Source: Halostella limicola (lineage in GTDB: Archaea; Halobacteriota; Halobacteria; Halobacteriales; Natronoarchaeaceae). From it: a DNA stretch of 64,000 nt. Below the pieces are notes generated by a model. The model had not been told where the DNA came from, made no database searches, and saw only the letters and a program-made list of their open reading frames with translations. The position numbers were made by a program, and so were the translations under genes. How positions within the stretch are numbered: the first letter of the stretch is position 1; each line of letters begins with the position of its first letter. Where the stretch lies: contig NZ_RCDI01000003.1 in the NCBI RefSeq assembly GCF_003675875.1, positions 372,001 to 436,000 on the forward strand, given 5' to 3'. Below are positions 1-64,000 of this stretch, piece by piece.

Positions 1-672
1 CATGACCTCGTAGCCGAAGTGTTCGAAGACGCGGACCATCGACTTGCCGACCTCCGGCGTGTTGTAGTTCGAGTAACAGCCGTGGAAGTAGGCGACGCGC
101 TTGTCCGGGTTCGACACCTGCGCGCCGCCGCGGTCCTCCCACCACTCGCGGAACGTCTGGGTGGCGAACTCCGGCATCTCGCGCTCGCCGGAGATGCCCA
201 TCACCTTCTCGCCGAGCCACGTCGTGACGCCGAGCCCGGCGACGAAGTTCGCGACGCGGGGCATCTTGCTCGCGATGCTCGCGAAGAAACGGTAGTTCGA
301 GAGGATCCGGTTGCGGACGTACTCCCGCGAGAGCTTGTCCATCTGTTCGTCGACGTACTCCCCGCGGGCCGTGTTGTGCATCTGGCTCAGGGGGACGTTC
401 GACGGGCACGCGCCGTCACAGCGCATGCAGTTCGAGCACTTCATCACGGAGTCGTCGATGTCGCGGTCCTCCTTGCGCTTGAGCCGCCACTGCTCCGGGC
501 CCTGAAACTTCGGCCCGGGGAAGTCGTCGTCGACCTCCGCGACGGGGCAGTTCGTATCGCAGGTCGAGCACTTGTAGCAGTCGTCGGAGCCGGGGCGGAG
601 GTCCATCTCCGTCTCGTCGCCGAACACCTGTACCGGTTCGAACTCGTCGTCTGGAGATTCTGCGTCGCTCAT
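1..672 (-). CDS. glpC: Anaerobic glycerol-3-phosphate dehydrogenase subunit C (partial)
   Basis: Iron-sulfur subunit that anchors GlpAB to the membrane and passes electrons from glycerol 3-phosphate to quinone. The visible N-terminal part (about 224 residues) has two ferredoxin-type clusters, CYKCSTCDTNCP near residue 34 and CSNCMRCDGACP near residue 80, followed by the HGCYSNY start of the first CCG-type domain. The 3' end runs off the left edge, so the C-terminal half is missing from the window, not from the gene. The start codon overlaps the glpB stop (ATGA at 669-672), which indicates translational coupling in a glpABC operon. Family assignment is secure from cysteine spacing and operon order. 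Confidence 0.93.
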   Translation of the reverse strand, partial: MSDAESPDDEFEPVQVFGDETEMDLRPGSDDCYKCSTCDTNCPVAEVDDDFPGPKFQGPEQWRLKRKEDRDIDDSVMKCSNCMRCDGACPSNVPLSQMHNTARGEYVDEQMDKLSREYVRNRILSNYRFFASIASKMPRVANFVAGLGVTTWLGEKVMGISGEREMPEFATQTFREWWEDRGGAQVSNPDKRVAYFHGCYSNYNTPEVGKSMVRVFEHFGYEVM

Positions 673-1973
673 TGTGTATCACCGTGGATCGTCGCTCCGT
701 CCGTCGCGCCGGCGACGGCCGCGCCCGCCGCGTCCCCCGCGGCGTACCCGGTCGCGAGGGAGACGCCGCCGCCGGACTTCTCGGCCGCGAAGTCGTAGCC
801 GCCGAGCGCGCTCCCGGCGCCCCGGAGGTTGTCGTAGTCGATGCTCCCGTCCGCAGTCAGGGGGTGCAGGTCGCGGTCGACGTCCACGCCGAAGCGGGCG
901 AAGGCGTGGTCGTCGAACGCGTCGTCCTCGAACCAGTCGTACCGGTCCGCGGGCTGTGGCACGTAGCAGTCGAAGACGGCTTCGCGCACCCCGTCCCGGT
1001 CCGAGTCGATCCCTTTGCCGACGAGTCCGCCCGTCGCGAGGACGAACTGGTCGGCGTGGTAGGGGACCTTCCGGCGGCCCCGGTCGACGTACACGGCCTC
1101 CACCCGGTCGCCGTCCGTCTCCGCGCCGACCGCCGGGTTTCCGGACTCGACGCGGACGCCCGCCTCCTCCAGCGCTTTGTAGAGTCGGTCCTCAAGGCGG
1201 AGGCCGGGGAGGCTCGGCGGCCCCATCGGTACCTCGAACACGTCCGCGCCGAGTTCGGCTTCGAGGTCCGCACGGACCCCGGCGGGGTCGTCGTCGCCGA
1301 GGACGGCGGGGAAGCCGACGCGCTCCTCGTCGCCGAGGTACCGCTTCACTGTCTCCGCCAGCGCCGTCCGCGCGGGCGTTCCGTCGAGGTTCTCGTCCCG
1401 GTCGAGCGCGTGGGCGTACCGCGTCACCTTCGCGTCGGCGCGGAACTCGCCGGGGAACCGCACCGTGACGCCGCGGGCGTCGAACGGGACGCCCGCCGCG
1501 TCGAGGTGGCTCGCCGCCATCGGCGCGTCGAAGTCCGTCAGCGCCTCGAAGCCGACCAGCAGGGCGTCCCGTCCGTCGCTGGCGAGGCCGGCCGCGGCCG
1601 ATGCCGGGTAGCGCGCCGTCGGCTTCACCGTCCCGCCGTGGGTCGGCACGAGGGCGTTCGTATCGGTGTGGCTCCCCCGATACATATCGCCGACCGTGTC
1701 GTCGAACAGCGAGAACCCCTCGCGGACGGCCGTCTTCCCGACGCGCTCGTAGGGATGGCCTTCGGGGAGGTCGTCTATCGCGTCGAACGGGTCGACGATC
1801 GGGCCGTCGCCGTCGGGCGCGTAGCCGAGCGCGTCGACGAGACCGCTCGCGGACCGGAGCGTGCTCTGCTTGTGAGAGATCAGTCGCACGTCCGCGCGGT
1901 CGCTCGCGGCGAGCGCGGCCGCGACACCCGCGACGCCGCCGCCGACCACGAGCACGTCGTCGCTAATCGCCAT
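669..1973 (-). CDS. glpB: Anaerobic glycerol-3-phosphate dehydrogenase subunit B
   Basis: Flavoprotein subunit of the GlpABC complex, 434 residues, the usual size for the family. The N-terminus carries a Rossmann FAD/FMN-binding glycine motif ([15 protein letters not shown], about residues 9-23), and a second nucleotide-binding-like stretch ([12 protein letters not shown]) lies near residue 315. It sits between glpA and glpC with overlaps on both sides (about 11 bp with glpA, 4 bp with glpC), so the three are co-transcribed. It probably helps transfer electrons between the GlpA catalytic subunit and the GlpC iron-sulfur subunit. Start ATG at 1973. Confidence 0.93.
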
Positions 1974-3693
1974 GGTCGCCCCCGTCGGTCGCCACGCCGC
2001 GCTCCCCCTCCCCGCCGGCCGTCGCGTCGGTTCCGTCGTCGAAGGCAGCGTAGTCGACGCCGCCGGTCGCCGCGGGGTCGGCGTCGCGGTTCATCGTCGT
2101 CGCGTGGAGCGCGTAGTTCAGCATCGCCTGCGAGAGCTGTTCGCCCCAGAGGGCGTGGCGCTCGCCCTTCCACCGCTCCTGGTACAGCTCGTCGAGCGCC
2201 TGGCGGGCCGTCGGCTCGTCGTACTCGGGGTGCAGTTCCGCCGCCATCCGGTGACAGCAGAAGCCGCCCTGGCAGTTGCCCATCGACGCGCGGGTGCGGA
2301 TGCGGACGGCGTTCAGGTCGGTCCCGGACTGCTCGATGGCGTCCTGCACCTCGGCGCGCGTGACGGCCTCGCAGTCACAGACCACGGGGTTCGGGTCGAC
2401 GCTGGAGAGCACCTCCTCGGCGCGGGAGCCGAGGCGGTTCGCGCTCCGGCGGGCGATCGGCGAGCGCAGGCCGAAGCGGTCCATCCCCTCGTCGAGCACC
2501 GACGCGTCCTCGCTCCCGGGGAGCGGCACGTCCGCGGTGCGACACTCCGCGGAGACCCCGAGCTGGTTGCAGACGTGGTCGCTGATCTCCTCGGCCATCA
2601 TCCGGTAGGTGGTGAACTTCCCGCCGACGATGGAGGTCATCCCGTTCAGGTCGTCGCGGTCCTCGTGGTCGAGCAGGAAGTAGTCCCGCGTGATGTCCGT
2701 GGGGTCGTCGCTACCGACCTCCGGCGGCTCGTACAGCGGTCGGACGCCCCAGAACGACCGGATGGTGCGGGCCTCCTCCAAGATGGGGACGAGTTCTTTC
2801 AGCGTGTCTATCATCAGGTCGACCTCCCACTGCTCCTCGGGATAGTTCTCGGGGTCTTCCACCTCCTCGTCGGTCGTACCGAGGATCGCCGTCGTCTCGT
2901 GGGGGACGACGATGTCCGCGTCGCCTTTCGGCCGGCACCGGTTGACGACGGTGTCGACCTGCCGGCAGTTCATGATCGTCATCACGCCCTTCGACGGGCG
3001 TACCTCGATGTCGACGCCGGCCATGTCGCCGATCTGTCCCGCCCACGCGCCCGTCGCGTTGACGACGTACTCGGCGTGGATGTCCTCCGTCGACCCGACT
3101 TTCTGGTGTTCGCGCTTGCCCGGCCCGCTCTCGTGGCGCACCGTCACGCCGGTGACGCGGTCCTCGTCGCCGAGCAGGTCGACGACCTCGGCGTGCGTCT
3201 CGATCCGCGCGCCGTGGTTCTCGGCGCTGACCGCGTTGGCGACGCAGAGACGGAACGGGTCGATCGCCCCGTCGGGCACCCAGATGGCGCGTTTCACGTC
3301 CTTCGCCAGGTACGGTTCGACCTCGCGGGCCTCCTCGGCGGTGAGCTCCTCGGCCGGGATGCCACACTCCCGACAGCCCTCCAGTTTCTCCCGGAAGTAC
3401 TCGTCCGAGTCCTCGGGCCGCTGGACGAAGAGGCCGCCCGTCTCCTCGACGCAGTGGCTCGCGATGTCCCGGAGGACGTAGTTCTCCTCAATGCACTCCT
3501 CCGCGCTGGCCTGGTCGGCGACCGCGTAGCGCCCGCCGCTGTGGAGCAGGCCGTGCATCCGCCCGGTCGTGCCGTGCGTGAGGTTCCCTTTCTCGACGAG
3601 GGTGACCTCGACCCCGCGCATCGCCAGGTCCCGAGCGATGCCGGTGCCGGTCGACCCCCCGCCGATCACCAGTACCTCAGTTGTGTGAGTCAT
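1963..3693 (-). CDS. glpA: Anaerobic glycerol-3-phosphate dehydrogenase subunit A
   Basis: Catalytic FAD subunit that oxidises sn-glycerol 3-phosphate to dihydroxyacetone phosphate. About 576 residues from ATG 3693, chosen because [13 protein letters not shown] places the FAD-binding motif [17 protein letters not shown] directly at the N-terminus; a longer form from 3723 would add ten unlikely residues. The C-terminal part contains a BFD-like [2Fe-2S] cysteine set (CDCEAV near residue 438, then [12 protein letters not shown]), typical of GlpA but not of aerobic GlpD. First gene of glpABC and divergent from glpK, so the 245-bp gap probably holds shared control. Confidence 0.95.
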
Positions 3694-3704
3694 CCGTTTT
3701 ATCG

Positions 3705-3777
3705 AAGGTTGTGATGCTACCACTTTACTTTACCGCCCCTACTCGATAACTAGTAAATTATCCGATTTCATAACCTT
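3705..3777. promoter_or_regulatory. Inverted half-sites in the glpA-glpK divergent promoter region
   Basis: AAGGTTGTGA at 3705-3714 and TCATAACCTT at 3768-3777 are inverted copies (9 of 10 matching when one is reverse complemented). They flank an AT-rich core that also contains GATAA and TTATC as a small dyad. The arrangement suits an operator for a regulator acting on one or both divergent glycerol promoters. The regulator is not encoded nearby. Inference from symmetry only. Confidence 0.35.
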
Positions 3778-3830
3778 CTGGGGCGAGGGAAAGGCCATAT
3801 AACCCGCTGAAGACGCGTGTCAGGGAAAGT

Positions 3831-3837
3831 TTTATAA
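3831..3837 (+). promoter_or_regulatory. Candidate TATA box for glpK
   Basis: TTTATAA preceded by a purine-rich GGGAAAG stretch that resembles a BRE. With usual archaeal spacing, transcription would start near 3861, giving a leader of roughly 77 nt before the glpK ATG. Confidence 0.5.
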
Positions 3838-3867
3838 TGAAAGTGCTTACTGTTTATTCGTAGAGCG

Positions 3868-3927
3868 GCACTGCACGTAAAGACAGTGCGGGGCCGTACG
3901 TCCGGCAGTGGCCGGCGCTAACCACTG
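3868..3927 (+). promoter_or_regulatory. Structured glpK leader with two hairpins
   Basis: GCACTG (3868-3873) can pair with CAGTGC (3884-3889), and CAGTGG (3906-3911) can pair with CCACTG (3922-3927). The shared CACTG/CAGTG core lets the first and third or second and fourth arms pair instead, so alternative folds are possible. The second hairpin ends 10 nt before the glpK start. No known riboswitch class was recognised. Confidence 0.35.
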
Positions 3928-3937
3928 GTGATAGCAA

Positions 3938-5479
3938 ATGACGAACGACACATACGTAGGAGCGGTCGACCAGGGGACGACCGGGACCCGCTTTATGGTC
4001 TTCGACCACAGCGGGCAGGTCGTCGCGAACGCGTACGAGAAACACGAACAGATCTACCCGGAACCCGGCTGGGTCGAGCACGACCCGATGGAGATCTGGG
4101 AGAACACGAAGGAAGTCGTCACCCGCGCGCTCGAAGAGGCCGGCCTCGAGGCCGACCAACTGGAGGCACTCGGCATCACGAACCAGCGCGAGACGACGCT
4201 CCTGTGGGACGCGGAGACCGGCAAGCCGGTCCACAACGCCATCGTCTGGCAGGACCGGCGGACGACCGACCGCGTCGAGGAACTCGAAGATCAGGGGAAA
4301 GTCGAGGAGATCCGCGAGAAGACGGGGCTGGAGGCCGACGCGTACTTCTCGGCGACGAAGGCCGAGTGGCTGCTCGAGAACGCCGATCCGATCAAGATGG
4401 AGCGCAGCCGTCCCGAGGACATCGAGGACCGCGCCGAGCGCGGCGAGATCCTCTTCGGGACGATCGACACCTGGCTCATCTACAACCTGACGGGCAACCA
4501 CGTGACGGAGGTGACCAACGCGTCGCGGACGATGCTGTACAACATCCGCGACCTGGAGTGGGACGACGACCTCCTCCGGGAGTTCGACGTCCCCCGCGAG
4601 ATGCTACCGGAGGTGCGCCCGTCCAGCGACGACGACTACTACGGACACACCGACCCCGACGGCTTCCTCGAAGCCGAGATCCCGGTCGCGGGCGCGCTCG
4701 GCGACCAGCAGGCCGCGCTGTTCGGCCAGACCTGCTTCGACGAGGGCGACGCGAAGAACACCTACGGGACCGGCTCGTTCTTCCTGATGAACACCGGCAA
4801 CGAGGCCGTCGAGAGCGACCACGGTCTCCTCACGACGATCGGCTTCCAGCGCTCCGGCGAACCCGTTCAGTACGCGCTGGAGGGGGCCATCTTCGTCACC
4901 GGCGCGGCGATCGAGTGGCTGGAGGACGTGGACCTCATCGACGACGCCGCCGAGACGGCGTCGCTCGCCCGCAGCGTCGACTCGACGGACGGCGTCTACA
5001 TGGTGCCGGCGTTCACGGGCCTCGGCGCGCCCCACTGGGACCAGCGCGCCCGCGGCACCATCGTGGGGATGACCCGCGGCACGCGCAAGGAGCACATCGT
5101 CCGCGCGACGCTGGAGAGCATCGCCTACCAGACCCGCGACGTCGCCGAGGCGATGGAGGCGGACTCCGGCATCGAGATGGGTCAGCTGCGCGTCGACGGC
5201 GGCGCGGTCAAGAACAACTTCCTCTGCCAGCTGCAGGCCGACATCATCGACACCGGCATCGTCCGTCCCGAGGTCGACGAGACGACCGCGCTCGGCTCCG
5301 CGTACGCCGCGGGGCTGGCGACGGGCTACTGGGAGACGGTCGACGAACTCCGCGACAACTGGCAGATCGACCGGGAGTTCGAGCCGGAGATGGAGAACTC
5401 GAAGGCCGACAAGATGTACAGCCGCTGGGACGACGCGATCGAGCGCGCGAGCGACTGGGCGCGCGACGGGGGTGAGTGA
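3938..5479 (+). CDS. glpK: Glycerol kinase
   Basis: Phosphorylates glycerol to sn-glycerol 3-phosphate with ATP in the cytoplasm, the entry step for the neighbouring GlpABC dehydrogenase. It is 513 residues, normal for FGGY-family glycerol kinases. Visible signatures are the N-terminal phosphate-binding DQGTTGTR (about residues 11-18), NQRETT near 84, the FGGY-type stretch around YGTGSFFLMNTG, and the C-terminal adenosine motif RVDGGAVKNNFLCQLQAD. ATG 3938 follows a long leader with no obvious Shine-Dalgarno. The next membrane-protein gene starts 3 bp after its stop, so the two form an operon. Confidence 0.97.
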   Translation: MTNDTYVGAVDQGTTGTRFMVFDHSGQVVANAYEKHEQIYPEPGWVEHDPMEIWENTKEVVTRALEEAGLEADQLEALGITNQRETTLLWDAETGKPVHNAIVWQDRRTTDRVEELEDQGKVEEIREKTGLEADAYFSATKAEWLLENADPIKMERSRPEDIEDRAERGEILFGTIDTWLIYNLTGNHVTEVTNASRTMLYNIRDLEWDDDLLREFDVPREMLPEVRPSSDDDYYGHTDPDGFLEAEIPVAGALGDQQAALFGQTCFDEGDAKNTYGTGSFFLMNTGNEAVESDHGLLTTIGFQRSGEPVQYALEGAIFVTGAAIEWLEDVDLIDDAAETASLARSVDSTDGVYMVPAFTGLGAPHWDQRARGTIVGMTRGTRKEHIVRATLESIAYQTRDVAEAMEADSGIEMGQLRVDGGAVKNNFLCQLQADIIDTGIVRPEVDETTALGSAYAAGLATGYWETVDELRDNWQIDREFEPEMENSKADKMYSRWDDAIERASDWARDGGE

Positions 5480-5482
5480 CCG

Positions 5483-6589
5483 ATGGGTATCCAGGCGATC
5501 ATCGACAGCGTCACGCTGTCGCTCATCATCGCCGCTTTCGCCGGCGGGGCGTTCGGCGCGGCGCTCGGGGCGCTGCCCGCGTTCTGTTTCACCGGCTTCA
5601 TGGTGATCGCCGGCGAGGCGAGCAACCTCGTCACCGGCGAACTCGCCCAGACCGGCGCTATCGAGGAGGCGGTCGGCACCGGGATCACCGGTTCCGTGGC
5701 GTTCGGCCCGGTGTTCGGCCCGCACATCTCCTTCGCGGGCGGCGCGGCGGCCGCGGCTTACGCAGCGAAGAAAGGGTACATGGACACCGGCTTCGACTAC
5801 CACGAGGCCAAGAACATCACCTTCGCGCTGGGGACGAAACCCGACGTGCTGATCGTCGGGGGGCTCTTCGGGATCCTCGGCATGGTGATTCGTCAAGTCT
5901 CGGCCGGATTCGCCATGCCCTGGGACCCGATCGCGATGGGCGTCGTGCTCTCGGCGCTGTTCCATCGCCTCATCCTGGGCTACAGCATTATCGGGGTGAC
6001 GAAGAACGGGCTCCTCGACATGACGCCGTTCGAGCGCGAGGAGATGCGGACGGCCGCCGCCGGCGGCGGCGGCGCCGCCGACGGTCCCGAGAGCGCGGCG
6101 GACGGCGGCGCGGTGCAGTCGGACCGCCTGCTCGTCGAGCCGTGGCTCCCCCACCAGTACAAGTGGGGTAACGTCGCCATGATCGGGCTCGTGACCGGCA
6201 TTCTGGGCGCGTACACCGCCCTGCAGACCGGGAGCGCGTTCCTGGCGTTCGGCATCAGCGCCGCGTCGCTCACGTTCCTCAACCTGGGCGTCGAGCAGAT
6301 CCCCGTCACCCACCACATGACGCTCACGTCGAGTACGATCGCGCTCGCGGTCGTGGAGAGCGGCGACGCCGCACTCGCGGGGCTCTCGGACCCCGCTGCG
6401 GTGATCATCGGTGCGCTCATGGGCGTCGTCTGCGCGCTGTTCGGCGAACTGTTCCAGCGGGTGTTCTACGCCCACGGCGACACCCACTGGGACCCGCCCG
6501 CGGCGGCAATCGTCTTCGGGACGTTCATCATCGGGATCATGGCCATCGTCGGCCTGCTGCCCACGTCGGTGTGGGTGCCGCTCCCGTAA
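5483..6589 (+). CDS. Multi-pass membrane protein of the glycerol locus, candidate glycerol transporter
   Basis: 368-residue integral membrane protein with about eight to ten hydrophobic segments. Two hydrophobic halves (about 1-175 and 215-368) are joined by a soluble Ala/Gly/Asp-rich linker near residues 185-210. Small-residue-rich helices (AFAGGAFGAALGALPAF; GGAAAAAYAAKKG) and a conserved-looking THH pair near residue 275 are visible. It is not an MIP/aquaporin, because no NPA motifs are present. It starts 3 bp after glpK, and a homologous gene at the same place in other haloarchaeal glycerol loci has been suggested as the transporter. The transport role is inferred from context only. Confidence 0.75.
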   Translation: MGIQAIIDSVTLSLIIAAFAGGAFGAALGALPAFCFTGFMVIAGEASNLVTGELAQTGAIEEAVGTGITGSVAFGPVFGPHISFAGGAAAAAYAAKKGYMDTGFDYHEAKNITFALGTKPDVLIVGGLFGILGMVIRQVSAGFAMPWDPIAMGVVLSALFHRLILGYSIIGVTKNGLLDMTPFEREEMRTAAAGGGGAADGPESAADGGAVQSDRLLVEPWLPHQYKWGNVAMIGLVTGILGAYTALQTGSAFLAFGISAASLTFLNLGVEQIPVTHHMTLTSSTIALAVVESGDAALAGLSDPAAVIIGALMGVVCALFGELFQRVFYAHGDTHWDPPAAAIVFGTFIIGIMAIVGLLPTSVWVPLP

Positions 6590-6655
6590 CGCCGTCCGGT
6601 TTCGCCGCGACTCTCTTTTGACGAGGTTAAGTGCCTCCCCCCGCGAGAGGTGCGT

Positions 6656-7330
6656 ATGGACGTACCCCCGCTCGCGCTGGACATCGACGGGACGCTGACC
6701 AGGCCGGACGGCGGCATCGACCCCCGGACGTTCGACGCGATCCGGGACTGGCCCGCGGACGTGGTCGTCGCCACTGGCAAGTCGTTCCCCTACCCGGTCG
6801 CGCTCTGTCAGTTCGTCGGCATCGAGGAGCGGGTGATCGCGGAGAACGGCGGCGTCGTCTGCACCCGCGACGAGGTGTCGGTCGAGGGCGACCGCGAGGC
6901 CGCGCGGGCGGTCGCCGAGGAGTTCGTCACGCTCGGCCACGACCTCGGCTGGGGCGACGCCGACCTGATCAACCGCTGGCGGGAGACCGAGATCGCGGTC
7001 CGGCGGACCGCTCCGCTGGAACCGCTCGAAGAGCTCGCCGCGGACCACGGGCTCACCGTCGTCGATACGGGCTACGCCTATCACGTGAAGTCGCCGGTCG
7101 TGAGCAAGGGGGCCGGACTGGAGGCCATCTGCGACCTCCTCGGCCACGACCCCGAGGACTTCGTCGCGGTCGGCGACAGCGAGAACGACGTCTCGACGTT
7201 CGCGACGGTCGGCCGGAGTTTCGCCGTCGCCAACGCCGACGATGCGGCGCGGACCGCGGCAGACGAGATAACCGACGGCGCACACGCTGCGGGGTTCCTC
7301 GAAGCGATAGAAGCGGTGCGCGGCGAGTGA
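6656..7330 (+). CDS. Phosphoglycolate phosphatase, archaeal HAD type
   Basis: HAD-superfamily phosphatase of 224 residues that removes phosphate from 2-phosphoglycolate. Motif I is intact (DIDGT, D9 and D11), a Thr motif II occurs in VVATGKSF, and motif IV VGDSENDV lies near residue 180. The type-IIB cap fits the archaeal phosphoglycolate phosphatase/sucrose-phosphatase-like group. The ATG at 6656 is preferred over an in-frame GTG two codons earlier because motif I then sits at the typical distance from the N-terminus. It stands alone 66 bp after the glycerol operon. Exact substrate is inferred from the family. Confidence 0.85.
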   Translation: MDVPPLALDIDGTLTRPDGGIDPRTFDAIRDWPADVVVATGKSFPYPVALCQFVGIEERVIAENGGVVCTRDEVSVEGDREAARAVAEEFVTLGHDLGWGDADLINRWRETEIAVRRTAPLEPLEELAADHGLTVVDTGYAYHVKSPVVSKGAGLEAICDLLGHDPEDFVAVGDSENDVSTFATVGRSFAVANADDAARTAADEITDGAHAAGFLEAIEAVRGE

Positions 7331-7354
7331 CCGGACGGAGTCGTCCGGCCGGCC

Positions 7355-7567
7355 TCAGGGCAAGCTGATACCGCGGCGCGAGAGGTGTTTGCTCGCCTCC
7401 TTAATCTCGACGGGACTGCCGATGATCCGGTAGCACTCGCCCTCCTCGTAGATCGTCAGCACGAACCGCTCGCGGAGCTCGGCCTTGATGTCCTCGGCCC
7501 GCCCGTCCAGGTCGTCTCGGGGGAGGACGATCTGCGTACTGTCACGCAACCTGGACGGATCGGGCAT
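7355..7567 (-). CDS. Small conserved haloarchaeal protein (VNG_1110C-like)
   Basis: 70-residue acidic soluble protein with no cysteines and no membrane segment. It starts MPDPSRLRDSTQIVLP and ends with a compact GSPVEIKEASKHLSRRG stretch that could be a small alpha/beta nucleic-acid-binding fold. It resembles a short family conserved across haloarchaea known only by locus name; this is from memory and unverified. It converges with the phosphoglycolate phosphatase gene and diverges from the DRG GTPase. No function can be assigned. Confidence 0.75.
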   Translation of the reverse strand: MPDPSRLRDSTQIVLPRDDLDGRAEDIKAELRERFVLTIYEEGECYRIIGSPVEIKEASKHLSRRGISLP

Positions 7568-7701
7568 CCTCTAGTGGTTGCGAGCGTTGGCCGGCGTATT
7601 AACGTATCGAAGTTCCCTCTCGAACGGCGGTGCCGAAGCGGTTCCGCGGGGACCGGGGCGGAAGGAAGGGTTTTTCGGCGTCCGTGGCCGATTCACACCT
7701 A

Positions 7702-8811
7702 ATGGGGCTCGAAGAGGAGATCGAGGAACTCGAGGAGGAAATCGCCAACACTCCCTACAACAAGTCCACCGAGGCCCACATCGGCCGGCTGAAGTCGAAG
7801 CTCGCGGAGAAGAAGGAGAAACTCCAGAACCAGTCCTCCGCCGGCGGCGGCACCGGCTACCACGTCGAGAAGCACGGCGACGCCACCGTCGCCCTCGTCG
7901 GGTTCCCGAGCGTCGGCAAGTCGACGCTTCTGAACGCCATGACCAACGCCGACAGCGAGGTCGGCTCCTACGAGTTCACCACCCTCGACGTCAACCCCGG
8001 CATGCTGGAGCACAACGGCGCGAACATCCAGATGCTCGACGTCCCCGGCCTGATCGAGGGCGCCGCGAGCGGCCGCGGCGGCGGACAGGAAGTGCTGTCG
8101 GTCGTTCGGGCCGCGGACCTCGTCGTCTTCGTCCTCTCCGCCTTCGAGATCGACCAGTACGAGCGCCTGCGCGAGGAGCTGTACAAGAACAAGATCCGCC
8201 TCGACCAGGAGCCCCCGCGCGTCTCGATCAACAAGAAGGGGAAGGGCGGCCTGAAGGTCAACGCCAGCGTCGACCTCGACGTCTCCGAGGACGTGATCAA
8301 GGAGGTCCTCCGCGAACAGGGCTACATCAACGCCGACGTGGCCATCGGCGAGCGGATGGACGTCGACCGGCTCATCGACGGCGTGATGGACAACCGGATC
8401 TACCTGCCCTCCGTCGTCACCGTCAACAAGGCGGACCTCATCGACCCCGACTACCTCCCGACGGTCAACGAGAACCTCCGCGAGCACGACATCGACCCGG
8501 ACGAGGCCATCTTCATCAGCGCCGAGGAGCAGAAGGGCCTCGACGCGCTGGCCGAGCGCATCTGGGAGGAACTCGGCCTGATGCGCATCTACATGGACAA
8601 GCCCGGCCGCGGCGTCGACTACGAGGAGCCGCTCGTGCTCGAACAGGGGAGCACGATCGAGGACGCCTGCCACAAGCTCGGCGGCGAGTTCGAGGAGCGG
8701 TTCCGCTTCGCTCGCGTCAGCGGCCCGAGCGCGAAACACGACGAACAGCAGGTCGGACTGGACCACGAACTCGCCGACGAGGACGTGCTCCGCATCACGA
8801 CCCGGAAATGA
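7702..8811 (+). CDS. drg: DRG-family GTP-binding protein with TGS domain
   Basis: Cytoplasmic GTPase of the Obg/DRG family (369 residues), thought to act in translation. An N-terminal helical segment (residues 1-50, rich in Glu and Lys) is followed by the G domain: G1 GFPSVGKST near 72, G3 DVPGL near 117, a DRG-type insert, NKAD (G4) near 247 and SAEEQKGL (G5). A C-terminal TGS domain runs from about 292 to the end. The start ATG 7702 gives the usual MGLEEEI N-terminus; a longer frame from 7630 adds an arginine-rich non-conserved extension. It overlaps the next gene by ATGA. Confidence 0.95.
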   Translation: MGLEEEIEELEEEIANTPYNKSTEAHIGRLKSKLAEKKEKLQNQSSAGGGTGYHVEKHGDATVALVGFPSVGKSTLLNAMTNADSEVGSYEFTTLDVNPGMLEHNGANIQMLDVPGLIEGAASGRGGGQEVLSVVRAADLVVFVLSAFEIDQYERLREELYKNKIRLDQEPPRVSINKKGKGGLKVNASVDLDVSEDVIKEVLREQGYINADVAIGERMDVDRLIDGVMDNRIYLPSVVTVNKADLIDPDYLPTVNENLREHDIDPDEAIFISAEEQKGLDALAERIWEELGLMRIYMDKPGRGVDYEEPLVLEQGSTIEDACHKLGGEFEERFRFARVSGPSAKHDEQQVGLDHELADEDVLRITTRK

Positions 8812-9257
8812 CCGGCCGTGGCGACGGCCGCCGCCTCGCGTCGCTCTGTCTCCTCGCGTTCCTTCCGTGGACCGCGACGATATACCCCGGCGGCACCGGG
8901 CTCGTCTTCCCCTGGGGACTGCTCTCGACGTCGCCGACGTTCGGCCTCGTGCCGATAACCGAGTATTACTTTACGCACACGTACGCGCAGGGCCTCCCGC
9001 CGCACCTGCTCGCCTGGGGCGTGGGGACCCTCGTCTACGCGTTCGCCGTCGTGAGCGCCGCTATCGGGACGACGACGGGGCGGGAGGACCGGCGAGTCAC
9101 GGCGGCGCTCCTGCTGGTCGCGGCCGTGGCGCACCTCCGGTTCACCGTCGGGACGGACCACGGCGGGATCACGTCGGTCCCCGTCGGTCCCGCGGCGCTT
9201 CTCCTCGTCGCCTGGTGGTTCCACGCCGGCGACCTCCGCCGGATCACTGCCCCTTGA
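8808..9257 (+). CDS. Four-helix membrane protein, TIGR04206-like
   Basis: 149-residue protein with about four hydrophobic helices (around residues 10-25, 60-80, 92-108 and 123-138) separated by short polar loops. The first loop is YPGGTGLVFPWG. It resembles a haloarchaea-specific membrane family, but the name is given from memory. The start overlaps the drg stop (ATGA at 8808-8811), so it is translated from the same mRNA. No transport, enzyme or redox motif is visible and the function is unknown. Confidence 0.75.
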   Translation: MTGRGDGRRLASLCLLAFLPWTATIYPGGTGLVFPWGLLSTSPTFGLVPITEYYFTHTYAQGLPPHLLAWGVGTLVYAFAVVSAAIGTTTGREDRRVTAALLLVAAVAHLRFTVGTDHGGITSVPVGPAALLLVAWWFHAGDLRRITAP

Positions 9258-9338
9258 GTCGGCGTGTCGCGCGCTGGCGAAGCGGAACAGCCCGCTCCTT
9301 CCAGTATTCTTTTCGCTCCGGCCGCGAAACGTTCGCCC

Positions 9339-10097
9339 ATGAGCGCACCGCTCGACCACGTGATGATGCGCGTCGAGGACATGGAGGAATCGCTGGAGTG
9401 GTACCAGTCCCACTTCGACTACGAGGAGAAGGGCCGCTGGGAGGCCGACACCTTCACCAACGTCTTCCTCGGCCCCGAGGACAAACACGACGAGGGGGCG
9501 CTGCTCGAACTCACCTACAACCACGACGGTCGTTCCTACGACATGGGCGACGCGTGGGGCCACATCGCCGTCCGCGTCGAGGACGTGTACGAGGCGTACG
9601 ACGAACTGATGGACCAGGGCGTCGAGGACTACCGCGACCCCGACTCCTGCGGCGGGCAGTACGCCTTCGTCACGGACCCGGACGGCCACGAGATCGAGAT
9701 CGTCGAGCGCGACCACGGCGCGCGGTGGAGTCTCGACCACACGATGATCCGCGTCGAGGACGTGGAGCGTTCCATCGGCTGGTTCGCGCGCGTGCTCGAC
9801 TACGAGATGTTCCGCCGGAGCGAGCACGACACCTTCGCGCTTTACTTCATGAAACCCCGCGACGCCGCCGACGAGCAGATGTCCGTCGAACTCACCTTCA
9901 ACTACGACGGCAGCACGTACGAACTGGGCGACGCGTGGGGGCACGTCGCCGTCGAGGTCGACGACCTGCAGGGCTTCTGGGACACTGCGATGGAGCGCGG
10001 CGCGGAGGACTACCGCGACCCCGAGTCGTGCGACAACATGTACGCCTTCACGGAAGATCCCGACGGGCACGAGGTCGAGATAGTTACCGAAGACTGA
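9339..10097 (+). CDS. Double VOC-domain protein (glyoxalase I/dioxygenase superfamily)
   Basis: 252 residues made of two tandem vicinal-oxygen-chelate units. The first (about 1-125) starts PLDHVMMRVEDMEESLEWY and ends DPDGHEIEIVE; the second (about 130-252) starts SLDHTMIRVEDVERSIGWF and ends DPDGHEVEIVTE. Each has the His at the first strand and the Glu near the end that normally bind a divalent metal. Lactoylglutathione-lyase annotation is common for such proteins, but haloarchaea use other thiols (for example gamma-glutamylcysteine), so the true substrate is uncertain. ATG 9339 is chosen because the first VOC strand begins five residues in. Confidence 0.87.
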   Translation: MSAPLDHVMMRVEDMEESLEWYQSHFDYEEKGRWEADTFTNVFLGPEDKHDEGALLELTYNHDGRSYDMGDAWGHIAVRVEDVYEAYDELMDQGVEDYRDPDSCGGQYAFVTDPDGHEIEIVERDHGARWSLDHTMIRVEDVERSIGWFARVLDYEMFRRSEHDTFALYFMKPRDAADEQMSVELTFNYDGSTYELGDAWGHVAVEVDDLQGFWDTAMERGAEDYRDPESCDNMYAFTEDPDGHEVEIVTED

Positions 10098-10235
10098 TTC
10101 CGTCGGCCGTCCCCGCGAGGGGAAATTCGCCACCCGGGACGGTGAAACGCGTCATGTGAGTACGGCCGACAGAACGAACCTCTGACGCCGCGTCAGACAC
10201 CCGTCGGATTCTTTGAACGAATTCTCGCTGTTTCG

Positions 10236-10243
10236 TTTATATA
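10236..10243 (+). promoter_or_regulatory. Distal candidate TATA box upstream of the S-layer gene
   Basis: TTTATATA within the 389-bp gap between the VOC gene and the S-layer gene. It would start transcription near 10267 and give a leader of about 220 nt. Rest of the gap: an AT-richer stretch with no other recognised site apart from the proximal promoter. Confidence 0.4.
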
Positions 10244-10347
10244 CTCTCCTCCGTCCGGCCCCGACGACTGATTTCGCAAATATCGGGCGTTAGTGGCTGT
10301 CTCCGGCTTTGTGAAGGATTACCACACACATCAACCACCACAAAGCA

Positions 10348-10354
10348 TTTATAA
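10348..10354 (+). promoter_or_regulatory. Proximal candidate TATA box for the S-layer gene
   Basis: TTTATAA after CAAAGCA, a good archaeal BRE/TATA combination. The predicted transcription start is near 10377-10379, giving a leader of about 110 nt. A leader of similar length has been reported for S-layer glycoprotein mRNA in other haloarchaea. Confidence 0.55.
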
Positions 10355-10388
10355 CGACGGGACATCGGTTTCTACCGTACCCCTACCC

Positions 10389-10490
10389 ATGGTGACAGTA
10401 GCGATTATCGATGGCCGCATCCCGTTCACGGATGCTTTCGCGTCAGAGAAAGCTGCTGTTGCCGGTGCAACACGACAACAACAAACATGA
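10389..10490 (+). CDS. Possible 33-residue leader peptide overlapping the S-layer start
   Basis: An ATG at 10389, about 11 nt after the predicted transcription start, opens a 33-codon frame (begins MVTVAIIDGRIPF, ends ATRQQQT). Its TGA (10488-10490) overlaps the S-layer ATG (10487-10489) in an ATGA junction. There is no Shine-Dalgarno before the S-layer start; the preceding bases are CA-rich. This fits translational coupling. Against it, third-codon-position G+C is weak in the second half, so it may be a chance frame in an untranslated leader. Confidence 0.4.
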   Translation: MVTVAIIDGRIPFTDAFASEKAAVAGATRQQQT

Positions 10491-12880
10491 CAAGCAACAC
10501 AGAGAAGTTCCGTGGCCTGTTCCTTGCAGCGCTTATGGTCTTCTCCGTATTCGCAGGCTCTGTCGCATTCGCTGGTTCCGCCGCCGCGGCGAACCAGGTG
10601 GATGCCGACGAGAACCTGAATAACGGAGAGACGTACTGGCAAGGTCAGGTCCTCTACGAGGACGGATTCAATACAGCGAACGGTGGAGAAGACTATCAGA
10701 TTCGTGACGAGGACGGCAACCTCGTCCGTGAACGTACTGCCGACTCCGACGGCTCCGCGCTGATCAGCACGTCGGGTCTCGAAGGCGACTACACGCTCAC
10801 CACGTCGAGCAGCGGCTCGAACAAGAGCGTCGACTTCGAGGTCGCAGTGCAGGACTTCAACGTCACCGCTGACGACGGCGAGGTCAACATCGCCGGTGAC
10901 AACACCAACGAGACGTTCAACATCGATTCGAACCGTGGCTCCTTCACGGTGAACGTCTCCGAGGCTGACGGTGACATCGACGCAAGCGAACTCGAGACCG
11001 CTTTCGCGGGCGAGGGCGCAACTGCGGTCGGTGACAACGTCCAGATTCAGGTTTCCGGTGGCACCACCATCGAGGGCAACTTCAGCCAGATCAGCGCTGG
11101 CGAGTACACCCTCGACGTCGAGGTCAACGACACCGACGCTGCAGACACCGTCGACCTGAACCTCACCCGGGACACGGGCGAGGCTGAGTTCACTCAGTCC
11201 GTCGTTACCGAGAACGTCGGTGACGTCGCCGAGGTTACTGTCGAACTCTCGAACAGTGACCAGGGCGCTATCACCATCGGTGACTTCGAGAGCGACGGCT
11301 ACCAGGCCAACGCGACTGTCACTGACGGCGACGGTGACGGCGAAGTTACCGTCCGGTTCAACACGTACACGGCTGGTAACACGTCGGGCAACCTCAACTC
11401 GTTCGTCGTTGAGGCAGCCGACAGCGACGACGACGTGACGCTTCAGAACCAGTCCGCACTGAGCGCCAACGCGCTCCTCGCGAACACCACGTACGACATG
11501 TCCGTCCGCTCCGGCACTGACGTCAGCACTGACGCCAGTGACGTGGCGACGCTGAACCTGCGCAGCCGCTCGACCGACGAGCTTACCATCGGCACCGCGC
11601 CCGGTAGCGAGGACTTCAGCGAAGCATCCGACGTCGTTAGCGCCATCTCGGACGACAACTCCGTCGCCGAGGGCGACTACATCGTCCACGAGCTCGATGC
11701 CAGCGGTCTCGCCGGCATCGCCGCGGAGAACGATGGCCTCTTCAACGCCATCGCCAACAACGGTAACATCACGCTGACGGTCGAGCAGGACCGCCAGCGT
11801 CCGAACCGTCCCCAGAAGGAACTGACGCTCGGTAGTCAGAACACGACGATCTACAGCGACACCGCGAACGACTCGTACTACATCGTCGTCGACTCGGAAC
11901 AGCTGAACAACATCGACGTTGACGACGGCAGCTACACGACGACGCTGACCGTTGGTGAGGAGACCGTCCTCGCCAGCAGCGACGAGGAAGTGAGCGACTC
12001 CTTCAACCTCGTCGAGCCGACGGCGACCGTCCAGCCGCCTGAGGTCGAGGCCAACGCTGGCCAGACCATCCAGGGTCAGAGCTCGCTCGCCGCTGGCTCC
12101 CAGGTCACCATCCGTGTCCAGAGCCAGTCCAGCGCCAACCCGTTCCTCCTGGAGCAGCGCGCAACGGTCCAGGACGGCGGCTCCTTCAGCGCTGACTTCG
12201 ACTTCAGCGAGGCCGAGGAAGGCACGAACTTCACCGTCGACGTCCGTGAGAGCGGCTCGTCGCTCCTCGACGAGGCCCAGGCCGGCACCGTCGGTGAGGC
12301 TCAGCCCGCTCAGATCTCCTACTCTGGCGGCATCAGCGACGACGGTACTGTCGTGACGGTTGACGAGGTCTTCCTGCCGAACGGCGGCTTCGTCACGGTC
12401 CACGACGAGACCCTCGTCTCCGAGGACGACGCCTTCGGTAGCGTCCTGGGCACCTCCGAGTACCTCGAGGCCGGCCAGCACAGCGACGTGCAGGTCGAGC
12501 TCGACGGTGCTCTCAACGAGTCCCAGACGCTGATCCCGATGGCCCACCAGGACACCAACGACAACCAGGAGTACGACTTCGTCGACTCCGAGGGTGAGGA
12601 AGACGTCCCGTACACGGACGAGAACGACGAAGCAGTTCTCGACTCCGCGGACGTCGAAGTTGGTGACTCCGGTGAGGACAACGAGACGACCACCGAGGAC
12701 ACCACCACCGAGACGACCACCGAGGAGACCACCACCGAAGAGACCACCACCACCGAAGCCACCGACGGCGACGGTGACGGTGACTCCGACAACGACGGCG
12801 GTCAGCCCGGCTTCGGCATCAGCGTCGCCATCGTGGCGCTCATCGCTGCTGCCCTGCTGGCCCTGCGCCGTCAGGACTAA
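10487..12880 (+). CDS. csg: S-layer glycoprotein with PGF-CTERM anchor
   Basis: Major cell-wall subunit, 797 residues. A signal peptide (about 1-34, cleaved after SAAAA) leads to NQVDADENLNNGETYW, typical of mature haloarchaeal S-layer proteins. The long Asp/Glu/Ser/Thr-rich ectodomain has at least fifteen Asn-X-Ser/Thr sequons for N-glycosylation. A Thr/Glu-rich stalk (about 735-760, expected O-glycosylation) is followed by QPGFG and a single hydrophobic helix ending in basic residues, the PGF-CTERM signal processed by an archaeosortase with lipid attachment. Codons include more T-ending choices than neighbours, as in a very highly expressed gene. Single gene with its own promoter and terminator. 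Confidence 0.96.
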   Translation: MTSNTEKFRGLFLAALMVFSVFAGSVAFAGSAAAANQVDADENLNNGETYWQGQVLYEDGFNTANGGEDYQIRDEDGNLVRERTADSDGSALISTSGLEGDYTLTTSSSGSNKSVDFEVAVQDFNVTADDGEVNIAGDNTNETFNIDSNRGSFTVNVSEADGDIDASELETAFAGEGATAVGDNVQIQVSGGTTIEGNFSQISAGEYTLDVEVNDTDAADTVDLNLTRDTGEAEFTQSVVTENVGDVAEVTVELSNSDQGAITIGDFESDGYQANATVTDGDGDGEVTVRFNTYTAGNTSGNLNSFVVEAADSDDDVTLQNQSALSANALLANTTYDMSVRSGTDVSTDASDVATLNLRSRSTDELTIGTAPGSEDFSEASDVVSAISDDNSVAEGDYIVHELDASGLAGIAAENDGLFNAIANNGNITLTVEQDRQRPNRPQKELTLGSQNTTIYSDTANDSYYIVVDSEQLNNIDVDDGSYTTTLTVGEETVLASSDEEVSDSFNLVEPTATVQPPEVEANAGQTIQGQSSLAAGSQVTIRVQSQSSANPFLLEQRATVQDGGSFSADFDFSEAEEGTNFTVDVRESGSSLLDEAQAGTVGEAQPAQISYSGGISDDGTVVTVDEVFLPNGGFVTVHDETLVSEDDAFGSVLGTSEYLEAGQHSDVQVELDGALNESQTLIPMAHQDTNDNQEYDFVDSEGEEDVPYTDENDEAVLDSADVEVGDSGEDNETTTEDTTTETTTEETTTEETTTTEATDGDGDGDSDNDGGQPGFGISVAIVALIAAALLALRRQD

Positions 12881-12896
12881 CTCGGTTAACTAACCA

Positions 12897-12920
12897 CCGG
12901 CTCACGCCGGCTTTCGACGC
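12897..12920 (+). terminator. Candidate terminator after the S-layer gene
   Basis: CCGGC (12897-12901), TCAC loop and GCCGG (12906-12910) form a short hairpin 17 nt after the stop, followed by a pyrimidine-rich stretch. The convergent dph5 gene ends at 12987. Confidence 0.35.
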
Positions 12921-12986
12921 GGTTCCATTCTTTCGCGTGCTACGTCCGATAGCGCGGCTGTCGGCAGAAAGAGCGCGTTTCGGTAC

Positions 12987-13790
12987 TCAGTCGAGCAGTT
13001 CCGCCGGCGCGTCCGCGAGGTCGGCGAGCGCGTCGCGTTCCACGTGATGGAGATCGCCCGGAACGACGAGGAGGTGTAGCGGACCGCCGAACGATCCGTC
13101 TGCGAGCGCGTCCAGCCGGTCCGCCGCGACGGTCGGGTCCGGACTCCCGGCCCGCGCGACGACGACGCCGAGCGCGTCGGGGTACTCCTCCGCGAGATAC
13201 CCGGCGGCCGTGTCGGCGGTCATGTACTCCTCTAATTCCTCGTCGCCGGCGCGGGCGATCGCGGCCGCGTTGTCGACCTTGATGTCGAGGTAGACGAGGG
13301 TGTGCAGGCCGCGCTCGCGGTTCGCGTCGATCGTCTCGGTGACGCTCGCAGGGAGGCCGTCGGCCCCGTGGGCGTACGCGAACGGCAGCGTCGTCGCCTT
13401 GCCGAATCGGTAGTTCTGAAGCCCTGTGAGCGCGCTCGCGGCGGCCTGGGCGGTCGTACCGTGGACGACTCTGGTCTCGATGCCGCGGTCGTGCGCGCGC
13501 AGGCGGAGGTCGACGTGGGTCGTCGAGATCATCGTGTCGCCGGCGGTGAGGAACGCGACGTCCGCCGATTCGGCGGCGTCGAGGATCTCGGCGGGGTCCT
13601 GCTCGACGCCGGCGCGCTCCCGAACATCGATAGGCGTGTCGTGATACTCTTCGAGCTCCTCGACGGTGGTGGCGACCAGCGTGCTGGTGTAGAACTCCGC
13701 GAACGCGCGGTCGGCCGCGCGGAGGGCGTCCCGTCCCTCCACGGTGATCGACCGCTCGTCGTAGAGGCCGAGTCCGATGAACGTGAGCAT
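12987..13790 (-). CDS. dph5: Diphthine synthase
   Basis: S-adenosylmethionine-dependent methyltransferase that methylates the modified histidine of elongation factor 2 during diphthamide synthesis. 267 residues, normal length. The tetrapyrrole-methylase fold signatures are visible: MLTFIGLGLYDERSIT at the N-terminus, FLTAGDTMISTTHVDL near residue 80, GTTAQAAASALTGLQNYRFG near 112, and the C-terminal LLVVPGDLHHVERDAL. Convergent with the S-layer gene and divergent from trm5, another translation-related methyltransferase. Confidence 0.95.
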   Translation of the reverse strand: MLTFIGLGLYDERSITVEGRDALRAADRAFAEFYTSTLVATTVEELEEYHDTPIDVRERAGVEQDPAEILDAAESADVAFLTAGDTMISTTHVDLRLRAHDRGIETRVVHGTTAQAAASALTGLQNYRFGKATTLPFAYAHGADGLPASVTETIDANRERGLHTLVYLDIKVDNAAAIARAGDEELEEYMTADTAAGYLAEEYPDALGVVVARAGSPDPTVAADRLDALADGSFGGPLHLLVVPGDLHHVERDALADLADAPAELLD

Positions 13791-13878
13791 ACCCGGACTC
13801 GGCCGCCCGCCCGCTTAACGCTCCGGGTTCGGCGGCGGAAGCGTCAGGCTTACCCCCGCAACCGGCGGACGGGGTAGT

Positions 13879-14859
13879 ATGGAAGCGCCGTGCGTGCGCG
13901 TCCCGCGGGAGGACGGCGAGGCGACCCGCCGCGCCCTCGCGGACGACGACCTCGTCGCCGAGGACTTGGAGATCGAGTTCGAGGAAGGCCACCTCTACAT
14001 CCCCGTCACCGACGCGGCGGCGGTGCCGGACGAGTACGACGTGGTCGTCCGCGACGTCGCCGAGCGCGACGTGCAGGTGATGCCGACCGAACTGCTCGGT
14101 TTCGACCCGAGCTACGAGCGTCTGGGCGACATCGTCATCGTCGACGAGGACGACCCGGCGCGCGCGCGGGCCGTCGCCGACGCCGTCGTCGAGTCTGACA
14201 TCCCGGTGAAGACGGTCGTCAACCGCGCGTCGAAGATCGAGGGCGAGCTCCGCATCCGGGACTGGGACGTCCTCGCGGGCGAGGAGACCGAGACCGTCCA
14301 CCGCGAGTACGGCTGCGAGTACGCCCTCGACATCGCGGAGATGTACTTCTCCCCGCGACTCGCCACGGAGCGCCACCGCGTCACCGAGCAGGTCGAGGCC
14401 GGCGAGCGCGTGTTCGACATGTTCGCCGGCGTCGGCCCGTTCGTCGTTCCGGCGGCGAAGCGCGGCGCGGAGGTCGTCGGCGTCGACCTGAACGAGCGCG
14501 CCGTCGAGTACCTCCGGGAGAACGCCGAGCGAAACGGCGTCGCCGACCGCGTGACGGCGATCGCGGGAGACGTCAGAGACGTAGCACCGGACTACGAGAA
14601 CTGGGCCGACCGCGTCGTGATGAACCTCCCGCACAGCGCCGACGAGTTCCTCGACGCGGCCGTCGCCGTCGCCGGCGACGACTGCGTGCTCCACTACTAC
14701 GACATCCAGCACGAGGACGACCCGTACGGTCCCGGCGAGCGGGCCATCCGTGACGCCGCCGCCCCCGAGTACGAGGTGACAGTCGAGACGGGACGCACCG
14801 TCCGGTCGTACGCGCCCCACGAGGTGAACGTCTGTCTCGACGTGCGACTGTCTCGCTAA
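13879..14859 (+). CDS. trm5: tRNA (guanine(37)-N1)-methyltransferase Trm5
   Basis: Makes m1G37 next to the anticodon of tRNAs that read CNN codons, protecting the reading frame. 326 residues: an N-terminal D1-like part, a D2 docking domain (about 75-170, VMPTELLGFDPSYERLGDI), then the catalytic Rossmann domain with SAM motif FDMFAGVGPFVVPAAK near residue 178, acidic DLNERA near 205 and the Trm5-type NLPHSADEFLD motif near 250. Start ATG 13879. It lies immediately upstream of the tRNA-Thr gene. Assignment is firm; some archaeal homologues also act in wyosine synthesis. Confidence 0.92.
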   Translation: MEAPCVRVPREDGEATRRALADDDLVAEDLEIEFEEGHLYIPVTDAAAVPDEYDVVVRDVAERDVQVMPTELLGFDPSYERLGDIVIVDEDDPARARAVADAVVESDIPVKTVVNRASKIEGELRIRDWDVLAGEETETVHREYGCEYALDIAEMYFSPRLATERHRVTEQVEAGERVFDMFAGVGPFVVPAAKRGAEVVGVDLNERAVEYLRENAERNGVADRVTAIAGDVRDVAPDYENWADRVVMNLPHSADEFLDAAVAVAGDDCVLHYYDIQHEDDPYGPGERAIRDAAAPEYEVTVETGRTVRSYAPHEVNVCLDVRLSR

Positions 14860-14922
14860 CGGCGGCGGAATTCGCAATCCTTAAACCGATTATCGCGCCT
14901 ATGTTGAGTTACGTTACACCCA

Positions 14923-14997
14923 GCCGGTGTAGCTCAGACTGGCTAGAGCGAATCCTTCGTAAGGATTAGGTCGAGGGTTCAAATCCCTCCACCGGCT
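14923..14997 (+). tRNA. tRNA-Thr (anticodon CGT)
   Basis: 75-nt cloverleaf without intron. Acceptor arms GCCGGTG (14923-14929) and CACCGGC (14990-14996) pair perfectly, with discriminator T at 14997. The anticodon stem AATCC/GGATT encloses loop TTCGTAA, giving CGT at 14958-14960, which reads ACG (Thr). T arm GAGGG-TTCAAAT-CCCTC is canonical. CCA is not encoded. A weak AT-rich promoter lies in the 60 bp after trm5. Confidence 0.97.
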
Positions 14998-15082
14998 TGC
15001 CCTCTGCGACGAACGGACGTGAAGAGCGAAGCGGCCTGTGAGGGATTTGGAGTAGACGAGACGAGCGGAGCGAGTCTCGGGG

Positions 15083-15108
15083 TGGTTCAACATCCCCCTC
15101 CACCGGCT
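15083..15108 (+). repeat. Imperfect duplicate of the tRNA-Thr 3' end
   Basis: This 26-bp stretch repeats the tRNA 3' half (14975-14997) with a few inserted bases; the last 13 bp, CCCTCCACCGGCT, are identical (14985-14997 and 15096-15108). Between the copies is a purine-rich stretch with a GAGAC/GTCTC hairpin, a pattern common in haloarchaeal intergenic DNA. It looks like an old attachment-site scar or tRNA-end slippage. No integrase gene is near. The rest of the 14998-15154 gap holds nothing recognised. Confidence 0.5.
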
Positions 15109-15154
15109 CTTCTACGCGCAACTCTCACCGGCGAGCGCCGCGCGTATCGCGACG

Positions 15155-17974
15155 CTACCGGATCTCCCCGTACGTCCTGATCAGTTCCCCCTCGTAGTAT
15201 CGCCGCTGCTCGAAGCCGAGCGCGTTACACAGAAGGGTGTGACCCATGAACGAGACGGCGTAGTCGCCCATGCCGAACGGGTGGAGTTCGGTCTGCTGGG
15301 CGGGCGGCAGGATCGAGCCGAGGACGCTGATTTCGGCGTCGCCGGCCGCGAGCGTGCCGGCGCTGACGCCGCCGCCGGTGGTGCCGGCGACGCGACCGCC
15401 GGCCGCCTCGAAGGCGTCGGGCTCGACGACCGTCGCGGGCTGGTCGACGTCCGTCGTGTAGCCCAGCTGCGGACCCTTCCACATCTCCTGCTGTCTCGGC
15501 CTGATCCCGTCGAGGAGCGGGTGGTCGAAGTCCCTGTCGTCGAGGTTGGCGAACCGGACGTCGACGTCCCGAACGTCGGAGGCCTCGATATCGGCGGCGT
15601 CGCCGACGTCGAGCGCCGAAAGCAGGTTCACACCCGAGTCCGTCAGCACGAGGTCGCCGCCGGCCTCGACGAACGCCTCGATCGCAGCGAGGTACCGCTG
15701 ATCGTCGATGCCGCCGTCGTGGGACAGGACCAGTTTGTCGTAGCGGCGCTCGCCCGAGTTCCCGCGCAGTAACCGGCCGACCCGAACGTCGTGAACCCGG
15801 AGGCCGTCCATGTCGCCGTCTTCGAGGTGCTCGGAGAGGTCCGCGAAGAACTGCATCGGGTTGACCGTGTACTCCCGCTGCGAGTAGCCGAGCACCTCCT
15901 CGGGGTCCGGGTGCTCCTCGTCGGAGTCGAGGACGGTCATCTCGACCTCGATCTCGGCGTCGCCCTCGACCTCGACCTCGACGGACCACTGCCCCGCCTC
16001 GGGGCGGCGGACGTACCAGCCCTCGAAGTCGTGTCGTCTCCCCGCCGCGTCGGGATCGGCCCTCTCGGCGAGGTCGATCTCCCGGACGACCTGACCGCCG
16101 GGGTTTTCGAGACGAACGGTTCCCTCGGCGGCGTCTCCGTCGCCGGACAGGGTCACCGACAGCGAGTGCGACGATCCGGTCGCGTCCTCGGCGACGCTCG
16201 CCCGTCCCGACGGACCGGGTTGGACGACGTCGTGGCGCCGGCGCACCTCGGTCGCGCGGTCTTGCCCGCGGCCGTTCCCCTTTCCGGGGCTCTCGTCGGT
16301 GTGCGAGAGGTCGGCCGACGACCGCGTGAGTTCGTCGGTCGTGACGTACGCGGTGTCCTGACCGCCGGTGGCGACGGTCGCGTCCGTGTCGGCGGCCGCC
16401 ATCTGGGCGTACTCACGCATCGAGATGCGGTAGGCGGTGACGAGGTGACGCTCGCTGTACGGCTTCCAGTCGATCTCAGCGGCGGTGAGGTTGTTCGCGA
16501 GGATTATCTCCGGTGCGACCGTGATCGCGCCGAGGCCGCCGAACTCCTCGGGCTGGCCGGCCCAGCCGAGGAACGCGCCGGTGACTTGGTACGCGAGCGA
16601 GTCGTATATCGTGCCGTAGTCGAACAGGCTGTCGGGAGCGTAGTCGTCGGGAGCCCACGGCCACGGGTACATCTCTCCGGCGGCGCGGCTGATGTCGTCG
16701 GCGATCGCGTCGACGCCGCCCCACTGCGACTCCATCCCCTCGCCGATCCGAATGTTGACCTCGTCGAGGTCGTGCGTGCCGTCGTGGTCGAACGGCGCGT
16801 TCGTCTCGAGGTTGAACACCATCGAGTCCGCGATGTACATCCCGTGGTAATCGCAGAGGTACTCCACGTTGTCGTAGCCGCGGAAGTGGTCGACGACCGC
16901 CAGCGAGTCCGGGACGACGTCGTAGTACTCGTCGGGCGCGCCGTCGGGTTCGGCCGGCCAGAACGACGGATCGACCCACCCCATCGTCGGATACTGGCGG
17001 TTCGTGTCCACGCCGGAGGCGTTCCCCCGCTGGAAGTTGGTGACGCCATCCGGGACCCAGGGGATCTCGTACTCGAGTTTCCGTGACACCCAGCCGTCGG
17101 GATTCGTGAAGACGAAGACCAGGGCGATGTCGTCGAGCAGCTCCTCGAACTCGGGCGCCTCGCCCCTCGCGATGTCCTCGATGAGCCGGCACCCGGTCTC
17201 GGCGCCGGCCCGCTCGTCGCCGTGGATCGAGAGCGAGAACACCGCCTTCTCCTTCTCGGCGAACGAGTCGCCGCGGACGTCGTTCGTGACGTCGGCGACG
17301 TAGATCTCCTGCGGGTCGGGGTCCTCGCCGGTGAAGCGGTTGGCCCAGCCGGGCGACTCCTCGAGGGTGTGGACGCGGACGCGGTCGGGGAACTCCGACT
17401 CGAGATAGCGAAGTCCCTGTCCCGTCTCCCGGTACGAGACGAAGTTGCGCGCCGCCTCCACCGGTGGGAAGACGCCGTCCGCGTACGGCTCCTCCAGCTT
17501 CCAGAAGGGGTTCGCACCGGGCGAGAAGTCCACGTGTTCGACGCCGCCCGCGTCGAGGACCCCCGCGAGCTCGTCGGCTGTCAGACGTGCGTGCCCCGCG
17601 AGCGTCGGCGACTCGCGCGTCACCGCCTTGGCCGGGCGCGGTACCTCCTCGTCCACCGGTTCCTCGTACTCGTCCGCGAACGCCGCCAGCGCGTCGGCGT
17701 CGGCGAACTCGAGAACGACGGAGGCCTCGTAGTCGTCCGGCGTGTGGTTGACGACGAACTCACAGCGGTCGGTCATCGCCGGGTCGGTGACCGCCTCGTC
17801 GGCGGACACGGCGCCCGGCAGCGCGAGCGATGCACCGGTCGCGGCCGCTACGCCGAGGAACGTCCGTCGATCGATGGGACTGCCCTCGAACGGGTCTCCC
17901 TCGTCGCTTCCGCTCTGGTTTTCGTTCGGTTCCGGTTCCACTGATCGGTCTGAATCGTGCATACCCCCACTCAT
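15155..17974 (-). CDS. Exported M14-family zinc carboxypeptidase
   Basis: Large Tat-exported metallopeptidase (939 residues from 17974; 935 if ATG 17962 is used). Tat signal DRRTFLGVAAATGASLALPG lies near residues 35-54. An acidic pro-region is followed by the M14 catalytic domain: zinc ligands H251 and E254 (SIHGDERAGAETG), substrate-binding N325-R326 (DTNRQYP) and third ligand H377 (DYHGMYI). A linker, a pre-peptidase-like beta domain (about 610-700) and a C-terminal alpha/beta region resembling a class-I glutamine-amidotransferase-like fold follow. No membrane anchor is seen, so it is probably released. Divergent from the S8 protease; 343-bp shared control region. Confidence 0.85.
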   Translation of the reverse strand: MSGGMHDSDRSVEPEPNENQSGSDEGDPFEGSPIDRRTFLGVAAATGASLALPGAVSADEAVTDPAMTDRCEFVVNHTPDDYEASVVLEFADADALAAFADEYEEPVDEEVPRPAKAVTRESPTLAGHARLTADELAGVLDAGGVEHVDFSPGANPFWKLEEPYADGVFPPVEAARNFVSYRETGQGLRYLESEFPDRVRVHTLEESPGWANRFTGEDPDPQEIYVADVTNDVRGDSFAEKEKAVFSLSIHGDERAGAETGCRLIEDIARGEAPEFEELLDDIALVFVFTNPDGWVSRKLEYEIPWVPDGVTNFQRGNASGVDTNRQYPTMGWVDPSFWPAEPDGAPDEYYDVVPDSLAVVDHFRGYDNVEYLCDYHGMYIADSMVFNLETNAPFDHDGTHDLDEVNIRIGEGMESQWGGVDAIADDISRAAGEMYPWPWAPDDYAPDSLFDYGTIYDSLAYQVTGAFLGWAGQPEEFGGLGAITVAPEIILANNLTAAEIDWKPYSERHLVTAYRISMREYAQMAAADTDATVATGGQDTAYVTTDELTRSSADLSHTDESPGKGNGRGQDRATEVRRRHDVVQPGPSGRASVAEDATGSSHSLSVTLSGDGDAAEGTVRLENPGGQVVREIDLAERADPDAAGRRHDFEGWYVRRPEAGQWSVEVEVEGDAEIEVEMTVLDSDEEHPDPEEVLGYSQREYTVNPMQFFADLSEHLEDGDMDGLRVHDVRVGRLLRGNSGERRYDKLVLSHDGGIDDQRYLAAIEAFVEAGGDLVLTDSGVNLLSALDVGDAADIEASDVRDVDVRFANLDDRDFDHPLLDGIRPRQQEMWKGPQLGYTTDVDQPATVVEPDAFEAAGGRVAGTTGGGVSAGTLAAGDAEISVLGSILPPAQQTELHPFGMGDYAVSFMGHTLLCNALGFEQRRYYEGELIRTYGEIR

Positions 17975-17981
17975 TGTACTC

Positions 17982-18004
17982 TACGTGGTAATTACTACCA
18001 CGTA
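17982..18004. promoter_or_regulatory. Perfect 9-bp inverted repeat at the M14 promoter, candidate operator
   Basis: TACGTGGTA (17982-17990), 5-bp spacer ATTAC, TACCACGTA (17996-18004). It overlaps the predicted start of transcription for the M14 peptidase (TATA at 18026-18032), the position expected for repression. Related ATTACCA motifs occur at 18016-18022 and 18290-18296 within the same intergenic region. Confidence 0.6.
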
Positions 18005-18025
18005 ACATCCGGTTCATTACCACAT

Positions 18026-18032
18026 TATAAAT
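18026..18032 (-). promoter_or_regulatory. Candidate TATA box for the M14 peptidase gene
   Basis: Reads ATTTATA on the minus strand. The predicted start of transcription is near 18002, leaving a leader of 28-40 nt depending on the start codon used. For the divergent S8 gene a weaker TATA-like CATAAAT lies at 18214-18220; the remainder of the gap is AT-rich without other recognised elements except the palindrome GTTCGAAC at 18233-18240. Confidence 0.5.
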
Positions 18033-18317
18033 GAATTTTCTAGCATAGTTTCTATTTATAATTTGAATAGCTTGGATAACTAACCGATCTGAACTCCGCT
18101 TCGAGGGGGCGTCGGGGAAAGTCACCCAGTTCTCTCGAAACCGGGAGAAGGATCGGTTCACCTGCTCCGGTCCCCGTTTCTCGGACTCGATCCGGCCGTA
18201 TCGATCCGGAATTCATAAATTTCCAAATACTGGTTCGAACTGGTATCACCACAAGACTTACTTGTCGCTTGCAGCTAATTTCGGTACTGATTACCAAAAC
18301 TGATATCTAGGAATAGA

Positions 18318-21300
18318 ATGTTATCTGATAATTATTCCGAGGACGGTTTCGGTGCGGGAGCGCCGAAACACCTCGCTACGTCCCTCCCTGCGATGTTTCT
18401 GGTCGCCCTTCTCCTCGTCTCGGCGACGGCCGTACCCGCCGTCGCGCTCTCGGCAGGCGACGCGTCGTTCGACCAGTCGGTTCGGAACCCGGACCAGACC
18501 TCGAACGTGTCGGTCACGAACGATACCGCCGGCGCGGGAACCCTCGACTGGCCGACCGGTCACGAGGACGGCGACGGCACCGCCAGCCCTGACGCGTCGA
18601 GCAGATCGGTCCGCGAGGTGACGCTCATCACGGGCCAGACGGTGACCGTCGACCGGCGCGGGGAGGAAACGGTGTACAGCACTGACGCCGAGGAGCCGAT
18701 GCGGCGGATCTCGACGCCCGACGGGACGTACGTGTTCCCCGAGAACGCCGACCTGGAACGGTTCGACGCGCGCCTGTTCGACGTGGACCTCCTGCTCGAA
18801 CAGAACCTGACGGACGCGAGCGCCGACGCGCTCCCCGTCATCGTGGAGCGCCGCGGGAGTCCCGCCGAGGTCGGTCGCACGGACGGTAACGCCGACCGGA
18901 CGCCTGCCGCCGCCCTGCGCGACGACCTGGACCGGACGCGCGGCCTGACCGCGGAGCGCACCCTCGACTCGGCGAACGCCGTCTCCGCGTCGGTCGCCAA
19001 GGACCGCTCCGCCGCGGTCTACGAGCGCCTGCGGACCAGCACCGAGGTCGAGCGCGTCTCGCTCGACGCGCGCGTGAGCGTCAGCCTCGACGACGTCTCG
19101 GAGCTGACCGGCGCGGGCGCGGCCCGCGAGCGCTACGGCGTCAGCGGGGAGAACGTCAGCGTCGCCGTCCTCGACACGGGCGTCGACGACTCCCACCCGG
19201 ACCTGCGGGACGCGGTGACCCACCAGGTCGACTTCACCGGGGAGGGGACCACGGACGACCCGCACGGGCACGGCACGCACGTCGCCGGTATCGTCGCGGG
19301 CGACGGCTCCGCCAGCGACGGCACCTACACCGGCGTCGCGCCGAACGCGAGCGTCCTGAACCTCCGGGTCATCGGGAGCGACGGCTACGGCAGTCGCTCG
19401 GACGTCATCGACGCGATGGAGTACGCGGTCGACCGGACCGGAGCCGACGTGATCAGCGTGAGCCTCGGCGGCCCCGTCTACGAGAACGACCCGTACTACG
19501 ACGCCGTTCGGTACGCCGTCGACAACGGCGTCACCGTGGTCGTCGCGGCGGGCAACGACGGCCGCGACGGCTACGGCACCGTCCTCTCGCCGGGCGTCGT
19601 CCCCGCCGCCCTGACAGTGGGCGCGAGCGACAACGAGGACGATCTCGCCTCCTTCTCCTCGCGCGGGCCGACGCCGGGCGTGGGAGTCAAGCCGGACCTC
19701 GTCGCGCCCGGCGTCGGTGTCGCCAGCGCGAAGGCCGGCAGCGACGGGTACGTCGGCTACAGCGGGACGAGCATGGCGACGCCCGCGGTCAGCGGGATGG
19801 CCGCGCTCCTGCTCGACCGCGACCCGGGCATGACGCCGACCGATGTGCGGAGCGCGCTCGTCTCCCGCACCGACCGCCTCGCCGGCGACTACGACGCGTT
19901 TCAGGCCGGGTCGGGCCGCGCCAACGCGACCGCCGCGCTGACCGCGAACGTCACCCTCTCGCCGACGACGGTCGACTACGGCGTCTTGCGCCCGACGACG
20001 AACGAGACGCGCGTGGTCGAGGTGACGAACGACGGCGCGGCGAACGAGACGCTGAACCTCTCCGCGTCGGCGACGGAGATCGAGGGGGACGGCGTCGGCG
20101 ACCTGCGGCTGAACCGCACGACGCTCTCGCTCGCGCCGAACGAGACCGCGTGCGTGGCGCTCAGAGTGAACGGCACCACGTCGGCGGGCGTCTACTCCGG
20201 CCGCCTGCTGGCCGACGGCGGCGAGTACCGCGCGAGCTTCGGCTACGCCATCGGGCACCGCCTGACCGTCACGAAGGACCCCGCCGGGTCGACCAGCGTC
20301 GGCGGCGACGAGGTCGTCCTCTACCGCCACGGTAAGGGATCGACGACGGAAGTCGCCGCCCTCTCCGGCGGGCGCGAGGAGTTCCTCGTCTTCGAGGACA
20401 CCTACACCGTCGTCACCGGCGGCGTCGACGAGTCGACCGGGGAGACGGTCCTCATGGAGGAGACGGTGGACGTGACCGGCGACGCGACCGTTTCGTTCGA
20501 CGAGGGCGACGCGGTCGCCCACGACCTGAACGCGAGCGGCCTCGCGAACAGGGCGAACCTGACCGCGCTGCGGACCGCCGGCGAGCTCCAGCGGACCACC
20601 GCGGACGGCCGCGCGATCACCTACGAGTCGTTCCGGACGTTCGGCGACGCGACCGCGGTCCGGTTCGGCGCGAGCGGGGCGAACGCCAGCGTCTCGTACC
20701 TGCTCGCGCCCGAGGACGCGTACGACGAGTCCTCGCCCGCCCACCACCTCGACGCGCCGTCCGCGTACCACCTCGTCTTCCCGACCGTGGGCGTCGACGG
20801 CCCGCGCACGTTCGTGCCGGACGAGTCGGACCTCGCCGTCCAGAACGTCACCTACGGCCGGACCGGCGACGAGGCGTACGACCTCGTCCGGACGGTCACC
20901 CACGACGCGTTCGCCACGAGGGGGCTCACGACGGCCCGCTGGGACCTGCGCGACCGAACGAGCCAGACCGTGTACGTCACGCCCGCGACGACCGAGTACC
21001 GGACCGCGTACGGCCTCACCGCCGTCGCGGCGGACGATAGCTGGCGGCTCGTCTCGCCGATGCTGTCGCTCGGGCCGGGCGAGCGCCGCGCGGTCGACGT
21101 GCGCGCGCACCCGTTCACGGTCGAGCGGACCGACTGGCACCTCGGCGCGAGCGCGACCGAGGACAACCTCAGCGTCGGCGCGCGCCTCCAGGCCGACCAG
21201 TCGCCGACCAGATTCCGTCACCGATCCGGAGCGGACGGCCATTACGCGGTGTACCGGAACGGGTCGCTTCTGGCCAACGGAACGACTGGCGACGGCCGCG

Positions 21301-23609
21301 TCGACTACGCCAGCGACGCCCCGGTCGTCGAGAACGCGACCTACGAGGCGGTGCTCACCGGCGAGGGGTCGGACGATCTCTCGACGCGAACGGTCACCCG
21401 CTACGCGGCGACGTACCGCCCCGGCGCGGACGTCGCGCCGCCCGAACTCCGCGGGATCGAACCCGGCGAGAACGCCTCGGGCAACGCGCTGTACAGGGAC
21501 CCCGTGACGCTCTCGCTCACCGCGACCGACGACGGCGACCTCCGGAACGGGACCGTGCTCGTCCGGTACGCGAACGGGTCCGTCGACGCCCCGCCCGGCG
21601 GCGAGAACGTCACGAACACCACGGCAGGGTGGCACGAGGCGACCGTCACCCGCGTCGCAGACGGCGAGTACGCCGTCGCGCTGAACGGGTCCCGCGTCGA
21701 CGACTCGACCCTCCACCTCGACGTGGCGCTGGTCGACGCGGCGGGCAACCTCGCGCAGTCGACCGTCTACGACGCCTTCCGGTCGACGTACTCACCGACG
21801 GCGACGCTCTCTGGCGCGGTCGTCGGGCCGAACGGGACCGCTGCGGCCGCGGACGTCGTGACGGCGACTGACTCCGCGGGCCGGACGAACGTCACGCGGA
21901 CGGACGAGAACGGCACCTTCGCCGTCGAGGTCCTGCGGAACGAGACAGTCGCCGTCGGCCACCGCCAGTACGATGCGGCCGCGGGGAAATTCTACCCCGA
22001 GGATGGCGTGGCGGACGCGTATCCGGTCGGAACAGTATCCGCAGACACTTACCGCGATCTGGGGGAGACCGCACTCCCCGAGGGCCACCCGCTGACGCTC
22101 CGCGTCGAGAACGAGTCCGGCGCGCCGGTGGCGAACGCGTCCGTCGCGGTCGACGTGACCGCGAACGGGACGACGGTCCCCGTCGGCGAGTTCCGGACGA
22201 CCGCCGACGGCCGCCTTCCGCCCGACGGCATCGAACTCGCCGGCGACGTGACGGTCGCCGTGACACCACCGGCGAACACGACGCTGGTGCGCCGGACGGT
22301 CGAGCGGACCGTCGCGGTCGACGGGCCGTGGAACCTCTCGGTGGCGCTCGACGAGCCCTCGCCCGTCGCGCGCGCCGCCGTCTCCGACGCGACGGTTACG
22401 GCCGGCGAGGCGGTGACGTTCGACGCCGCCGACAGCGTCGTGCAGGGCGAAGTCGTCGCCTACGAGTGGGCGTTCGGCGACGGCGCGACGGCGACCGGCG
22501 AGCGCGTCACCCACGCTTACGACGCGGCCGGCGGGTACGAGGCGACCCTGACGATCACCGACGAGTACGGCGTCTCGAACGCCACGACGGTGCCGGTCAC
22601 GGTCGCGGCGAAGCCGGAAAGCGGCGACGGGGGCGGAGGCGGCGGGGGCGGCGGAGGCCCCCCTTCCGACCTCGATCCGGCGCTCGGCGTCGACGCAGTC
22701 GTTGACGCCACGCCCGACGGAGCGACGGTCACCGTCGTTCGCGGCCAGCGGGGCGACACCGCCTCGGCGGACCTCCCGGCGACCGTCCGGACCGGCGGCG
22801 TGAGCGCGGCCGGCATCGACCTCACGCTGGCCGACGGTATCGACGAGTTCGGCCTCGCCGTCGGTGCGTCCGCCGATCCGCCCGAGGGCGCGCCGGCGTA
22901 CGACCGGTCGACCGCGCTCGGCTACCTCGCCGTCGAGCGCGACGGCATCGAGAACGAGGCCATCGCCCGGGCGACGATCCGGTTCGACGTCGACCCGTCC
23001 GCGCTCCCGGACGGCGCGGACCCGGACGACGTGACGCTGTACCGCTACCGCGACGGCGAGTGGCGCGACCTCCCGACGGCGCGGAACGGGTCCGGGTACG
23101 CCGCGACGACGCCGGGGTTCTCGGCGTTCGTCGTCGGCGTCGCGCACCCCGAGTTCGCCGTCTCGGACGCGACCCTCGGCGCGGCGCGCACCGCCGGCGA
23201 ACCGGTCCCCGTCGAGGCGACCGTGACCAACGTCGGGTCGGCCGGCGGGAACGGGACGGTCGCGCTCACCGCGAACGGCACCGTCGTCGCCGAGCGGATG
23301 GTCGCGCTCGTGGTCGGCGAGACGCGGACGGTGTCGTTCGCGCCGGCGCTCGACCCCGGCGTCCACGAACTGCGCGTCGGCAGCGCGACCGCGGGGGTCG
23401 TCACCGTCGGCGACGCGACGCAGGACGGGACGGAGACGCCCGACCGGACGACGGACGCGACGACGGGGACGGACGGACGGGACGGCGACCCCACCGGCGA
23501 CGCGGCCGCCGACACCGAGAGCGACGGGCAACCCGGCGTCGGCCCGGTCGGCGCGCTCGTCGCGCTAGCGCTCTCGCTCGCGGTGCTCGCTCGGCGACGG
23601 GTCGGGTAA
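18318..23609 (+). CDS. Giant cell-surface subtilisin-like serine protease (S8)
   Basis: 1763-residue extracellular protease. Signal peptide about 20-45, then a pro-region to about 255. The S8 catalytic triad is intact: D286 (AVLDTGVDDSHPDL), H318 (HGHGTHVAG) and S485 (GTSMATP), with oxyanion N413 (AAGNDG). Long beta-rich Asn-glycosylation-rich segments follow, then a PKD domain (about 1345-1435), a glycine run, a PGF-pre-PGF domain ending TTPGFSAFVVG (about 1455-1615), a CARDB-like domain (about 1617-1695), a Thr/Asp-rich linker and a C-terminal QPGVGP-hydrophobic-RRR sorting signal. Probably surface-attached like the S-layer protein. Sorting motif is PGV rather than PGF. Confidence 0.92.
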   Translation: MLSDNYSEDGFGAGAPKHLATSLPAMFLVALLLVSATAVPAVALSAGDASFDQSVRNPDQTSNVSVTNDTAGAGTLDWPTGHEDGDGTASPDASSRSVREVTLITGQTVTVDRRGEETVYSTDAEEPMRRISTPDGTYVFPENADLERFDARLFDVDLLLEQNLTDASADALPVIVERRGSPAEVGRTDGNADRTPAAALRDDLDRTRGLTAERTLDSANAVSASVAKDRSAAVYERLRTSTEVERVSLDARVSVSLDDVSELTGAGAARERYGVSGENVSVAVLDTGVDDSHPDLRDAVTHQVDFTGEGTTDDPHGHGTHVAGIVAGDGSASDGTYTGVAPNASVLNLRVIGSDGYGSRSDVIDAMEYAVDRTGADVISVSLGGPVYENDPYYDAVRYAVDNGVTVVVAAGNDGRDGYGTVLSPGVVPAALTVGASDNEDDLASFSSRGPTPGVGVKPDLVAPGVGVASAKAGSDGYVGYSGTSMATPAVSGMAALLLDRDPGMTPTDVRSALVSRTDRLAGDYDAFQAGSGRANATAALTANVTLSPTTVDYGVLRPTTNETRVVEVTNDGAANETLNLSASATEIEGDGVGDLRLNRTTLSLAPNETACVALRVNGTTSAGVYSGRLLADGGEYRASFGYAIGHRLTVTKDPAGSTSVGGDEVVLYRHGKGSTTEVAALSGGREEFLVFEDTYTVVTGGVDESTGETVLMEETVDVTGDATVSFDEGDAVAHDLNASGLANRANLTALRTAGELQRTTADGRAITYESFRTFGDATAVRFGASGANASVSYLLAPEDAYDESSPAHHLDAPSAYHLVFPTVGVDGPRTFVPDESDLAVQNVTYGRTGDEAYDLVRTVTHDAFATRGLTTARWDLRDRTSQTVYVTPATTEYRTAYGLTAVAADDSWRLVSPMLSLGPGERRAVDVRAHPFTVERTDWHLGASATEDNLSVGARLQADQSPTRFRHRSGADGHYAVYRNGSLLANGTTGDGRVDYASDAPVVENATYEAVLTGEGSDDLSTRTVTRYAATYRPGADVAPPELRGIEPGENASGNALYRDPVTLSLTATDDGDLRNGTVLVRYANGSVDAPPGGENVTNTTAGWHEATVTRVADGEYAVALNGSRVDDSTLHLDVALVDAAGNLAQSTVYDAFRSTYSPTATLSGAVVGPNGTAAAADVVTATDSAGRTNVTRTDENGTFAVEVLRNETVAVGHRQYDAAAGKFYPEDGVADAYPVGTVSADTYRDLGETALPEGHPLTLRVENESGAPVANASVAVDVTANGTTVPVGEFRTTADGRLPPDGIELAGDVTVAVTPPANTTLVRRTVERTVAVDGPWNLSVALDEPSPVARAAVSDATVTAGEAVTFDAADSVVQGEVVAYEWAFGDGATATGERVTHAYDAAGGYEATLTITDEYGVSNATTVPVTVAAKPESGDGGGGGGGGGGPPSDLDPALGVDAVVDATPDGATVTVVRGQRGDTASADLPATVRTGGVSAAGIDLTLADGIDEFGLAVGASADPPEGAPAYDRSTALGYLAVERDGIENEAIARATIRFDVDPSALPDGADPDDVTLYRYRDGEWRDLPTARNGSGYAATTPGFSAFVVGVAHPEFAVSDATLGAARTAGEPVPVEATVTNVGSAGGNGTVALTANGTVVAERMVALVVGETRTVSFAPALDPGVHELRVGSATAGVVTVGDATQDGTETPDRTTDATTGTDGRDGDPTGDAAADTESDGQPGVGPVGALVALALSLAVLARRRVG

Positions 23610-23652
23610 CCGACAGAGGGGACTTACGCCGGATGCGGTCGTAGGGTCGCGT

Positions 23653-24051
23653 ATGACTCACCCGCTCCCGGACGCAACCGTCACGGACGTCGCCGACGAG
23701 CACGCAGTAGACCTGGACGCGCTGGAGTCGTGTCTCGACGACATCCAGGCGTCGATGGAGCGCGAGGGCGGCGAGTACGAATACTCCACGCAGCACAACT
23801 TCGGGTGGCAGGACGACGACGCCTACTACTTCTACGGCAGCGAGCACATCTGGTCGACGTTCCGGGACGAGCTATCGCACGACGAGGACGTCGTGGCGGC
23901 CGCGCGAGCGGCCCACCGGCAGGCGATGCTCAACTCCGCCGAGGAGCGCGACGACGCGGAGAACGTCAGGGAGATGCTCTCGGACGGCAACGAACCGCTG
24001 GTCGTCGCCAACATCGAGGACGGTAAGCTGGGGTCCGGACTGAGCGTTTAG
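23653..24051 (+). CDS. Conserved acidic hypothetical protein
   Basis: 132 residues, strongly acidic, no signal peptide or membrane helix. The middle has aromatic clusters (YSTQHNFGWQDDDAYYFYG near 45-63), the C-terminal half is helical, and it ends with NIEDGKLGSGLSV. No known domain is recognised. Its TAG stop overlaps the stop of the convergent ABC permease (shared bases 24048-24051), so there is no intergenic space. Start ATG 23653 lies 43 bp after the S8 gene. Confidence 0.75.
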   Translation: MTHPLPDATVTDVADEHAVDLDALESCLDDIQASMEREGGEYEYSTQHNFGWQDDDAYYFYGSEHIWSTFRDELSHDEDVVAAARAAHRQAMLNSAEERDDAENVREMLSDGNEPLVVANIEDGKLGSGLSV

Positions 24052-25475
24052 CCCTCCAGCAGCTTCCGGTCCCAGCGGGGGACGGCGCGCCGGTAGAGCC
24101 CGAGGCCGACGCCGCCGAGCGCCAGTCCCGCGGCGACCAGGCCGCCGAGTAGCGCCGCCGACACCGGCGTCACGACGAGCGCGACGATCAGGATCGGGAC
24201 GAGCGCGACCGCCACGGCGAGGCCGAACCCGGCGAACAGCACGCTGTCGAAGAGGAACTCGTTCGGCGAGAACCCGGCGAGCAGCACCGTCAGGCCGAAC
24301 AGGTACAGTTCGATGCCGAGCAGCAGGACCGCGCCGACCGCGACGTGGGCCGTCTCGGCGCCGAACCAGACGACGGCGAGCGCGAAGTACGCCAGCCCGT
24401 TCGGAACCGCGAGGACGAGGAAGGCCCGGAACTTCGCGGCGAAGGCGTCGGCGACGTCGACGGGGTAGATGAGGTACTCGTCGGGGTCGTCGAACTGGGT
24501 CAGCCAGTTGTACGTCGTGAAGGCCGTCAGTCCGAGGATGGCCCCGAACGAGAGCCCGGTCGACGGTTCGACCCCGGTGATCGTCTCAGTGAGGCCGATG
24601 AGCGCGGCGCTGACGGCGAAGAGGACGCCCCCCGAGAACAGCACCTTCCAGAGGCCGCCGCTGCTGCGAGCCACGTCGAGCAGGCTCTTCGTCAGCAGCC
24701 CGTTCTCGTCGCCCAGGCGGCGACGCCAGCGGCCGAACGTCGCGTCGGCGGTGCGCGCGCCGCTCCTGGTCGACGGGTCGTACGCCAGCAGGCCGACCGC
24801 GGCGAGCGCGACCGCGGGGACGACCGCGACGGCGGCGGCGACGGGCGAGGGGTCGACGTACAGCGCGTACGGCGTGACGCTCGTGATATCGACGCCCGTC
24901 GCCCACGCGAGGCCGACCGCCGCGGCGGCGCCGAGGCCGACGCCACGGCCGGGGAGCCCACGCGTCGAGAGGCCGATGAGTGCGAACGTGACGGCGATCC
25001 CGAGCAGGAAGGTGGCGCTCGTCGTCGCCCACAGCAGCGGCAGGCGACCGAGCAGCGCCGGGTCGCGGGCGTACGCCAGCGGCGCGACGGCCGCGGTCAA
25101 CGGGAGGAGGAAGATCACGGCGTAGTAGACCACGTCCTTCACGAGGAAGACCCCGAGCAGTCGGCGGCGCGAGACGGGGAGCGTCCGCGCCGAGAACACC
25201 AGCAGGGTCACGTCGCCGAGCAGGTTCTCCAGCGCGTCGCGTCCGACGAAGCCGATCGACCCCGTGTGCAGACCGAACGCGAAGGCAAGCGCGTGGACGC
25301 CCGCGACGACCGTGGCGACCGTCACGCCCGACAGCGAGAGGAACCACGTCGTCGCCGCGCCGAGCGCCGCCACGACGAGCGGGAACGCGGCGAAGCGCCG
25401 CCCGCCGAACAGGTCGGCGTGGAGCCGCCACTCCTCGGCGAGCATGCCGCGAAACAGCGTCCAGTTCAGGCTCAT
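24048..25475 (-). CDS. ABC-2-type permease subunit
   Basis: 475-residue integral membrane protein with about ten hydrophobic segments, starting MSLNWTLFRGMLAEEWRLH. The true start is ATG 25475, overlapping the ATPase stop by ATGA; the frame stays open upstream only because of high G+C. It has the layout of haloarchaeal ABC-2 exporter permeases, with cytoplasmic loops near residues 85-105 and 225-265. Together with the ATPase it should export an unknown substrate such as a drug, lipid or peptide. Confidence 0.85.
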   Translation of the reverse strand: MSLNWTLFRGMLAEEWRLHADLFGGRRFAAFPLVVAALGAATTWFLSLSGVTVATVVAGVHALAFAFGLHTGSIGFVGRDALENLLGDVTLLVFSARTLPVSRRRLLGVFLVKDVVYYAVIFLLPLTAAVAPLAYARDPALLGRLPLLWATTSATFLLGIAVTFALIGLSTRGLPGRGVGLGAAAAVGLAWATGVDITSVTPYALYVDPSPVAAAVAVVPAVALAAVGLLAYDPSTRSGARTADATFGRWRRRLGDENGLLTKSLLDVARSSGGLWKVLFSGGVLFAVSAALIGLTETITGVEPSTGLSFGAILGLTAFTTYNWLTQFDDPDEYLIYPVDVADAFAAKFRAFLVLAVPNGLAYFALAVVWFGAETAHVAVGAVLLLGIELYLFGLTVLLAGFSPNEFLFDSVLFAGFGLAVAVALVPILIVALVVTPVSAALLGGLVAAGLALGGVGLGLYRRAVPRWDRKLLEG

Positions 25476-26227
25476 CGTCCCGCCGGGGCCAGCGCCTCGT
25501 CCACGGTCGACTCGGGCACGTCGACGTTCGCGAGGAAGGCGTCGAGCAGGGAGTCCTCGCCGTCTAGCGCCCGCGGGTCGCGCTCGGCGATCAGCTCGCC
25601 GCCGCTGACGATGCCGACGCGGGTGCAGATCTCCTCGGCCACCTCGACGTGGTGCGTCGAGAAGAAGAGCGTGTTCCCGTCGGCCGCGTACGACTCGAAG
25701 TAGCGCTTGGTGCGCTCCTGGACGATGGGGTCGAGGTTCGCCAGCGGCTCGTCGATGAACACGAGGTCCGGCTCGTGGAGGAACGCGCCGGCGATCATCA
25801 CCTTCTGCTGTTGCCCCCGCGAGAGGTCCGTCGAGAGCGTGTCGAGCTTCTCCGCGAACGAGAGGCGGTCGGCCCACTCGGCGACGCGCTCCTCGCGGGT
25901 CTCGTCATCGAGGCCGCGGACGGTCCCCACGAACTCGAAGTACTCCCGCGGCGTCAGAAAGCTCGGCGGCGACTCCCGCTCGGGCAGGATGCCGACCCGG
26001 CGTCGCGTCTCGATCGGGTCGACCGCCGGGTCGCTTCCGAGGACGGACACCTCGCCGGCGTCCGGCCGGAGCTGGCCCGTGAGGATGCCGATCGTCGTGG
26101 ACTTGCCCGCGCCGTTCGGTCCGAGCAGGCCGAACAGTTCGCCCTCGTCGACCGAGAGGGAAAGTCCCGAGAGAGCTTCGAGGTCGCCGTAGGACTTCCG
26201 AAGCCGCTCGGTGCGAATCGCTGTCAT
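25472..26227 (-). CDS. ABC transporter ATP-binding protein
   Basis: 251 residues. Walker A GPNGAGKST (about 36-44), Q-loop region with ILPERESPP, signature LSRGQQQKV (about 136), Walker B LVFIDEPLANLD and switch H in FFSTHHVEVAEE are all present. It energises the permease encoded immediately downstream. A C-terminal tail (about 215-251) may contact the permease. The ATG 26227 lies just after a TATA-like GGTTATAT on the minus strand, and an AGTTGT half-site (26237-26242) matches the inverted repeat in front of the divergent small membrane gene. Confidence 0.93.
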   Translation of the reverse strand: MTAIRTERLRKSYGDLEALSGLSLSVDEGELFGLLGPNGAGKSTTIGILTGQLRPDAGEVSVLGSDPAVDPIETRRRVGILPERESPPSFLTPREYFEFVGTVRGLDDETREERVAEWADRLSFAEKLDTLSTDLSRGQQQKVMIAGAFLHEPDLVFIDEPLANLDPIVQERTKRYFESYAADGNTLFFSTHHVEVAEEICTRVGIVSGGELIAERDPRALDGEDSLLDAFLANVDVPESTVDEALAPAGR

Positions 26228-26309
26228 ATAACCGATAGTTGTACGAGACGATTAAATCCCTGTCGACACCGGCGGTTCGTTTGCTTCGCCCCGAAACCTA
26301 TTTAGTATC

Positions 26310-26329
26310 AGTTGTCTAACTGGACAACT
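26310..26329. promoter_or_regulatory. Inverted repeat AGTTGTC-N6-GACAACT
   Basis: Perfect 7-bp dyad with 6-bp spacer ending one base before the ATG of the small membrane gene at 26330. A matching AGTTGT half-site lies in front of the divergent ABC ATPase (26237-26242). Position suggests a repressor that would block both transcription units. Confidence 0.45.
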
Positions 26330-26560
26330 ATGGAAGCCAGGGCGAAAATAAAGCTGTTCTCGCACGTTAGTTTCGCCTGTATCGTCGCCGCGGGAACGGC
26401 GATACTGCTCGCCGGCTTCCCCATCGTGTCCGTCGACCTCGCCGCAGTCGCGGAGGTATCGCTTCCAGCGACGCCGCTCGTCGGCGTCGCCGGCGGAGCG
26501 ATCGCCGCGCTCCGCTTCTGCCGGTACCTGCGCCGGAAGTTCGGCGCCCGGCGGCGATAG
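26330..26560 (+). CDS. Small two-helix membrane protein
   Basis: 76 residues from ATG 26330; an in-frame TTG at 26312 lies inside the inverted repeat and is not preferred. Two hydrophobic segments (about residues 14-35 and 47-65) are followed by a basic tail CRYLRRKFGARRR, predicting a cytoplasmic C-terminus. Divergent from the ABC exporter and 38 bp ahead of the enolase-superfamily gene. No family recognised. Confidence 0.6.
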   Translation: MEARAKIKLFSHVSFACIVAAGTAILLAGFPIVSVDLAAVAEVSLPATPLVGVAGGAIAALRFCRYLRRKFGARRR

Positions 26561-26598
26561 CCGGTACGGTTTTGCCCGTCCGCCGCGGATCCGCTGTC

Positions 26599-27666
26599 GT
26601 GACAACCTACGACAGCGTCGCCGACCTGCCGGTTCGGATCGACGACGTCGCGCTGACCCGCCGCGAGCGGGACACGTCGAGCGGGTTCACGCGCGTGACG
26701 ACCGAGGTCGCCCTCTCGGGCGAGGGCGAGACCGGCCGAGGCGAGGACGTGACGTACGACGCCGAGGACCACGACGCGTTCGACGCCGCCGACCTCGACG
26801 TGACGGGCGAGTACACGGTCGACTCGTTCTCCACCGCCGTCGGCGCGGCCGACCTGTTCCCGGCCCGCGACCCTGAGATGGCCGCGGCCCGGCACTACCG
26901 CCGGTGGGCCGTCGAGAGCGCGGCGCTCGACCTGGCGCTGAAGCAGGCCGGCGAGTCGCTCGGGAGCGCCCTCGACCGGTCGTACGACCCCGTCGAGTTC
27001 GTCGCGTCGACGCGCCTCGGCGACCCGCCGTCCGCGGACCGCGTGCGCGACCTGCTCGACGTCGTCCCGGACCTGGCGTTCAAGCTCGACCCGACATCCG
27101 ACTGGGACGCCGCTCTGGTCGACGAACTGGCCGAAGTCGCGACGGTTCGAGTGCTCGACCTGAAGGGCAAGTACGAGGGGACCGACGTCGACCAGTCGCC
27201 CGACCCGGAGCTGTACCGCCTCGTCGCCGACGCGTTCCCGGAGGCCGTGATCGAGGACCCCGCGATAACCGACGAGACGCGGCCGGTCGTCGACGACGTC
27301 GCCGACCGCGTCTCCTGGGACTACCCGATCACCGGCGTCGACAGCGTCGAGTCGCTCCCGTTCGAGCCGAACTGGCTCAACGTCAAGCCGTCGCGGTTCG
27401 GGTCGGTCGAGTTGCTGTTCGACACCCTCGACTACGCGAGCGAGCGGGGCGTCCGCCTGTACGGCGGCGGACAGTTCGAACTCGGCGTCGGTCGCCGGCA
27501 GATACAGGCGATCGCGTCGCTGTTCTACCCCGACTCGCCCAACGACGTGGCGCCCGGCGGCTACAACGACCCGGAGGTCCCGGCGGACCTGCCGTCGAGC
27601 CCGCTCGCGCCGCCCGAGCCCTCGGCCGGGATCGCGGCGGCCGACTCGACCGCCGACCCGACGTAG
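26599..27666 (+). CDS. Enolase-superfamily protein (mandelate racemase/muconate-lactonizing-like)
   Basis: 355 residues from GTG 26599 (MTTYDSVADLP). The N-terminal capping domain spans about 1-110 and the TIM-barrel about 115-330, with FKLDPTSDW near residue 155, VLDLKGKYEG near 184, IEDPA near 218 and a late LYGGGQFELGVGRRQ strand. These match the superfamily, but the usual metal-ligand set is not fully clear, so the reaction is unknown; racemase, dehydratase or o-succinylbenzoate-synthase-like activities are possible. The C-terminal 25 residues are Pro/Ala/Ser-rich. No pathway neighbours help. Confidence 0.8.
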   Translation: MTTYDSVADLPVRIDDVALTRRERDTSSGFTRVTTEVALSGEGETGRGEDVTYDAEDHDAFDAADLDVTGEYTVDSFSTAVGAADLFPARDPEMAAARHYRRWAVESAALDLALKQAGESLGSALDRSYDPVEFVASTRLGDPPSADRVRDLLDVVPDLAFKLDPTSDWDAALVDELAEVATVRVLDLKGKYEGTDVDQSPDPELYRLVADAFPEAVIEDPAITDETRPVVDDVADRVSWDYPITGVDSVESLPFEPNWLNVKPSRFGSVELLFDTLDYASERGVRLYGGGQFELGVGRRQIQAIASLFYPDSPNDVAPGGYNDPEVPADLPSSPLAPPEPSAGIAAADSTADPT

Positions 27667-27727
27667 CCGGCGCGAACCCGGCGGGGGCGACGCGGCTCCC
27701 GCTCGCTCTGACCCGCTGCGGGTCCTC

Positions 27728-28438
27728 TCACTCCTGCCGGTCGGTCGACTGCGCGGACTCCCGTCGCCACGGCGGCGGGAGCAGGTCCCGGATCGATCGC
27801 CGTACGTAGTCCGGCTCCTCGCCGCTCGGCGTGCTCCCGTCGGTCTCGGACGCGATCCACGCCGATTCGACGCCGCTGGCCGCCGCGCCGGCGACGTCCG
27901 CGCGGGGCGATGTCCCCACGTGGACCGTCTCGGCCGGCGACGCGTCCAGGGCCGCCATCGCCACTTCGAACGGTTCGGGGTCGGGCTTCGGCGCGGTCTC
28001 GTACCCCGCCAGCACCGTCGCGTCGAACACCGATCGGAGCCGCAAGGCGTCTATCTTCGGCGACTGCGTGTCCGGCCCCCCGTTGGTCACCAGCCCGAGG
28101 TCGTACCGGTCGGCGAGCGCGTCGAGCGCCTTCCCCGCGCCGGGCAGGAGGCGCACGTCGGTGTAGTCCCGCGTCACCTCGTAGGCGTCCGCGACGAGCC
28201 GCCCGAGATCCGGGCTCCGTCCCTTCCGGCGGGCCAGCCGCTCGAAGCAGGTCGTCCGCCGGTCGACGACGCTGCCCGTCCCGCCGATCTCCCGGGCCTC
28301 CCGCCGGTACTCCTCGACGGTGAAGAACGGGTCGACCCCGACCCTGTCGAAGGCGGTCGCGAGGACCTCCCTCGACGGGCGGCGCTGTTCGCACAGCGTC
28401 CCGTCGAGGCCGAACAGAACCGCGGTGACGCCGGTCAT
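27728..28438 (-). CDS. HAD-family protein lacking the nucleophile Asp
   Basis: 236-residue haloacid-dehalogenase-fold protein with a type-I helical cap. The first motif reads FGLDGTL: the usual nucleophile Asp is Gly10, while the acid/base Asp12 remains. Motif II is TNGG (near 118), motif III Lys lies in APKPDPEPF (near 150), and motif IV is reduced to HVGTSPRADVAGA, where a second Asp is also replaced (VGDS to VGTS). Without the nucleophile, normal phosphatase chemistry should fail, so it may be non-enzymatic or inactive. The reading frame is intact, so it is not an obvious pseudogene. Confidence 0.88.
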   Translation of the reverse strand: MTGVTAVLFGLDGTLCEQRRPSREVLATAFDRVGVDPFFTVEEYRREAREIGGTGSVVDRRTTCFERLARRKGRSPDLGRLVADAYEVTRDYTDVRLLPGAGKALDALADRYDLGLVTNGGPDTQSPKIDALRLRSVFDATVLAGYETAPKPDPEPFEVAMAALDASPAETVHVGTSPRADVAGAAASGVESAWIASETDGSTPSGEEPDYVRRSIRDLLPPPWRRESAQSTDRQE

Positions 28439-28550
28439 GTCAGTTCGTTCCGAACGATCGGGAAATAAACTATTGGTGAATCGCAGCGGAAACGCCTCGA
28501 TCGTTTGAACGGCGACCAGCTATATGCCGTCGCCGCTCCAAACGGGGCCC

Positions 28551-28766
28551 GTGACGGACAGACCGGCGCGGACCGCGATCGCGAGCGCCCTCGGCAACTG
28601 GCGGCGCCACGCCGTCGCGGCGCTGCTGGTCGCCGCTGCCTTCGGCTGCGCCGCCCTGCTCGCCTCCCGGACGGCGACCTACGGCGCGTTCCTCGTGGCG
28701 TTCGCCGTGTGGATGGGCTGGTTCGTCCTCACTGCAGTGGACGTGATCCGCGAGGCGGAGTTCTGA
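28551..28766 (+). CDS. Small two-helix membrane protein
   Basis: About 71 residues from GTG 28551 (MTDRPARTAIASALGNW); a longer form would use ATG 28524. The GTG is favoured because a TATA-like AGCTATAT at 28518-28525 overlaps the ATG and would place the transcript start at the GTG (leaderless). Two hydrophobic segments (about 21-40 and 45-63) are followed by the acidic end VIREAEF. Conserved-looking haloarchaeal small protein of unknown role, convergent with the SMR transporter gene. Confidence 0.65.
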   Translation: MTDRPARTAIASALGNWRRHAVAALLVAAAFGCAALLASRTATYGAFLVAFAVWMGWFVLTAVDVIREAEF

Positions 28767-28789
28767 GCCGCGCGGACCGTCGTCGCGGA

Positions 28790-29113
28790 TCAGTGCGTCC
28801 CGGAGACCGAATGCAGGCCGACGATGCCGACCACGATGACGCCCACGAACGCCAGTCGGGCGAGGTCGGCGGGCTCGTCGAAGAGGACGATGCCGAGCGC
28901 GGCGGTGCCGACCGCGCCGATGCCCGTCCAGACGGCGTACGCGGTCCCCACGGGCAGGGTTTCGACTGCCTTCGCCAGCAACACCATGCTGATGGCGAGG
29001 GCCGCGACGGTCCCCGCGGTCGGGAGGGGGTTCGACAGTCCGTCGGAGTACTCCAGCCCGACGGCCCACGCTATCTCGAACAGTCCGGCGACGATCAGCA
29101 GGTACCAGGACAT
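28790..29113 (-). CDS. SMR-family multidrug/quaternary ammonium transporter
   Basis: 107 residues with four transmembrane helices. The conserved membrane-embedded Glu is present in the first helix (VAGLFEIAWAVGLEYSDG, E13), followed by KAVETLPVGTAYAVWTGIGAVGTA, the signature of the EmrE/SugE/QacE family. Works as a small homodimeric or paired antiporter exporting cationic compounds in exchange for protons. The helix-1 pattern FEIAWAVGLK/E is closer to the guanidinium-exporter (SugE/Gdx) branch than to EmrE. Start ATG 29113. Confidence 0.9.
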   Translation of the reverse strand: MSWYLLIVAGLFEIAWAVGLEYSDGLSNPLPTAGTVAALAISMVLLAKAVETLPVGTAYAVWTGIGAVGTAALGIVLFDEPADLARLAFVGVIVVGIVGLHSVSGTH

Positions 29114-29161
29114 ATAGCGGGAACCGACCGCCGGAGGCATGACGGTTTCGCCGCGGGCCGA

Positions 29162-29326
29162 CTACCGTCGCCACTCGTAGAACCACCAGCTCAGCCCCCA
29201 CAGCAACAGCCCGGCGCCGAGCGCGGACGAGAGCGGCTCGGGGACGATAAACAGGACGAAGCCGACCACGATCAGCACCGACGGTTCGATCTCGTTCCAG
29301 TACTCGGCGAAGGTTGGACGCGCCAT
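29162..29326 (-). CDS. 54-residue conserved membrane protein
   Basis: Short gene, starting MARPTFAEYWNEIEPS and ending SWWFYEWRR. Two hydrophobic segments (about 17-30 and 34-47) are separated by a Pro-Glu-Pro turn (FIVPEPLSSALGAG). The intact frame, ATG start, Trp-rich helix end and position 48 bp ahead of the SMR gene on the same strand support it as real. It may be co-transcribed with the SMR transporter. Function unknown. Confidence 0.6.
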   Translation of the reverse strand: MARPTFAEYWNEIEPSVLIVVGFVLFIVPEPLSSALGAGLLLWGLSWWFYEWRR

Positions 29327-29366
29327 GCGGGACGTACGGCGGCTACCGCCATAGCGGTACGCCCCA

Positions 29367-29846
29367 TCAGAACTCGACGCCGAGGTCCACCTCGTACCGC
29401 AGCAGCGACTCGCCGTCGTCGCTCAGGACGAACTCGCCCACGAACGTCTCGCCGGCGAGGAGGTGCGGGAACCAGATCCGGTCGTCGACCCACATCTCCC
29501 CGTACGGCGGGTCGTCCGCGGGGTGCCACTCGGGGACCGCCTCTTCGGTCGCGACCGGCTCGCCGTCGACGCCGTCGGCGGCGAACGCGTGGACGCGCAT
29601 CGAGTCGTCGTCCGGGTCGCCGTCGCGGAAGTGGAAGCCGAACTCGCCGCGCTTCTCCACCCCCGTCGGGTCGACGCGGAGCTCCTCCCGGACTTCCCGC
29701 CGGGCGGCCTCCGCTGGCGTCTCCCCGGGTTCGACCTTCCCGCCGGGGCCGACGAGCTTCCCCTCGCCGACGCCGCGTTGCTTGCGGATGAGGAGGAGTT
29801 CGCCGTCGACGACCGGGTGACACAGCGTCGCCTCCTCCACCGTCAC
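29367..29846 (-). CDS. Nudix hydrolase (MutT-like)
   Basis: 159 residues from GTG 29846 (MTVEEATLCHPV). The Nudix box is complete: GGKVEPGETPAEAARREV followed by REELRV (about residues 36-59), with catalytic Glu residues in REEL. Before it, LLIRKQRGVGEGKLVGPGG and, after it, FHFRDGDPDDDSM resemble 8-oxo-dGTP diphosphatases of the MTH1/MutT type, which clean oxidised nucleotides. Substrate remains inferred. Upstream sequence in the same frame is arginine-rich and not conserved-looking, so it was excluded. Confidence 0.87.
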   Translation of the reverse strand: MTVEEATLCHPVVDGELLLIRKQRGVGEGKLVGPGGKVEPGETPAEAARREVREELRVDPTGVEKRGEFGFHFRDGDPDDDSMRVHAFAADGVDGEPVATEEAVPEWHPADDPPYGEMWVDDRIWFPHLLAGETFVGEFVLSDDGESLLRYEVDLGVEF

Positions 29847-30057
29847 GCTCGGACCCCCTCCTGACTCGCCTTCGGTCGGACCGTCCGTTCCGTCGCGCCG
29901 CCCGGCCCTCTCGCGCGGGCGGTCAGTTGGTCGATCGCGTCGGCCATCGCGTCGTCCCGACGGCCATCGCCGCCAAAGCGTTTTCGCCGGGCGCGGCGGT
30001 CGGGATGGTCGGGGCGTCGTCAAAAGGGTAAAACGTCCGAGCGCCCAAGGGTCGACC

Positions 30058-30264
30058 ATGTCCGAGAGCCGCACCATCGACGTCACGGGGATGTCCTGCA
30101 ACGGCTGCGAACAGAACGTCGAGGACGCGCTGGAGGCCCTCGACGGCGTCCGGAGCGCCGAGGCGAACCACGAGGGCGGCACCGTCGAGGTCGTCGCCGA
30201 CGACGTGAGCGACGACGACCTCGCGAACGCGGTGCGCGACGCCGGCTACGAGGTCGTCGCCTAG
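30058..30264 (+). CDS. Heavy-metal-associated (HMA) domain protein, copper chaperone-like
   Basis: 68-residue single HMA domain with the metal-binding GMSCNGCEQN motif (Cys14 and Cys17). The beta-alpha-beta-beta-alpha-beta length is exact for CopZ/Atx1-type metallochaperones that carry Cu(I) to a P-type ATPase. No copper ATPase is in the window. Start ATG 30058. Upstream 29847-30057 contains no other gene that can be supported. Confidence 0.88.
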   Translation: MSESRTIDVTGMSCNGCEQNVEDALEALDGVRSAEANHEGGTVEVVADDVSDDDLANAVRDAGYEVVA

Positions 30265-30367
30265 ACGACCCGTCGCGGGCGGTCGTTTCTCTCACAGTCA
30301 CAGGCGGTCGCTTCTCTACGTTCGCCCGCGCCGCGGGCTCGTCGGCGCCCTAGATACGTCGTGACAA

Positions 30368-30375
30368 GGTTTATT
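30368..30375 (+). promoter_or_regulatory. TATA box giving a leaderless RHH transcript
   Basis: TTTATTTG after ACAAGG, centred about 27 nt upstream of the ATG at 30400, so transcription should begin at or within two bases of the start codon. Confidence 0.5.
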
Positions 30376-30399
30376 TGACGGTGCTTTGAATAGTGTTGC

Positions 30400-30819
30400 A
30401 TGGTTAAGAGCACCGTTCGATTTCCTGAGGCGGTCGTCGAGGAAATCGAAGCACTCGTCGACGAGGGCGTCGTGGAGAGCAAATCGGAGTTCTACCGCTT
30501 CTGCTCGGAGTACGTCCTCGCCCAGCGGCTGGACGATTACGAGCCGCGGACCCTCGACTTCGACGACCTGAAGGCGGAGCTCATCGAGGACTCCGTCGGC
30601 CGGGACGAGGAGAGCATCTCCTTCCTCGAATCCCTCCTGTTCGTCCGGAAGCAGGCGCTGCGCGGGAACGTCCGCGATGCGGAGGACTTCATCGACCACC
30701 ACTACGACCCCGTCGACAGGGACGCGGTGCTGCTCGAAGAGCTCCTCTCCTTTTACCGCGAGTCGGACTCGGAGTCGTCGGCGACGCCGCGGCGGTCCGT
30801 GCAATCCGAACAGCGCTGA
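30400..30819 (+). CDS. Ribbon-helix-helix (CopG/MetJ-like) DNA-binding regulator
   Basis: 139 residues. The N-terminal ribbon-helix-helix domain is clear: MVKSTVRFPEAVVEEIEALV then SKSEFYRFCSEYVL (residues 1-45). The acidic C-terminal part (about 50-125) is helical and ends in a Ser/Arg-rich tail. It resembles the longer haloarchaeal RHH regulators of the CdrL kind linked to cell-division gene control, but that identity is not proven here and no division gene is nearby. The transcript looks leaderless. Convergent with the TRIC-like channel gene. Confidence 0.82.
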   Translation: MVKSTVRFPEAVVEEIEALVDEGVVESKSEFYRFCSEYVLAQRLDDYEPRTLDFDDLKAELIEDSVGRDEESISFLESLLFVRKQALRGNVRDAEDFIDHHYDPVDRDAVLLEELLSFYRESDSESSATPRRSVQSEQR

Positions 30820-30846
30820 CCGTTCCGCCCGCTATCTCCGCCCGCG

Positions 30847-31521
30847 CTACCCGTCGTCGCCGAGCTCCTCGCCCGTCGGTTCGAACGCCCGCGCCGTCGG
30901 CAGCGTCCACCCGCGGGCGACGGCGGCCATCCGCGTCCCGACCGTCACGGCGGCGCAGGCGGCAGCGGCGACGCCCTCCGCGCCGGCGACGGCCGTCACT
31001 CCCCAGTACGCGGTCCCGCCGAGCACCGCGGGGCTCGCGTAGAAGTCCTCGAACAGCACGAACGGCGAGCGGTCGAGGAGGACGTCGGCGCACGCGCCGC
31101 CCCCGACCGCGTTGATCGTCGCGATCGCGACGACGCCGAACGCCGAGACGCCGGCGTCGGTCGCGACGATCGCTCCGGCCGTGGCGAACGCGGCGAGCCC
31201 GACGGCGTCGGCGACCAGCGTGAGTGGGTGGTCGTCCGGCGAGTCGAGCGCGACGCTCGCCCCGACGGCCAGCCCCACGCCTAGCATCCCGAGGCTGATC
31301 TCGCCCATCGACCTGAGCGCGAGCGGCACGCGGTTCACGAGGACGTCCCGCGTGGCCCCGCCGGCGAACGCCGTGACGAGGCCGACGACGGCGATCCCGA
31401 ACAGGTCGAACTCCTCGCGTATCGCCTTGGTCGACCCGACGAGGGCGAACGCGACCAGTCCGATCGTGTTCATCACTGCGAACGGGTCGGCGAGCAGCGC
31501 TCCGACGAACTCCGGTACCAC
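30847..31521 (-). CDS. TRIC/YadS-family membrane channel (UPF0126)
   Basis: 224 residues with seven hydrophobic helices in the typical two-fold repeat. Glycine-rich signatures VTAFAGGATRDVLVN (near residue 50) and INAVGGGACADVLLD (near 135) mark the two pseudo-symmetric units found in prokaryotic trimeric intracellular cation channels. The GTG at 31521 is used as start; an ATG at 31473 would truncate helix one. C-terminal tail is soluble. Likely a potassium-permeable channel or glycine-type transporter; ion specificity is unknown. Confidence 0.85.
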   Translation of the reverse strand: MVPEFVGALLADPFAVMNTIGLVAFALVGSTKAIREEFDLFGIAVVGLVTAFAGGATRDVLVNRVPLALRSMGEISLGMLGVGLAVGASVALDSPDDHPLTLVADAVGLAAFATAGAIVATDAGVSAFGVVAIATINAVGGGACADVLLDRSPFVLFEDFYASPAVLGGTAYWGVTAVAGAEGVAAAACAAVTVGTRMAAVARGWTLPTARAFEPTGEELGDDG

Positions 31522-31587
31522 TGCCCTCGGCTACCGGACTGAGCGTATTGAGCGCTACGCATCGCCACTGCGTCGCTCCCGGCGCCG

Positions 31588-33630
31588 TCAGACGAACGGG
31601 TAGAAGAGGTCCTCGTCGCCCCGCCAGTGGACGGTACCGTCGAACGTCGGCACGAGGTTCTCGGTCTCGATCAGCTCCCGCAGTTCGGGCCCGGTCGCCG
31701 CGAACCGGGAGGGGGCGGCGCAGAACCGCGCCGGGAGGTCCCGCAGCTCCGGCCGCCAGACGAACCCCGCTTCGGGGATGTACGGGTACGCCTCCACGTC
31801 GAACAGGTTGTCGTCGATCGGTTCGACGGTCGCCGGGGTGCAGTAGAGCGTGACGTTCCGCACCAGCTGCTGGAACCCGTCGCCGACGGCTCGCAGTCCG
31901 GCGCCGTCGGCCGGATCGGACTCCCCGGCGGCGACCGCGTACCGACGTGCCTGGTCGACCGTGAACCCCCTGGCGAAGAGGCCGAGGAGCCGCTCGCGCA
32001 CCGCCGGCGCGAGCGGCCGGTCGCCGTCGAGCGCGAACCCGCCGACGCTCCCGCTTCGCACGCAGTCGAAGCCCGTCTCGACCGAGCCGGGGCCGTCGAG
32101 GAAGAACAGCCGGGCGTTCGACGCTTCGAGGCGGTCAGGCCGCAGACGGCCGTCCGGGCAGTCGAGCCCGCCCGCGCAGTCGCCGACGAAGTGGACGAAG
32201 TCGGCCCCGCGCTCGAACAGCGCGGCGAGGTCCGCCCGGGGGACCGCGTCGCGCGTCTCGACCTCGACGGAGTCGGGCCCGTGGCGCCGGAAGAGCGCCG
32301 CCGCGCCGTCGCGGACCGAGCGCCGCGACGGGTCGTTGCAGACGACGACCACCCGCCCGGTGCCGTCGCTCCGGTCGAGGTAGGCGGAGGCGTGCTCGTA
32401 CGCCGCCGGGATCGGCCGGAACCAGTCCGCCACCGGTTCCGACTCCGCGTCGTCCGCCATCCAGGCGATCGCGCTCCCGTGCGGGGCGCCGGTCGCGAGC
32501 CGGTCGGGGAGGAGGTCCGCGACCTCGCCGGCCGCGGCCGCCCCGTCCGTCCCGCGTCCCCGATCCGAGTCCGGATGGAGGATCACGGGCAGGTACCGGA
32601 GCAGGTACGGGAGCGCCGTCGCGTTCTCCGGGGTCGGCTCGACGTAGCTCACGAAGTGCCACTCGGGCAGCGCCGGGCTGATGCGGCCGAAGTCGACGTC
32701 CAGGTACGCCCGTAGCCGCTCGACGTCCGAGTAGTCGTCGCACCGCGCGGTGTCGAGGTCCACCAGGGAGAGCAGGTCGGACTGCTCCGGCGACGCGGTC
32801 GCGTTCCGGTCGTACTGCACGAGGCTGTCGAGGAGGAACACCCGCCTGAGCAGCGTCGCGGCGTCGTACCGGAACTCCGGGGGCGGCGCGAGCGAGTGTC
32901 TGAAGTCCGTTCCCGGCGAGTACAGTAGCGGGTCTCCCGCTCCGACCTCGACCCGCGCGCCGAGGTAGTACGCGAGCGGCGCGACGTGAAACAGCGCGTC
33001 CATCCTGTCAGGGACCCGGACGACGAGGTCCGTCTCCGGCACGAAGTCCGTGACGGCCGCGGGGACGTCGATCTCGTCGCCGAAGGCGATCCGCGGCGGG
33101 TGCCGCCTGAACTCGTCCATGGCTCGCGCGGAGTCGGTCCGCTGCAGCGCGGCGGAGAAGTTCGTGACGGCGGCGGCGAGTCCCCGCGTCGTCGGCGGGA
33201 CGGTGATCGTCTGCCGCGGGACCCGAATGAAGCTCAGGAACCCGATCGAGACGCGCTCCGGCTGCTCGAACGACAGCGAGACCTCGTCGTCGTCCGTCGT
33301 CGTGACCGTCGCTGGACCCTCGAACCGCACCGTGATACGGATCGGCGGCTCCACGCGAAGCTGGTAGTTCCCCCGGGACAGCTGGTGCTCACCCTTCGAA
33401 TCGAGGACTGTCCGGTTCGCCAGCGTCCCGTCGGCGTCGACCTCGGCCAGCTGCGGGTACTTCGACGGCAACGTCAGTTCGGTCACCCGCCCTCCGACTG
33501 CCGCGTCGATCTGCTGCGGGAACGAGTGCGTCCGCCCGACTTCGTCCCAGCCGACGGTCTCTACCTCCGCGGCGTTGTTCCGGCGGTCGACCGCGCGGAC
33601 GGTCGCGTCGACCACCTCCACCTCGATCAC
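31588..33630 (-). CDS. CHAT-like protein with lost catalytic residues
   Basis: 680 residues. The N-terminal beta-rich half (1-200) is unlike known enzymes; the middle is helical and the C-terminal part (about 390-610) follows the CHAT (caspase HetF-associated with TPR) pattern: GADFVHFVGDCAGGLDCPDGR, then ARLFFLDGPGSVETG, then SGSVGGFAL and a helix bundle. In active CHAT proteases the first motif is HxxGH and the second ends in a Cys; here they are H480-F-V-G-D484 and D-G-P514-G-S, so both catalytic residues are replaced. GTG start 33630 overlaps the kinase stop (GTGA), so the two proteins are co-translated. Confidence 0.75.
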   Translation of the reverse strand: MIEVEVVDATVRAVDRRNNAAEVETVGWDEVGRTHSFPQQIDAAVGGRVTELTLPSKYPQLAEVDADGTLANRTVLDSKGEHQLSRGNYQLRVEPPIRITVRFEGPATVTTTDDDEVSLSFEQPERVSIGFLSFIRVPRQTITVPPTTRGLAAAVTNFSAALQRTDSARAMDEFRRHPPRIAFGDEIDVPAAVTDFVPETDLVVRVPDRMDALFHVAPLAYYLGARVEVGAGDPLLYSPGTDFRHSLAPPPEFRYDAATLLRRVFLLDSLVQYDRNATASPEQSDLLSLVDLDTARCDDYSDVERLRAYLDVDFGRISPALPEWHFVSYVEPTPENATALPYLLRYLPVILHPDSDRGRGTDGAAAAGEVADLLPDRLATGAPHGSAIAWMADDAESEPVADWFRPIPAAYEHASAYLDRSDGTGRVVVVCNDPSRRSVRDGAAALFRRHGPDSVEVETRDAVPRADLAALFERGADFVHFVGDCAGGLDCPDGRLRPDRLEASNARLFFLDGPGSVETGFDCVRSGSVGGFALDGDRPLAPAVRERLLGLFARGFTVDQARRYAVAAGESDPADGAGLRAVGDGFQQLVRNVTLYCTPATVEPIDDNLFDVEAYPYIPEAGFVWRPELRDLPARFCAAPSRFAATGPELRELIETENLVPTFDGTVHWRGDEDLFYPFV

Positions 33631-35876
33631 GTCGCCTTACCTCCGTTCGCGTCCGTGTACACCTCGAACCGCGCGCCGCCGTCCGCGGCGTCCGCCACTT
33701 CGACCGTCCAGCCGTGGCCGGCGGCGATCTCGGAGACGATGGCGAGGCCGAAGCCGGTTCCGCCCCGGTCTTTCGCCGTCGAGACGCCCATCTCCGTCAC
33801 CTCGTCTTTCATGTCGTCGGGGACGCCCGGGCCGTCGTCGGCGACGTAGAACCCGTCCTCGAACGCGCCGACGCGAACCGACACGTCGTCGCCTCCGTGG
33901 AACGCGGCGTTCCGGAACAGGTTCTCGAACAGCTGCTGGAGCCGCTCGGCGTCGCCCTCGACCGTCGGCAGGTCCCCGATCGACACCGTCGCGTCCGCGG
34001 TGTCGGCGCTCTCCCACGACGCCTCGGCGACGGCGGCGAGGTCCACCGGGTCGACCTCGCCGACGGCCTCGCCCTCCCGGGCGAGCGTGAGGATGTCCTC
34101 TATCATGCGGCTCATCCGCTCGTGCTCCTCCTCGACCACCGCCAGGTGCTCGTCGTTTCCGGTCTCGCGCGCCAGTTCGAGGTAGCCGCTCGCGCTCGAC
34201 AGCGGGTTCCGGAGGTCGTGGCTGACGACCGACGCGAACGCGTCGAGCCGGTCGTTCTGACGCTCCAGTTCGCGCTCCCGCTCGACGAGCTCGCCGATGT
34301 CGGTGTAGATGATGTACCCGCGCTGCCTGTCGTCGCCGCTGGAGACGGGGACGCTCCGGAGGAGAAACGGCGCGGGGCCGTCGACAGTCAGCCGCTCGAC
34401 CTCCCTGTCGAGGTGCTCCCCGTTCCGGATGGACGCGTACAGCTCCCGTGCCTCGTCCCGGTCGTCGTTCCGAACGAGCAGGTCCAGCGCGGACTCGCCG
34501 ACGGCGTCGTCCGGTTCGTACCCGAACAGACGGACGAACGCGGAGTTGACGCGCTCGATCCGCGGCTCCCCGTCGGCGAAGACGTACTGGATCGCCGCGT
34601 CGGGGATGTTCTGAAACAGCGCGGCGAAGCGGTCGCGCTCCCGCGTGACCGTCTGCTCGTACCGCACGCGCTCGACGGCGTGGGTGACGTGGGCGACGAG
34701 GAGTTCGGCGAGCTCCCGGTCGGACTCCGTGTACGCGCCGGGCTCGTCGGACACGGCCTGAAACACTCCGATATCGCCCACGGGGATCGACAGCGCCGAC
34801 CGGAACCGCGAGTCGGTCGGCGCCGCCTCCGACGCCTTCCGGACGTCCTCGACGAGGACGGTTCGGCCCTCGCGGTACGTCCGGCCGATGACGCCCTCGT
34901 CGACGCCGAGTCGCTCGTTCAGCGACTGCGGCCGGTCGGCGGTCGCCGCGAGCGGGACGAACTCCCCGTCGACGGGCTCCGCGACGACGCAGGCGTCGAA
35001 CTCGAGGACGTTGTTGGCGCTCTCGATCGCGATCTCGTAGATCTCTGACTCGCGGTCCGTCGCCTCGAGCACCGAGGCGACGTCGTGCAGGCGCTCGACC
35101 TTCTCGTCGATGCCGCCGTCCACCTCGCCCAGCAGGGCCGCGCCGTCGCCCGCGTCGAACACCGTCGCGCTCCCCGCCGGACGATACCGGACCTTACCGT
35201 ACTCGTCCGTTCCCTCGGCCGGCATCGTCTCTACCTCGCAGAGTCGGTTCTCGACCGCGAGCGTCGTCGAGCGGCGTTCGCCCCCGAGCGCGGCCTCGTA
35301 GAGCGCCTGCAGGTGTGCGGTTACGGCGGGGTCGAACGGGGCGTCGTCCACGCGCGAGCCCTCCAGGTCCGCCGGGTCGACGCCCCCGTCTTCCCAGCCG
35401 CCGACGACCGCCGCGTGCCGGCGATCGGCGTCGAACAGCGCGACTATCGCCGGGCGGTCGCCGACCGCGAAGTCGAGCGCCGACTGGTACGCCGACCGCA
35501 TCTCGGTCTCCGCGGCGTCGACGGCGGCGTCGACCCGTCGCGCCAGCAGCGGCGCCCAGTCGTCCACTGCGCCCCGCATCTGGACGCAGTCCGTCGCCCC
35601 CGCCTCCAGCACAGCGGCCGGTGTCGGCCCGTCGTCAGCCGTGAGCGCGACGAGCGGGACACCGGGTAGGGCCGCGCTCGCGGCGGCGATGTCGTCGAGC
35701 GGCCGCTCTCCAGTGGTGTGAGAGACGACGCAGTCGATCGAGGGTTCCCGCGGTCCCGCCGCGGTCGTCGCGTCCCGCTCGACGACGACCGTCGCCCCGT
35801 CCTGGGACAGCGCGTCGGCTATCCGCGACGCGTCCCCGTCGGCGAAGAGCAAAATCGCCCTGTCCTGTGAACTCAT
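33627..35876 (-). CDS. Soluble GAF-PAS sensor histidine kinase
   Basis: 749 residues, no transmembrane helices. An N-terminal receiver-like domain (1-115) has no obvious phospho-acceptor Asp (IDCVVSH where VLLD is usual). A divergent region is followed by GAF (about 275-420), PAS (about 432-535, FQNIPDAAIQYVFADGE), HisKA with H553 in VVSHDLRNPLSS, and HATPase with N box ENLFRNAAFHGG, G1 DDGPGVP and G2 GGTGFGLAIV. Senses a cytoplasmic signal and phosphorylates an unknown partner; no response regulator is nearby. ATG 35876 gives the natural MSSQDRAILLF start. Coupled to the CHAT-like gene. Confidence 0.92.
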   Translation of the reverse strand: MSSQDRAILLFADGDASRIADALSQDGATVVVERDATTAAGPREPSIDCVVSHTTGERPLDDIAAASAALPGVPLVALTADDGPTPAAVLEAGATDCVQMRGAVDDWAPLLARRVDAAVDAAETEMRSAYQSALDFAVGDRPAIVALFDADRRHAAVVGGWEDGGVDPADLEGSRVDDAPFDPAVTAHLQALYEAALGGERRSTTLAVENRLCEVETMPAEGTDEYGKVRYRPAGSATVFDAGDGAALLGEVDGGIDEKVERLHDVASVLEATDRESEIYEIAIESANNVLEFDACVVAEPVDGEFVPLAATADRPQSLNERLGVDEGVIGRTYREGRTVLVEDVRKASEAAPTDSRFRSALSIPVGDIGVFQAVSDEPGAYTESDRELAELLVAHVTHAVERVRYEQTVTRERDRFAALFQNIPDAAIQYVFADGEPRIERVNSAFVRLFGYEPDDAVGESALDLLVRNDDRDEARELYASIRNGEHLDREVERLTVDGPAPFLLRSVPVSSGDDRQRGYIIYTDIGELVERERELERQNDRLDAFASVVSHDLRNPLSSASGYLELARETGNDEHLAVVEEEHERMSRMIEDILTLAREGEAVGEVDPVDLAAVAEASWESADTADATVSIGDLPTVEGDAERLQQLFENLFRNAAFHGGDDVSVRVGAFEDGFYVADDGPGVPDDMKDEVTEMGVSTAKDRGGTGFGLAIVSEIAAGHGWTVEVADAADGGARFEVYTDANGGKAT

Positions 35877-35953
35877 ACCGGTCTTACTCGACCTATCGTG
35901 CGAGGGAACGTATACCCGTTGCGGCCCCGCGGCAGTGTGCGGCCCCCGGCAGC

Positions 35954-36757
35954 CTAGAACAGCCCGACGACGAACCCGAGTCCCATCGTCACGAGGACGG
36001 CGGCGGAGAACACTGGGAGGTACGGCGCGTACCGCTCGACTCGCTCCTCGTAGCGCTGGTACCCCGCAATCAGGAGCATCGTCAGCCCGACGATGCCGGC
36101 GACGACGGTGAGAGCGTACGCGCTCATCAGTTCGAGGCAGTGGTTCGACCCCGCACAGAGCGCGATGATCTCGAACTCCTCTTCGTGGGCGAACCCGAGG
36201 ACGAAGGCGAACCACGCGATGCCGAAGAGGCCCCGGTCGGCGGCCTCGCCGGGGTCGTCGTGCGCGTGAGCGTGTCCGCCGAGGAACGGCACGAAGCCCT
36301 TCAGGCGGGAACCCAGTCCCCCCTCGTCTCGGTCGTGTGAGTGGCCGTGGTCGCGTGAGTGGCTGTGCTCGTGCCCGTCGCCGCGTTCGTGACCGCCGTG
36401 GCCCCCGTGCGTATGGCCGTGGAAGTACTCGCGGACGCCGAGCGCGACGAGCAGGACGCCGGCCACGAGGCTGACCGGTCCGCCGATCTGGAACTCCCCC
36501 AGCACCGTGATCGGCTCGTCGACCCGCGCGAGGTCGAAGTAGTCCTTCGCGTAGAAGAAGGCCGCCACCATCGCGATGCTGCTGACGAGGTGGCCGATGC
36601 CGAGGATGAGACTCGCCGCGAACCCGTACGCCCACTTGTTCGTCCGATCGAGCGCGTACGACGCGGCGACCGGCCAGCCGTGCCCCGGTTCCACGCCGTG
36701 TACCGCGCCGAGCGCGATCGCGCCGAGGAGCAGTCCGAGGGCTTCGTCGTGCAACAT
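35954..36757 (-). CDS. RcnA/NiCoT-like nickel-cobalt transporter
   Basis: 267 residues with about six transmembrane helices. The first helix holds HGVEPGHGWP, matching the HxxxPGH signature of RcnA-type Ni/Co exporters. A cytoplasmic loop (about residues 110-150) is extremely His-rich (HGHTHGGHGGHE and further HSHSRDHGHSHD repeats) and should bind metal. A second site, FAHEEEFEI, lies in a later helix. Divergent from nikR with a 107-bp gap, which supports nickel as a substrate. Export is more likely than uptake from the signature, but direction is not certain. Confidence 0.85.
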   Translation of the reverse strand: MLHDEALGLLLGAIALGAVHGVEPGHGWPVAASYALDRTNKWAYGFAASLILGIGHLVSSIAMVAAFFYAKDYFDLARVDEPITVLGEFQIGGPVSLVAGVLLVALGVREYFHGHTHGGHGGHERGDGHEHSHSRDHGHSHDRDEGGLGSRLKGFVPFLGGHAHAHDDPGEAADRGLFGIAWFAFVLGFAHEEEFEIIALCAGSNHCLELMSAYALTVVAGIVGLTMLLIAGYQRYEERVERYAPYLPVFSAAVLVTMGLGFVVGLF

Positions 36758-36864
36758 TGCGGTACCGGAGCCTCCGACGACGGGCTGTATAACGGTTGTT
36801 ACTACCGAATCGGGGAGATCGTCATACGCGAGGTATCTTGTGGCGGCGCGTCGACCTTCTGCGT

Positions 36865-37260
36865 ATGCGAACGAGCTTTAGCATCCCCGACGACGTCGTC
36901 GCGGCGTTCGATCGGGTGTGGCGAGAGCAGGGGATCGATAACCGCTCTCGGGCGGTCAGGGAAGCGATGCTGGAGTACGTCGAGGCCCACTCCCGCCTCG
37001 AAGCGACGACCGGCGAGGTCGTCGCCCTCGTCGCGTTCGACTACCGCCACCACGAGGTGATACGGGAACTCCACGCCGTCCAGCACGAGTACCAGGACGT
37101 CATTCTCAACACGAGCCACACCCATCAGGGCGAGTGGTGCCTCGAATCGCTGTTCTGTCGCGGGTCGGCGGAACGGGTCCGCGAGCTGACCTACCGGCTC
37201 CGCGACTTCGACGGCGTGCGCCGGGTGAAGGTGATGGTGATCCGGGACGGCGTCGGCTAG
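36865..37260 (+). CDS. nikR: Nickel-responsive transcriptional regulator NikR
   Basis: 131 residues: N-terminal ribbon-helix-helix DNA-binding domain (MRTSFSIPDDVVAAFDRVW, 1-45) and C-terminal ACT-like nickel-binding domain. Candidate square-planar ligands are H74, H85, H87 and C92 (NTSHTHQGEWCLE); the His-to-Cys spacing is one residue shorter than in Escherichia coli NikR. Start ATG 36865 places the first ribbon strand at residue 3; a longer frame from 36796 lacks conserved features. Divergent from the Ni/Co transporter and probably controls it. No clear NikR operator of the bacterial type was found between them. Confidence 0.92.
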   Translation: MRTSFSIPDDVVAAFDRVWREQGIDNRSRAVREAMLEYVEAHSRLEATTGEVVALVAFDYRHHEVIRELHAVQHEYQDVILNTSHTHQGEWCLESLFCRGSAERVRELTYRLRDFDGVRRVKVMVIRDGVG

Positions 37261-37314
37261 CGCCGCGCTCGCCGACTCCACGCGGTTCGTCTGCGGCTGC
37301 AGCGGCCGATCCGT

Positions 37315-37690
37315 CTACCGCTGCTCGCGTTGTTCGGCCTCGTTCAGGTCGCTGAAATCCAGCACGTATCCTCCTGGAATTTTGTCTACTGCCGTTTGTG
37401 AAGTCCTTAGAACTGGCCGGTAGAGTGGCTGATTCGCATCCGAGTATAAACAAAAAGTATCGCAGATATATCGGGCGCACTTCACAGCCTCGCGCACCGA
37501 TCCAAGTCGGTCGGCTAGCGTTGAGGCGGTCCAGTTCCGAGTCAAGTCGGGAACAGTGCCCGCGAGATGTGGGTGCGTCTTTCAATCCACACATCTCGAG
37601 CGCGGAAGCCAATTCTTGCTGGAATAAACTTTCGGCAGACACTTCTTCGGCGCGTTCCTCGCCGATTCGCGCCACGCCCCCGCCAGTAGT
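37315..37690 (-). pseudogene. Probable frameshifted gene remnant
   Basis: Two minus-strand frames look coding and join if one frameshift near 37560-37580 is allowed. The upstream piece contains ARIGEERAEEVSAESLFQQE and continues ALEMCGLKDA; the downstream piece contains NWTASTLADRLGSVREAVKC and ends DFSDLNEAEQREQR at stop 37315. The second piece has a helix-turn-helix look. No family was recognised. Local DNA is more A/T-rich than the core genes. The rest of 37261-37744 holds nothing else supportable. Confidence 0.35.
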
Positions 37691-37744
37691 GTGCTGTCCG
37701 TCGGGATTACGAGCTTCACCTTCTGCAAGTTCTCCAACTCTCGC

Positions 37745-38989
37745 TCACAATAAGAATGCGAATACCGGATAGGAAGCGGTAACCGATAGCGCCGGTGTCA
37801 ACACCCAAAATACAACAATACGCTTGGCTGCTCTCGGGTCAAAGAGACTTCGCTCGTCGAGGTCAGCCGGTCCTTCCGCGCCGATATCGGGAACGTCCGG
37901 TATCTCCTTCGGTTCGTCCATCGGTTTCTCATGTCGGGCAATATCTCCGATTGTCGGGCTTGCAGGGGCTTCCTCGACGCGTGAGGTGAGTAACGCTCCT
38001 GTCGAGACCTCTAGGTCAGGATTTTCAGGCGCAGGTGTCACCAGTTCTGCCAGTGTCGCCGCTCGACTTGCCCGACCCCACCCGAGCCCGATAATCGTCG
38101 ATGTGGTACTCACCGCAAGACTCGCAGGTATCCCCAAATAGGAGAGGATCGTGATGACTGTGCCACCCACGACGGAAACAATCAGCGACGCGAGGATAGG
38201 AAGCTCCGTAATATCGTCTCCGACCGTCTCCAGCGTACGGCGGGCGATGGTGAAACTGCCCAGCCCGAAGGCGAACACCGCGAGCAGGACCCCCTGATTG
38301 ACCGTGAGTGATCCTCCCTCACCAACGAGGGGAGCCACGGCGTTCGCCGCGTTTGACGCACCGGCGGAGAACGCCATATAACAGCCAATGACGACCACCG
38401 AGAGCGAGCCAGCGAGGTCCTGTAATGATGCATTCCGATTCAATCGGGGACGTGGAATCGATTCCGAGCGGTCGAGCTGGATGAGATGAAGATCGAACGT
38501 CGTGAACGCTACATAGCGATCGAGATATGGGTAGATGTAGCGCCCGACCACGACCCCGATGGTCAAACTGAATAGCGGCGCAATAATCCACGCCGAAAGG
38601 ATGGTAAACATGAGTGCCTGGTTGAGTGTTCCAGACGCAAGTCCGAGCCCAACGATGGCGCCGACAGCCGTCATCGAGGTCGAGGCTGGAACGCCGTAGA
38701 GATTGGAGATGAGTAGCGACGCGCCGGTGAAAAACAAGACGGCGACGCTTGCGACAGGTGTGAATTGGGTTGCAGGCACGATGCTGCTACTCATTGTTGC
38801 GATGACGTTCCGACCAACAGTCCACGCACCAAGAAAGGCGAAGCCGACGAACAAGACCCCTGCCGTCGGCTTCCGAACGAGGCGTGAACCGACTGCTGGA
38901 CCGAATGCCACGCCCGTCGATGATCCACCGATGTTGAACCCGACGAAGACGGCGACAACGACACCAGCTACGGCGAGTAGTGACACCAT
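37745..38989 (-). CDS. PiT-family inorganic phosphate permease, variant signature
   Basis: 414 residues from ATG 38989 (a GTG at 39004 would add five). Two homologous halves of about five helices each, with a soluble loop between (about 165-190) and a polar tail (about 320-395) before a last helix. The PiT repeats occur in divergent form: FNIGGSSTGVAFGPAVGSR in the first half and FSAGASNAANAVAPLVGEG in the second, versus GANDVANA in classical PiT. Likely sodium- or proton-coupled phosphate uptake. Codon use is more A/T-ending than in neighbours, and flanks contain decayed fragments, suggesting acquisition. Confidence 0.85.
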   Translation of the reverse strand: MVSLLAVAGVVVAVFVGFNIGGSSTGVAFGPAVGSRLVRKPTAGVLFVGFAFLGAWTVGRNVIATMSSSIVPATQFTPVASVAVLFFTGASLLISNLYGVPASTSMTAVGAIVGLGLASGTLNQALMFTILSAWIIAPLFSLTIGVVVGRYIYPYLDRYVAFTTFDLHLIQLDRSESIPRPRLNRNASLQDLAGSLSVVVIGCYMAFSAGASNAANAVAPLVGEGGSLTVNQGVLLAVFAFGLGSFTIARRTLETVGDDITELPILASLIVSVVGGTVITILSYLGIPASLAVSTTSTIIGLGWGRASRAATLAELVTPAPENPDLEVSTGALLTSRVEEAPASPTIGDIARHEKPMDEPKEIPDVPDIGAEGPADLDERSLFDPRAAKRIVVFWVLTPALSVTASYPVFAFLL

Positions 38990-39353
38990 TGTACCACTCC
39001 TCACTCACAATGGTCTATCTCGCGTAATAATTCCCAGCATCTGCTCCGGGTTATGATGGAAAGTTGACATATGCTTGCGTCTCTAAGCGCGGAGGAGTCG
39101 ATCTTCTCAAGGCTGCTCGGGCGCGTCGGTTGAGTCGGTGGGCCTCGTAGAGCACGATGGAGCCCCGATATGCTCGCGACGACTCTCGCTTCGGAATGTC
39201 CCAGTATGTTTCTCAGGAAAAACCGCTTGAGGGGTTGGCGATGTCTCTCACCGTGAGGCCGTCATTCTAATTGATGAGCCCCGGTTTCACATCCGCCGAT
39301 CATACCCAACTAACATCGTGTTGAACGTGAACTACGCCCAACGATGGCAGTAG

Positions 39354-39467
39354 GCAAAGCCACCGGAGAGAATAGGACCGGGTTGGGTCACAGCAGACGG
39401 TGACGAGGTTCGCCACTGGTTAGGCCGACTGCGCAGCGAGGACCGTCGACAAACGATCTACGAATGA
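39354..39467 (+). pseudogene. Short coding-like remnant in a gene-poor gap
   Basis: Open frame of 37 codons preceded by an in-frame stop and lacking a start; it contains RIGPGWVTADGDEVRHWLGR and ends SEDRRQTIYE. The composition is protein-like, so it may be the tail of a decayed gene. The rest of the gap 38990-39629 is A/T-richer than the core genome and contains no intact gene, RNA or repeat that I can support. Confidence 0.25.
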
Positions 39468-39629
39468 GACGATCGATACGGAGTGAGTCAGTGAGCGTAT
39501 ACACGGATGGTAGAGAACACGTTCTGTAGTCTTGTGTTCCGCTCAAATAGCACCGACGGAAAGCGCAACTGCCGGAAGAAGATTTGACTAATCGATCAGC
39601 AATAGAAGCCCTGAAACGCCCGAATAAGG

Positions 39630-39935
39630 CTACCGGTTGCTCCTTTGTTCCACCTTGTTCAGTTCGATGAGCAGTCGGAAGATCGCCTTCACGAGATTGG
39701 CGTCCACGTCGAACTGTTCGGCGTTCTTTCCAGCGCGCTCCATCACCGCCTCTTCCTGAGCCTCGTCGGTGGTCGGCAGGTCGTGTTCCTCCTTGACCTC
39801 CGCGACGGTGTCGGCGACGTAGGTGCGTCGCGCGATGAGTTCGACCAGTTCGCGGTCGATGGTCTCTATCTCCTCGCGGAGCTCGTCGAGGCTCATCTCG
39901 TCCGGGCGCCGTCGGTCTGTGTCGTCGTCAGCCAT
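39630..39935 (-). CDS. aroQ: Chorismate mutase, AroQ type
   Basis: 101 residues, all-helical AroQ fold: MSLDELREEIETIDRELVEL then IARRTYVADTVAEVKEEHD and a C-terminal helix ending RLLIELNKVEQ. Converts chorismate to prephenate for Phe/Tyr synthesis. Start ATG 39935 (MADDDTD); an upstream ATG at 39959 is possible. It overlaps the 3' end of the shikimate kinase gene by about 43 bp in another frame, so aroK-aroQ form a tight operon within one pathway. Confidence 0.9.
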   Translation of the reverse strand: MADDDTDRRRPDEMSLDELREEIETIDRELVELIARRTYVADTVAEVKEEHDLPTTDEAQEEAVMERAGKNAEQFDVDANLVKAIFRLLIELNKVEQRSNR

Positions 39936-40741
39936 GTCGTTCCTGGTCGTGTTTCCCATGTCTCTCGTAGCACCTCTAAGGTCTCTCGGTCGCCGACCGC
40001 GGTGAAGCTCGGGCCGGTGCCCGACAGCGAGACGCCGGCGACGTCGGGCAGCGCCTCGAGCAGCGGTTCTGCGGTGGCGTCGAGCGCGGCGGCGAAGGCG
40101 AAGCCGTTGACGGTCATCGCCTCGCCGTAGCGGCCGTCGAGCGCGAGGTCGGCGACGAGTTCGGCGACCGGGGCGACCCGCCGGCACCGCTCCACGTCGG
40201 CGTCCGCCGAGAACGACTGCTCGGGCGGCGTCCACACGAGCACGTCCCACTCGACCTCGTCGCGGGCGAGCAGTTCGTCGCGCTCGTTGTCCGTGACGGT
40301 GACCCCGCCGAGCATGCTCGCGCTGGCGTCGTCGAACGCGCCGGTGACGGTGACGCCGGCGTCGCGGGCGGCCCGCACGCCGAGCTTGCACGCCGCCTCG
40401 CGGTCGACGTCCTCGACGCCCAGCGCGTCGAGGGTCGCGAGCACCGTCGCGTTCGCGGCCGCGCTCGAACTCTTCAGGCCGGAGGCCATCGGCACCTCGC
40501 TCTCGGTGCGCACGGTACCGCCCTCGCCGTCGCCGAACTCCGCCGCGACGAGTTCGACGCAGCGCTCGATCAGGCGCGTGTCCGCGTCCGGCGCGCCGGC
40601 TATCTCGCCGCGTACCTCGTCGCTCCCGTCCAACGTCACCTCGGCGGACGTGTACTCGTCGATGGCGAACGCCGACCCCTTGCCGCAGGCCAGAGCGTTC
40701 AGCACCGTCCCCGCCGCCGGCGCGCGTGCCCGACCGTCCAT
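39893..40741 (-). CDS. aroK: Shikimate kinase, archaeal GHMP type
   Basis: 282 residues. Not related to bacterial AroK; it belongs to the GHMP kinase superfamily, with the phosphate-binding motif PMASGLKSSSAAANA (about residues 84-98), N-terminal MDGRARAPAAGTVLNALACGKG and the third motif SLSGTGPSFTAVGD near 245. Phosphorylates shikimate with ATP in aromatic amino acid synthesis. ATG 40741 is chosen to give this N-terminus; an in-frame start 24 bp earlier is less likely. First gene of the aroK-aroQ operon, divergent from the DUF5796-like gene. Confidence 0.92.
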   Translation of the reverse strand: MDGRARAPAAGTVLNALACGKGSAFAIDEYTSAEVTLDGSDEVRGEIAGAPDADTRLIERCVELVAAEFGDGEGGTVRTESEVPMASGLKSSSAAANATVLATLDALGVEDVDREAACKLGVRAARDAGVTVTGAFDDASASMLGGVTVTDNERDELLARDEVEWDVLVWTPPEQSFSADADVERCRRVAPVAELVADLALDGRYGEAMTVNGFAFAAALDATAEPLLEALPDVAGVSLSGTGPSFTAVGDRETLEVLRETWETRPGTTWLTTTQTDGARTR

Positions 40742-40919
40742 ACAGGGGAGAGTCAGATCACGCACTTACCCCTGACGGTCCCCGCGGATATAGCCGGGCG
40801 ATGCGGCGGCCCCTTGCGGCCGCATCGGCGGAGCGGTGCCGCGGTCGCCCCGCCGACCGCCGCGGCGCCGTCGCGTCGAGAGCGGGCCGCTTTTGAGCGT
40901 TCCCCGGAAACGTACGCAC

Positions 40920-41333
40920 ATGAGCGCCCGCAACAACGTTTCGCCGTCGACGCTCGGCGTCGAACTCGCGGAGGAAGGCGTCTACGTCGAGTACCTCGAC
41001 GGACGGGAGGTCCTCTACCACGGAGTCCCGGAGAAGGTCGACGACTCGGTCCGCACGCCGCCCGGCAAGCAGGTGCAGGTGCTGGTCACCGACCCGACGG
41101 AGACCGAGGGCGTCATGATGTACGTCAACGACTACAACACTCACGACGACATCCTGGAGACGACCGGCGTCGGGCGGATCTACGTCGAGGACGAGACGGA
41201 GCTGTTCCCCGGCGTCACCGCGAGGATGGACGGGCACGCCGTCGTCGTCGAGGCGGACCCGGAGGTCGCCCGGGGCCGGGTGTTCGTCTTCGCCGAGGAC
41301 GAAGTGAGCGAGCGGTCCTACGAGATCGCCTGA
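40920..41333 (+). CDS. Conserved haloarchaeal protein, DUF5796-like
   Basis: 137 residues, acidic, beta-strand-rich, no signal or membrane helix. Visible conserved-looking blocks are YLDGREVLYHGVPEKVD, TDPTETEGVMMYVNDYNTHD and the ending VFVFAEDEVSERSYEIA. It matches my recollection of a haloarchaea-specific domain of unknown function (DUF5796); not verified. ATG 40920 is preferred because the frame upstream is arginine-rich noise. Followed after 8 bp by another small conserved gene, probably co-transcribed. Confidence 0.8.
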   Translation: MSARNNVSPSTLGVELAEEGVYVEYLDGREVLYHGVPEKVDDSVRTPPGKQVQVLVTDPTETEGVMMYVNDYNTHDDILETTGVGRIYVEDETELFPGVTARMDGHAVVVEADPEVARGRVFVFAEDEVSERSYEIA

Positions 41334-41341
41334 GTAGTCGA

Positions 41342-41584
41342 ATGCCCCTCCCCAAACAGTGGCGTCCGCTGGAGCGCAGTACGGTCGGCAAAGCGCCCGA
41401 GCGTTACGGCGTGTACGAACTCGGCGACGACGACGGGACCGTCGTCGAGGTCGGCGCCGGCGTCCTCAGGGACGAACTGAAGACGGCGCTCGCGTACGGG
41501 TCCGGGACGAAGGTTCGGTGGGAGGCGACGAACACGAGAGAGCGCGCCGAGGAACTCGCCGCCGAGCACCGCGAACGCCGGTAA
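41342..41584 (+). CDS. Conserved 80-residue haloarchaeal protein
   Basis: Starts MPLPKQWRPLERSTVGKAPE and continues with a compact YGVYELGDDDGTVVEVGAG strand pair and helix VLRDELKTALAYG. The pattern resembles a GIY-YIG-like minimal fold in shape (RYGVYEL) but lacks catalytic residues, so this is only a note. Lies 8 bp after the preceding gene on the same strand. Function unknown. Confidence 0.78.
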   Translation: MPLPKQWRPLERSTVGKAPERYGVYELGDDDGTVVEVGAGVLRDELKTALAYGSGTKVRWEATNTRERAEELAAEHRERR

Positions 41585-41612
41585 CCGCCAAATGCGGCGG
41601 TCGCGGCCGGCG

Positions 41613-41747
41613 CTACTGGATGTACGACGGCTCCTCGGCGTCGCAGTTCTCCTCGTGCTGTCGCGCGTCGTTCTGGTCGTCGAACATCAGCCCGCAGCCC
41701 TCGCACTCGAACCAGGTCATGTCGTCGCGCTCCGTTTGTACGACCAT
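41613..41747 (-). CDS. 44-residue C2H2-like zinc-finger protein
   Basis: Very short gene. Sequence includes TWFECEGCGLMFDDQNDARQ followed by HEENCD; the C-x2-C and H-x4-C residues suit one zinc ion in a C2H2/C2HC-type finger. ATG 41747, TAG 41613. Such micro zinc-finger proteins are conserved in haloarchaea; DNA, RNA or protein binding cannot be told from sequence. Convergent with the 80-residue gene and 107 bp from cdc48 on the opposite strand. Confidence 0.7.
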   Translation of the reverse strand: MVVQTERDDMTWFECEGCGLMFDDQNDARQHEENCDAEEPSYIQ

Positions 41748-41854
41748 GTGACAACGTGTGACGGCCGTCGATAAATGCGTTTCTCTGGGGGCGGCGGCGA
41801 CGTTTCCCCGCCGATGAGAGAAGAATAAAGGCCGTCGGGGCGCTACCCCGGCGC

Positions 41855-43987
41855 ATGAACTCGCAGGGTTCCGCCGTCGAACTCACCGTCCGCGGCGCGG
41901 AGAAGCGCGACGCCGGCCGCGGCGTCGCGCGCATCCCGGAGGCTGCTCGCCGGGAGCTCGGCGTCCTCTCCGGCGACACGGTCGTCATCCGTGGGGAGCG
42001 CACCACCGTCGCGAAGGTGTGGCCCGCCGACGGCGACGTGCCGCCGGACTCGGTCCTCGTCGACGCGGACACGCGAACGAACGCGGGCGTCCAGATCGGC
42101 GACTCGGTGACCGTCTCTCAGCGCTCCATCGAGGACGCGCAGTCGGTGACGGTCGCGCCGCCGCCGTCGCTCGCGGACGTCGACGGCACCGTCGTCGAGC
42201 GGGCCGTCACTCGCGACCTCAACGACCGGCCCGTCAGCGAGGGCGAGCAGATCCGCCTCGAACGCGTCGCCGACCGGCCGTTCCGCGTCGTCGACACCGA
42301 CCCGTCCGGCCCCGTCCGCATCACCCCGACCACGATGGTGCTGGTCGCGCCGGACCCGTACGACCCCGAGCGCTCCGGCGGGGGCGACGACGGCGTCGAC
42401 GGTGACGCGATGGTCACCTACGAGGACATCGGCGGCCTCGACGAGGAACTGGAGCAGGTCCGCGAGATGATCGAGATCCCGCTGTCGGAGCCGGAGCTGT
42501 TCCACCAGCTCGGGGTCGAGCCGCCGAAGGGTGTCCTGCTGTACGGGCCGCCGGGCACCGGGAAGACGCTCATCGCCGAGGCCGTCTCGAACGAGGTCGA
42601 CGCGGAGTTCATCACCGTCCACGGCCCGGAGATCATGTCGAAGTACAAGGGCGAGAGCGAGGAGCGCCTGCGCGACGCCTTCGACCGGGCCGCAGAGAAC
42701 GCGCCGGCGGTCGTCTTCTTCGACGAGATCGACTCGATCGCGGGGTCGCGCGAGGACAGCGACGGCGCGGAGAACCGCATCGTCGCGCAGTTGCTCTCGC
42801 TGATGGACGGGCTGGATACCCGCGAAGACGTCGTCGTCATCGGCGCGACGAACCGCGTCGACGCCATCGACCCGGCGCTCCGCCGCGGCGGGCGCTTCGA
42901 CCGCGAGATCCAGATCGGCGTCCCGGACGAGGCGGGCCGACAGGAGATCCTCGAAGTGCAGACCCGCGGGATGCCGCTGGGGGACGACGTCTCGGTCGAG
43001 CGGATCGCGGCCCGCACCCACGGCTTCGTCGGCGCTGACCTCCACGCCCTCACTACCGAGGCGGCGATGCACGCGCTCCCTCGGTTCCGAGAGGCTGAGT
43101 CCGACGACGAGCCGACGGTGACGCGGAGGGACTTCGAGGCGGCGCTGGCCGCCGTCGAGCCCTCCGCGATGCGGGAGTACGTCGCCGAGACCCCGGAGAC
43201 GAGCTTCGACGACGTGGGCGGTCTCCAGGGCGCGAAGGACACGCTCACGGAGGCCGTCGAGTGGCCGCTCGCCTACGACCGGCTGTTCGAGGTGACCAAC
43301 ACTGACCCGCCCTCCGGCGTCCTGCTGTACGGCCCGCCCGGCACCGGGAAGACGCTGCTCGCCCGCGCGCTGGCCGGCGAGACCGACGTGAACTTCGTCC
43401 ACGTGAACGGCCCGGAGATCATCGACAAGTACGTCGGCGAGAGCGAGAAGGCCGTCCGCAAGGTGTTCGACCGGGCGCGTCAGTCCGCCCCGAGCATCGT
43501 CTTCTTCGACGAGATCGACGCCGTCACCGCCCGCCGGGGGGAGGGACACGAGGTGACCGAGCGCGTCGTCTCGCAGCTGCTGACCGAACTCGACGGCCTC
43601 GCGGAGAACCCCAACGTCGTCGTCCTCGCGGCGACGAACCGCAAGGACGCCATCGACCCCGCCATCCTCCGGCCCGGCCGGATCGACACCCACGTCGAGG
43701 TACCCGAACCCGACGAGGCGGCGCGCCGGAAGATCCTGGAGGTCCACTCGCTGGGCAAACCGCTGGGCGATGACGTGGACCTGGATGCGCTGGCGGGGGA
43801 CCTGGAGGGGTACACCGGCGCCGACCTCGAAGCGGTCGTGCGCGACGCCTCGATGCGGGCCATCCGCGAACTGGCGGAGGAGCTCGGCCCCGACGAGGCA
43901 AACGAGCGCGCCGAGGAGGTCGTGATCGGCGAGGAGCACTTCGCGGCCGCGATCGAGCAGGTGTCGCCGAGCGGCGGCGTTCGGTGA
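41855..43987 (+). CDS. cdc48: Cdc48/VAT-type AAA ATPase
   Basis: 710 residues with the full p97/VAT layout: double-psi-barrel N domain (1-180), D1 (about 195-440) and D2 (about 470-700). D1 has Walker A GPPGTGKT at 231-238 and Walker [10 protein letters not shown]2 repeats GPPGTGKT and IVFFDEID, and both contain arginine-finger/second-region signatures ([17 protein letters not shown]). Hexameric unfoldase that extracts or unfolds proteins, often feeding the proteasome. Loop residues KYKGES and KYVGES line the pore. Single gene; haloarchaea usually carry several paralogues. Confidence 0.96.
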
Positions 43988-44024
43988 CTGCGCTCCGATC
44001 CCCGGCCGCCGTTGCGCGCCGCGC

Positions 44025-45101
44025 TCAGGGCCAGTAGATATCCGTCGCGCGGTGGCGCTCGTTGTACGCCTCCAATCCCTCGCCAAGTACGCCCGTCAGG
44101 TGGAAGTCGTCGTACAGCGTCGAGTGCGTGTAGTCGACGAAGGTCGCGGGGATCACGAGCTCGCCCCCGACGCGGACCGCCGTCGCGACGCCCGTGTACA
44201 TGTGCTTGTGGCGCTCGTCGTGGACCTTCATGCCGACGACGGGGCGGCGCTGGCGGTGCGCCGGCACCGCGTGGAGCGCCTCCAGCGAGCGGTTGGCGAA
44301 CTCCCAGCAGAACATCCCCGTCCCGTCGTCCTCGCGGACCGCGTCGAAGTCCGCGGGCGTCTGGAAGTACCGACGGAGGTCGACCGCGCCGAACAGCAGG
44401 TTGTCCTCGATAGACCCCGCCAGATAGCGCGGCACGTCGTACGACGAGTACTCGCGGAAGGCCTCGACGAGCCCGTCGAGCAGCGCCCGCGGGCGGGCGG
44501 GGTCGACGCCCGCGAACGCCTCGACCGTCTCGGGGGCGACGCCGTCGTAGTGCGGCCCGCGCAGCGCGCCCGTCGTGAACGGTCGCGCCTCCGCGGCGTC
44601 GACGCGGTCGAAGTACGGCTCGCGCTGCGAGAACGCGAACTCGAACTCGCCCGCCCGCAGGTCCGAGAGGTCGCGCACGAGCTGCTCGACGGCCCCGTCG
44701 CCGAAGCCGAGGTCCGCGTCGACGGCGGCCCCGTCCGCCGGGTCGCCGGGGAGCGACACCGTCGCGACGGCGTCGCCGCCCGCGTCGACCACCGAGAGCG
44801 AGTCGTCGCCGACGACCGCGCGGTGGCCGTCGGGGAGCGCGGACGCCGCGAGCGTCGCGTCCAGGCGCTCGCCGGCGACCGCGGCGAGGTCCTGCGTCTG
44901 CAGGTTCTCGCCGACGAGGACGCCGTAGCCGATCAGGACGTTGTCGACGGCCTTGCCCGCGCCGAGCGTCGCGCCGCCGCCGACGGTCGCGAGGACGTTC
45001 CGGCGGGTCATCTCGATCCCGCCGACGCGCTCGCGGACGGAGCCGCCGTCGCCGTCCCCCGCTCCGCTCTCGCCGTCCGCGGGGACCGGGTCGCCGCTCA
45101 C
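44025..45101 (-). CDS. Unknown protein coupled to archaetidylserine decarboxylase
   Basis: 358 residues from GTG 45101, which overlaps the psd stop (GTGA at 45098-45101). A flexible acidic N-terminus is followed by a twin-arginine-like segment (TRRNVLATVGGGATLGAG, about 31-48), weakly hydrophobic, so Tat export or membrane attachment is possible. The C-terminal half contains GTGMFCWEFANRSLEAL and PVVGMKVHDERHKHMYTGVA, with Cys and His residues but no family I recognise, and ends NERHRATDIYWP. Operon position suggests a role near lipid metabolism or surface-protein lipidation, by inference only. Confidence 0.75.
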   Translation of the reverse strand: MSGDPVPADGESGAGDGDGGSVRERVGGIEMTRRNVLATVGGGATLGAGKAVDNVLIGYGVLVGENLQTQDLAAVAGERLDATLAASALPDGHRAVVGDDSLSVVDAGGDAVATVSLPGDPADGAAVDADLGFGDGAVEQLVRDLSDLRAGEFEFAFSQREPYFDRVDAAEARPFTTGALRGPHYDGVAPETVEAFAGVDPARPRALLDGLVEAFREYSSYDVPRYLAGSIEDNLLFGAVDLRRYFQTPADFDAVREDDGTGMFCWEFANRSLEALHAVPAHRQRRPVVGMKVHDERHKHMYTGVATAVRVGGELVIPATFVDYTHSTLYDDFHLTGVLGEGLEAYNERHRATDIYWP

Positions 45102-45706
45102 GTCAGTATCTCCTCCTCCGGCCCGGTCGCGATGACGCTCTCGCCGGCGGTCACCTCGTCGCCTTTCTCCACCGCGAGGTCCTCGCGGTCGACCTCCGGC
45201 GGGAGGAGCACGTCGGCGCGGCTGCCGAACGCGATGTGGCCGATGCGGTCGCCGCGGTTGAGCTCGTCGCCCTCCTCTACGTAGGGGTGGATGCGCCGGG
45301 CGAACGCGCCCGCGATGAGCGTCACCTCGCAGTCCTCGTACCGGACGTGGACCTTCTCGTTGCGGTCCGACTCCTTCGAGAAAGCGGGGCGGTGCGCGCC
45401 GGGGCTGTGCTCGACTCCCTCCACCGTGCCGGCGACCGGCGAGCGGTTGACGTGCACGTCCCAGACGTTCATGAAGACGCCGACGCGGACGCGGTCGCCC
45501 TCCTCGCGGAGGACGGACACCTTCCCGTCGGCGGGCGAGACGATGCCGGTGAGCGGCGGCGTTCTGTCCGGGTCGCGGAAGAACGCGACCACGCCGACCG
45601 CGAGGGCGAGCAGCCCCGCGGCGAGCCCGGTGCTGAAGATGAGCGCGGGAACGGCGGCGAGCGCCGGCGGGACCGCGTACCGCCACCCGCCCGGAGCGAT
45701 GTTCAT
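45098..45706 (-). CDS. Archaetidylserine decarboxylase
   Basis: 202 residues, the short archaeal/non-canonical phosphatidylserine decarboxylase type. Two N-terminal hydrophobic segments (about 10-45) anchor it. FFRDPDR, SPADGKV, FMNVWDVHVNRSPVAG and the self-cleavage region HIAFGSRADV (pyruvoyl formation at the Ser) are present. It turns archaetidylserine into archaetidylethanolamine. In haloarchaea this enzyme class is required for archaeosortase-dependent lipidation of PGF-CTERM proteins, linking it to the S-layer and S8 genes in this window. The partner synthase gene is not here. Confidence 0.92.
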   Translation of the reverse strand: MNIAPGGWRYAVPPALAAVPALIFSTGLAAGLLALAVGVVAFFRDPDRTPPLTGIVSPADGKVSVLREEGDRVRVGVFMNVWDVHVNRSPVAGTVEGVEHSPGAHRPAFSKESDRNEKVHVRYEDCEVTLIAGAFARRIHPYVEEGDELNRGDRIGHIAFGSRADVLLPPEVDREDLAVEKGDEVTAGESVIATGPEEEILT

Positions 45707-45748
45707 ACCGAAGTAGCCGACGCGGAGGAGTATGGGCGTTACGGAGAG

Positions 45749-48592
45749 TCAGCCCCAGAACGACTGCGTCCGCGCGTACTGCCGCTCCTGCGCGAGGATG
45801 TCGCGGTAGAACGCGTCCTCGTCCTCGCGGAGCTTGTTGATGATCCGCGCGGCGTTGTGCGGCCCGACGCCGCGGGCCGCCAGCGCGATGACCGCCCGCT
45901 TGCCGTGGGCCTGCACGAGGCTCCCGGCGCGGTAGGCGCGCTCGGTCTGTTTCTCCTGCTCCTCGTCTTTCTCCTCTGCGCGCACCGCCTTCACCACCTC
46001 GTCCGCCCACGGGTTCAGCGCCGCGATGCGGGTCGACCCGCACTCGGGGCACTGCGGCTGGTCTCGGACGCGGCGGACCGGTTTCTTGACCTCCCAGTCC
46101 TGGCAGTGCAGGCAGAACAGAATGACGCGGTCGTTGCGGATGCGCTCGCGGACGGTGTCGATGACGCTCGCGTCGGCGTTCTCCGGCGAGAGCAGTTCCC
46201 GCCCGCTGGAGCGCCCGCCGGTGCCGATCGGCGTCCGGCCGCCGACGGAGACGACCTCGACGTCGCCCTCGCGGACCGCGGTCAGCACCTGGCTCGCGCC
46301 CGCCACGTCTAGCTCCTCGTGGAACACCTCGCGGACCGCCTCGTCGTACACGGGCGTCCCTTCGAGCGCGGCGAGCAGGCGGTCCTGCGAGAAGCTACCG
46401 GTGCCCTGCCAGCGCTTCAGCGCGCCGAACTTCGCGGCCACCTGCGCGAGCTTGAACTTCAGCGTGTCCGAGCGCTTGAGGCTCAGTTCGATGATCGTCG
46501 CGACGTGGCCCGGATCCGTCTCTTCGAGCACGTCGACGGCGTCGGGCCCCGTGACGCCACCCGGCACGTCGAGTTCGATGCGGTACGGGTCCACTTCGAG
46601 GCCGATCGAGGAGCCGGTCCGCTGGCCCAGCAGCGACGACAGCACGCGCCCGAGCGTCTCGTTCACCTTGTGCCCGAACGCGGCGTTCACGACGATCGTT
46701 CGGCCCTGGTGCTCCACGACGATCCGGTCGTCGGTGGGCATCGGCGCGCCGGCCTCGACGTGCTCGCCGATCGCCTCCAGCGCGCGCTCGGCCGTGGACT
46801 CGTCCGTCGGGTAGCGGTTCACGAACTCGCGGGCGACGCCCGCCGCGTCCGCGCCGGCTTCGAACTGCGGTTCCGCCACGGCGCGCATCTCGCCGACCTC
46901 GCTCGCGACGCCGCGGGGGACCGGTATCTCCTGGCCGACCCACGACGGCACCTCGCCGGCCGGGTCCTCGATTGGGCTCACGGTCACCTCGCTCTCCTCG
47001 TCGTCGATCTCGGTGATGCGCCACATCTCGCCGCGCTGGATGAACACCTCGCCGGGCTCGGCGAAGTTGACGACGAAGCGCTCGTCCAGCGTCCCGATCT
47101 GGCGGCCGCTGGCCACGTCCTCGACGCTGTAGGTCTCCTCGTCCGGGATCATCGAGAGGTTGGCGTACACGTACTGCCAGGTGCTGCCCGACGACTCGAT
47201 GCGGTCCCGCTCCTCGTCGACCCAGACGATGCGGTTGCCCTTCAGCTCGCGCAGGACCGACCGGAACTCTTCCTTCGTGAGGTCGCGGAACGGGTAGGCG
47301 CTCGTCACCAGCTCGTAGGCGCGCATCGCGCTCACGCCGTCCTCGCTCGCCATCACCATCCCCGGGATCTGATTGGCGACGGTGTCGAGGCTCCCGTCGT
47401 GGATGGCGGTCGTCTCCACCTCGCCCGCCTTCGCGCGCCGGGCGATGGCGAGGGCTTCGAGGGTGTCGTCCGGGCGCGTGGTGACGATGGTCCCCTCGGA
47501 GACCTGGTCCATGCGGTGGCCCGCCCGCCCCACCCGCTGGAGCAGGCGCGTCACCTGCCGCGGGCTGCCGTACTGGACGACGTGGTCGATGTGGCCCACG
47601 TCGATGCCCAGCTCCATCGACGACGTACAGAGGAGCGCGTCGAGCCGCCCGGCCTTGAACCGGTCCTCGACCTCGATGCGGGCCTCCTTCGACAGCGAGC
47701 CGTGGTGGACCCCGATCGGCAGGTCGAGCTCCTTGAACCGCGAGCCGAGCGCCTCCGCCGTCTGGCGCGTGTTGACGAAGATCAGCGTCGACTCGTTCTC
47801 CGCGACGACGTCGCGTATCTCGCGGACGTGGCTCGCGATCGACTCGTCGGTGAGGAGTTCGCCGGCCAGCTCCTCGTCCTCGTCCGTGATCGCCGGCTCC
47901 CTGACCGTCACGCTCACCTTGCTCCCAACGTCGACCGAGCGGATCGTACAGCCGCGGCCGCCGGTGAGAAAGCGCCCGACTTCGGCGGGGTCGCCCACCG
48001 TCGCCGAGAGGCCGATCCGCTGGAACGGCCCGGCGAGGTCGCGCAGGCGCTCCAGGCCGATCGTCAGTTGCGCGCCGCGCTTCGCGGCGGCGAGCTCGTG
48101 CACCTCGTCGACGACGACGTGCTCGACGTCCTCGAGCGCCCTGCGGAGCTTCTTCCCGGTGAACATCGCCTGCAGCGTCTCCGGCGTCGTCACCAGCACG
48201 TCCGGCGGGTCCTCCGCCTGCTTCTGGCGCTGGTAGTCCGTCGTGTCGCCGTGGCGGACGTCGATATCGATGCCGAGCTCCTCCCCCCACCACTCCAGGC
48301 GCTCGCGCATGTCGCGGTTCAGCGCCCGCAGCGGCGTGACGTACAGCGCGGAGATGCCGAACCGGGGGTCGGCGCGGGCGATCGCGTCGAACACCGGCAG
48401 CATCGCCGTCTCGGTCTTGCCGGTCCCGGTCGGCGCGACCACGAGCGTGTCGTCACCCGCGGCTAGGGGCGGGATCGCCCGCTTCTGTGGCTCCGTCGGG
48501 GTGTGAAAGCCGCGCTCAGAGAGCGCCGCCCGCACCTCGTCGCCGAGGTGCGTGAAGGCCGCAGAATCGGGCGCGGCCTGACTATCGCTCAT
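45749..48592 (-). CDS. Lhr-type ATP-dependent helicase
   Basis: 947-residue superfamily-2 helicase. Motif Q near 30-36, Walker A APTGTGKTE (about 53-61), TPLRALNRD (Ia), DEVH (motif II), SATVGD (III), then the second RecA domain with STLIFVNTR and RLLQRVGRAGH (VI). A winged-helix and Lhr-core region follow, and a C-terminal zinc site CLHC-x-CPEC (about 825-850) lies before a basic helical end. Archaeal Lhr enzymes act in DNA recombination and repair. Single gene of usual length for the haloarchaeal group. Confidence 0.93.
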   Translation of the reverse strand: MSDSQAAPDSAAFTHLGDEVRAALSERGFHTPTEPQKRAIPPLAAGDDTLVVAPTGTGKTETAMLPVFDAIARADPRFGISALYVTPLRALNRDMRERLEWWGEELGIDIDVRHGDTTDYQRQKQAEDPPDVLVTTPETLQAMFTGKKLRRALEDVEHVVVDEVHELAAAKRGAQLTIGLERLRDLAGPFQRIGLSATVGDPAEVGRFLTGGRGCTIRSVDVGSKVSVTVREPAITDEDEELAGELLTDESIASHVREIRDVVAENESTLIFVNTRQTAEALGSRFKELDLPIGVHHGSLSKEARIEVEDRFKAGRLDALLCTSSMELGIDVGHIDHVVQYGSPRQVTRLLQRVGRAGHRMDQVSEGTIVTTRPDDTLEALAIARRAKAGEVETTAIHDGSLDTVANQIPGMVMASEDGVSAMRAYELVTSAYPFRDLTKEEFRSVLRELKGNRIVWVDEERDRIESSGSTWQYVYANLSMIPDEETYSVEDVASGRQIGTLDERFVVNFAEPGEVFIQRGEMWRITEIDDEESEVTVSPIEDPAGEVPSWVGQEIPVPRGVASEVGEMRAVAEPQFEAGADAAGVAREFVNRYPTDESTAERALEAIGEHVEAGAPMPTDDRIVVEHQGRTIVVNAAFGHKVNETLGRVLSSLLGQRTGSSIGLEVDPYRIELDVPGGVTGPDAVDVLEETDPGHVATIIELSLKRSDTLKFKLAQVAAKFGALKRWQGTGSFSQDRLLAALEGTPVYDEAVREVFHEELDVAGASQVLTAVREGDVEVVSVGGRTPIGTGGRSSGRELLSPENADASVIDTVRERIRNDRVILFCLHCQDWEVKKPVRRVRDQPQCPECGSTRIAALNPWADEVVKAVRAEEKDEEQEKQTERAYRAGSLVQAHGKRAVIALAARGVGPHNAARIINKLREDEDAFYRDILAQERQYARTQSFWG

Positions 48593-48719
48593 CGCGTCCG
48601 CCTAGCGGTTCGACGGGATTAAGCGCATCGTCCGCGGCCGGCGCGTCCGTCAACGCGGAGCGCGCGCCGGCCGACACCCGGAAAACAGCGGGGTGCCAGT
48701 CGCGTTTCTCGCGGCCGCG

Positions 48720-49034
48720 TCACTCTGCTTCCGCGATCTGCCCGACTTGCAGTTCCCCTTCCTGATCGAGGTACTGCTCCTCCCACTCGCGTCGCGCCTC
48801 TATCTCGCGCTCGCCGCGCTGGGTGAGCGCGTAGTAGTTGGTCCGTCGGTCGAGTTCCCCCTTGTCGACGAGCCCTTTGTCCACCAGCGTGTCGAGATTC
48901 GGGTACAGCCGCCCGTGGTGGATCTCGGTCTCGTAGTACTCCTCAAGCTCTTCTTTGATCGCCAGTCCGTGCGGGTCGTCTTCCCCAGCGATGACGTACA
49001 GCAGGTCACGCTGGAATCCGGTTAGATCGTACAT
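48720..49034 (-). CDS. PadR-family transcriptional regulator
   Basis: 104 residues from ATG 49034 (MYDLTGFQRDLLYVIAGED); the upstream in-frame ATG at 49106 lies inside a putative operator. The PadR winged helix is clear: GLAIKEELEEYYETEIHHGR, LYPNLDTLVDKGLVDKGE, then DRRTNYYALTQRGEREI. The C-terminal helix is acidic and short, as in haloarchaeal PadR proteins. A perfect inverted repeat at 49101-49118 upstream suggests autoregulation. Target genes are unknown. Confidence 0.9.
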   Translation of the reverse strand: MYDLTGFQRDLLYVIAGEDDPHGLAIKEELEEYYETEIHHGRLYPNLDTLVDKGLVDKGELDRRTNYYALTQRGEREIEARREWEEQYLDQEGELQVGQIAEAE

Positions 49035-49100
49035 GAGTTCTCCCCCAAGTGCCCCCTTCGAAGGCGTCTGACAATTGCATCGACTGTGGGGTAAATCCTT

Positions 49101-49118
49101 CACCAAATCACTTTGGTG
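49101..49118. promoter_or_regulatory. Inverted repeat upstream of padR
   Basis: CACCAAA (49101-49107), spacer TCAC, TTTGGTG (49112-49118): a perfect 7-bp dyad just upstream of a weak TATA (GATTTAC on the minus strand, about 49089-49095). Candidate PadR autoregulatory site. Confidence 0.5.
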
Positions 49119-49200
49119 GGTCGACAGTGTCGGGCGTGCTAATCTGTTGGATCGGTGTCGATTCCCGGCGACCGAGCCCCGCCCCGACGTGTCTGCTCAG

Positions 49201-49950
49201 TTACACTCGGCGGTAGGATCCGAGCCGCGTCCCGTCGAGGAGGTACGCCTGCCCCTCGTCGAGCCCCGCCGGGAGGAACGGCGAGAGGAACTCCTGTCCG
49301 GCGACGTTCACCCACGTCCCGCCCGACAGGTCGTTGAACGCGGGAAAGACGACGAGTTCGGTCGCCGCTACGTCGTGCTCCGGATAGCGTTCCTCGAACG
49401 GCCCGGGCGCGAGCGACCCGCGGAGCCAGACCCGCTCGACGCGGGACCCGCCGACCTCGTCCTCCAGCCGGACGCAGGGGTGCTCGTGGCCCAGGCAGAC
49501 GACCTCGGCCGACAGCACGTCCGGCGACGGCCAGGTGTGGCCGTGGGCGAACCCCACGTTTCCGATGCGAGCGCCGTGGCCCGGCGTCACCGTCGCGTCG
49601 CCGACCCACGACTCCACGTCGCCGTCGTGGTTGCCCTTGGCGAGCGTCACCGGCAGGTCCGCCGGCAGCGACTCCAGGAGGACCTCGACCTCGCCGCGCT
49701 CCGCGCCGCCGGGCTCGCCGATGGAGTGCATCAGGTCGCCCAGCACGACCAGCCGGTCGGGCTCCGTCTCGGCGACGAGGCCCAGCAGCCGCTCGCGACG
49801 GGACTCCGCCTCGCTGTCTATCTCGACGCCCTGCTCGTAGCGGAGCCCTGCCTCGATGCCCGCGTGGTAGTCCGCGACCACCAGCGCGCGCTCGTCGCCC
49901 AGGTCCGCGACGGCGGCGGGCGTCCCCGGGACCGGCTCCACCGCCGTCAT
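49201..49950 (-). CDS. rpe: RPA-associated calcineurin-like phosphoesterase
   Basis: 249-residue metallophosphoesterase. Metal-binding blocks are VVADYHAGIE (the usual D-x-H), VVLGDLMHS (GD), LAKGNHDGD (GNHD) and GFAHGHTWP/CLGHEHPCV (GH), an intact two-metal site. Start ATG 49950 overlaps the rpap1 stop by one base (TGATG). The same rpa1-rpap1-rpe order is known from Haloferax volcanii, where the operon takes part in DNA replication and repair. Likely acts on DNA or nucleotides; exact substrate unknown. Confidence 0.9.
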   Translation of the reverse strand: MTAVEPVPGTPAAVADLGDERALVVADYHAGIEAGLRYEQGVEIDSEAESRRERLLGLVAETEPDRLVVLGDLMHSIGEPGGAERGEVEVLLESLPADLPVTLAKGNHDGDVESWVGDATVTPGHGARIGNVGFAHGHTWPSPDVLSAEVVCLGHEHPCVRLEDEVGGSRVERVWLRGSLAPGPFEERYPEHDVAATELVVFPAFNDLSGGTWVNVAGQEFLSPFLPAGLDEGQAYLLDGTRLGSYRRV

Positions 49951-51641
49951 CAGATGGGCTTCAGCGTGTCCTCGCCGGACTCGTAGCACTGCCCGCCCAT
50001 CAGCGCGTCCTGGAGGGCGTCGTCGACCTCGCCGGGGTCCGCGCCCGTGCGGTCGACGACGGCGGCGACCAGTTCCTCCCGCGGCGCCCCGTCGCCGTCG
50101 TCGAGTTCCTCCATGGCGTCCATGACGACCGAGTCGAGGGGCTCGTCGGCCGCGGGGGCTTCGTCGGCCTCCGCTTCCTCGTCCGCGCCGGCCTCGTCGT
50201 CCTCTGCGGCCGCACCCGACGACTCCTCGGCGCCGGCCGCCTCGGCCGCCTCCGCGAGGTCGTCGTCCGGCAGTTCGTCGCTCGTCGCTTCGAGCGCATC
50301 CTCCTGGTCGGCGTCGGCGCCCGCCTCGTCCTGGTCGCCGGTGAGTTCGTCCTCGGTCGGCTCCGCCTCGGTCGAGCCGTCGGCGTCCGCCGCGTCGTCC
50401 GGTTCGACGATGTCGATGTCCGCTTCGCCGGGCTCGCCGACCTCGGTGCCCGTCGAGAACTCGGTACCGTACTCCTCCTCGATGCGCTGGCGCTCCTCCT
50501 CGTCCATCTCGTACATCTCGTCGCCGACGTCGCCGGTGCCGAGGTCCTCAGCGTCGTCGTCTTCCGGCTCGAACTCCTCGTCGGTCACCGTCTCCTGGCC
50601 GGGTTCGACGTCCGCCGTGTCGTCCCAGTCGCCGAGCGCCTCCTCGGCGTCCTCGGAGTCCTCGACGGTGGTCTCGGTGTCGCGGACCGCCTCCGCGTCG
50701 GCAGCGGTCGCCTCGTCGACACCGGGTTCGTCGGCCGACGCGGCCTCGGCGGGGTCGGCCCCTTCGTCCGGCGCTGTCGTCTCCTCGCCGGTCGGTTCCG
50801 GCTCCGCTTCTGCGGACGCCGCCCCGCCCGCGTCGGATTCGGTGTCCGCCTCCGCGCTCGGGGTCGTCCCGGCGGCTTCGCCCACCTGCGAGAGGGTGAA
50901 CTCGACCTCGGTCTCGTCGCCCCCGTCGCCGGGGCCGAGCGTGAGCGGGCCGACCTCGTCGGCGTCTATCTCGTCGGCGACGACCCGGCTGGCGTCGATC
51001 GCCACGTCCCAGAGGTCGCCGAGGTACCCGCGCGTCGTGCCGTAGTAGTCGACGGCGAGGGGGATCCCCTGCGCGAGCGCGCGGTCGACGCCGCGGTCCA
51101 GCAGGGCGGCTTCGAGGTCGTCCCCGCGCTCGTCCATCGCCAGCGCGTCGGCCATCGTGCCGACCCGTTCGAGGGTCTGCTCGGCGGTCCGCACCGCCCA
51201 GCGGTCCCGCGTGTCGGCGTCGACGCGGTTGATGCTCTCCGGGCGGATGGAGGTGTACACCACGTCGGAGTCGTCGGGCTGGAAGGTGTTCGCCTTCCCC
51301 GTCACCGCGACGAACGCGGGCGGGTCCATCCGCTCCAGCGCGGCCATCTCGTCGGGCTGGTACTGGCCGGCGTAGACGACGAACGCGCCCGTCGGGTCGA
51401 CGACGCGGGCCCGGAGCACGTCCTCGTTGACCTGCTCTATCTCCGTGAGGACGCCCACCGCGAACATGCGGTTGACGCGCGCGCCGGTCGGCGTCACCAC
51501 GTAGTTCGGGGCGCGCTCCTCGTCGCTCTCGGAGAACTCCAGTTCGGCGTCGTCGAACTCCGCGGCGAAGATCCGGTAGGCGATCTCGCGGTTGCCGGGG
51601 CTGCCGCCGTCGTCGCCGTTGCCGTCCTCGCTCTCGCTCAT
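49950..51641 (-). CDS. rpap1: RPA-associated protein (COG3390 type)
   Basis: 563 residues. The N-terminal OB-fold part (about 15-130: IAYRIFAAEFDD, VVTPTGARVNRMFAVGVLTE, ARVVDPTGAFVVYAGQYQP) is followed by a helical region to 225. An unusually long Glu/Asp/Ala-rich low-complexity stretch (about 235-495) leads to a C-terminal winged-helix-like domain (VVMDAMEELDDGDGAPREEL onward). It interacts with its cognate RPA in Haloferax. The acidic linker is much longer than needed for an OB-only protein and probably disordered. Overlaps rpa1 by ATGA. Confidence 0.9.
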   Translation of the reverse strand: MSESEDGNGDDGGSPGNREIAYRIFAAEFDDAELEFSESDEERAPNYVVTPTGARVNRMFAVGVLTEIEQVNEDVLRARVVDPTGAFVVYAGQYQPDEMAALERMDPPAFVAVTGKANTFQPDDSDVVYTSIRPESINRVDADTRDRWAVRTAEQTLERVGTMADALAMDERGDDLEAALLDRGVDRALAQGIPLAVDYYGTTRGYLGDLWDVAIDASRVVADEIDADEVGPLTLGPGDGGDETEVEFTLSQVGEAAGTTPSAEADTESDAGGAASAEAEPEPTGEETTAPDEGADPAEAASADEPGVDEATAADAEAVRDTETTVEDSEDAEEALGDWDDTADVEPGQETVTDEEFEPEDDDAEDLGTGDVGDEMYEMDEEERQRIEEEYGTEFSTGTEVGEPGEADIDIVEPDDAADADGSTEAEPTEDELTGDQDEAGADADQEDALEATSDELPDDDLAEAAEAAGAEESSGAAAEDDEAGADEEAEADEAPAADEPLDSVVMDAMEELDDGDGAPREELVAAVVDRTGADPGEVDDALQDALMGGQCYESGEDTLKPI

Positions 51642-52912
51642 GCTCCCACCTCCTCGATCAGCGCTAGGGCGTGGTCGGCGGGGTCGTCGTCGGACCGCTC
51701 GAACTCGGTCGCGTCGAGGTTCGCGCCGTACTCGTCGACCGAGAGGTGGCCGCGGACGCGGTACTCACGCCCGACGATCCGCTCGCGGATGGTGTCGGCG
51801 ACGACCTCCTGGTCCATCGCCTCGCGGGCCTGCTCGCGGGCGTCGTCCACGTCGCCGCCGTACACCTCCTCGGTGAGGTCCTCGTCTAACACCGCGGTGA
51901 CCGCGCCGGTGCCGTCGTCGAGGATGGCCTTCACGCGGAGGTCGTCCTCGCCGTCGACGTCGCCGTGCGTTCGGCACTGGCCCTTCTGGATGACGCGGCC
52001 GCACTCGGGGCAGCGCTGGATGAGGCCGGAGCCGTCGCGGACGGCGATGACGTTGCCGACGAGTTCGACGTCGTACACGCCGCCGCTCCGGATGGCCTCG
52101 CCGGCGTCCATTCGCGGCGCCGCCGCGCTGACGTCGACGTCCCGGGACAGCGCGTCGACCCGGGAGAACTCGGAGACGTTCACCGAGGGGACGCCGCGGT
52201 ACTCGCGGACGTACACGTTCTCGATCCGCAGGTCCGCGCCCTCCTCGATCTCCGGGTGAGGGTCCCAGTCGGTGAACGGTAGGCGGCCGCTCTCGTCGCC
52301 GAGCACGCCGCTCAGGATGTCCGTCTCGCCGTCGCGGCCGTCTATCGTCCGCGTCTCGACCTCGACGACGCGGGCTTCCACGTTGACGCCGCGGTCGCCC
52401 ACCTGCACGTCGATCAGGCCGGCGTCGCCGCCGACCTCGTAGTCGACGGCCAGGTCCTCGTCGGCGTGGGCGACCGTGGTGCTCTCGCCGACGTTCAGTT
52501 CGGGTTCGCCCTCCCACTCGCGGACGCCGGCGTTGCCCAGCGTGACGGTGTCGCCGGGTTCGAAGTCCACGTCGGTCCAGGCGGTGTAGTCGATGACGCC
52601 CGTCCCGTCGGCGAGGCGACCCTCGTAGATGACGTTGTCCTCGCCCTGGTACCGGATCGAGCGCTTGCCCTTGGTGAGCACTTTCGCCGTCACCGTGACG
52701 TTGCCGTCGTCGGTCTCTATCTCGGCGACGTCCGCCTCGCTGGGCGCGGCGCCGCCGCCCTCGCTCCCGTCGCCGTACTTGCGGCGGAGGCTCTGTTTCG
52801 CCTCGTCCATCGGCACGCTGTACGACACCAGGTTCTCAAGGTCCTCTTTGACCTCCTCTTTGTCAACGCCGAGGTCGGAGGCGAGATCCTCGGCATGATC
52901 GTCTAAGCTCAT
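51638..52912 (-). CDS. rpa1: Replication protein A, single-stranded DNA-binding protein
   Basis: 424 residues. A short N-terminal helical segment (1-50) is followed by three OB folds (about 60-150, 165-260 and 270-390). A zinc finger, CPECGRVIQKGQCRTHG (about 299-315), is inside the third. Binds single-stranded DNA during replication, recombination and repair. First gene of the rpa1-rpap1-rpe operon. ATG 52912 gives the MSLDDHAED N-terminus. Promoter is probably in the 114 bp before it, shared with the divergent reductase gene. Confidence 0.95.
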   Translation of the reverse strand: MSLDDHAEDLASDLGVDKEEVKEDLENLVSYSVPMDEAKQSLRRKYGDGSEGGGAAPSEADVAEIETDDGNVTVTAKVLTKGKRSIRYQGEDNVIYEGRLADGTGVIDYTAWTDVDFEPGDTVTLGNAGVREWEGEPELNVGESTTVAHADEDLAVDYEVGGDAGLIDVQVGDRGVNVEARVVEVETRTIDGRDGETDILSGVLGDESGRLPFTDWDPHPEIEEGADLRIENVYVREYRGVPSVNVSEFSRVDALSRDVDVSAAAPRMDAGEAIRSGGVYDVELVGNVIAVRDGSGLIQRCPECGRVIQKGQCRTHGDVDGEDDLRVKAILDDGTGAVTAVLDEDLTEEVYGGDVDDAREQAREAMDQEVVADTIRERIVGREYRVRGHLSVDEYGANLDATEFERSDDDPADHALALIEEVGA

Positions 52913-53026
52913 CACCGGCACTTCGAGGGGGCGGGGTAAAAATGATTCCCGTGGACCCGCCGAGCCGTCGCTCTGGTGCGCCGCAGCGACCGAAAGCGGT
53001 TTTCTCGCCGCGGGGCAAGGACGCCC

Positions 53027-53704
53027 ATGCGCGTCGTCGTCAACGCCGCCACGAGCGCCGACGGGAAACTCTCGCACCGCGGCCGCGAGCAGGTCGCCAT
53101 CAGCGGTCCCGAGGACTTCGACCGGGTCGACCGCCTCCGCGCCGAGAGCGACGCCGTCATGGTCGGCGTCGGTACCGTCCTCGCCGACGACCCGCACCTG
53201 ACGCTCGACGACCCCGAACTGGTCGACGAGCGCGCCGCTCGCGGCGAACCGGACCATCCCGCCCGCGTCGTCGCCGACTCCCGCGGACGAACGCCCTCTG
53301 ACGCGCGGATCCTCGACGACGCCGCGGAGACGTACGTCCTCGTGAGCGAGGCCGCCTCCACAGAGCGCGTCGCCGACCTTCAGGACGCCGGCGCGGCGGT
53401 CGTCACGGCCGGCCGGGACCGCGTCGACCTCCCCGCGGCGCTCGACGAGCTCGCCGGCCGCGGGATCGACCAGCTCATGGTCGAAGGCGGCGGCGAGATC
53501 ATCTTCTCGCTGTTCGACGCCGGCCTGGTCGACGAGCTCACCGTCTTCGTCGGCGGGACGATAATCGGCGGGCGCGACGCGCCGACGCTGGCCGACGGTG
53601 AAGGATTCGTCGAGGACTTCCCGGCGCTGTCGCTCGCGGGCGTCGAACGGCTGGACGACGGCGTCCTCCTGCGCTGGGTGCCGGAGCCGCCGTCGGAGAA
53701 GTAG
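53027..53704 (+). CDS. 2,5-diamino-6-ribosylamino-pyrimidinone 5'-phosphate reductase
   Basis: 225 residues, RibD C-terminal/ArfC family. NADPH-dependent reduction of the ribosyl side chain in archaeal riboflavin and F420 precursor synthesis. Signature blocks: VVVNAATSADGKLSHRGRE, DAVMVGVGTVLADDP, HPARVVADSRGRTP, and QLMVEGGGEIIFSLFDAGLVDE. ATG 53027 is chosen since the conserved first strand begins at residue 2. No other riboflavin gene is adjacent. Distinction from a dihydrofolate-reductase-like enzyme rests on the full RibD pattern. Confidence 0.92.
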   Translation: MRVVVNAATSADGKLSHRGREQVAISGPEDFDRVDRLRAESDAVMVGVGTVLADDPHLTLDDPELVDERAARGEPDHPARVVADSRGRTPSDARILDDAAETYVLVSEAASTERVADLQDAGAAVVTAGRDRVDLPAALDELAGRGIDQLMVEGGGEIIFSLFDAGLVDELTVFVGGTIIGGRDAPTLADGEGFVEDFPALSLAGVERLDDGVLLRWVPEPPSEK

Positions 53705-53711
53705 TACTACC

Positions 53712-53999
53712 TCAGTGGTCGTGGCCGGTCAGTTCCTCGAACGTCGCGCCGAAGCGCTCCTCGAAGATCTCCATCGTGTCCGCCTCGACCGACTGGATCT
53801 CCTCGCTCGGCTCACCCTGGCTGTGGTGGATCGCGCCGTGGATCCGCTGGGCGCACCCGAACAGGGCGATGTCGCCGACGACCGTCGCGGCCGCCTCGTC
53901 GTCCTCCTCCGAGAGCATCTCCACGAGGGCGGCGGGGAGTTCGATCTCGTCGTCGCCGCCGTCCGAAGATTCGAGCGAAACGGTGATAGTGTCCGTCAT
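53712..53999 (-). CDS. Small acidic conserved haloarchaeal protein
   Basis: 95 residues with no signal or membrane helix. Blocks visible: IELPAALVEMLSEEDDEAA, GDIALFGCAQRIHGAIHHSQ and EIFEERFGATFEELTGHDH. The single Cys and several His residues do not form a recognised metal site. Resembles a haloarchaeal domain of unknown function (DUF7545, from memory). Convergent with the RibD-type reductase, 7 bp between stops. Confidence 0.75.
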   Translation of the reverse strand: MTDTITVSLESSDGGDDEIELPAALVEMLSEEDDEAAATVVGDIALFGCAQRIHGAIHHSQGEPSEEIQSVEADTMEIFEERFGATFEELTGHDH

Positions 54000-54093
54000 G
54001 CCGTGACGTTCGGCGGTGCGACTAATCCCTCTTTGGATCTCCCGGGGTCGTCGGCCGCGACGGCCCTCGAAGAACTCTGCGTCGGAGGAGAGC

Positions 54094-54130
54094 GTTCAGT
54101 CGTCCGCGTCTAACGAAGCGGCGACCGCGG
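54094..54130 (-). repeat. Degenerate copy of the trxB 3' end (distal)
   Basis: 37 bp differing at four positions from the copy at 54161-54197. Read on the minus strand it encodes AAVAASLDADD and a stop, like the AAVEADD end of the trxB product. Its first 14 bp (from GTTCAG) are identical to the real gene end at 54219-54232. Confidence 0.6.
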
Positions 54131-54160
54131 CATCTCGGGGCCTTCGACCCACTCAGCACC

Positions 54161-54197
54161 GTTCAATCGTCGGCCTCTAACGAAGCGGCGACTGCGG
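54161..54197 (-). repeat. Degenerate copy of the trxB 3' end (proximal)
   Basis: Minus-strand translation gives TAVAASLEADD then a stop, again matching the trxB tail. It lies 58 bp beyond the real stop; the distal copy is a further 67 bp away. The remainder of 54000-54220 has no other recognised element. Confidence 0.6.
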
Positions 54198-54220
54198 TCT
54201 CGGCACGAGTCCTCGACCGT

Positions 54221-55549
54221 TCAGTCGTCCGCTTCGACCGCCGCGTCCGTGGACGCCTCCGCCCCCGTCGGTTCGAGCGTTTCGAGGTAGTCGTCGGCGT
54301 CGAGGGCGGCTTTGCAGCCCATGCCGGCCGCGGTGACGGCCTGCTGGTAGTGGTAGTCGACGACGTCGCCCGCGCCGAAGATGCCGGGAACGCCGGTCTT
54401 CGTCTGGCCGCCGCCCTTGCCGCCCTCGGTCTGGATGTAGCCGGTGTCGTCCAGTTCGACGTCCGTCTCCTCCAGATACCCGGTGTTCGGCGTGTGGCCG
54501 ATGGCGAGGAAGACGGCGCCCACGTCGAGGTCGTACTCCTCGGTCTCGGGGTCGTCGAGCTTCTCCGTGGGGTGGCCCTCGGGGTGCTCGACGAGCGTCG
54601 CGCGGTCGACGCCGTCCTCGGCGGAGCCGTGGATCTCCGTCAGTTCCGTGTTTTTCAGGATCTCGATCTCGCCCTCGTCGACCTTCTCCTGTACGCGGTC
54701 GACCCAGTAGTCCTCCGCGCGGAACTCCTCGCGGCGGTGGGCGATGTACACCTTCGAGGCGAACTTGGTGAGGAAGTCGGCCTCCTCCATCGCGGCGTCG
54801 CCGCCGCCGATGACCAGCATCTCCTCGCCGCGGAAGAACGCGCCGTCGCAGGTTGCGCAGGTAGAGACGCCGTAGCCCATCAGTTCGTCCTCGCCGGGGA
54901 CGCCGAGCGTGCGGGCGCTCGCGCCGCTGGCGGCGATGAAGGCGTCGGTCGTGTACACGTCGCCGTTGGTCAGCTCGACGCGGTATGGCCGCGAGGAGTC
55001 GTCGACGGACTCGATGACGCCGTTTATCGTCTCGGCGCCGAACTTCCGGGCCTGCTCCTTCATGTCGTTGATGAGGTCCGGACCGCTGATCCCCTCGGGG
55101 AAGCCGGGGTAGTTCTCGACGTCCGTGGTAAGGGTGAGCTGGCCGCCGGGCTCGTCGCCTTCGACGACCAGCGGCTCGTTGTTCGAGCGGGCGGAGTAGA
55201 TGGCCGCGGTCAGCCCCGCGATGCCGGTGCCGGCGACGATCAGCTTGCGGTGCTCGACGCCGTCGTCACCGCCGCTCTCGTCGGCGATGCCGAGCTTCTC
55301 GTCGAGCTCGCCGGTCTCGTCGAGCGCGCTGGTGTCGTCCCAGCCGCCGATGAGCTCGTCGTCGATGAACACCTCGGGCGCGGTCTGGCGGCCGTCGGCG
55401 CGCTCGAGCATCTCCTCGAACAGGTCCTCGTCGCCGGTGACGTTGTACTCCTCGTACTCGACGCCCTTGGCGTCGAACAGGTCCTTCGCCTTCTCGCAGT
55501 AAGAACAGTCCTCTTTCGTATATATCTCCACGTGAGGCTGGTCGCTCAT
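54221..55549 (-). CDS. trxB: Glutaredoxin-thioredoxin reductase fusion
   Basis: 442 residues. An N-terminal glutaredoxin domain (about 1-85) has the dithiol C15-S-Y-C18 and TAPEVFIDDELIGG. A linker joins it to a thioredoxin-reductase domain (about 100-425) with FAD motif GTGIAGLTAAIYSA, redox pair C231-A-T-C234, NAD(P) motif GGGDAAMEEADFL and the final FGAGDVVDYHYQQAVTAAGMG. It should pass electrons from NAD(P)H through FAD and C231/C234 to the attached glutaredoxin or a free thioredoxin. The tail (about 425-442) is Ala/Glu-rich and has been duplicated downstream. Confidence 0.93.
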   Translation of the reverse strand: MSDQPHVEIYTKEDCSYCEKAKDLFDAKGVEYEEYNVTGDEDLFEEMLERADGRQTAPEVFIDDELIGGWDDTSALDETGELDEKLGIADESGGDDGVEHRKLIVAGTGIAGLTAAIYSARSNNEPLVVEGDEPGGQLTLTTDVENYPGFPEGISGPDLINDMKEQARKFGAETINGVIESVDDSSRPYRVELTNGDVYTTDAFIAASGASARTLGVPGEDELMGYGVSTCATCDGAFFRGEEMLVIGGGDAAMEEADFLTKFASKVYIAHRREEFRAEDYWVDRVQEKVDEGEIEILKNTELTEIHGSAEDGVDRATLVEHPEGHPTEKLDDPETEEYDLDVGAVFLAIGHTPNTGYLEETDVELDDTGYIQTEGGKGGGQTKTGVPGIFGAGDVVDYHYQQAVTAAGMGCKAALDADDYLETLEPTGAEASTDAAVEADD

Positions 55550-55689
55550 GCGGAATGATTGGCCAGCGGGGCGTATTTAGCTTGCGTTGTCATCACGCGT
55601 TTCCGGCATCTCGGACGAGTGATACGGGCGACAGGGCGGCTGAAACGCCGGTCGAAGGGCCTATCCCTCCGGCACCTGTCGGCCCCGAT

Positions 55690-55974
55690 ATGGCCGCCGA
55701 TCTGGAGGAGAAGACGAACAGGTACCACGACCTACTCTCGGAGGCGCTCGACGCGGCCGAAGTGGCGCCGCCCGCGGACACGCCGATGGGGGAGGCGGCC
55801 GCGGAGTGTCTGGAGATGGCCGAGTCCTACCTCGACGACGGCCGGCACTTCCGTGAGAACGGCGACCTCGTCAACGCGCTCGCCGCGTTCTCGTACGGTC
55901 ACGCGTGGCTGGACGCCGGCGCGCGCGTCGGGCTGTTCGACGTTCCGACGGAGGGCCACCTCTTCACGGTCTGA
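55690..55974 (+). CDS. DUF357 family protein
   Basis: 94 residues from ATG 55690 (MAADLEEKTNRYHDLLSEAL). All-helical, with AAAECLEMAESYLDDGRHF and NALAAFSYGHAWLDAGARVGLF matching the small archaeal DUF357 helical-hairpin family. The frame continues upstream to 55555 but that part is not conserved-looking. Divergent from trxB. No biochemical function is established. Confidence 0.87.
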   Translation: MAADLEEKTNRYHDLLSEALDAAEVAPPADTPMGEAAAECLEMAESYLDDGRHFRENGDLVNALAAFSYGHAWLDAGARVGLFDVPTEGHLFTV

Positions 55975-56092
55975 CGGTCGTCGGACCTGTTCCCGCTCCG
56001 AGAGAGCGGGGGTCGAATTTGGGTGGGAACTGGTCGACTGTGGCCCTAACTGGAAAGTAGTGTTAATACGCTAACAGTTGTGTACGTTGTAC

Positions 56093-56113
56093 GCGTCGGG
56101 GGGATTCCGACGC
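56093..56113 (+). promoter_or_regulatory. Hairpin in the leader of the ferritin-like gene
   Basis: GCGTCGG (56093-56099) and CCGACGC (56107-56113) form a perfect 7-bp stem with a 7-nt loop, ending 9 nt before the ATG. A TATA-like TTAATAC at 56063-56069 would start the transcript near the hairpin, so it lies at the 5' end of the mRNA. Confidence 0.4.
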
Positions 56114-56122
56114 CGAACCATC

Positions 56123-56917
56123 ATGAGAGACACCTCTGACGGGGAGCACACGCCCCCGCACGAGATCGTTGCACACGTCAAAGACACGCTCGACGACTTC
56201 GGCAGCACTCGCCGAAGCTTCCTCGCCGGCACCGGGACGATCCTGGGCGCGGGAGCGCTCTCTGGCACGGCGTTAGCCGGGGGAGACGACGACGAGCACG
56301 GCGACGGACACGGCGGCGACAACGGCGACGACGGCATGAGCGGCATGACTGACGTCGACATCCTCAACTACGCACTCACGCTGGAGCACCTGGAGGACGT
56401 GTTCTACAGGGAGGGGCTGGAGCGCTACACCAAGGACGAGGTGATGCATTCGAGCGTCTATCAGCATCGCTTCGGTGAGTTCATCCAGGACGACCTGTAC
56501 GCGAACCTCGAACTCGTCGGCGAGCACGAGTCGACGCACGTCGAGGCGCTGACCGCCACCATCGAGGAACTCGGCGGGGAGCCGGTGCCGGAGTGTACCT
56601 ACGACTTCGGCTACAGCACCTTTCACGAGTTCCTGGACACCGCCGCACTGCTGGAAAATACCGGCGTGAAGGCGTACAACGGTGCGCTCGCGATGATCGA
56701 GGACCCCGCCCTGCAGACCACCGGTGCGACCATCGCCACGGTGGAGGGGCGACACGCGTCGTACCTCAACCTGCTCACCGGCGAGGTCCCGTTCCCGGCG
56801 GCGTTCGACGAGGCGGCCCCGATGGAGGACATCCTCGAGGCGGCGGGCGGATTCATCACCGAGTGTCCCGACGGCATGGAGATGGACGACTCCTCGAACG
56901 GCGACGACGACCACTGA
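56123..56917 (+). CDS. Tat-exported ferritin-like domain protein
   Basis: 264 residues. Tat signal STRRSFLAGTGTILGAGALSG lies near 30-50, after a 29-residue cytoplasmic lead, followed by an Asp/Gly/His-rich mature N-terminus (about 53-75). The four-helix ferritin-like domain (about 80-240) has regularly placed E/H residues: LTLEHLEDVFYREG, ELVGEHESTHVEAL and TVEGRHASYLNL, fitting a di-iron or other metal centre outside the cytoplasm. Such proteins in haloarchaea are of unknown substrate. Start ATG 56123; an upstream ATG at 56078 lies within the promoter. Confidence 0.87.
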   Translation: MRDTSDGEHTPPHEIVAHVKDTLDDFGSTRRSFLAGTGTILGAGALSGTALAGGDDDEHGDGHGGDNGDDGMSGMTDVDILNYALTLEHLEDVFYREGLERYTKDEVMHSSVYQHRFGEFIQDDLYANLELVGEHESTHVEALTATIEELGGEPVPECTYDFGYSTFHEFLDTAALLENTGVKAYNGALAMIEDPALQTTGATIATVEGRHASYLNLLTGEVPFPAAFDEAAPMEDILEAAGGFITECPDGMEMDDSSNGDDDH

Positions 56918-57049
56918 CGGACCTCGTGGCGGTAGTTCGGTCGTCCGCTCGATCGTCCTCCGTCACTCGCCGCTGGCGCTTCGGTCGCCTCCTCATCTCG
57001 GGTCTGCTTTGATTGGGGTTTACAAGCGGGGAGATGGTCAATATCGGTA

Positions 57050-57325
57050 ATGGAGGCCGTTCTGTGGTACGTGTTCACTGGCACCCGCGGTGGGGAGAAC
57101 CGTGCCCGTATTCTGCGCGCTCTCGACGAACGACCGCGGAACGCCAACCAGCTCGCGGAGGATCTCGACCTGGACTACAAGACGATCCGTCACCACCTCG
57201 ACGTTCTGAGGGACAACGAGATCGTCGAGAACAGCGGCGACGACTACGGAACCGTCTACCTGCCGTCCGATAAGGTCCGACGCCACTGGGACACGGTCGA
57301 AACGATCCTGGAGAAGGTGGAGTGA
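57050..57325 (+). CDS. Winged helix-turn-helix regulator (ArsR-like)
   Basis: 91 residues, a single winged-helix domain: GGENRARILRALDERPRNAN, LAEDLDLDYKTIRHHLDVLRDNEIV, and wing GDDYGTVYLPSDKV. No metal-binding Cys are seen, so it is not a classical metal sensor. A TATA-like GTTTACAA at 57018-57025 sits about 27 nt before the ATG, suggesting a leaderless mRNA. Followed after 55 bp by a small membrane-protein gene on the same strand that may belong with it. Confidence 0.87.
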   Translation: MEAVLWYVFTGTRGGENRARILRALDERPRNANQLAEDLDLDYKTIRHHLDVLRDNEIVENSGDDYGTVYLPSDKVRRHWDTVETILEKVE

Positions 57326-57380
57326 GTATGTACGAATTTGGGCAAGAGTATAACCGGCGTCTCGGCCAACGTGGTACCAG

Positions 57381-57683
57381 ATGACCCTCTGGTTCGACGT
57401 GGCCCGTGTCGCCATCGTGATCAATCTCGTTCTCCTGCTCGGGTTGGGCTACGTCTGGGGCAGGAACTACGCAAAGTTCCGGTCGAAACACACGCTCGGA
57501 CTGCTGCTGTTCAGCGCGATACTGTTGGTAGAGAACGGATTCGCCCTGTACATCTACACGCTCGACCCCGTGTTGAGCGTCTGGATCGCGCAGGTCCCTC
57601 CCCCCGCTCAGCGGGCGATGACGCTCCTTCGCGTCTCGGAGGCGGCGGCCCTCGGCGTTCTCACGTGGGCCACGTGGGACTGA
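57381..57683 (+). CDS. Three-helix membrane protein
   Basis: 100 residues with hydrophobic segments at about 9-25, 38-60 and 80-98. Motifs: GLGYVWGRNYAKFRSKHTLG, LFSAILLVENGFALYIYT and RVSEAAALGVLTWATWD. Such proteins are often found next to winged-helix regulators in haloarchaea, as here. No transport or enzyme motif is visible; function unknown. Confidence 0.78.
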   Translation: MTLWFDVARVAIVINLVLLLGLGYVWGRNYAKFRSKHTLGLLLFSAILLVENGFALYIYTLDPVLSVWIAQVPPPAQRAMTLLRVSEAAALGVLTWATWD

Positions 57684-57804
57684 CGTCGAAGTGTCGCCGG
57701 ATCGCTTCGTGGTCGACGCGTCCCGTTCCCCGCGTCGCAGCCAGGTAATTATCATGACTGATACTCGATCAATAATCGATATATTCATACGTGTCCGAAT
57801 GGGG

Positions 57805-57835
57805 CTTTATATAGATCGCCGAAAGACTTATAATA
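57805..57835 (+). promoter_or_regulatory. Tandem TATA elements of the tfb promoter
   Basis: CTTTATATA (57805-57813) and CTTATAATA (57827-57835), the second preceded by CGAAAG, a good BRE. Predicted leaders are about 85-95 and 65-70 nt. The upstream part of the 57684-57925 gap is AT-rich without another recognised feature. Confidence 0.5.
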
Positions 57836-57925
57836 GTATCGGTCTTACTTCTTGTTAGGAAGACGACCCGGGTTTCTTCGGTCCCCACCCCCGAGTCCCG
57901 TTTCCATCACCCCCAATCCCCCATC

Positions 57926-58909
57926 ATGAGCGACTCAAACATACGCACGACCACTAGCCAGACGGAAACCGAGCGCGCCGACGAACAGGAGCGAGAGCAG
58001 GAAGCCGTCGACGCCTGTCCCGAGTGCGCCGGCTCGCTCCGGCAGGACTCCGCACAGGGCGAGACCGTCTGCGAGGACTGCGGCCTCGTCGTCGAGGAGG
58101 ACTCGATCGACCACGGCCCCGAGTGGCGGGCGTTCAACTCCCAGGACCGTGACCAGAAGTCGCGAGTGGGCGCGCCGACGACGAAGATGATGCACGACGA
58201 GGGGCTGTCGACCAACATCGGCTGGCAGAACAAGGACGCGTACGGCAACTCGCTGTCCTCGCGCCAGCGCCACAAGATGAAGCGCCTCCGCACGTGGAAC
58301 GAGCGCTTCCGTACCCGCGACTCCCAGGAGCGCAACCTGAAGCAGGCGCTCGGCGAGATCGACCGGATGGCGTCCGCGCTCGGCCTCCCCAAGAACGTCC
58401 GGGAGACCGCCAGCGTCATCTACCGCCGCGCGCTGGAGGAGAACCTCCTGCCCGGCCGGTCCATCGAGGGCGTCGCGACCGCTTCGCTGTACGCCGCGGC
58501 CCGTCAGGCCGGCACCCCCCGGAGCCTCGACGAGATCGCGACCGTCAGCCGCGTCGAGAAGATGGAACTCACCCGCACCTACCGCTACGTTGTCCGCGAA
58601 CTGGGCCTCGAAGTCAAGCCCGCCGACCCCGAGAGCTACGTCCCGCGGTTCGCCAGCGAACTCGACCTCTCCGACGAGGTCGAGCGCCAGGCCCGCCGCC
58701 TGCTCGACGACGCTCGAACCAGCGGCATCCACAGCGGGAAAAGCCCCGTCGGTCTCGCCGCCGCCGCGATGTACGCCGCCTCCCTGCTCACCAACGAGAA
58801 GGTGACACAGACCGAGGTCGGCACGGTCGCCAACGTCAGCGAGGTCACCATCCGCAACCGCTACAAAGAGCTTCTCGAAGCGTCCGGCACGTCGGCCGCG
58901 ATGGCCTGA
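57926..58909 (+). CDS. tfb: Transcription initiation factor TFB
   Basis: 327 residues. N-terminal zinc ribbon CPECAGSL and CEDCGLV (about residues 31-55), B-finger/linker region (EWRAFNSQDRDQKSRVGAP), then two cyclin-like repeats (about 120-215 and 220-315). The first contains IEGVATASLYAAARQAGTPR, the second PVGLAAAAMYAASLLTNEKV, and the end has VTIRNRYKELLEA. Recruits RNA polymerase to TATA/BRE promoters. Haloarchaea carry several TFBs; which paralogue this is cannot be told. Confidence 0.96.
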   Translation: MSDSNIRTTTSQTETERADEQEREQEAVDACPECAGSLRQDSAQGETVCEDCGLVVEEDSIDHGPEWRAFNSQDRDQKSRVGAPTTKMMHDEGLSTNIGWQNKDAYGNSLSSRQRHKMKRLRTWNERFRTRDSQERNLKQALGEIDRMASALGLPKNVRETASVIYRRALEENLLPGRSIEGVATASLYAAARQAGTPRSLDEIATVSRVEKMELTRTYRYVVRELGLEVKPADPESYVPRFASELDLSDEVERQARRLLDDARTSGIHSGKSPVGLAAAAMYAASLLTNEKVTQTEVGTVANVSEVTIRNRYKELLEASGTSAAMA

Positions 58910-58954
58910 CAGTTCCCGGCAAGACTTTTCACGCTCCCCGTGTCTCTCAGTCGC

Positions 58955-59134
58955 ATGGAGGAAGCGTTCGTCCGACTTGTTTGTCCCGAGTGTACCAAAG
59001 ACTGGGAGTCCTCACCGAGTAAACTGCCGCAGTACGACGACATGTTCCACTGTCCGAACTGTCACGCCACGCGCCGCACCGCGGAGTTTACGCGGACGGA
59101 CCGGGACCTGGAGACGCTGAAGTCGCTCCAGTAA
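58955..59134 (+). CDS. Small zinc-ribbon protein
   Basis: 59 residues from ATG 58955 (MEEAFVRLVCPECTKDWES). Two CxxC pairs, CPEC and CPNC, 25 residues apart, form a zinc ribbon; the end is acidic and helical (RTDRDLETLKSLQ). Tail-to-tail with the aIF2-beta gene with a single base between stops. Conserved in haloarchaea; possible nucleic-acid or protein adaptor, unproven. Confidence 0.8.
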   Translation: MEEAFVRLVCPECTKDWESSPSKLPQYDDMFHCPNCHATRRTAEFTRTDRDLETLKSLQ

Positions 59135-59135
59135 C

Positions 59136-59540
59136 TCACGAACTCGTCGCCGAGCGAGCGCCGCAGGCCTCGCAGCGAAGTACCTGCACGCCCTGCTCCC
59201 GTTCGATCTGCGTGTCGGGGAGGCCGCACTCGTCACAGAGCACGTACTCCTCGGTGTACTCGTCGAGCGCTTCGGCGATGCGGTCCTCGTCGAACTCGCC
59301 GGTCAGGCGAGCGCGGCCGCTCTCGTCGATGTGGCCGCTCGTCCCGAGCTCGTTCTGTAGATACTTCATGACGTGATCCTCGTCCCGGCCGAGCCTGTCG
59401 ACGGTGTCCTGAAAGTTCTCGTAGACGCTCGCTTTCCCCTCCTGCCGAACCTCCGGATCCGGGACGTCGAAGCGGTCGCTGGTCCCCTCTATCTCCGGCG
59501 TCTCCTCGATCGCGCGATCCAGTTGCTCGTCGTAGTCCAT
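59136..59540 (-). CDS. Translation initiation factor aIF2 subunit beta
   Basis: 134 residues, normal archaeal length. N-terminal helix (MDYDEQLDRAIEETPEIEG), central domain with HVMKYLQNELGTSGHIDESG and ARLTGEFDEDRIAEALDEYT, and C-terminal zinc ribbon with CDECGLPDT and RCEACGA. Part of the aIF2 heterotrimer that brings initiator Met-tRNA to the ribosome. The other subunits are not in the window. Confidence 0.95.
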   Translation of the reverse strand: MDYDEQLDRAIEETPEIEGTSDRFDVPDPEVRQEGKASVYENFQDTVDRLGRDEDHVMKYLQNELGTSGHIDESGRARLTGEFDEDRIAEALDEYTEEYVLCDECGLPDTQIEREQGVQVLRCEACGARSATSS

Positions 59541-59665
59541 ACCTCACCCAAACCGAGCGCCGAATAAAAACTTCACTCTCGATCCGCGGCCCGCGATACC
59601 GAGATCATTGGTATTGGGCCTCATACCCCTCATATTGGGAGATATGTGTTAACGGGACTCAAGAT

Positions 59666-59674
59666 AATAATATA
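59666..59674 (+). promoter_or_regulatory. TATA box of the UPF0058 gene
   Basis: ATAATATAA centred about 30 nt before the ATG at 59703, which predicts a leader of about 5 nt or none. Upstream in 59541-59660 lie short repeated CCTCATA and ATTGGG motifs of unknown meaning. Confidence 0.45.
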
Positions 59675-59702
59675 ACCCTCCAGTTGCAAGAACTTGCTGT
59701 CC

Positions 59703-59939
59703 ATGAAAAAGCAGGAGCTTATCCACCTTCACGGCCTGCTTGCAGAGGTATCCAACCACTACGAGGAGCGAAACGGAACGCCCGTTGACCTCGAAGAATA
59801 CGAATCGCTGGGCGTCCGACCGACATCGATCCACAAGTCCAAGACCGACCACAAGGCTGCCGTCTTCGCGCTGGCGACCGGTATCACCTCCGAGATGGAG
59901 GGCGAAGAGTCCGAGACGGTCCCCGCGACCGCCGACTGA
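59703..59939 (+). CDS. UPF0058 family protein
   Basis: 78 residues from ATG 59703 (MKKQELIHLHGLLAEVSNHY). The HLHGLLAEV motif, YESLGVRPTSIHKSKTDHKAA and ATGITSEM fit the small archaeal UPF0058 family, with several His residues that may bind metal. The transcript appears nearly leaderless. Function unknown in the family; nothing in the neighbourhood (aIF2-beta, UPF0212) identifies a pathway. Confidence 0.9.
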   Translation: MKKQELIHLHGLLAEVSNHYEERNGTPVDLEEYESLGVRPTSIHKSKTDHKAAVFALATGITSEMEGEESETVPATAD

Positions 59940-60104
59940 ACGGTACTTCGCGTTCTGCCGCATCTCACGTCCCCCAGCGACGGCGCTGTCGGGTTCTCCG
60001 GTACTGCTCTCGTCGCCTCGCCGGCCGGCGGTCGTCGCGGACGCGGGGCTATCGGGGCACGAAAGACAGAAAACTGCAGGTCGCGGCGGTGCTGCGGCCG
60101 CCGA

Positions 60105-60563
60105 TTACTCGATCAGGTCCTCGAACTCGGGGAGGACCTCGTCGTCGTCCCCGTCGGAGCCGGACGACTCCTCGTCGAGGGCGTCGTCGGAATCGCCGTC
60201 GGCCTCGGACGATTCCCCGTCGTCCTCCTCGACGACCTCGACCTCGACCACTTCGAGCGGGATGTTCTCCAGGCGCTGCCCGATCTCCTTGCGGGCGATC
60301 CGCGAGGCGTGCTCCTCGCGCTCGACGTTGAAGACGGTCATCTCCAGTTCCAGCGCGACGAGGCTCTCGTCGGCGGCGATGAACGCCGGTTCGAGCTCCT
60401 CGCCGCAGTGCGGGCAGTCCCGCTCCCCCATGTTGATCTCGACGTAGTTGAGGTCCGGATTCAGCATCTCGCCGGTCTTCGAGATGGCGATCCGCACCGC
60501 CTCGTCCGGGGTCTCAACGTCGTACACCGGCACCGCGGCCTCTACGACAACTCTGCAGTTCAT
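60105..60563 (-). CDS. UPF0212 (DUF555) family protein
   Basis: 152 residues. Conserved N-terminal domain (about 1-112): VVVEAAVPVYDVETPDEAVR, NPDLNYVEINMGERDCPHCG and EREEHASRIARKEIGQRL, with one CxxC pair (Cys50 and Cys53) and a nearby Asp/Glu set. The last 40 residues are an acidic Ser/Asp/Glu tail, longer than needed for the domain. Archaea-specific family of unknown function. Confidence 0.9.
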   Translation of the reverse strand: MNCRVVVEAAVPVYDVETPDEAVRIAISKTGEMLNPDLNYVEINMGERDCPHCGEELEPAFIAADESLVALELEMTVFNVEREEHASRIARKEIGQRLENIPLEVVEVEVVEEDDGESSEADGDSDDALDEESSGSDGDDDEVLPEFEDLIE

Positions 60564-60655
60564 GTCTATATTGTTCTTCTATTGCCAACAGTAAGAAGGT
60601 TAGCCCTGTCCCGAACACGAAACGAACAAGGGTCGACCGGCCTTCCCGAAGAACG

Positions 60656-61540
60656 ATGGAAACGGGCGTCATCGACGCGAGCGCGCTGCCCGGTGGGCTG
60701 GATCTCCAGGCGACCGTCGAGAGCGGCCAGTCGTATCTCTGGCGGCGCGAGGACGGGCGGATGTACGAGACGGAGCGCGCCTTCGGCGGGTCGGCGTGGT
60801 ACCACACCGTCGTCGACGGCGAGGTGATACGGACGCGGCAGGTCGACGGGCGGCTGGAGTGGGAGGCGACGACGGACGCGGAGCCGTACCTGTTCGACCT
60901 CCTCCGCCTCGACGACGACCTCGACGCCATCGTCGCGGCCGCGCCGGACGACGAGCTGATCCGCGAGGCGTACGACGCCTACCGCGGGATGCGACTGGTC
61001 CGGGACCCGCCGTTCGGCTGTCTGATCTCCTTCATCTGCTCGGCGCAGATGCGCGTCTCGCGCATCCACTCGATGGTGACGGCGCTCGCGGAAGCCTACG
61101 GCGACCCCGTCGAGTTCGACGGCGTGACCTACCGCGCGTTCCCGACGCCCGAGCAACTCGCCGAAGCGACGGAGGCAGAACTGCGCGACCTCGGCCTCGG
61201 CTACCGCGCGCCGTACGTCGTGCGGACCGCCGAGATGGTCGCTGACGGCGAGGCCCACCCCGCCGACGCCCGCGAGCTACCGTACGAGGAGGCCCGCGAC
61301 TACGTGACGCAGTTCGTCGGCGTCGGCGACAAGGTGGCGGACTGCGTCCTCCTGTTCTCGCTCGACTTCTTCGAAGCGGTCCCGCTCGACACATGGATCC
61401 GGACCTCCATCGAGGACTACTTCCCCGACTGCGACCGCGGCAACTACGCCGATACCTCGCGGGCGATCCGCGAGCGCTTCGGGAGCGACTACGCCGGGTA
61501 CGTCCAGACGTACGTCTTCCACTACCTGCGGAGCGCCTGA
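60656..61540 (+). CDS. ogg: OGG-type DNA glycosylase
   Basis: 294 residues of the OGG1-like branch of the HhH-GPD superfamily. N-terminal domain (1-110), then CLISFICSAQMRVSRIHSM, helix-hairpin-helix near 218-240 and catalytic pair K226 (GVGDKVADCVL) and D245 (VPLDTWI), with the 19-residue spacing known for OGG enzymes. Removes oxidised purines such as 8-oxoguanine with beta-lyase activity. Related annotations as 3-methyladenine glycosylase are less likely because of the Lys. Single gene. Confidence 0.9.
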   Translation: METGVIDASALPGGLDLQATVESGQSYLWRREDGRMYETERAFGGSAWYHTVVDGEVIRTRQVDGRLEWEATTDAEPYLFDLLRLDDDLDAIVAAAPDDELIREAYDAYRGMRLVRDPPFGCLISFICSAQMRVSRIHSMVTALAEAYGDPVEFDGVTYRAFPTPEQLAEATEAELRDLGLGYRAPYVVRTAEMVADGEAHPADARELPYEEARDYVTQFVGVGDKVADCVLLFSLDFFEAVPLDTWIRTSIEDYFPDCDRGNYADTSRAIRERFGSDYAGYVQTYVFHYLRSA

Positions 61541-61616
61541 GGGCGCGCCGTCGCCGCTCTCGGCCGCGCTTTCCGAACGCGGTAGCTTCTTGCCGCGCCG
61601 CGGCGATCCGCCGCAC

Positions 61617-61895
61617 ATGAGCGACCGCAGTCGCGCACACGTGTTCGTCTCCGGCCGCGTGCAGGGCGTCTACTTCCGCGGGACCACGAGGGACACCGCC
61701 GAGGAGGAGGGCGTCGACGGCTGGGTCCGGAACCTGCAGGACGGCCGCGTCGAGGCCGCCTTCGAGGGGTCGGAGGACGCCGTCGAGTCGATGGTGGAGT
61801 TCTGCCACGAGGGCAGCCCGATGGCGGAGGTCGAGGACGTCGAGGTGGAGTACGAGGAGCCGCAGGGCGAGGAGGGCTTTCGCATCCGTCGGTGA
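61617..61895 (+). CDS. Acylphosphatase
   Basis: 92 residues from ATG 61617, the usual size. The active-site loop GRVQGVYFRG has R21, and N39 in GWVRNLQDG completes the catalytic pair, matching human R23/N41 spacing. Hydrolyses carboxyl-phosphate bonds such as acetyl phosphate or 1,3-bisphosphoglycerate. 76 bp after ogg; no operon link is needed. Confidence 0.95.
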   Translation: MSDRSRAHVFVSGRVQGVYFRGTTRDTAEEEGVDGWVRNLQDGRVEAAFEGSEDAVESMVEFCHEGSPMAEVEDVEVEYEEPQGEEGFRIRR

Positions 61896-61927
61896 GTTCC
61901 CCGGTCGCAGTCGCGCGCCGACCGCGA

Positions 61928-62722
61928 TCAGTCGTCTGACTCGTTCGCCCCCTTCGCCTGTGCGACGTGGGTGAGCGTGACGAGCCCGAGCCCTCCCGCG
62001 AGGTTTCCGGCCGTGACGGTCGCGGTCGTGACGGCCAGCGCGGTCAAGCCGACCGGCGCGCCGAAGAAGATGCCGAAGCAGACGTGGAGGACGGTGACGA
62101 TCACGTGGTCGAACGGGCCGAGCGCCAGCAGGACGCCGACTACGTAGGCGACCCAGATCCGGCTCCCGACGCTGTCGACGGCGTTCAGCATGAACGACAT
62201 CAGCGACACGAGCGCGCCGCCCGCGAACGCTTTGGCGAACTCGGCCGGTGGTCGCCGGTGGATGATCTCCTCCGCCGTCGTGGAGAGCACCTCCGCCGCC
62301 GAAGCCGGGAGCGCACCCTCGACCGACAGCAGGAGCACGAACGGGACTCCGCCGACGAGATTGAACGCGAAGGTGAGCGTCCACAGACGGAGGATCGGCC
62401 CCGTCGTCGATCGGACTCCGTCGTCTCTCTCGACCGCCGTCGCGATCGGATCGAAGAAGTTGTCGTTGAACAGTTCCGCTCGACCGACGACGAGAAACAC
62501 CATGCCGACGCCGAACGCGAGCGCGCCGGCGACGTGAGCGACCTCGCCGAACTCGGGGTGGACTACGCCCTCGACGATGCCCAGCGCGAGGTGGCCGAAG
62601 ACGATCGTGAACCCCGCGATGACGCCCGTCGAGACGAGTTCGAGGGTCGACTGGTCGAGGCGTCGTTCGCCTTCCTCCGCCGCGCGGTCGAAGATCTCGG
62701 ACGGATCGGGGGCAACGGTCAC
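61928..62722 (-). CDS. Formate/nitrite transporter (FNT) family protein
   Basis: 264 residues from GTG 62722 (MTVAPDPSEIFDRAAEEGER). Six hydrophobic helices in the FNT arrangement; the half-helix regions with FGHLALGIVEG, AELFNDNFFDPIATAVE and HVCFGIFFGAPVGLTA are visible. Pentameric channel/transporter for small anions such as formate, nitrite or hydrosulfide. The central His of bacterial FocA is not obvious, so the anion cannot be named. An upstream frame to 62830 is probably noncoding. Confidence 0.85.
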   Translation of the reverse strand: MTVAPDPSEIFDRAAEEGERRLDQSTLELVSTGVIAGFTIVFGHLALGIVEGVVHPEFGEVAHVAGALAFGVGMVFLVVGRAELFNDNFFDPIATAVERDDGVRSTTGPILRLWTLTFAFNLVGGVPFVLLLSVEGALPASAAEVLSTTAEEIIHRRPPAEFAKAFAGGALVSLMSFMLNAVDSVGSRIWVAYVVGVLLALGPFDHVIVTVLHVCFGIFFGAPVGLTALAVTTATVTAGNLAGGLGLVTLTHVAQAKGANESDD

Positions 62723-62856
62723 GGTCGATCGACAACGGGGACGCCCAAAAACGCCGGAGACGACGGTCTGACAGGACGAAACAGGGACCTGTCCGTAACA
62801 GGAGGCCGGCCCGCAGTTCCGCAACTGCAAAGGCCTGCCGCCGCGGTTGTCGGAGC

Positions 62857-63561
62857 ATGTACGAGGCGGTTCACGCCCACCCCGACGGCGACAGCACCGT
62901 CGCTCGCCACGCCCGCACGGCCGGCGAGTACGGCTTCGAGGGGGTGGTCGTTCGCAACCACGGCGACGCCCGCGCCGACTACGACGCCGAGCGTATCGCC
63001 GACGAGTACGGCGTCGACGTCGTCGAGGGGCTGGAGGTCCGCGCCGACGACCCCGAGCAGGCGAGCGGCTACGTCGGCAACTACCGCCGGCAGGTGACGC
63101 TGCTCGCGCTCCACGGCGGGACCGCGGCGCTGAACCGCTTCGCCGTCGAGCACCCCCGGGTCGACGTGCTGGCCCACCCGATGGCGGGCAACGGCGACTT
63201 CAACCACGTGCTGGCGAAGGCCGCCCGCGACAACGGCGTCCGCGTCGAGTTCGACCTCTCGCCGGTCCTCCGCGCGACCGGCGGCGAGCGCGTGCAGGCG
63301 CTCGGCGACCTCCGGAAGCTCCGGGAGGTCGTCGAGCACTACGACGCGCCGTACGTCGTCAGCGCCGACCCGTTCTCGCACCTCCAGCTCCGCGCGCCGC
63401 GGGAACTGGTCGCCCTCGGTGAGGTGGTCGGGTTCTCCCGCGAGCAGGTCGCCGAGGGCCTCCGCGAGTGGGGCCGCCTCGCCGAGCGCAACCGGGAGCG
63501 CCAGTCCGAGTCGTTCATTGAGCCCGGGGTCGAACGGGGCAAGTATGAAGAAGACGATTGA
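62857..63561 (+). CDS. rnp3: RNase P protein component 3 (p30)
   Basis: 234-residue TIM-barrel-like PHP-related protein. MYEAVHAHPDGDSTVARHAR, GFEGVVVRNHGD, VDVLAHPMAGNGDFNHVLAK and PYVVSADPFSHLQLRAPREL match archaeal Rpp30. It supports the catalytic RNA in removing tRNA 5' leaders. The stop overlaps the following methyltransferase gene by 17 bp, so the two are co-transcribed. The RNA subunit and partner p14 are not in the window. Confidence 0.93.
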   Translation: MYEAVHAHPDGDSTVARHARTAGEYGFEGVVVRNHGDARADYDAERIADEYGVDVVEGLEVRADDPEQASGYVGNYRRQVTLLALHGGTAALNRFAVEHPRVDVLAHPMAGNGDFNHVLAKAARDNGVRVEFDLSPVLRATGGERVQALGDLRKLREVVEHYDAPYVVSADPFSHLQLRAPRELVALGEVVGFSREQVAEGLREWGRLAERNRERQSESFIEPGVERGKYEEDD

Positions 63562-64000
63562 CGAGCACGCCGAGCGCTTCAGCGAGAAGGCCGAGGAGTA
63601 CGACGAGAGCGAGTCGCAGGAGTACCGCGCCTGCGCCGACCTCGTGGTCGAACACGCGGCGCCGGACGCCGACGATACGGTCCTCGACCTGGGCTGTGGC
63701 ACCGGCGCTATCGCGCTGGCGCTGGCCCCCGACGCCGACCGCGTGATCGGCCGCGACATCAGCGAGGGGATGCTGGAGCAGGCCGAGCGGAAGGCCGCGG
63801 ACCGGGGCCTCGACAACGCCGAGTTCGGCGAGGGCCGATTCAGAGAGCCGGACGCGCCCACCGACGTCGACGTCGTCACCACGAACTTCGCCATGCACCA
63901 CCTGAGCGACGCCGAGAAGCGGGAGGCGATCGACGAGATCGCCGCCCTCGACCCCGACCGGTTCGTCCTCGGCGACGTGATGTTCTTCGGCGAACCCGAC
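63545..64000 (+). CDS. Class I SAM-dependent methyltransferase (partial)
   Basis: The first 152 residues are present; the gene continues beyond the window. A helical lead (MKKTIDEHAERFSEKAEEYD) is followed by SAM motif I VLDLGCGTGAIALAL (about 46-60), acidic loop GRDISEGMLEQAE near 68, and motif IV VVTTNFAMHHL near 110. Similar to UbiE/CbiO-type small-molecule methyltransferases. Overlap with rnp3 suggests an RNA-linked operon, but the substrate is unknown. Confidence 0.88.
   Translation, partial: MKKTIDEHAERFSEKAEEYDESESQEYRACADLVVEHAAPDADDTVLDLGCGTGAIALALAPDADRVIGRDISEGMLEQAERKAADRGLDNAEFGEGRFREPDAPTDVDVVTTNFAMHHLSDAEKREAIDEIAALDPDRFVLGDVMFFGEPD

Follow-up and report, generated by a model that had tools for sequence, protein, structure and literature searches.

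Haloarchaeal S-layer mRNAs share a conserved, folded leader RNA in which a short upstream reading frame probably hands ribosomes to csg in most lineages

In haloarchaea the S-layer glycoprotein is typically the main protein of the cell surface, and its mRNA raises a question: known initiation routes give no explanation for the heavy translation of a leadered S-layer mRNA that has no Shine-Dalgarno (SD) sequence. We analyzed the S-layer glycoprotein gene csg of Halostella limicola, which lies in a window of 64,000 nucleotides (contig NZ_RCDI01000003.1, positions 372,001 to 436,000), and used as comparison set 171 unique csg leaders, 140 with and 31 without an upstream AUG. A preliminary description of the window had reported that csg lacks an SD sequence and that a 33-codon ORF in its leader overlaps the csg start in the sequence ATGA. 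Both statements hold: an SD-like motif is absent from the last 20 nt of all 171 leaders including the one in the window, and the ORF extends from the ATG at 10389 to the TGA at 10488-10490 with the csg ATG at 10487. Every coordinate was right. The coordinates of all features are collected in Table 1. The neighbors of csg code for a two-domain glyoxalase-fold protein (9354-10097), a diphthine synthase-like protein of the tetrapyrrole methylase family (12987-13790, minus strand) and a TRM5/TYW2-type tRNA methyltransferase (13879-14859).

Table 1. Features of the csg leader region in the window.
Feature	Position	Strand	Evidence or remark
BRE/TATA promoter of csg (CCACAAAGCATTTATAA region)	10337..10354	+	sequence; column conservation; fixed leader spacing in 171 relatives
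Whole conserved leader RNA element	10377..10486	+	covariance model R1; fold z-score -2.52
Near-invariant 5'-terminal stretch GUACCCCUACCCAU	10377..10390	+	predicted unpaired in most relatives; opens at the predicted start G10377
Upstream ORF	10389..10490	+	33 codons including ATG; TGA overlaps the csg ATG
P1 stem, 5' strand (GGTGACAGTAGC)	10391..10402	+	folding, covariation
Internal loop, 5' side	10403..10407	+	GATTA in the window; GAGTA in most relatives
Distal hairpin	10408..10447	+	sequence and length vary among relatives
Internal loop, 3' side, GAAA	10448..10451	+	together with AGUA similar to the sarcin-ricin (G-bulged) motif AGUA/GAA
P1 stem, 3' strand (GCTGCTGTTGCC)	10452..10463	+	folding, covariation
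A/C-rich tail 5' of the csg start	10464..10486	+	mostly unstructured; SD motif absent
ATGA junction of upstream ORF stop and csg start	10487..10490	+	sequence
S-layer glycoprotein gene csg	10487..12880	+	797 aa; DUF7827, DUF7282, PGF-CTERM

From the proximal TATA box (TTTATAA, 10348-10354) an mRNA start near 10377 had been proposed, and the comparison of the 171 leaders agrees with this. As a rule, 27-29 nt separate the first base of the TATA box from the predicted transcript start, a pyrimidine is located at position -1 in 151 of the 171 leaders, and the first base of the leader is G or, in some leaders, A. Due to the TATA spacing and the pyrimidine at -1, the first base of GTACCCC is the likely transcript start, which makes G10377 a well-supported prediction for csg.

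The 33 sense codons of the upstream ORF, beginning with the ATG at 10389-10391, read MVTVAIIDGRIPFTDAFASEKAAVAGATRQQQT. The overlap of its stop with the csg start lies within the distance of about 10 nt or less that characterizes termination-reinitiation pairs. Shuffling of the window leader alone left the upstream frame open in 26% of the cases and gave a chance expectation of about 9% for the ATGA junction. Because a junction in a single sequence is weak evidence at this chance level, the case depends on the relatives. The preliminary description had mentioned weak third-position G+C as a reason for caution; over the second half of the ORF this value is indeed only 0.24.

The leader of csg in the window is 110 nt long, and the covariance model R1 matches at 10377-10489 with 81.5 bits (E 4.7e-17). 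Nearly all of 77 leaders, each folded singly, showed the same architecture, consisting of the unpaired 5' stretch, the stem P1, an internal loop GAGUA/GAAA, a variable hairpin and an unpaired A-rich tail. The conserved 5'-terminal core across the order Halobacteriales is GUACCCCUACCC, and the consensus strands of P1 across the relatives are GGUGACAGUAGC and GCUGCUGUUGCC. In the window the two strands of P1 form a perfect 12-bp helix if G-U pairs are counted, and the first base of this helix (10391) is the G of the upstream ATG. Within the internal loop AGUA is conserved to 95-97% and GAAA to about 86-93% in the leader alignments. The pair AGUA/GAA is the consensus of the sarcin-ricin (G-bulged) motif, and by this resemblance the internal loop may be likened to it; AGUA and GAA are present together in 141 of the 171 leaders, and the window carries AUUA. 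As a peculiarity of the window, the 5' GUACC is able to pair with GGUGC 3' of P1 (10377-10468), which would lengthen the stem so that it covers the 5' end; this extension is not predicted in most relatives.

The stem P1 was returned unprompted by RNAalifold from a sequence alignment of 22 leaders, and the pair counts of these leaders, which were not fitted to the covariance model, agree. Two further alignments had been fitted to the model, which biases them towards its structure; in these, cells with changes on both sides of the pair numbered 145 versus 64 in shuffles (A2, 101 leaders) and 205 versus 80 in shuffles (A3, 103 leaders). None of 500 shuffles reached the score in either alignment, and slid controls scored much lower in both than the real P1 pairing. 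The secondary structure is thus backed by compensatory changes, as expected of a structured leader RNA, and most of the sequence conservation of the leader is explained by RNA structure rather than by codons.

Using strict filters, R1 matched 191 of the 392 genomes of the order and 52 of 95 genera, and weak matches were confirmed under laxer filters. A DNA search of the order matched 225 of the 392 genomes, many of these matches spanning only the promoter and the first 30 nt of the leader. A search of 84,980 species genomes with the core pattern revealed 52 loci in haloarchaea; those listed are each located 5' of an ORF with an S-layer signal peptide, and in the loci examined the position directly 5' of an S-layer-type ORF was consistent. 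No leader element was found outside the order Halobacteriales in a phylum-wide sample search, the core pattern had no match in viral contigs, and an Rfam search gave no family match, only two chance matches below the gathering score (E up to 10), neither of them on the leader. The comparison therefore identifies the leader as a conserved structured and probably cis-acting RNA of haloarchaeal S-layer mRNAs that is distributed order-wide and is new to Rfam. Several genomes have more than one csg-type gene, either two or three at intervals of about 2.5-4 kb, each with a leader copy (for example L084, L104 and L113; G232:C1:1269453 and 1273386; G264:C1:343336, 346654 and 350152).

For the 5'-terminal part a different function has to be considered, since GUACCCCUACCC could be a DNA element, an initiator or a downstream promoter site, instead of RNA. 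Its first base is the predicted start, at a constant distance from the TATA box and with a YR step at -1/+1, and it is predicted to be unpaired. However, a DNA element would account for the first 12 nt only, P1 covaries as RNA, and outside csg the exact 12-mer is present in the genome only twice, neither time in a sequence like a csg leader. We regard the DNA element as possible but rather doubtful; it would be compatible with ribosome coupling in the rest of the leader. The two other GTACCCCTACCC sites in the genome (L118 and L119) were rejected, as they show no resemblance to the csg leader.

If the upstream ORF encoded a leader peptide with a function of its own, such as ribosome stalling, its sequence should be maintained, and synonymous changes had indeed been named as the signature to look for. 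The 31 close pairs compared contained 182 non-synonymous codon changes against 59 synonymous ones, and the substitutions were equally distributed over the three codon positions (99/102/108). The peptide is recognizably similar inside Halostella (MVTVASIDGRTPFTGAFASEKAAVAGA), but across the order it is unrelated past the first residues, which are themselves dictated by the RNA, and Pfam gives no match. As codon-position bias and synonymous bias are both absent, we rejected the functional peptide, which is most improbable.

In 140 of the 171 leaders the predicted transcript start and the upstream AUG are 11-14 nt apart. Within a range of -16 to +20 of the csg AUG, picked after the distribution was known, frame 0 ends in 125 of these 140 leaders and frames 1 and 2 in 47 and 29; in the 31 leaders without AUG the corresponding numbers for frames 0, 1 and 2 are 14, 7 and 12. 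The published efficient range of -8 to +10 contains the end of frame 0 in 80 of 140 leaders, versus 30 and 23 for the control frames. After clustering at <80% identity the counts were 53/65 for frame 0 versus 20 and 12 (53/65 versus 32/130, p=2e-14), and at <70% identity about 14/18 versus 5 and 4-5 (14/18 versus 10/36, p=0.001); in these and the following Fisher tests kinship is handled by clustering alone. Counted per genus label, some labels being duplicated between naming systems, frame 0 gave 52/58 versus 17 and 10. The distance from the stop to csg has its mode at -4 nt, and the ATGA junction was found under 32 genus labels. Frames 1 and 2 are stop-poor as well, so that the openness of the frame alone is weak evidence.

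The phase between upstream AUG and csg was also analyzed. A 1-nt frame shift at the junction is frequent among close relatives, and length differences modulo 3 gave no signal in simple pair counts. Since Haloarcula-like leaders have their stop 5' of the length-variable tail, the position of termination and the compensation between leader parts were tested instead. A simple phase count was not significant after clustering at <70% identity, and for this reason a tree-aware three-state model was used. The ATGA-compatible phase reached an ML equilibrium frequency of 0.64 (p=2e-4) in this model, whereas the two component distances of the leader (p = 0.64 and 0.41) and the leaders without AUG (p = 0.44) were unbiased in phase. 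A phase-only simulation gave P = 0.034. The two leader parts compensate each other so that the frame is restored (83 versus 46.8+-8.2 in simulations with independently evolving parts), and none of 4000 simulations reached this value. The phase bias arises through compensating length changes of the leader parts. In L221, L222 and L228 the AUG is displaced to +13/+14, and the end of the frame is still at -3/+4.

Such constraints could also arise if use of the AUG were neutral or harmful and selection only prevented the upstream frame from entering csg, where it would cause an N-terminal extension or a deep overlap. The frame extends more than 20 nt into csg in only 3 of the 140 AUG leaders, versus 67 and 62 for the other frames, and several lineages terminate at -11 to -13 and not at ATGA, as avoidance of interference would have it. 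A short frame that stops early would serve this purpose equally well, yet early stops are modestly rarer in frame 0 (9/65 versus 36/130, p=0.03). In addition, ATGA junctions are enriched in frame 0 (28/65 versus 13/130, p=4e-7), and the AUG is kept in 82% of the leaders although one mutation would remove it. We therefore consider avoidance alone quite improbable. Taken together, the frame tests say that ribosomes would use the upstream AUG and favor, less firmly, coupling over mere avoidance of interference.

The preliminary description had named relatives with the same promoter but a broken upstream frame or ATGA junction as evidence against coupling, and such relatives exist. The upstream AUG is lacking in 31 leaders of the comparison set, in Haloferax, in most Halorubrum and in several others, and in some relatives the ATGA is broken. 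The 5' element is kept without AUG in Haloferax, most Halorubrum and Haloplanus-like loci, clades that were assigned via protein similarity and genus group. Here csg is presumably expressed without upstream AUG; coupling is therefore not universal and cannot account in general for the high expression of the S-layer. The Haloferax leaders (L249-L251) are about 79 nt long and retain TACCCCTGCCC; where the upstream ATG would stand they read ATC, and CGCTAGTA can pair with TACTGGCG to form a stem that differs in sequence. In the Halobacteriaceae-like leaders L225, L237, L238 and L247, CCCACTGGTG replaces CCCATGGTG, and this one-base insertion removes the AUG and keeps P1. Haloferax, the usual model, can probably not decide the question of the upstream ORF because it lacks the AUG; csg is unmentioned in the main text of the Haloferax TSS paper and of one ribosome-profiling paper.

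These lineages lend weight to another explanation, in which the leader acts only as structured RNA, either on mRNA stability or by letting ribosomes load at the A-rich tail. Initiation at csg would then be direct, and the AUG would be incidental to the conserved CCCAUGG and P1 sequence. The strong covariation, the survival of the element in clades without any AUG and the missing coding signature of the upstream frame are in line with it. The same is true for the U of the AUG, which is conserved no more than the U of another P1 U-G pair or other wobble positions and is a point against AUG use. However, structure alone does not predict that frame 0 ends beside csg only in leaders with AUG, nor the phase bias and the frame-restoring compensation, and we judge it unlikely as a full account.

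We consider it probable that in most lineages the structured leader carries a peptide-independent upstream ORF which hands ribosomes to csg by termination-reinitiation. The passage of ribosomes proposed earlier is thus retained where frame 0 ends near csg and the ATGA phase is favored, in most but not all lineages. The structure of the RNA, its distribution and the constraint on frame and termination are computed. According to this model the 5' GUACCCCUACCC is followed by the long P1, which closes the sarcin-ricin-like loop and the variable hairpin, and then by an A-rich zone without structure where ribosomes would land. Halostella belongs to the majority of lineages, in which ribosomes would start at an AUG located about 12 nt inside the transcript, read about 20-45 codons across the folded leader, terminate at the csg AUG or within about 15 nt of it, most often as ATGA, and reinitiate at csg without SD. 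The sequence of the upstream peptide would be irrelevant to coupling. We infer that reinitiation raises the output of csg and that the RNA stabilizes the mRNA or presents it.

As the upstream AUG contributes its G to P1 as the first base of the stem, P1 might hinder initiation there, and its folding could decide on ribosome loading. The leader could then be a switch that tunes S-layer synthesis: folding of P1 would determine whether ribosomes load on the upstream ORF and reinitiate at csg, or whether csg is initiated directly or at a reduced level. A protein or a ribosomal component that binds the sarcin-ricin-like loop or else the 5' GUACCCCUACCC would perhaps stabilize P1. We think such a switch rather speculative and improbable. 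An order-wide leader with peptide-independent delivery of ribosomes would offer a concrete and testable answer to the question of S-layer translation. The related genera that kept the RNA and lost the upstream start provide a natural experiment, and in haloarchaeal vectors the leader could serve as an expression part.

Long leaders on the S-layer mRNAs of Halobacterium and Haloferax are known from early work; they belong to the same gene, have a similar length and lack an SD sequence like the leader analyzed here. A conserved structure, an order-wide spread or a coupled upstream ORF of the S-layer leader is not described in the accessible literature. In bacteria, the S-layer mRNA of Lactobacillus slpA has a structured 5' leader. 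Both leaders are long, form stem-loops and are part of a very abundant mRNA for a surface protein, and they may act alike via stabilization of the mRNA, but Lactobacillus belongs to another domain of life and no relation in sequence or structure is expected.

In a study on synthetic nonsense leader ORFs (PMC13255528), a short ORF with an irrelevant peptide located directly 5' boosts the translation of the next ORF. The upstream ORF of csg is likewise short, directly upstream and irrelevant in its peptide; the leader ORFs of that study are synthetic and bacterial and need a strong internal ribosome-binding site, which is absent from the csg leader. Termination-reinitiation is known from gene pairs of haloarchaea. 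Overlapping gene pairs of Haloferax volcanii are strictly coupled and an SD sequence is not essential (Huber et al. 2019, PMC6728339), and haloarchaeal coupling is nearly abolished at a distance of about 20 nt (Huber et al. 2023, PMC10666635). These pairs consist of two normal protein genes, whereas in csg a short frame for a non-conserved peptide lies in the structured leader of a single gene. They share with csg the ATGA overlap or a very short gap, the independence from a strong SD sequence and the haloarchaeal hosts, and the distances in the csg leaders, with their mode at the ATGA overlap, are mostly inside the range that is efficient in these studies.

Follow-up and report, generated by a model that had tools for sequence, protein, structure and literature searches.

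The window, a 64,000-nucleotide stretch of the Halostella limicola genome, encodes a 680-aa protein with a CHAT/caspase-like fold that appears to be catalytically dead, and this protein (hereafter pseudo-CHAT) is probably dedicated to the neighbouring GAF-PAS histidine kinase as a partner without proteolytic function. Both genes lie on the reverse strand, the kinase gene (33627..35876, 749 aa, ATG start; open reading frame and domain scan) upstream of the pseudo-CHAT gene (31588..33630, GTG start; open reading frame and AF2 model). As the first-pass annotation had reported, the GTG falls inside the kinase stop, four nucleotides being shared (GTGA, 33627..33630, reverse strand). A Shine-Dalgarno-like GGAGGT is located 8 nt before the GTG, within the last kinase codons (33639..33644, reverse strand), which supports this start for the 680-aa protein.

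A Pfam scan of the kinase revealed a variable N-terminal region followed by GAF-PAS-HisKA-HATPase_c, and its boxes are intact: the H-box HDLRNP with the phospho-acceptor His, the N box NLFRNA, and the G1 and G2 boxes DDGPG and GTGFGL. The N-terminal region of the kinase (35500-35876 of the window, reverse strand) looks like a degenerate receiver domain, and in one relative (L043) the kinase gives a weak Response_reg match (E 1e-4). The pair is flanked by a gene for a Gly_transporter-domain membrane protein and by a NicO-like transporter gene with a divergent nikR, the latter two (35954-37260) being an ordinary nickel-uptake pair; no receiver gene was seen among these flanking genes. Promoter and terminator scans, which were of bacterial type, found nothing at the locus. 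The PADLOC models matched neither the pair nor the intact paralogue, and membership of the pair in an anti-phage defence system has no support.

The AlphaFold model of the 680-aa protein (mean pLDDT 86.6, pTM 0.88; input alignment of 55 sequences) and fold comparisons delimited, all on the reverse strand, an N-terminal beta-sandwich (residues 1-145, 33196..33630), a middle alpha/beta region (residues 146-320, 32671..33195) and a clan CD, CHAT-like unit made of two subdomains (residues 324-595, 31846..32661). Fold matches for the N-terminal half were borderline only, none with Z of 8 or more, the beta-sandwich bearing a weak likeness to the YidC periplasmic and galactose-mutarotase-like folds (Z 7.8). 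The best match for residues 324-625 of the predicted model was gingipain RgpB (Z 19.5, rmsd 3.2, 249 aligned residues); SAVED-CHAT 8tl0 matched with Z 15.9 over 169 residues, separases with Z 12-16, Csx29/TPR-CHAT with about 11-13 and caspases with about 10. The structure prediction that the first-pass annotation had suggested as a check thus supports a clan CD, CHAT/caspase-like fold for these modelled residues, not an unrelated one. The annotation had traced the CHAT layout to residues 470-610; the type of fold stands, but the unit is larger than that, about 324-595, with its two subdomains.

By sequence, the 680-aa protein had no matches in Pfam, NCBIfam or the PDB. The Response_reg (receiver) and p20 profiles did not match it in the Pfam scan, and the CHAT profile (PF12770) matched none of the 20 kinase-linked members scanned, the 680-aa protein included. 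Pfam CHAT was matched by 10 of the 55 members of the alignment, dyad-bearing homologues (best E 3e-5), and many of the homologues overall keep the CHAT signature HYIGHC and FFLNACGS. The CHAT assignment of the 680-aa protein is supported by these Pfam CHAT matches of its dyad-bearing homologues and by the fold.

The catalytic positions were compared between 45 kinase-linked members and 89 intact relatives, all of the latter full-length and dyad-bearing. The catalytic-His position is occupied in the window protein by Asp484 (codon 32179..32181, reverse strand; motif HFVGD) and the catalytic-Cys position by Pro514 (codon 32089..32091, reverse strand; motif FFLDGPGS), and these columns hold H and C in 89/89 intact relatives, bearing out the two substitutions read by the annotation. 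Among the kinase-linked members the Cys column never holds C, and column 484 can hold D, E, N, R, S, T or H, with D/E in 31 of the 45. Two residues before the lost Cys lies Asp512 (codon 32095..32097, reverse strand), which is class-specific: the column is N in all 89 intact relatives and D/E in 44/45 kinase-linked members (Glu in three, with Pro in the remaining one). Asp584 (codon 31879..31881, reverse strand) is kept in both classes (44/45 and 89/89), and D493, G494 and G583 are likewise retained. Class-specific conserved positions of the kinase-linked members also include G27, D29, R48, P124, W625 and YP677-678. Judged from these alignments, the replacement of Asn512 by Asp/Glu indicates a dead site that is retooled and not merely eroded. 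His480 and Cys491 were considered as a substitute dyad, which is unlikely, both being equally conserved in the dyad-bearing relatives.

Two readings bear directly on the acidic residues of the emptied site. A caspase-fold domain may have turned into a receiver-like output, in which Asp512, on the old nucleophile strand, would take the phosphate of the kinase, with Asp/Glu484 and Asp584 proposed as the metal ligands that would assist it. Such a role, which we consider quite unlikely, would account for Asp512 being the only residue of the old active site whose conservation is strongly class-specific, and for its place in the AF2 model, where it is the C-terminal residue of strand 506-512 and where strands 476-482 and 579-583 are followed by residues 484 and 584; the hhhLDxP motif of the pseudo-CHATs recalls receiver motifs, their sheet also resembles flavodoxin, and no separate receiver gene was seen in the neighbourhoods of the pairs, which is a weak test. 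However, the pseudo-CHATs have no conserved Lys of receiver type, column 512 admits Glu and Pro, residue 484 is acidic in just 31 of 45 members, and the flavodoxin score (Z about 7.8) is one that unrelated folds also reach. It is less probable still that the protein is an enzyme whose acidic pocket holds a divalent metal or a nucleotide for the hydrolysis of another substrate: the coordinated acidic changes at 484 and 512 and the retention of D493, G494, G583 and D584 would suit a new chemistry, but residue 484 is more variable than a normal catalytic position.

Homologues of the 680-aa protein were present in 365 of the 392 genomes of the order. A search of genome contigs with the 680-aa protein alone found no relative; the relatives were found via a mixed six-sequence alignment, a 24-sequence alignment being too divergent as query, and gene calls outside the window were made in this analysis. 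In a survey of 133 long homologues, for which dyad-bearing relatives were sampled by motif and similarity and not exhaustively, 33 had a linked histidine kinase gene on the same strand, 30 of them adjoining it and three lying in tandem arrays. All 33 lacked the dyad, whereas the 100 unlinked homologues carried it in 97 cases and lacked it in three; no dyad-bearing homologue (0/97) had a linked kinase. One kinase-linked member (L165) has kept the catalytic His and lost the Cys. All 12 held-out members, obtained in a later profile search, were kinase-adjacent and without the dyad. The kinase-linked members formed a single clade (SH-aLRT 99), so the counts of linkage and dyad loss are not independent evidence, the state being inherited within it. 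Repeated dyad losses, one for each kinase pairing, were rejected on the same tree. A degenerate group from Halostella genomes (L052:6558-8591, L176:5019-7022 and L177:4888-6912), with neither dyad nor kinase, is placed elsewhere on the tree.

The gene pair sought by the annotation in other haloarchaea was thus recovered, with homologues that lack the His/Cys dyad, in at least 33 genomes from Natrialbaceae, Haloarchaeobius and Halostella, nearly all of them from one family and two from Halostella. Members include Halopiger djelfimassiliensis, Natronococcus pandeyae, Natrononativus amylolyticus, Halovivax asiaticus and Haloarchaeobius iranensis. In Natrononativus amylolyticus the kinase is WP_255171723.1 and the pseudo-CHAT is WP_255171722.1; the pair of one relative is annotated at NCBI as a 'hypothetical protein' beside an 'ATP-binding protein'.

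Seven pairs of relatives gave dN/dS values of 0.15-0.35, indicating purifying selection on the kinase-linked members, and in the same analysis the substitution rates of the CHAT part were broadly like those of the rest of the protein. Together with the long open frames of other members and the class-specific conservation of residues that include G27, D29, R48, D512 and YP677-678, these values make it very improbable that the pseudo-CHAT is a decaying gene carried along by the kinase, as the lost dyad, the patchy distribution and a true remnant in a related Halostella might otherwise suggest. The reading of the kinase-linked protein as a pseudo-protease, its loss of activity being judged from residues, is well supported by the compared sequences and the model: the dyad is gone in all kinase-linked homologues examined, the fold is CHAT/caspase-like and selection is purifying. 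A CHAT homologue that fails on its catalytic residues is accordingly not filed here as a CHAT protease.

The link with the kinase was examined in 31 pairs, in which the kinase lies upstream in 25 and downstream in six, with intergenic gaps of -4 to 183 nt, one second tandem copy excepted. The translational coupling proposed by the annotation is plausible in the window and in eight other pairs with an equal 4-nt overlap (9/31), but it is not a general rule, because a gap separates the two genes in most of the 31 pairs and the order is reversed in six. All of the partner kinases scanned have the GAF-PAS-HisKA-HATPase_c core, and the paired kinases cluster separately from their paralogues in the window genome. 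Distances among the kinases follow those among the pseudo-CHATs closely (r = 0.89, permutation maximum 0.29; 0.79 without close pairs), although co-inheritance in one operon could yield the linkage and part of the co-divergence. Tandem pseudo-CHAT copies accompany one kinase at two loci, two copies at L039 and three at L053 (L053:7601-14540). At L036 and L038, the gene directly upstream of the pair encodes another histidine kinase, a longer one of about 1095 aa.

The remnant mentioned above, from a Halostella related to that of the window (L172:5926-6262, genome G078), is a broken pseudo-CHAT, 67% identical over residues 432-533, which has no kinase alongside and adjoins a truncated Gly_transporter-domain gene; it is consistent with joint loss of the pair. 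In Halostella relatives, the two genes that flank the window pair are not kept together. The recurrent linkage in both gene orders, the co-divergence and the kinase-less remnant genome all support the partnership with the kinase that the annotation had put forward, and within it the pseudo-CHAT may serve as signal-binding partner or effector.

Pseudo-caspases that act as decoys are well established in animals, and the pseudo-CHAT could similarly bind substrates or partners of an intact paralogue, as a decoy or inhibitor under kinase control. The intact form in question is the one linked to glyA, tbsP and ycaO, and the window genome carries two dyad-bearing paralogues (L050 and L051); nevertheless, the pseudo-CHAT and the intact paralogue share only about a third identity, and the linkage is to kinases and not to the protease locus, so that we regard a decoy as unlikely. 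Dyad-bearing homologues are encoded at L050:7152-9215 and about 90 other loci, and those loci whose neighbours were inspected adjoin glyA (SHMT), tbsP and ycaO.

Under the favoured interpretation, that of a dedicated non-proteolytic partner, the ancestor would have been an intact CHAT protease resembling the widespread form linked to glyA, tbsP and ycaO. Its duplicate would have become linked to a sensor kinase and would have kept the fold for interaction or binding. The kinase would sense a cue via its GAF and PAS domains, and the co-produced pseudo-CHAT subunit would most likely act as output or modulator by contact, its emptied acidic pocket serving binding or regulation and not cleavage. 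The pseudo-CHAT would probably lie on the output side of the kinase, since a single kinase can be accompanied by several copies and the neighbourhood shows no receiver gene, the latter being a weak test.

The pair was compared with known systems. The pseudo-CHAT resembles the CHAT proteases (PF12770; Csx29/TPR-CHAT and SAVED-CHAT) in its fold (about residues 324-595) and in the layout of HxxG and hydrophobic strand, but it differs from them in the replacement of the catalytic His and Cys, in lacking a profile match, in showing no TPR or SAVED part and in having a histidine kinase as gene partner. The dyad-bearing haloarchaeal CHAT homologues are homologous to it over the full length, at about 30-35% identity, but keep HxxGH and NACGS, have no linked kinase and occur in most genomes of the order. 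Gingipains and separases, the best fold matches (Z 19.5 and about 15), have the same two-subdomain caspase-like unit, but are active proteases with no detectable sequence relation to the pseudo-CHAT. Histidine kinase/response-regulator systems are alike in the canonical kinase core and in a partner gene usually located directly downstream, but the pseudo-CHAT partner is not recognisable as a response regulator.

The nearest known kind are the bacterial pseudo-orthocaspases, a conserved group of caspase homologues that likewise lack the His-Cys dyad, but which have a p20 domain and Tyr/Ser at the sites (PMC6426788), whereas the pseudo-CHAT has Asp/Pro and no p20 match. The survey that described them reported none in Archaea, and its text does not mention histidine kinases (PMC6426788). 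In the literature searched, which left out most subscription journals, no description of a pseudo-CHAT/kinase pair was found.

The kinase-linked proteins thus represent a conserved archaeal clade with the CHAT fold, apparently dead and associated with a single kind of histidine kinase, in a domain of life from which pseudo-caspases were reported absent (PMC6426788), and D512 offers a clear single-residue test of the reuse of a protease fold in signalling. Caspase-like activity has been measured in haloarchaea (Haloferax), reportedly without homologous genes to explain it (PMC3615174); since most genomes of the order encode dyad-bearing CHAT homologues, these are candidates for this haloarchaeal caspase-like activity.
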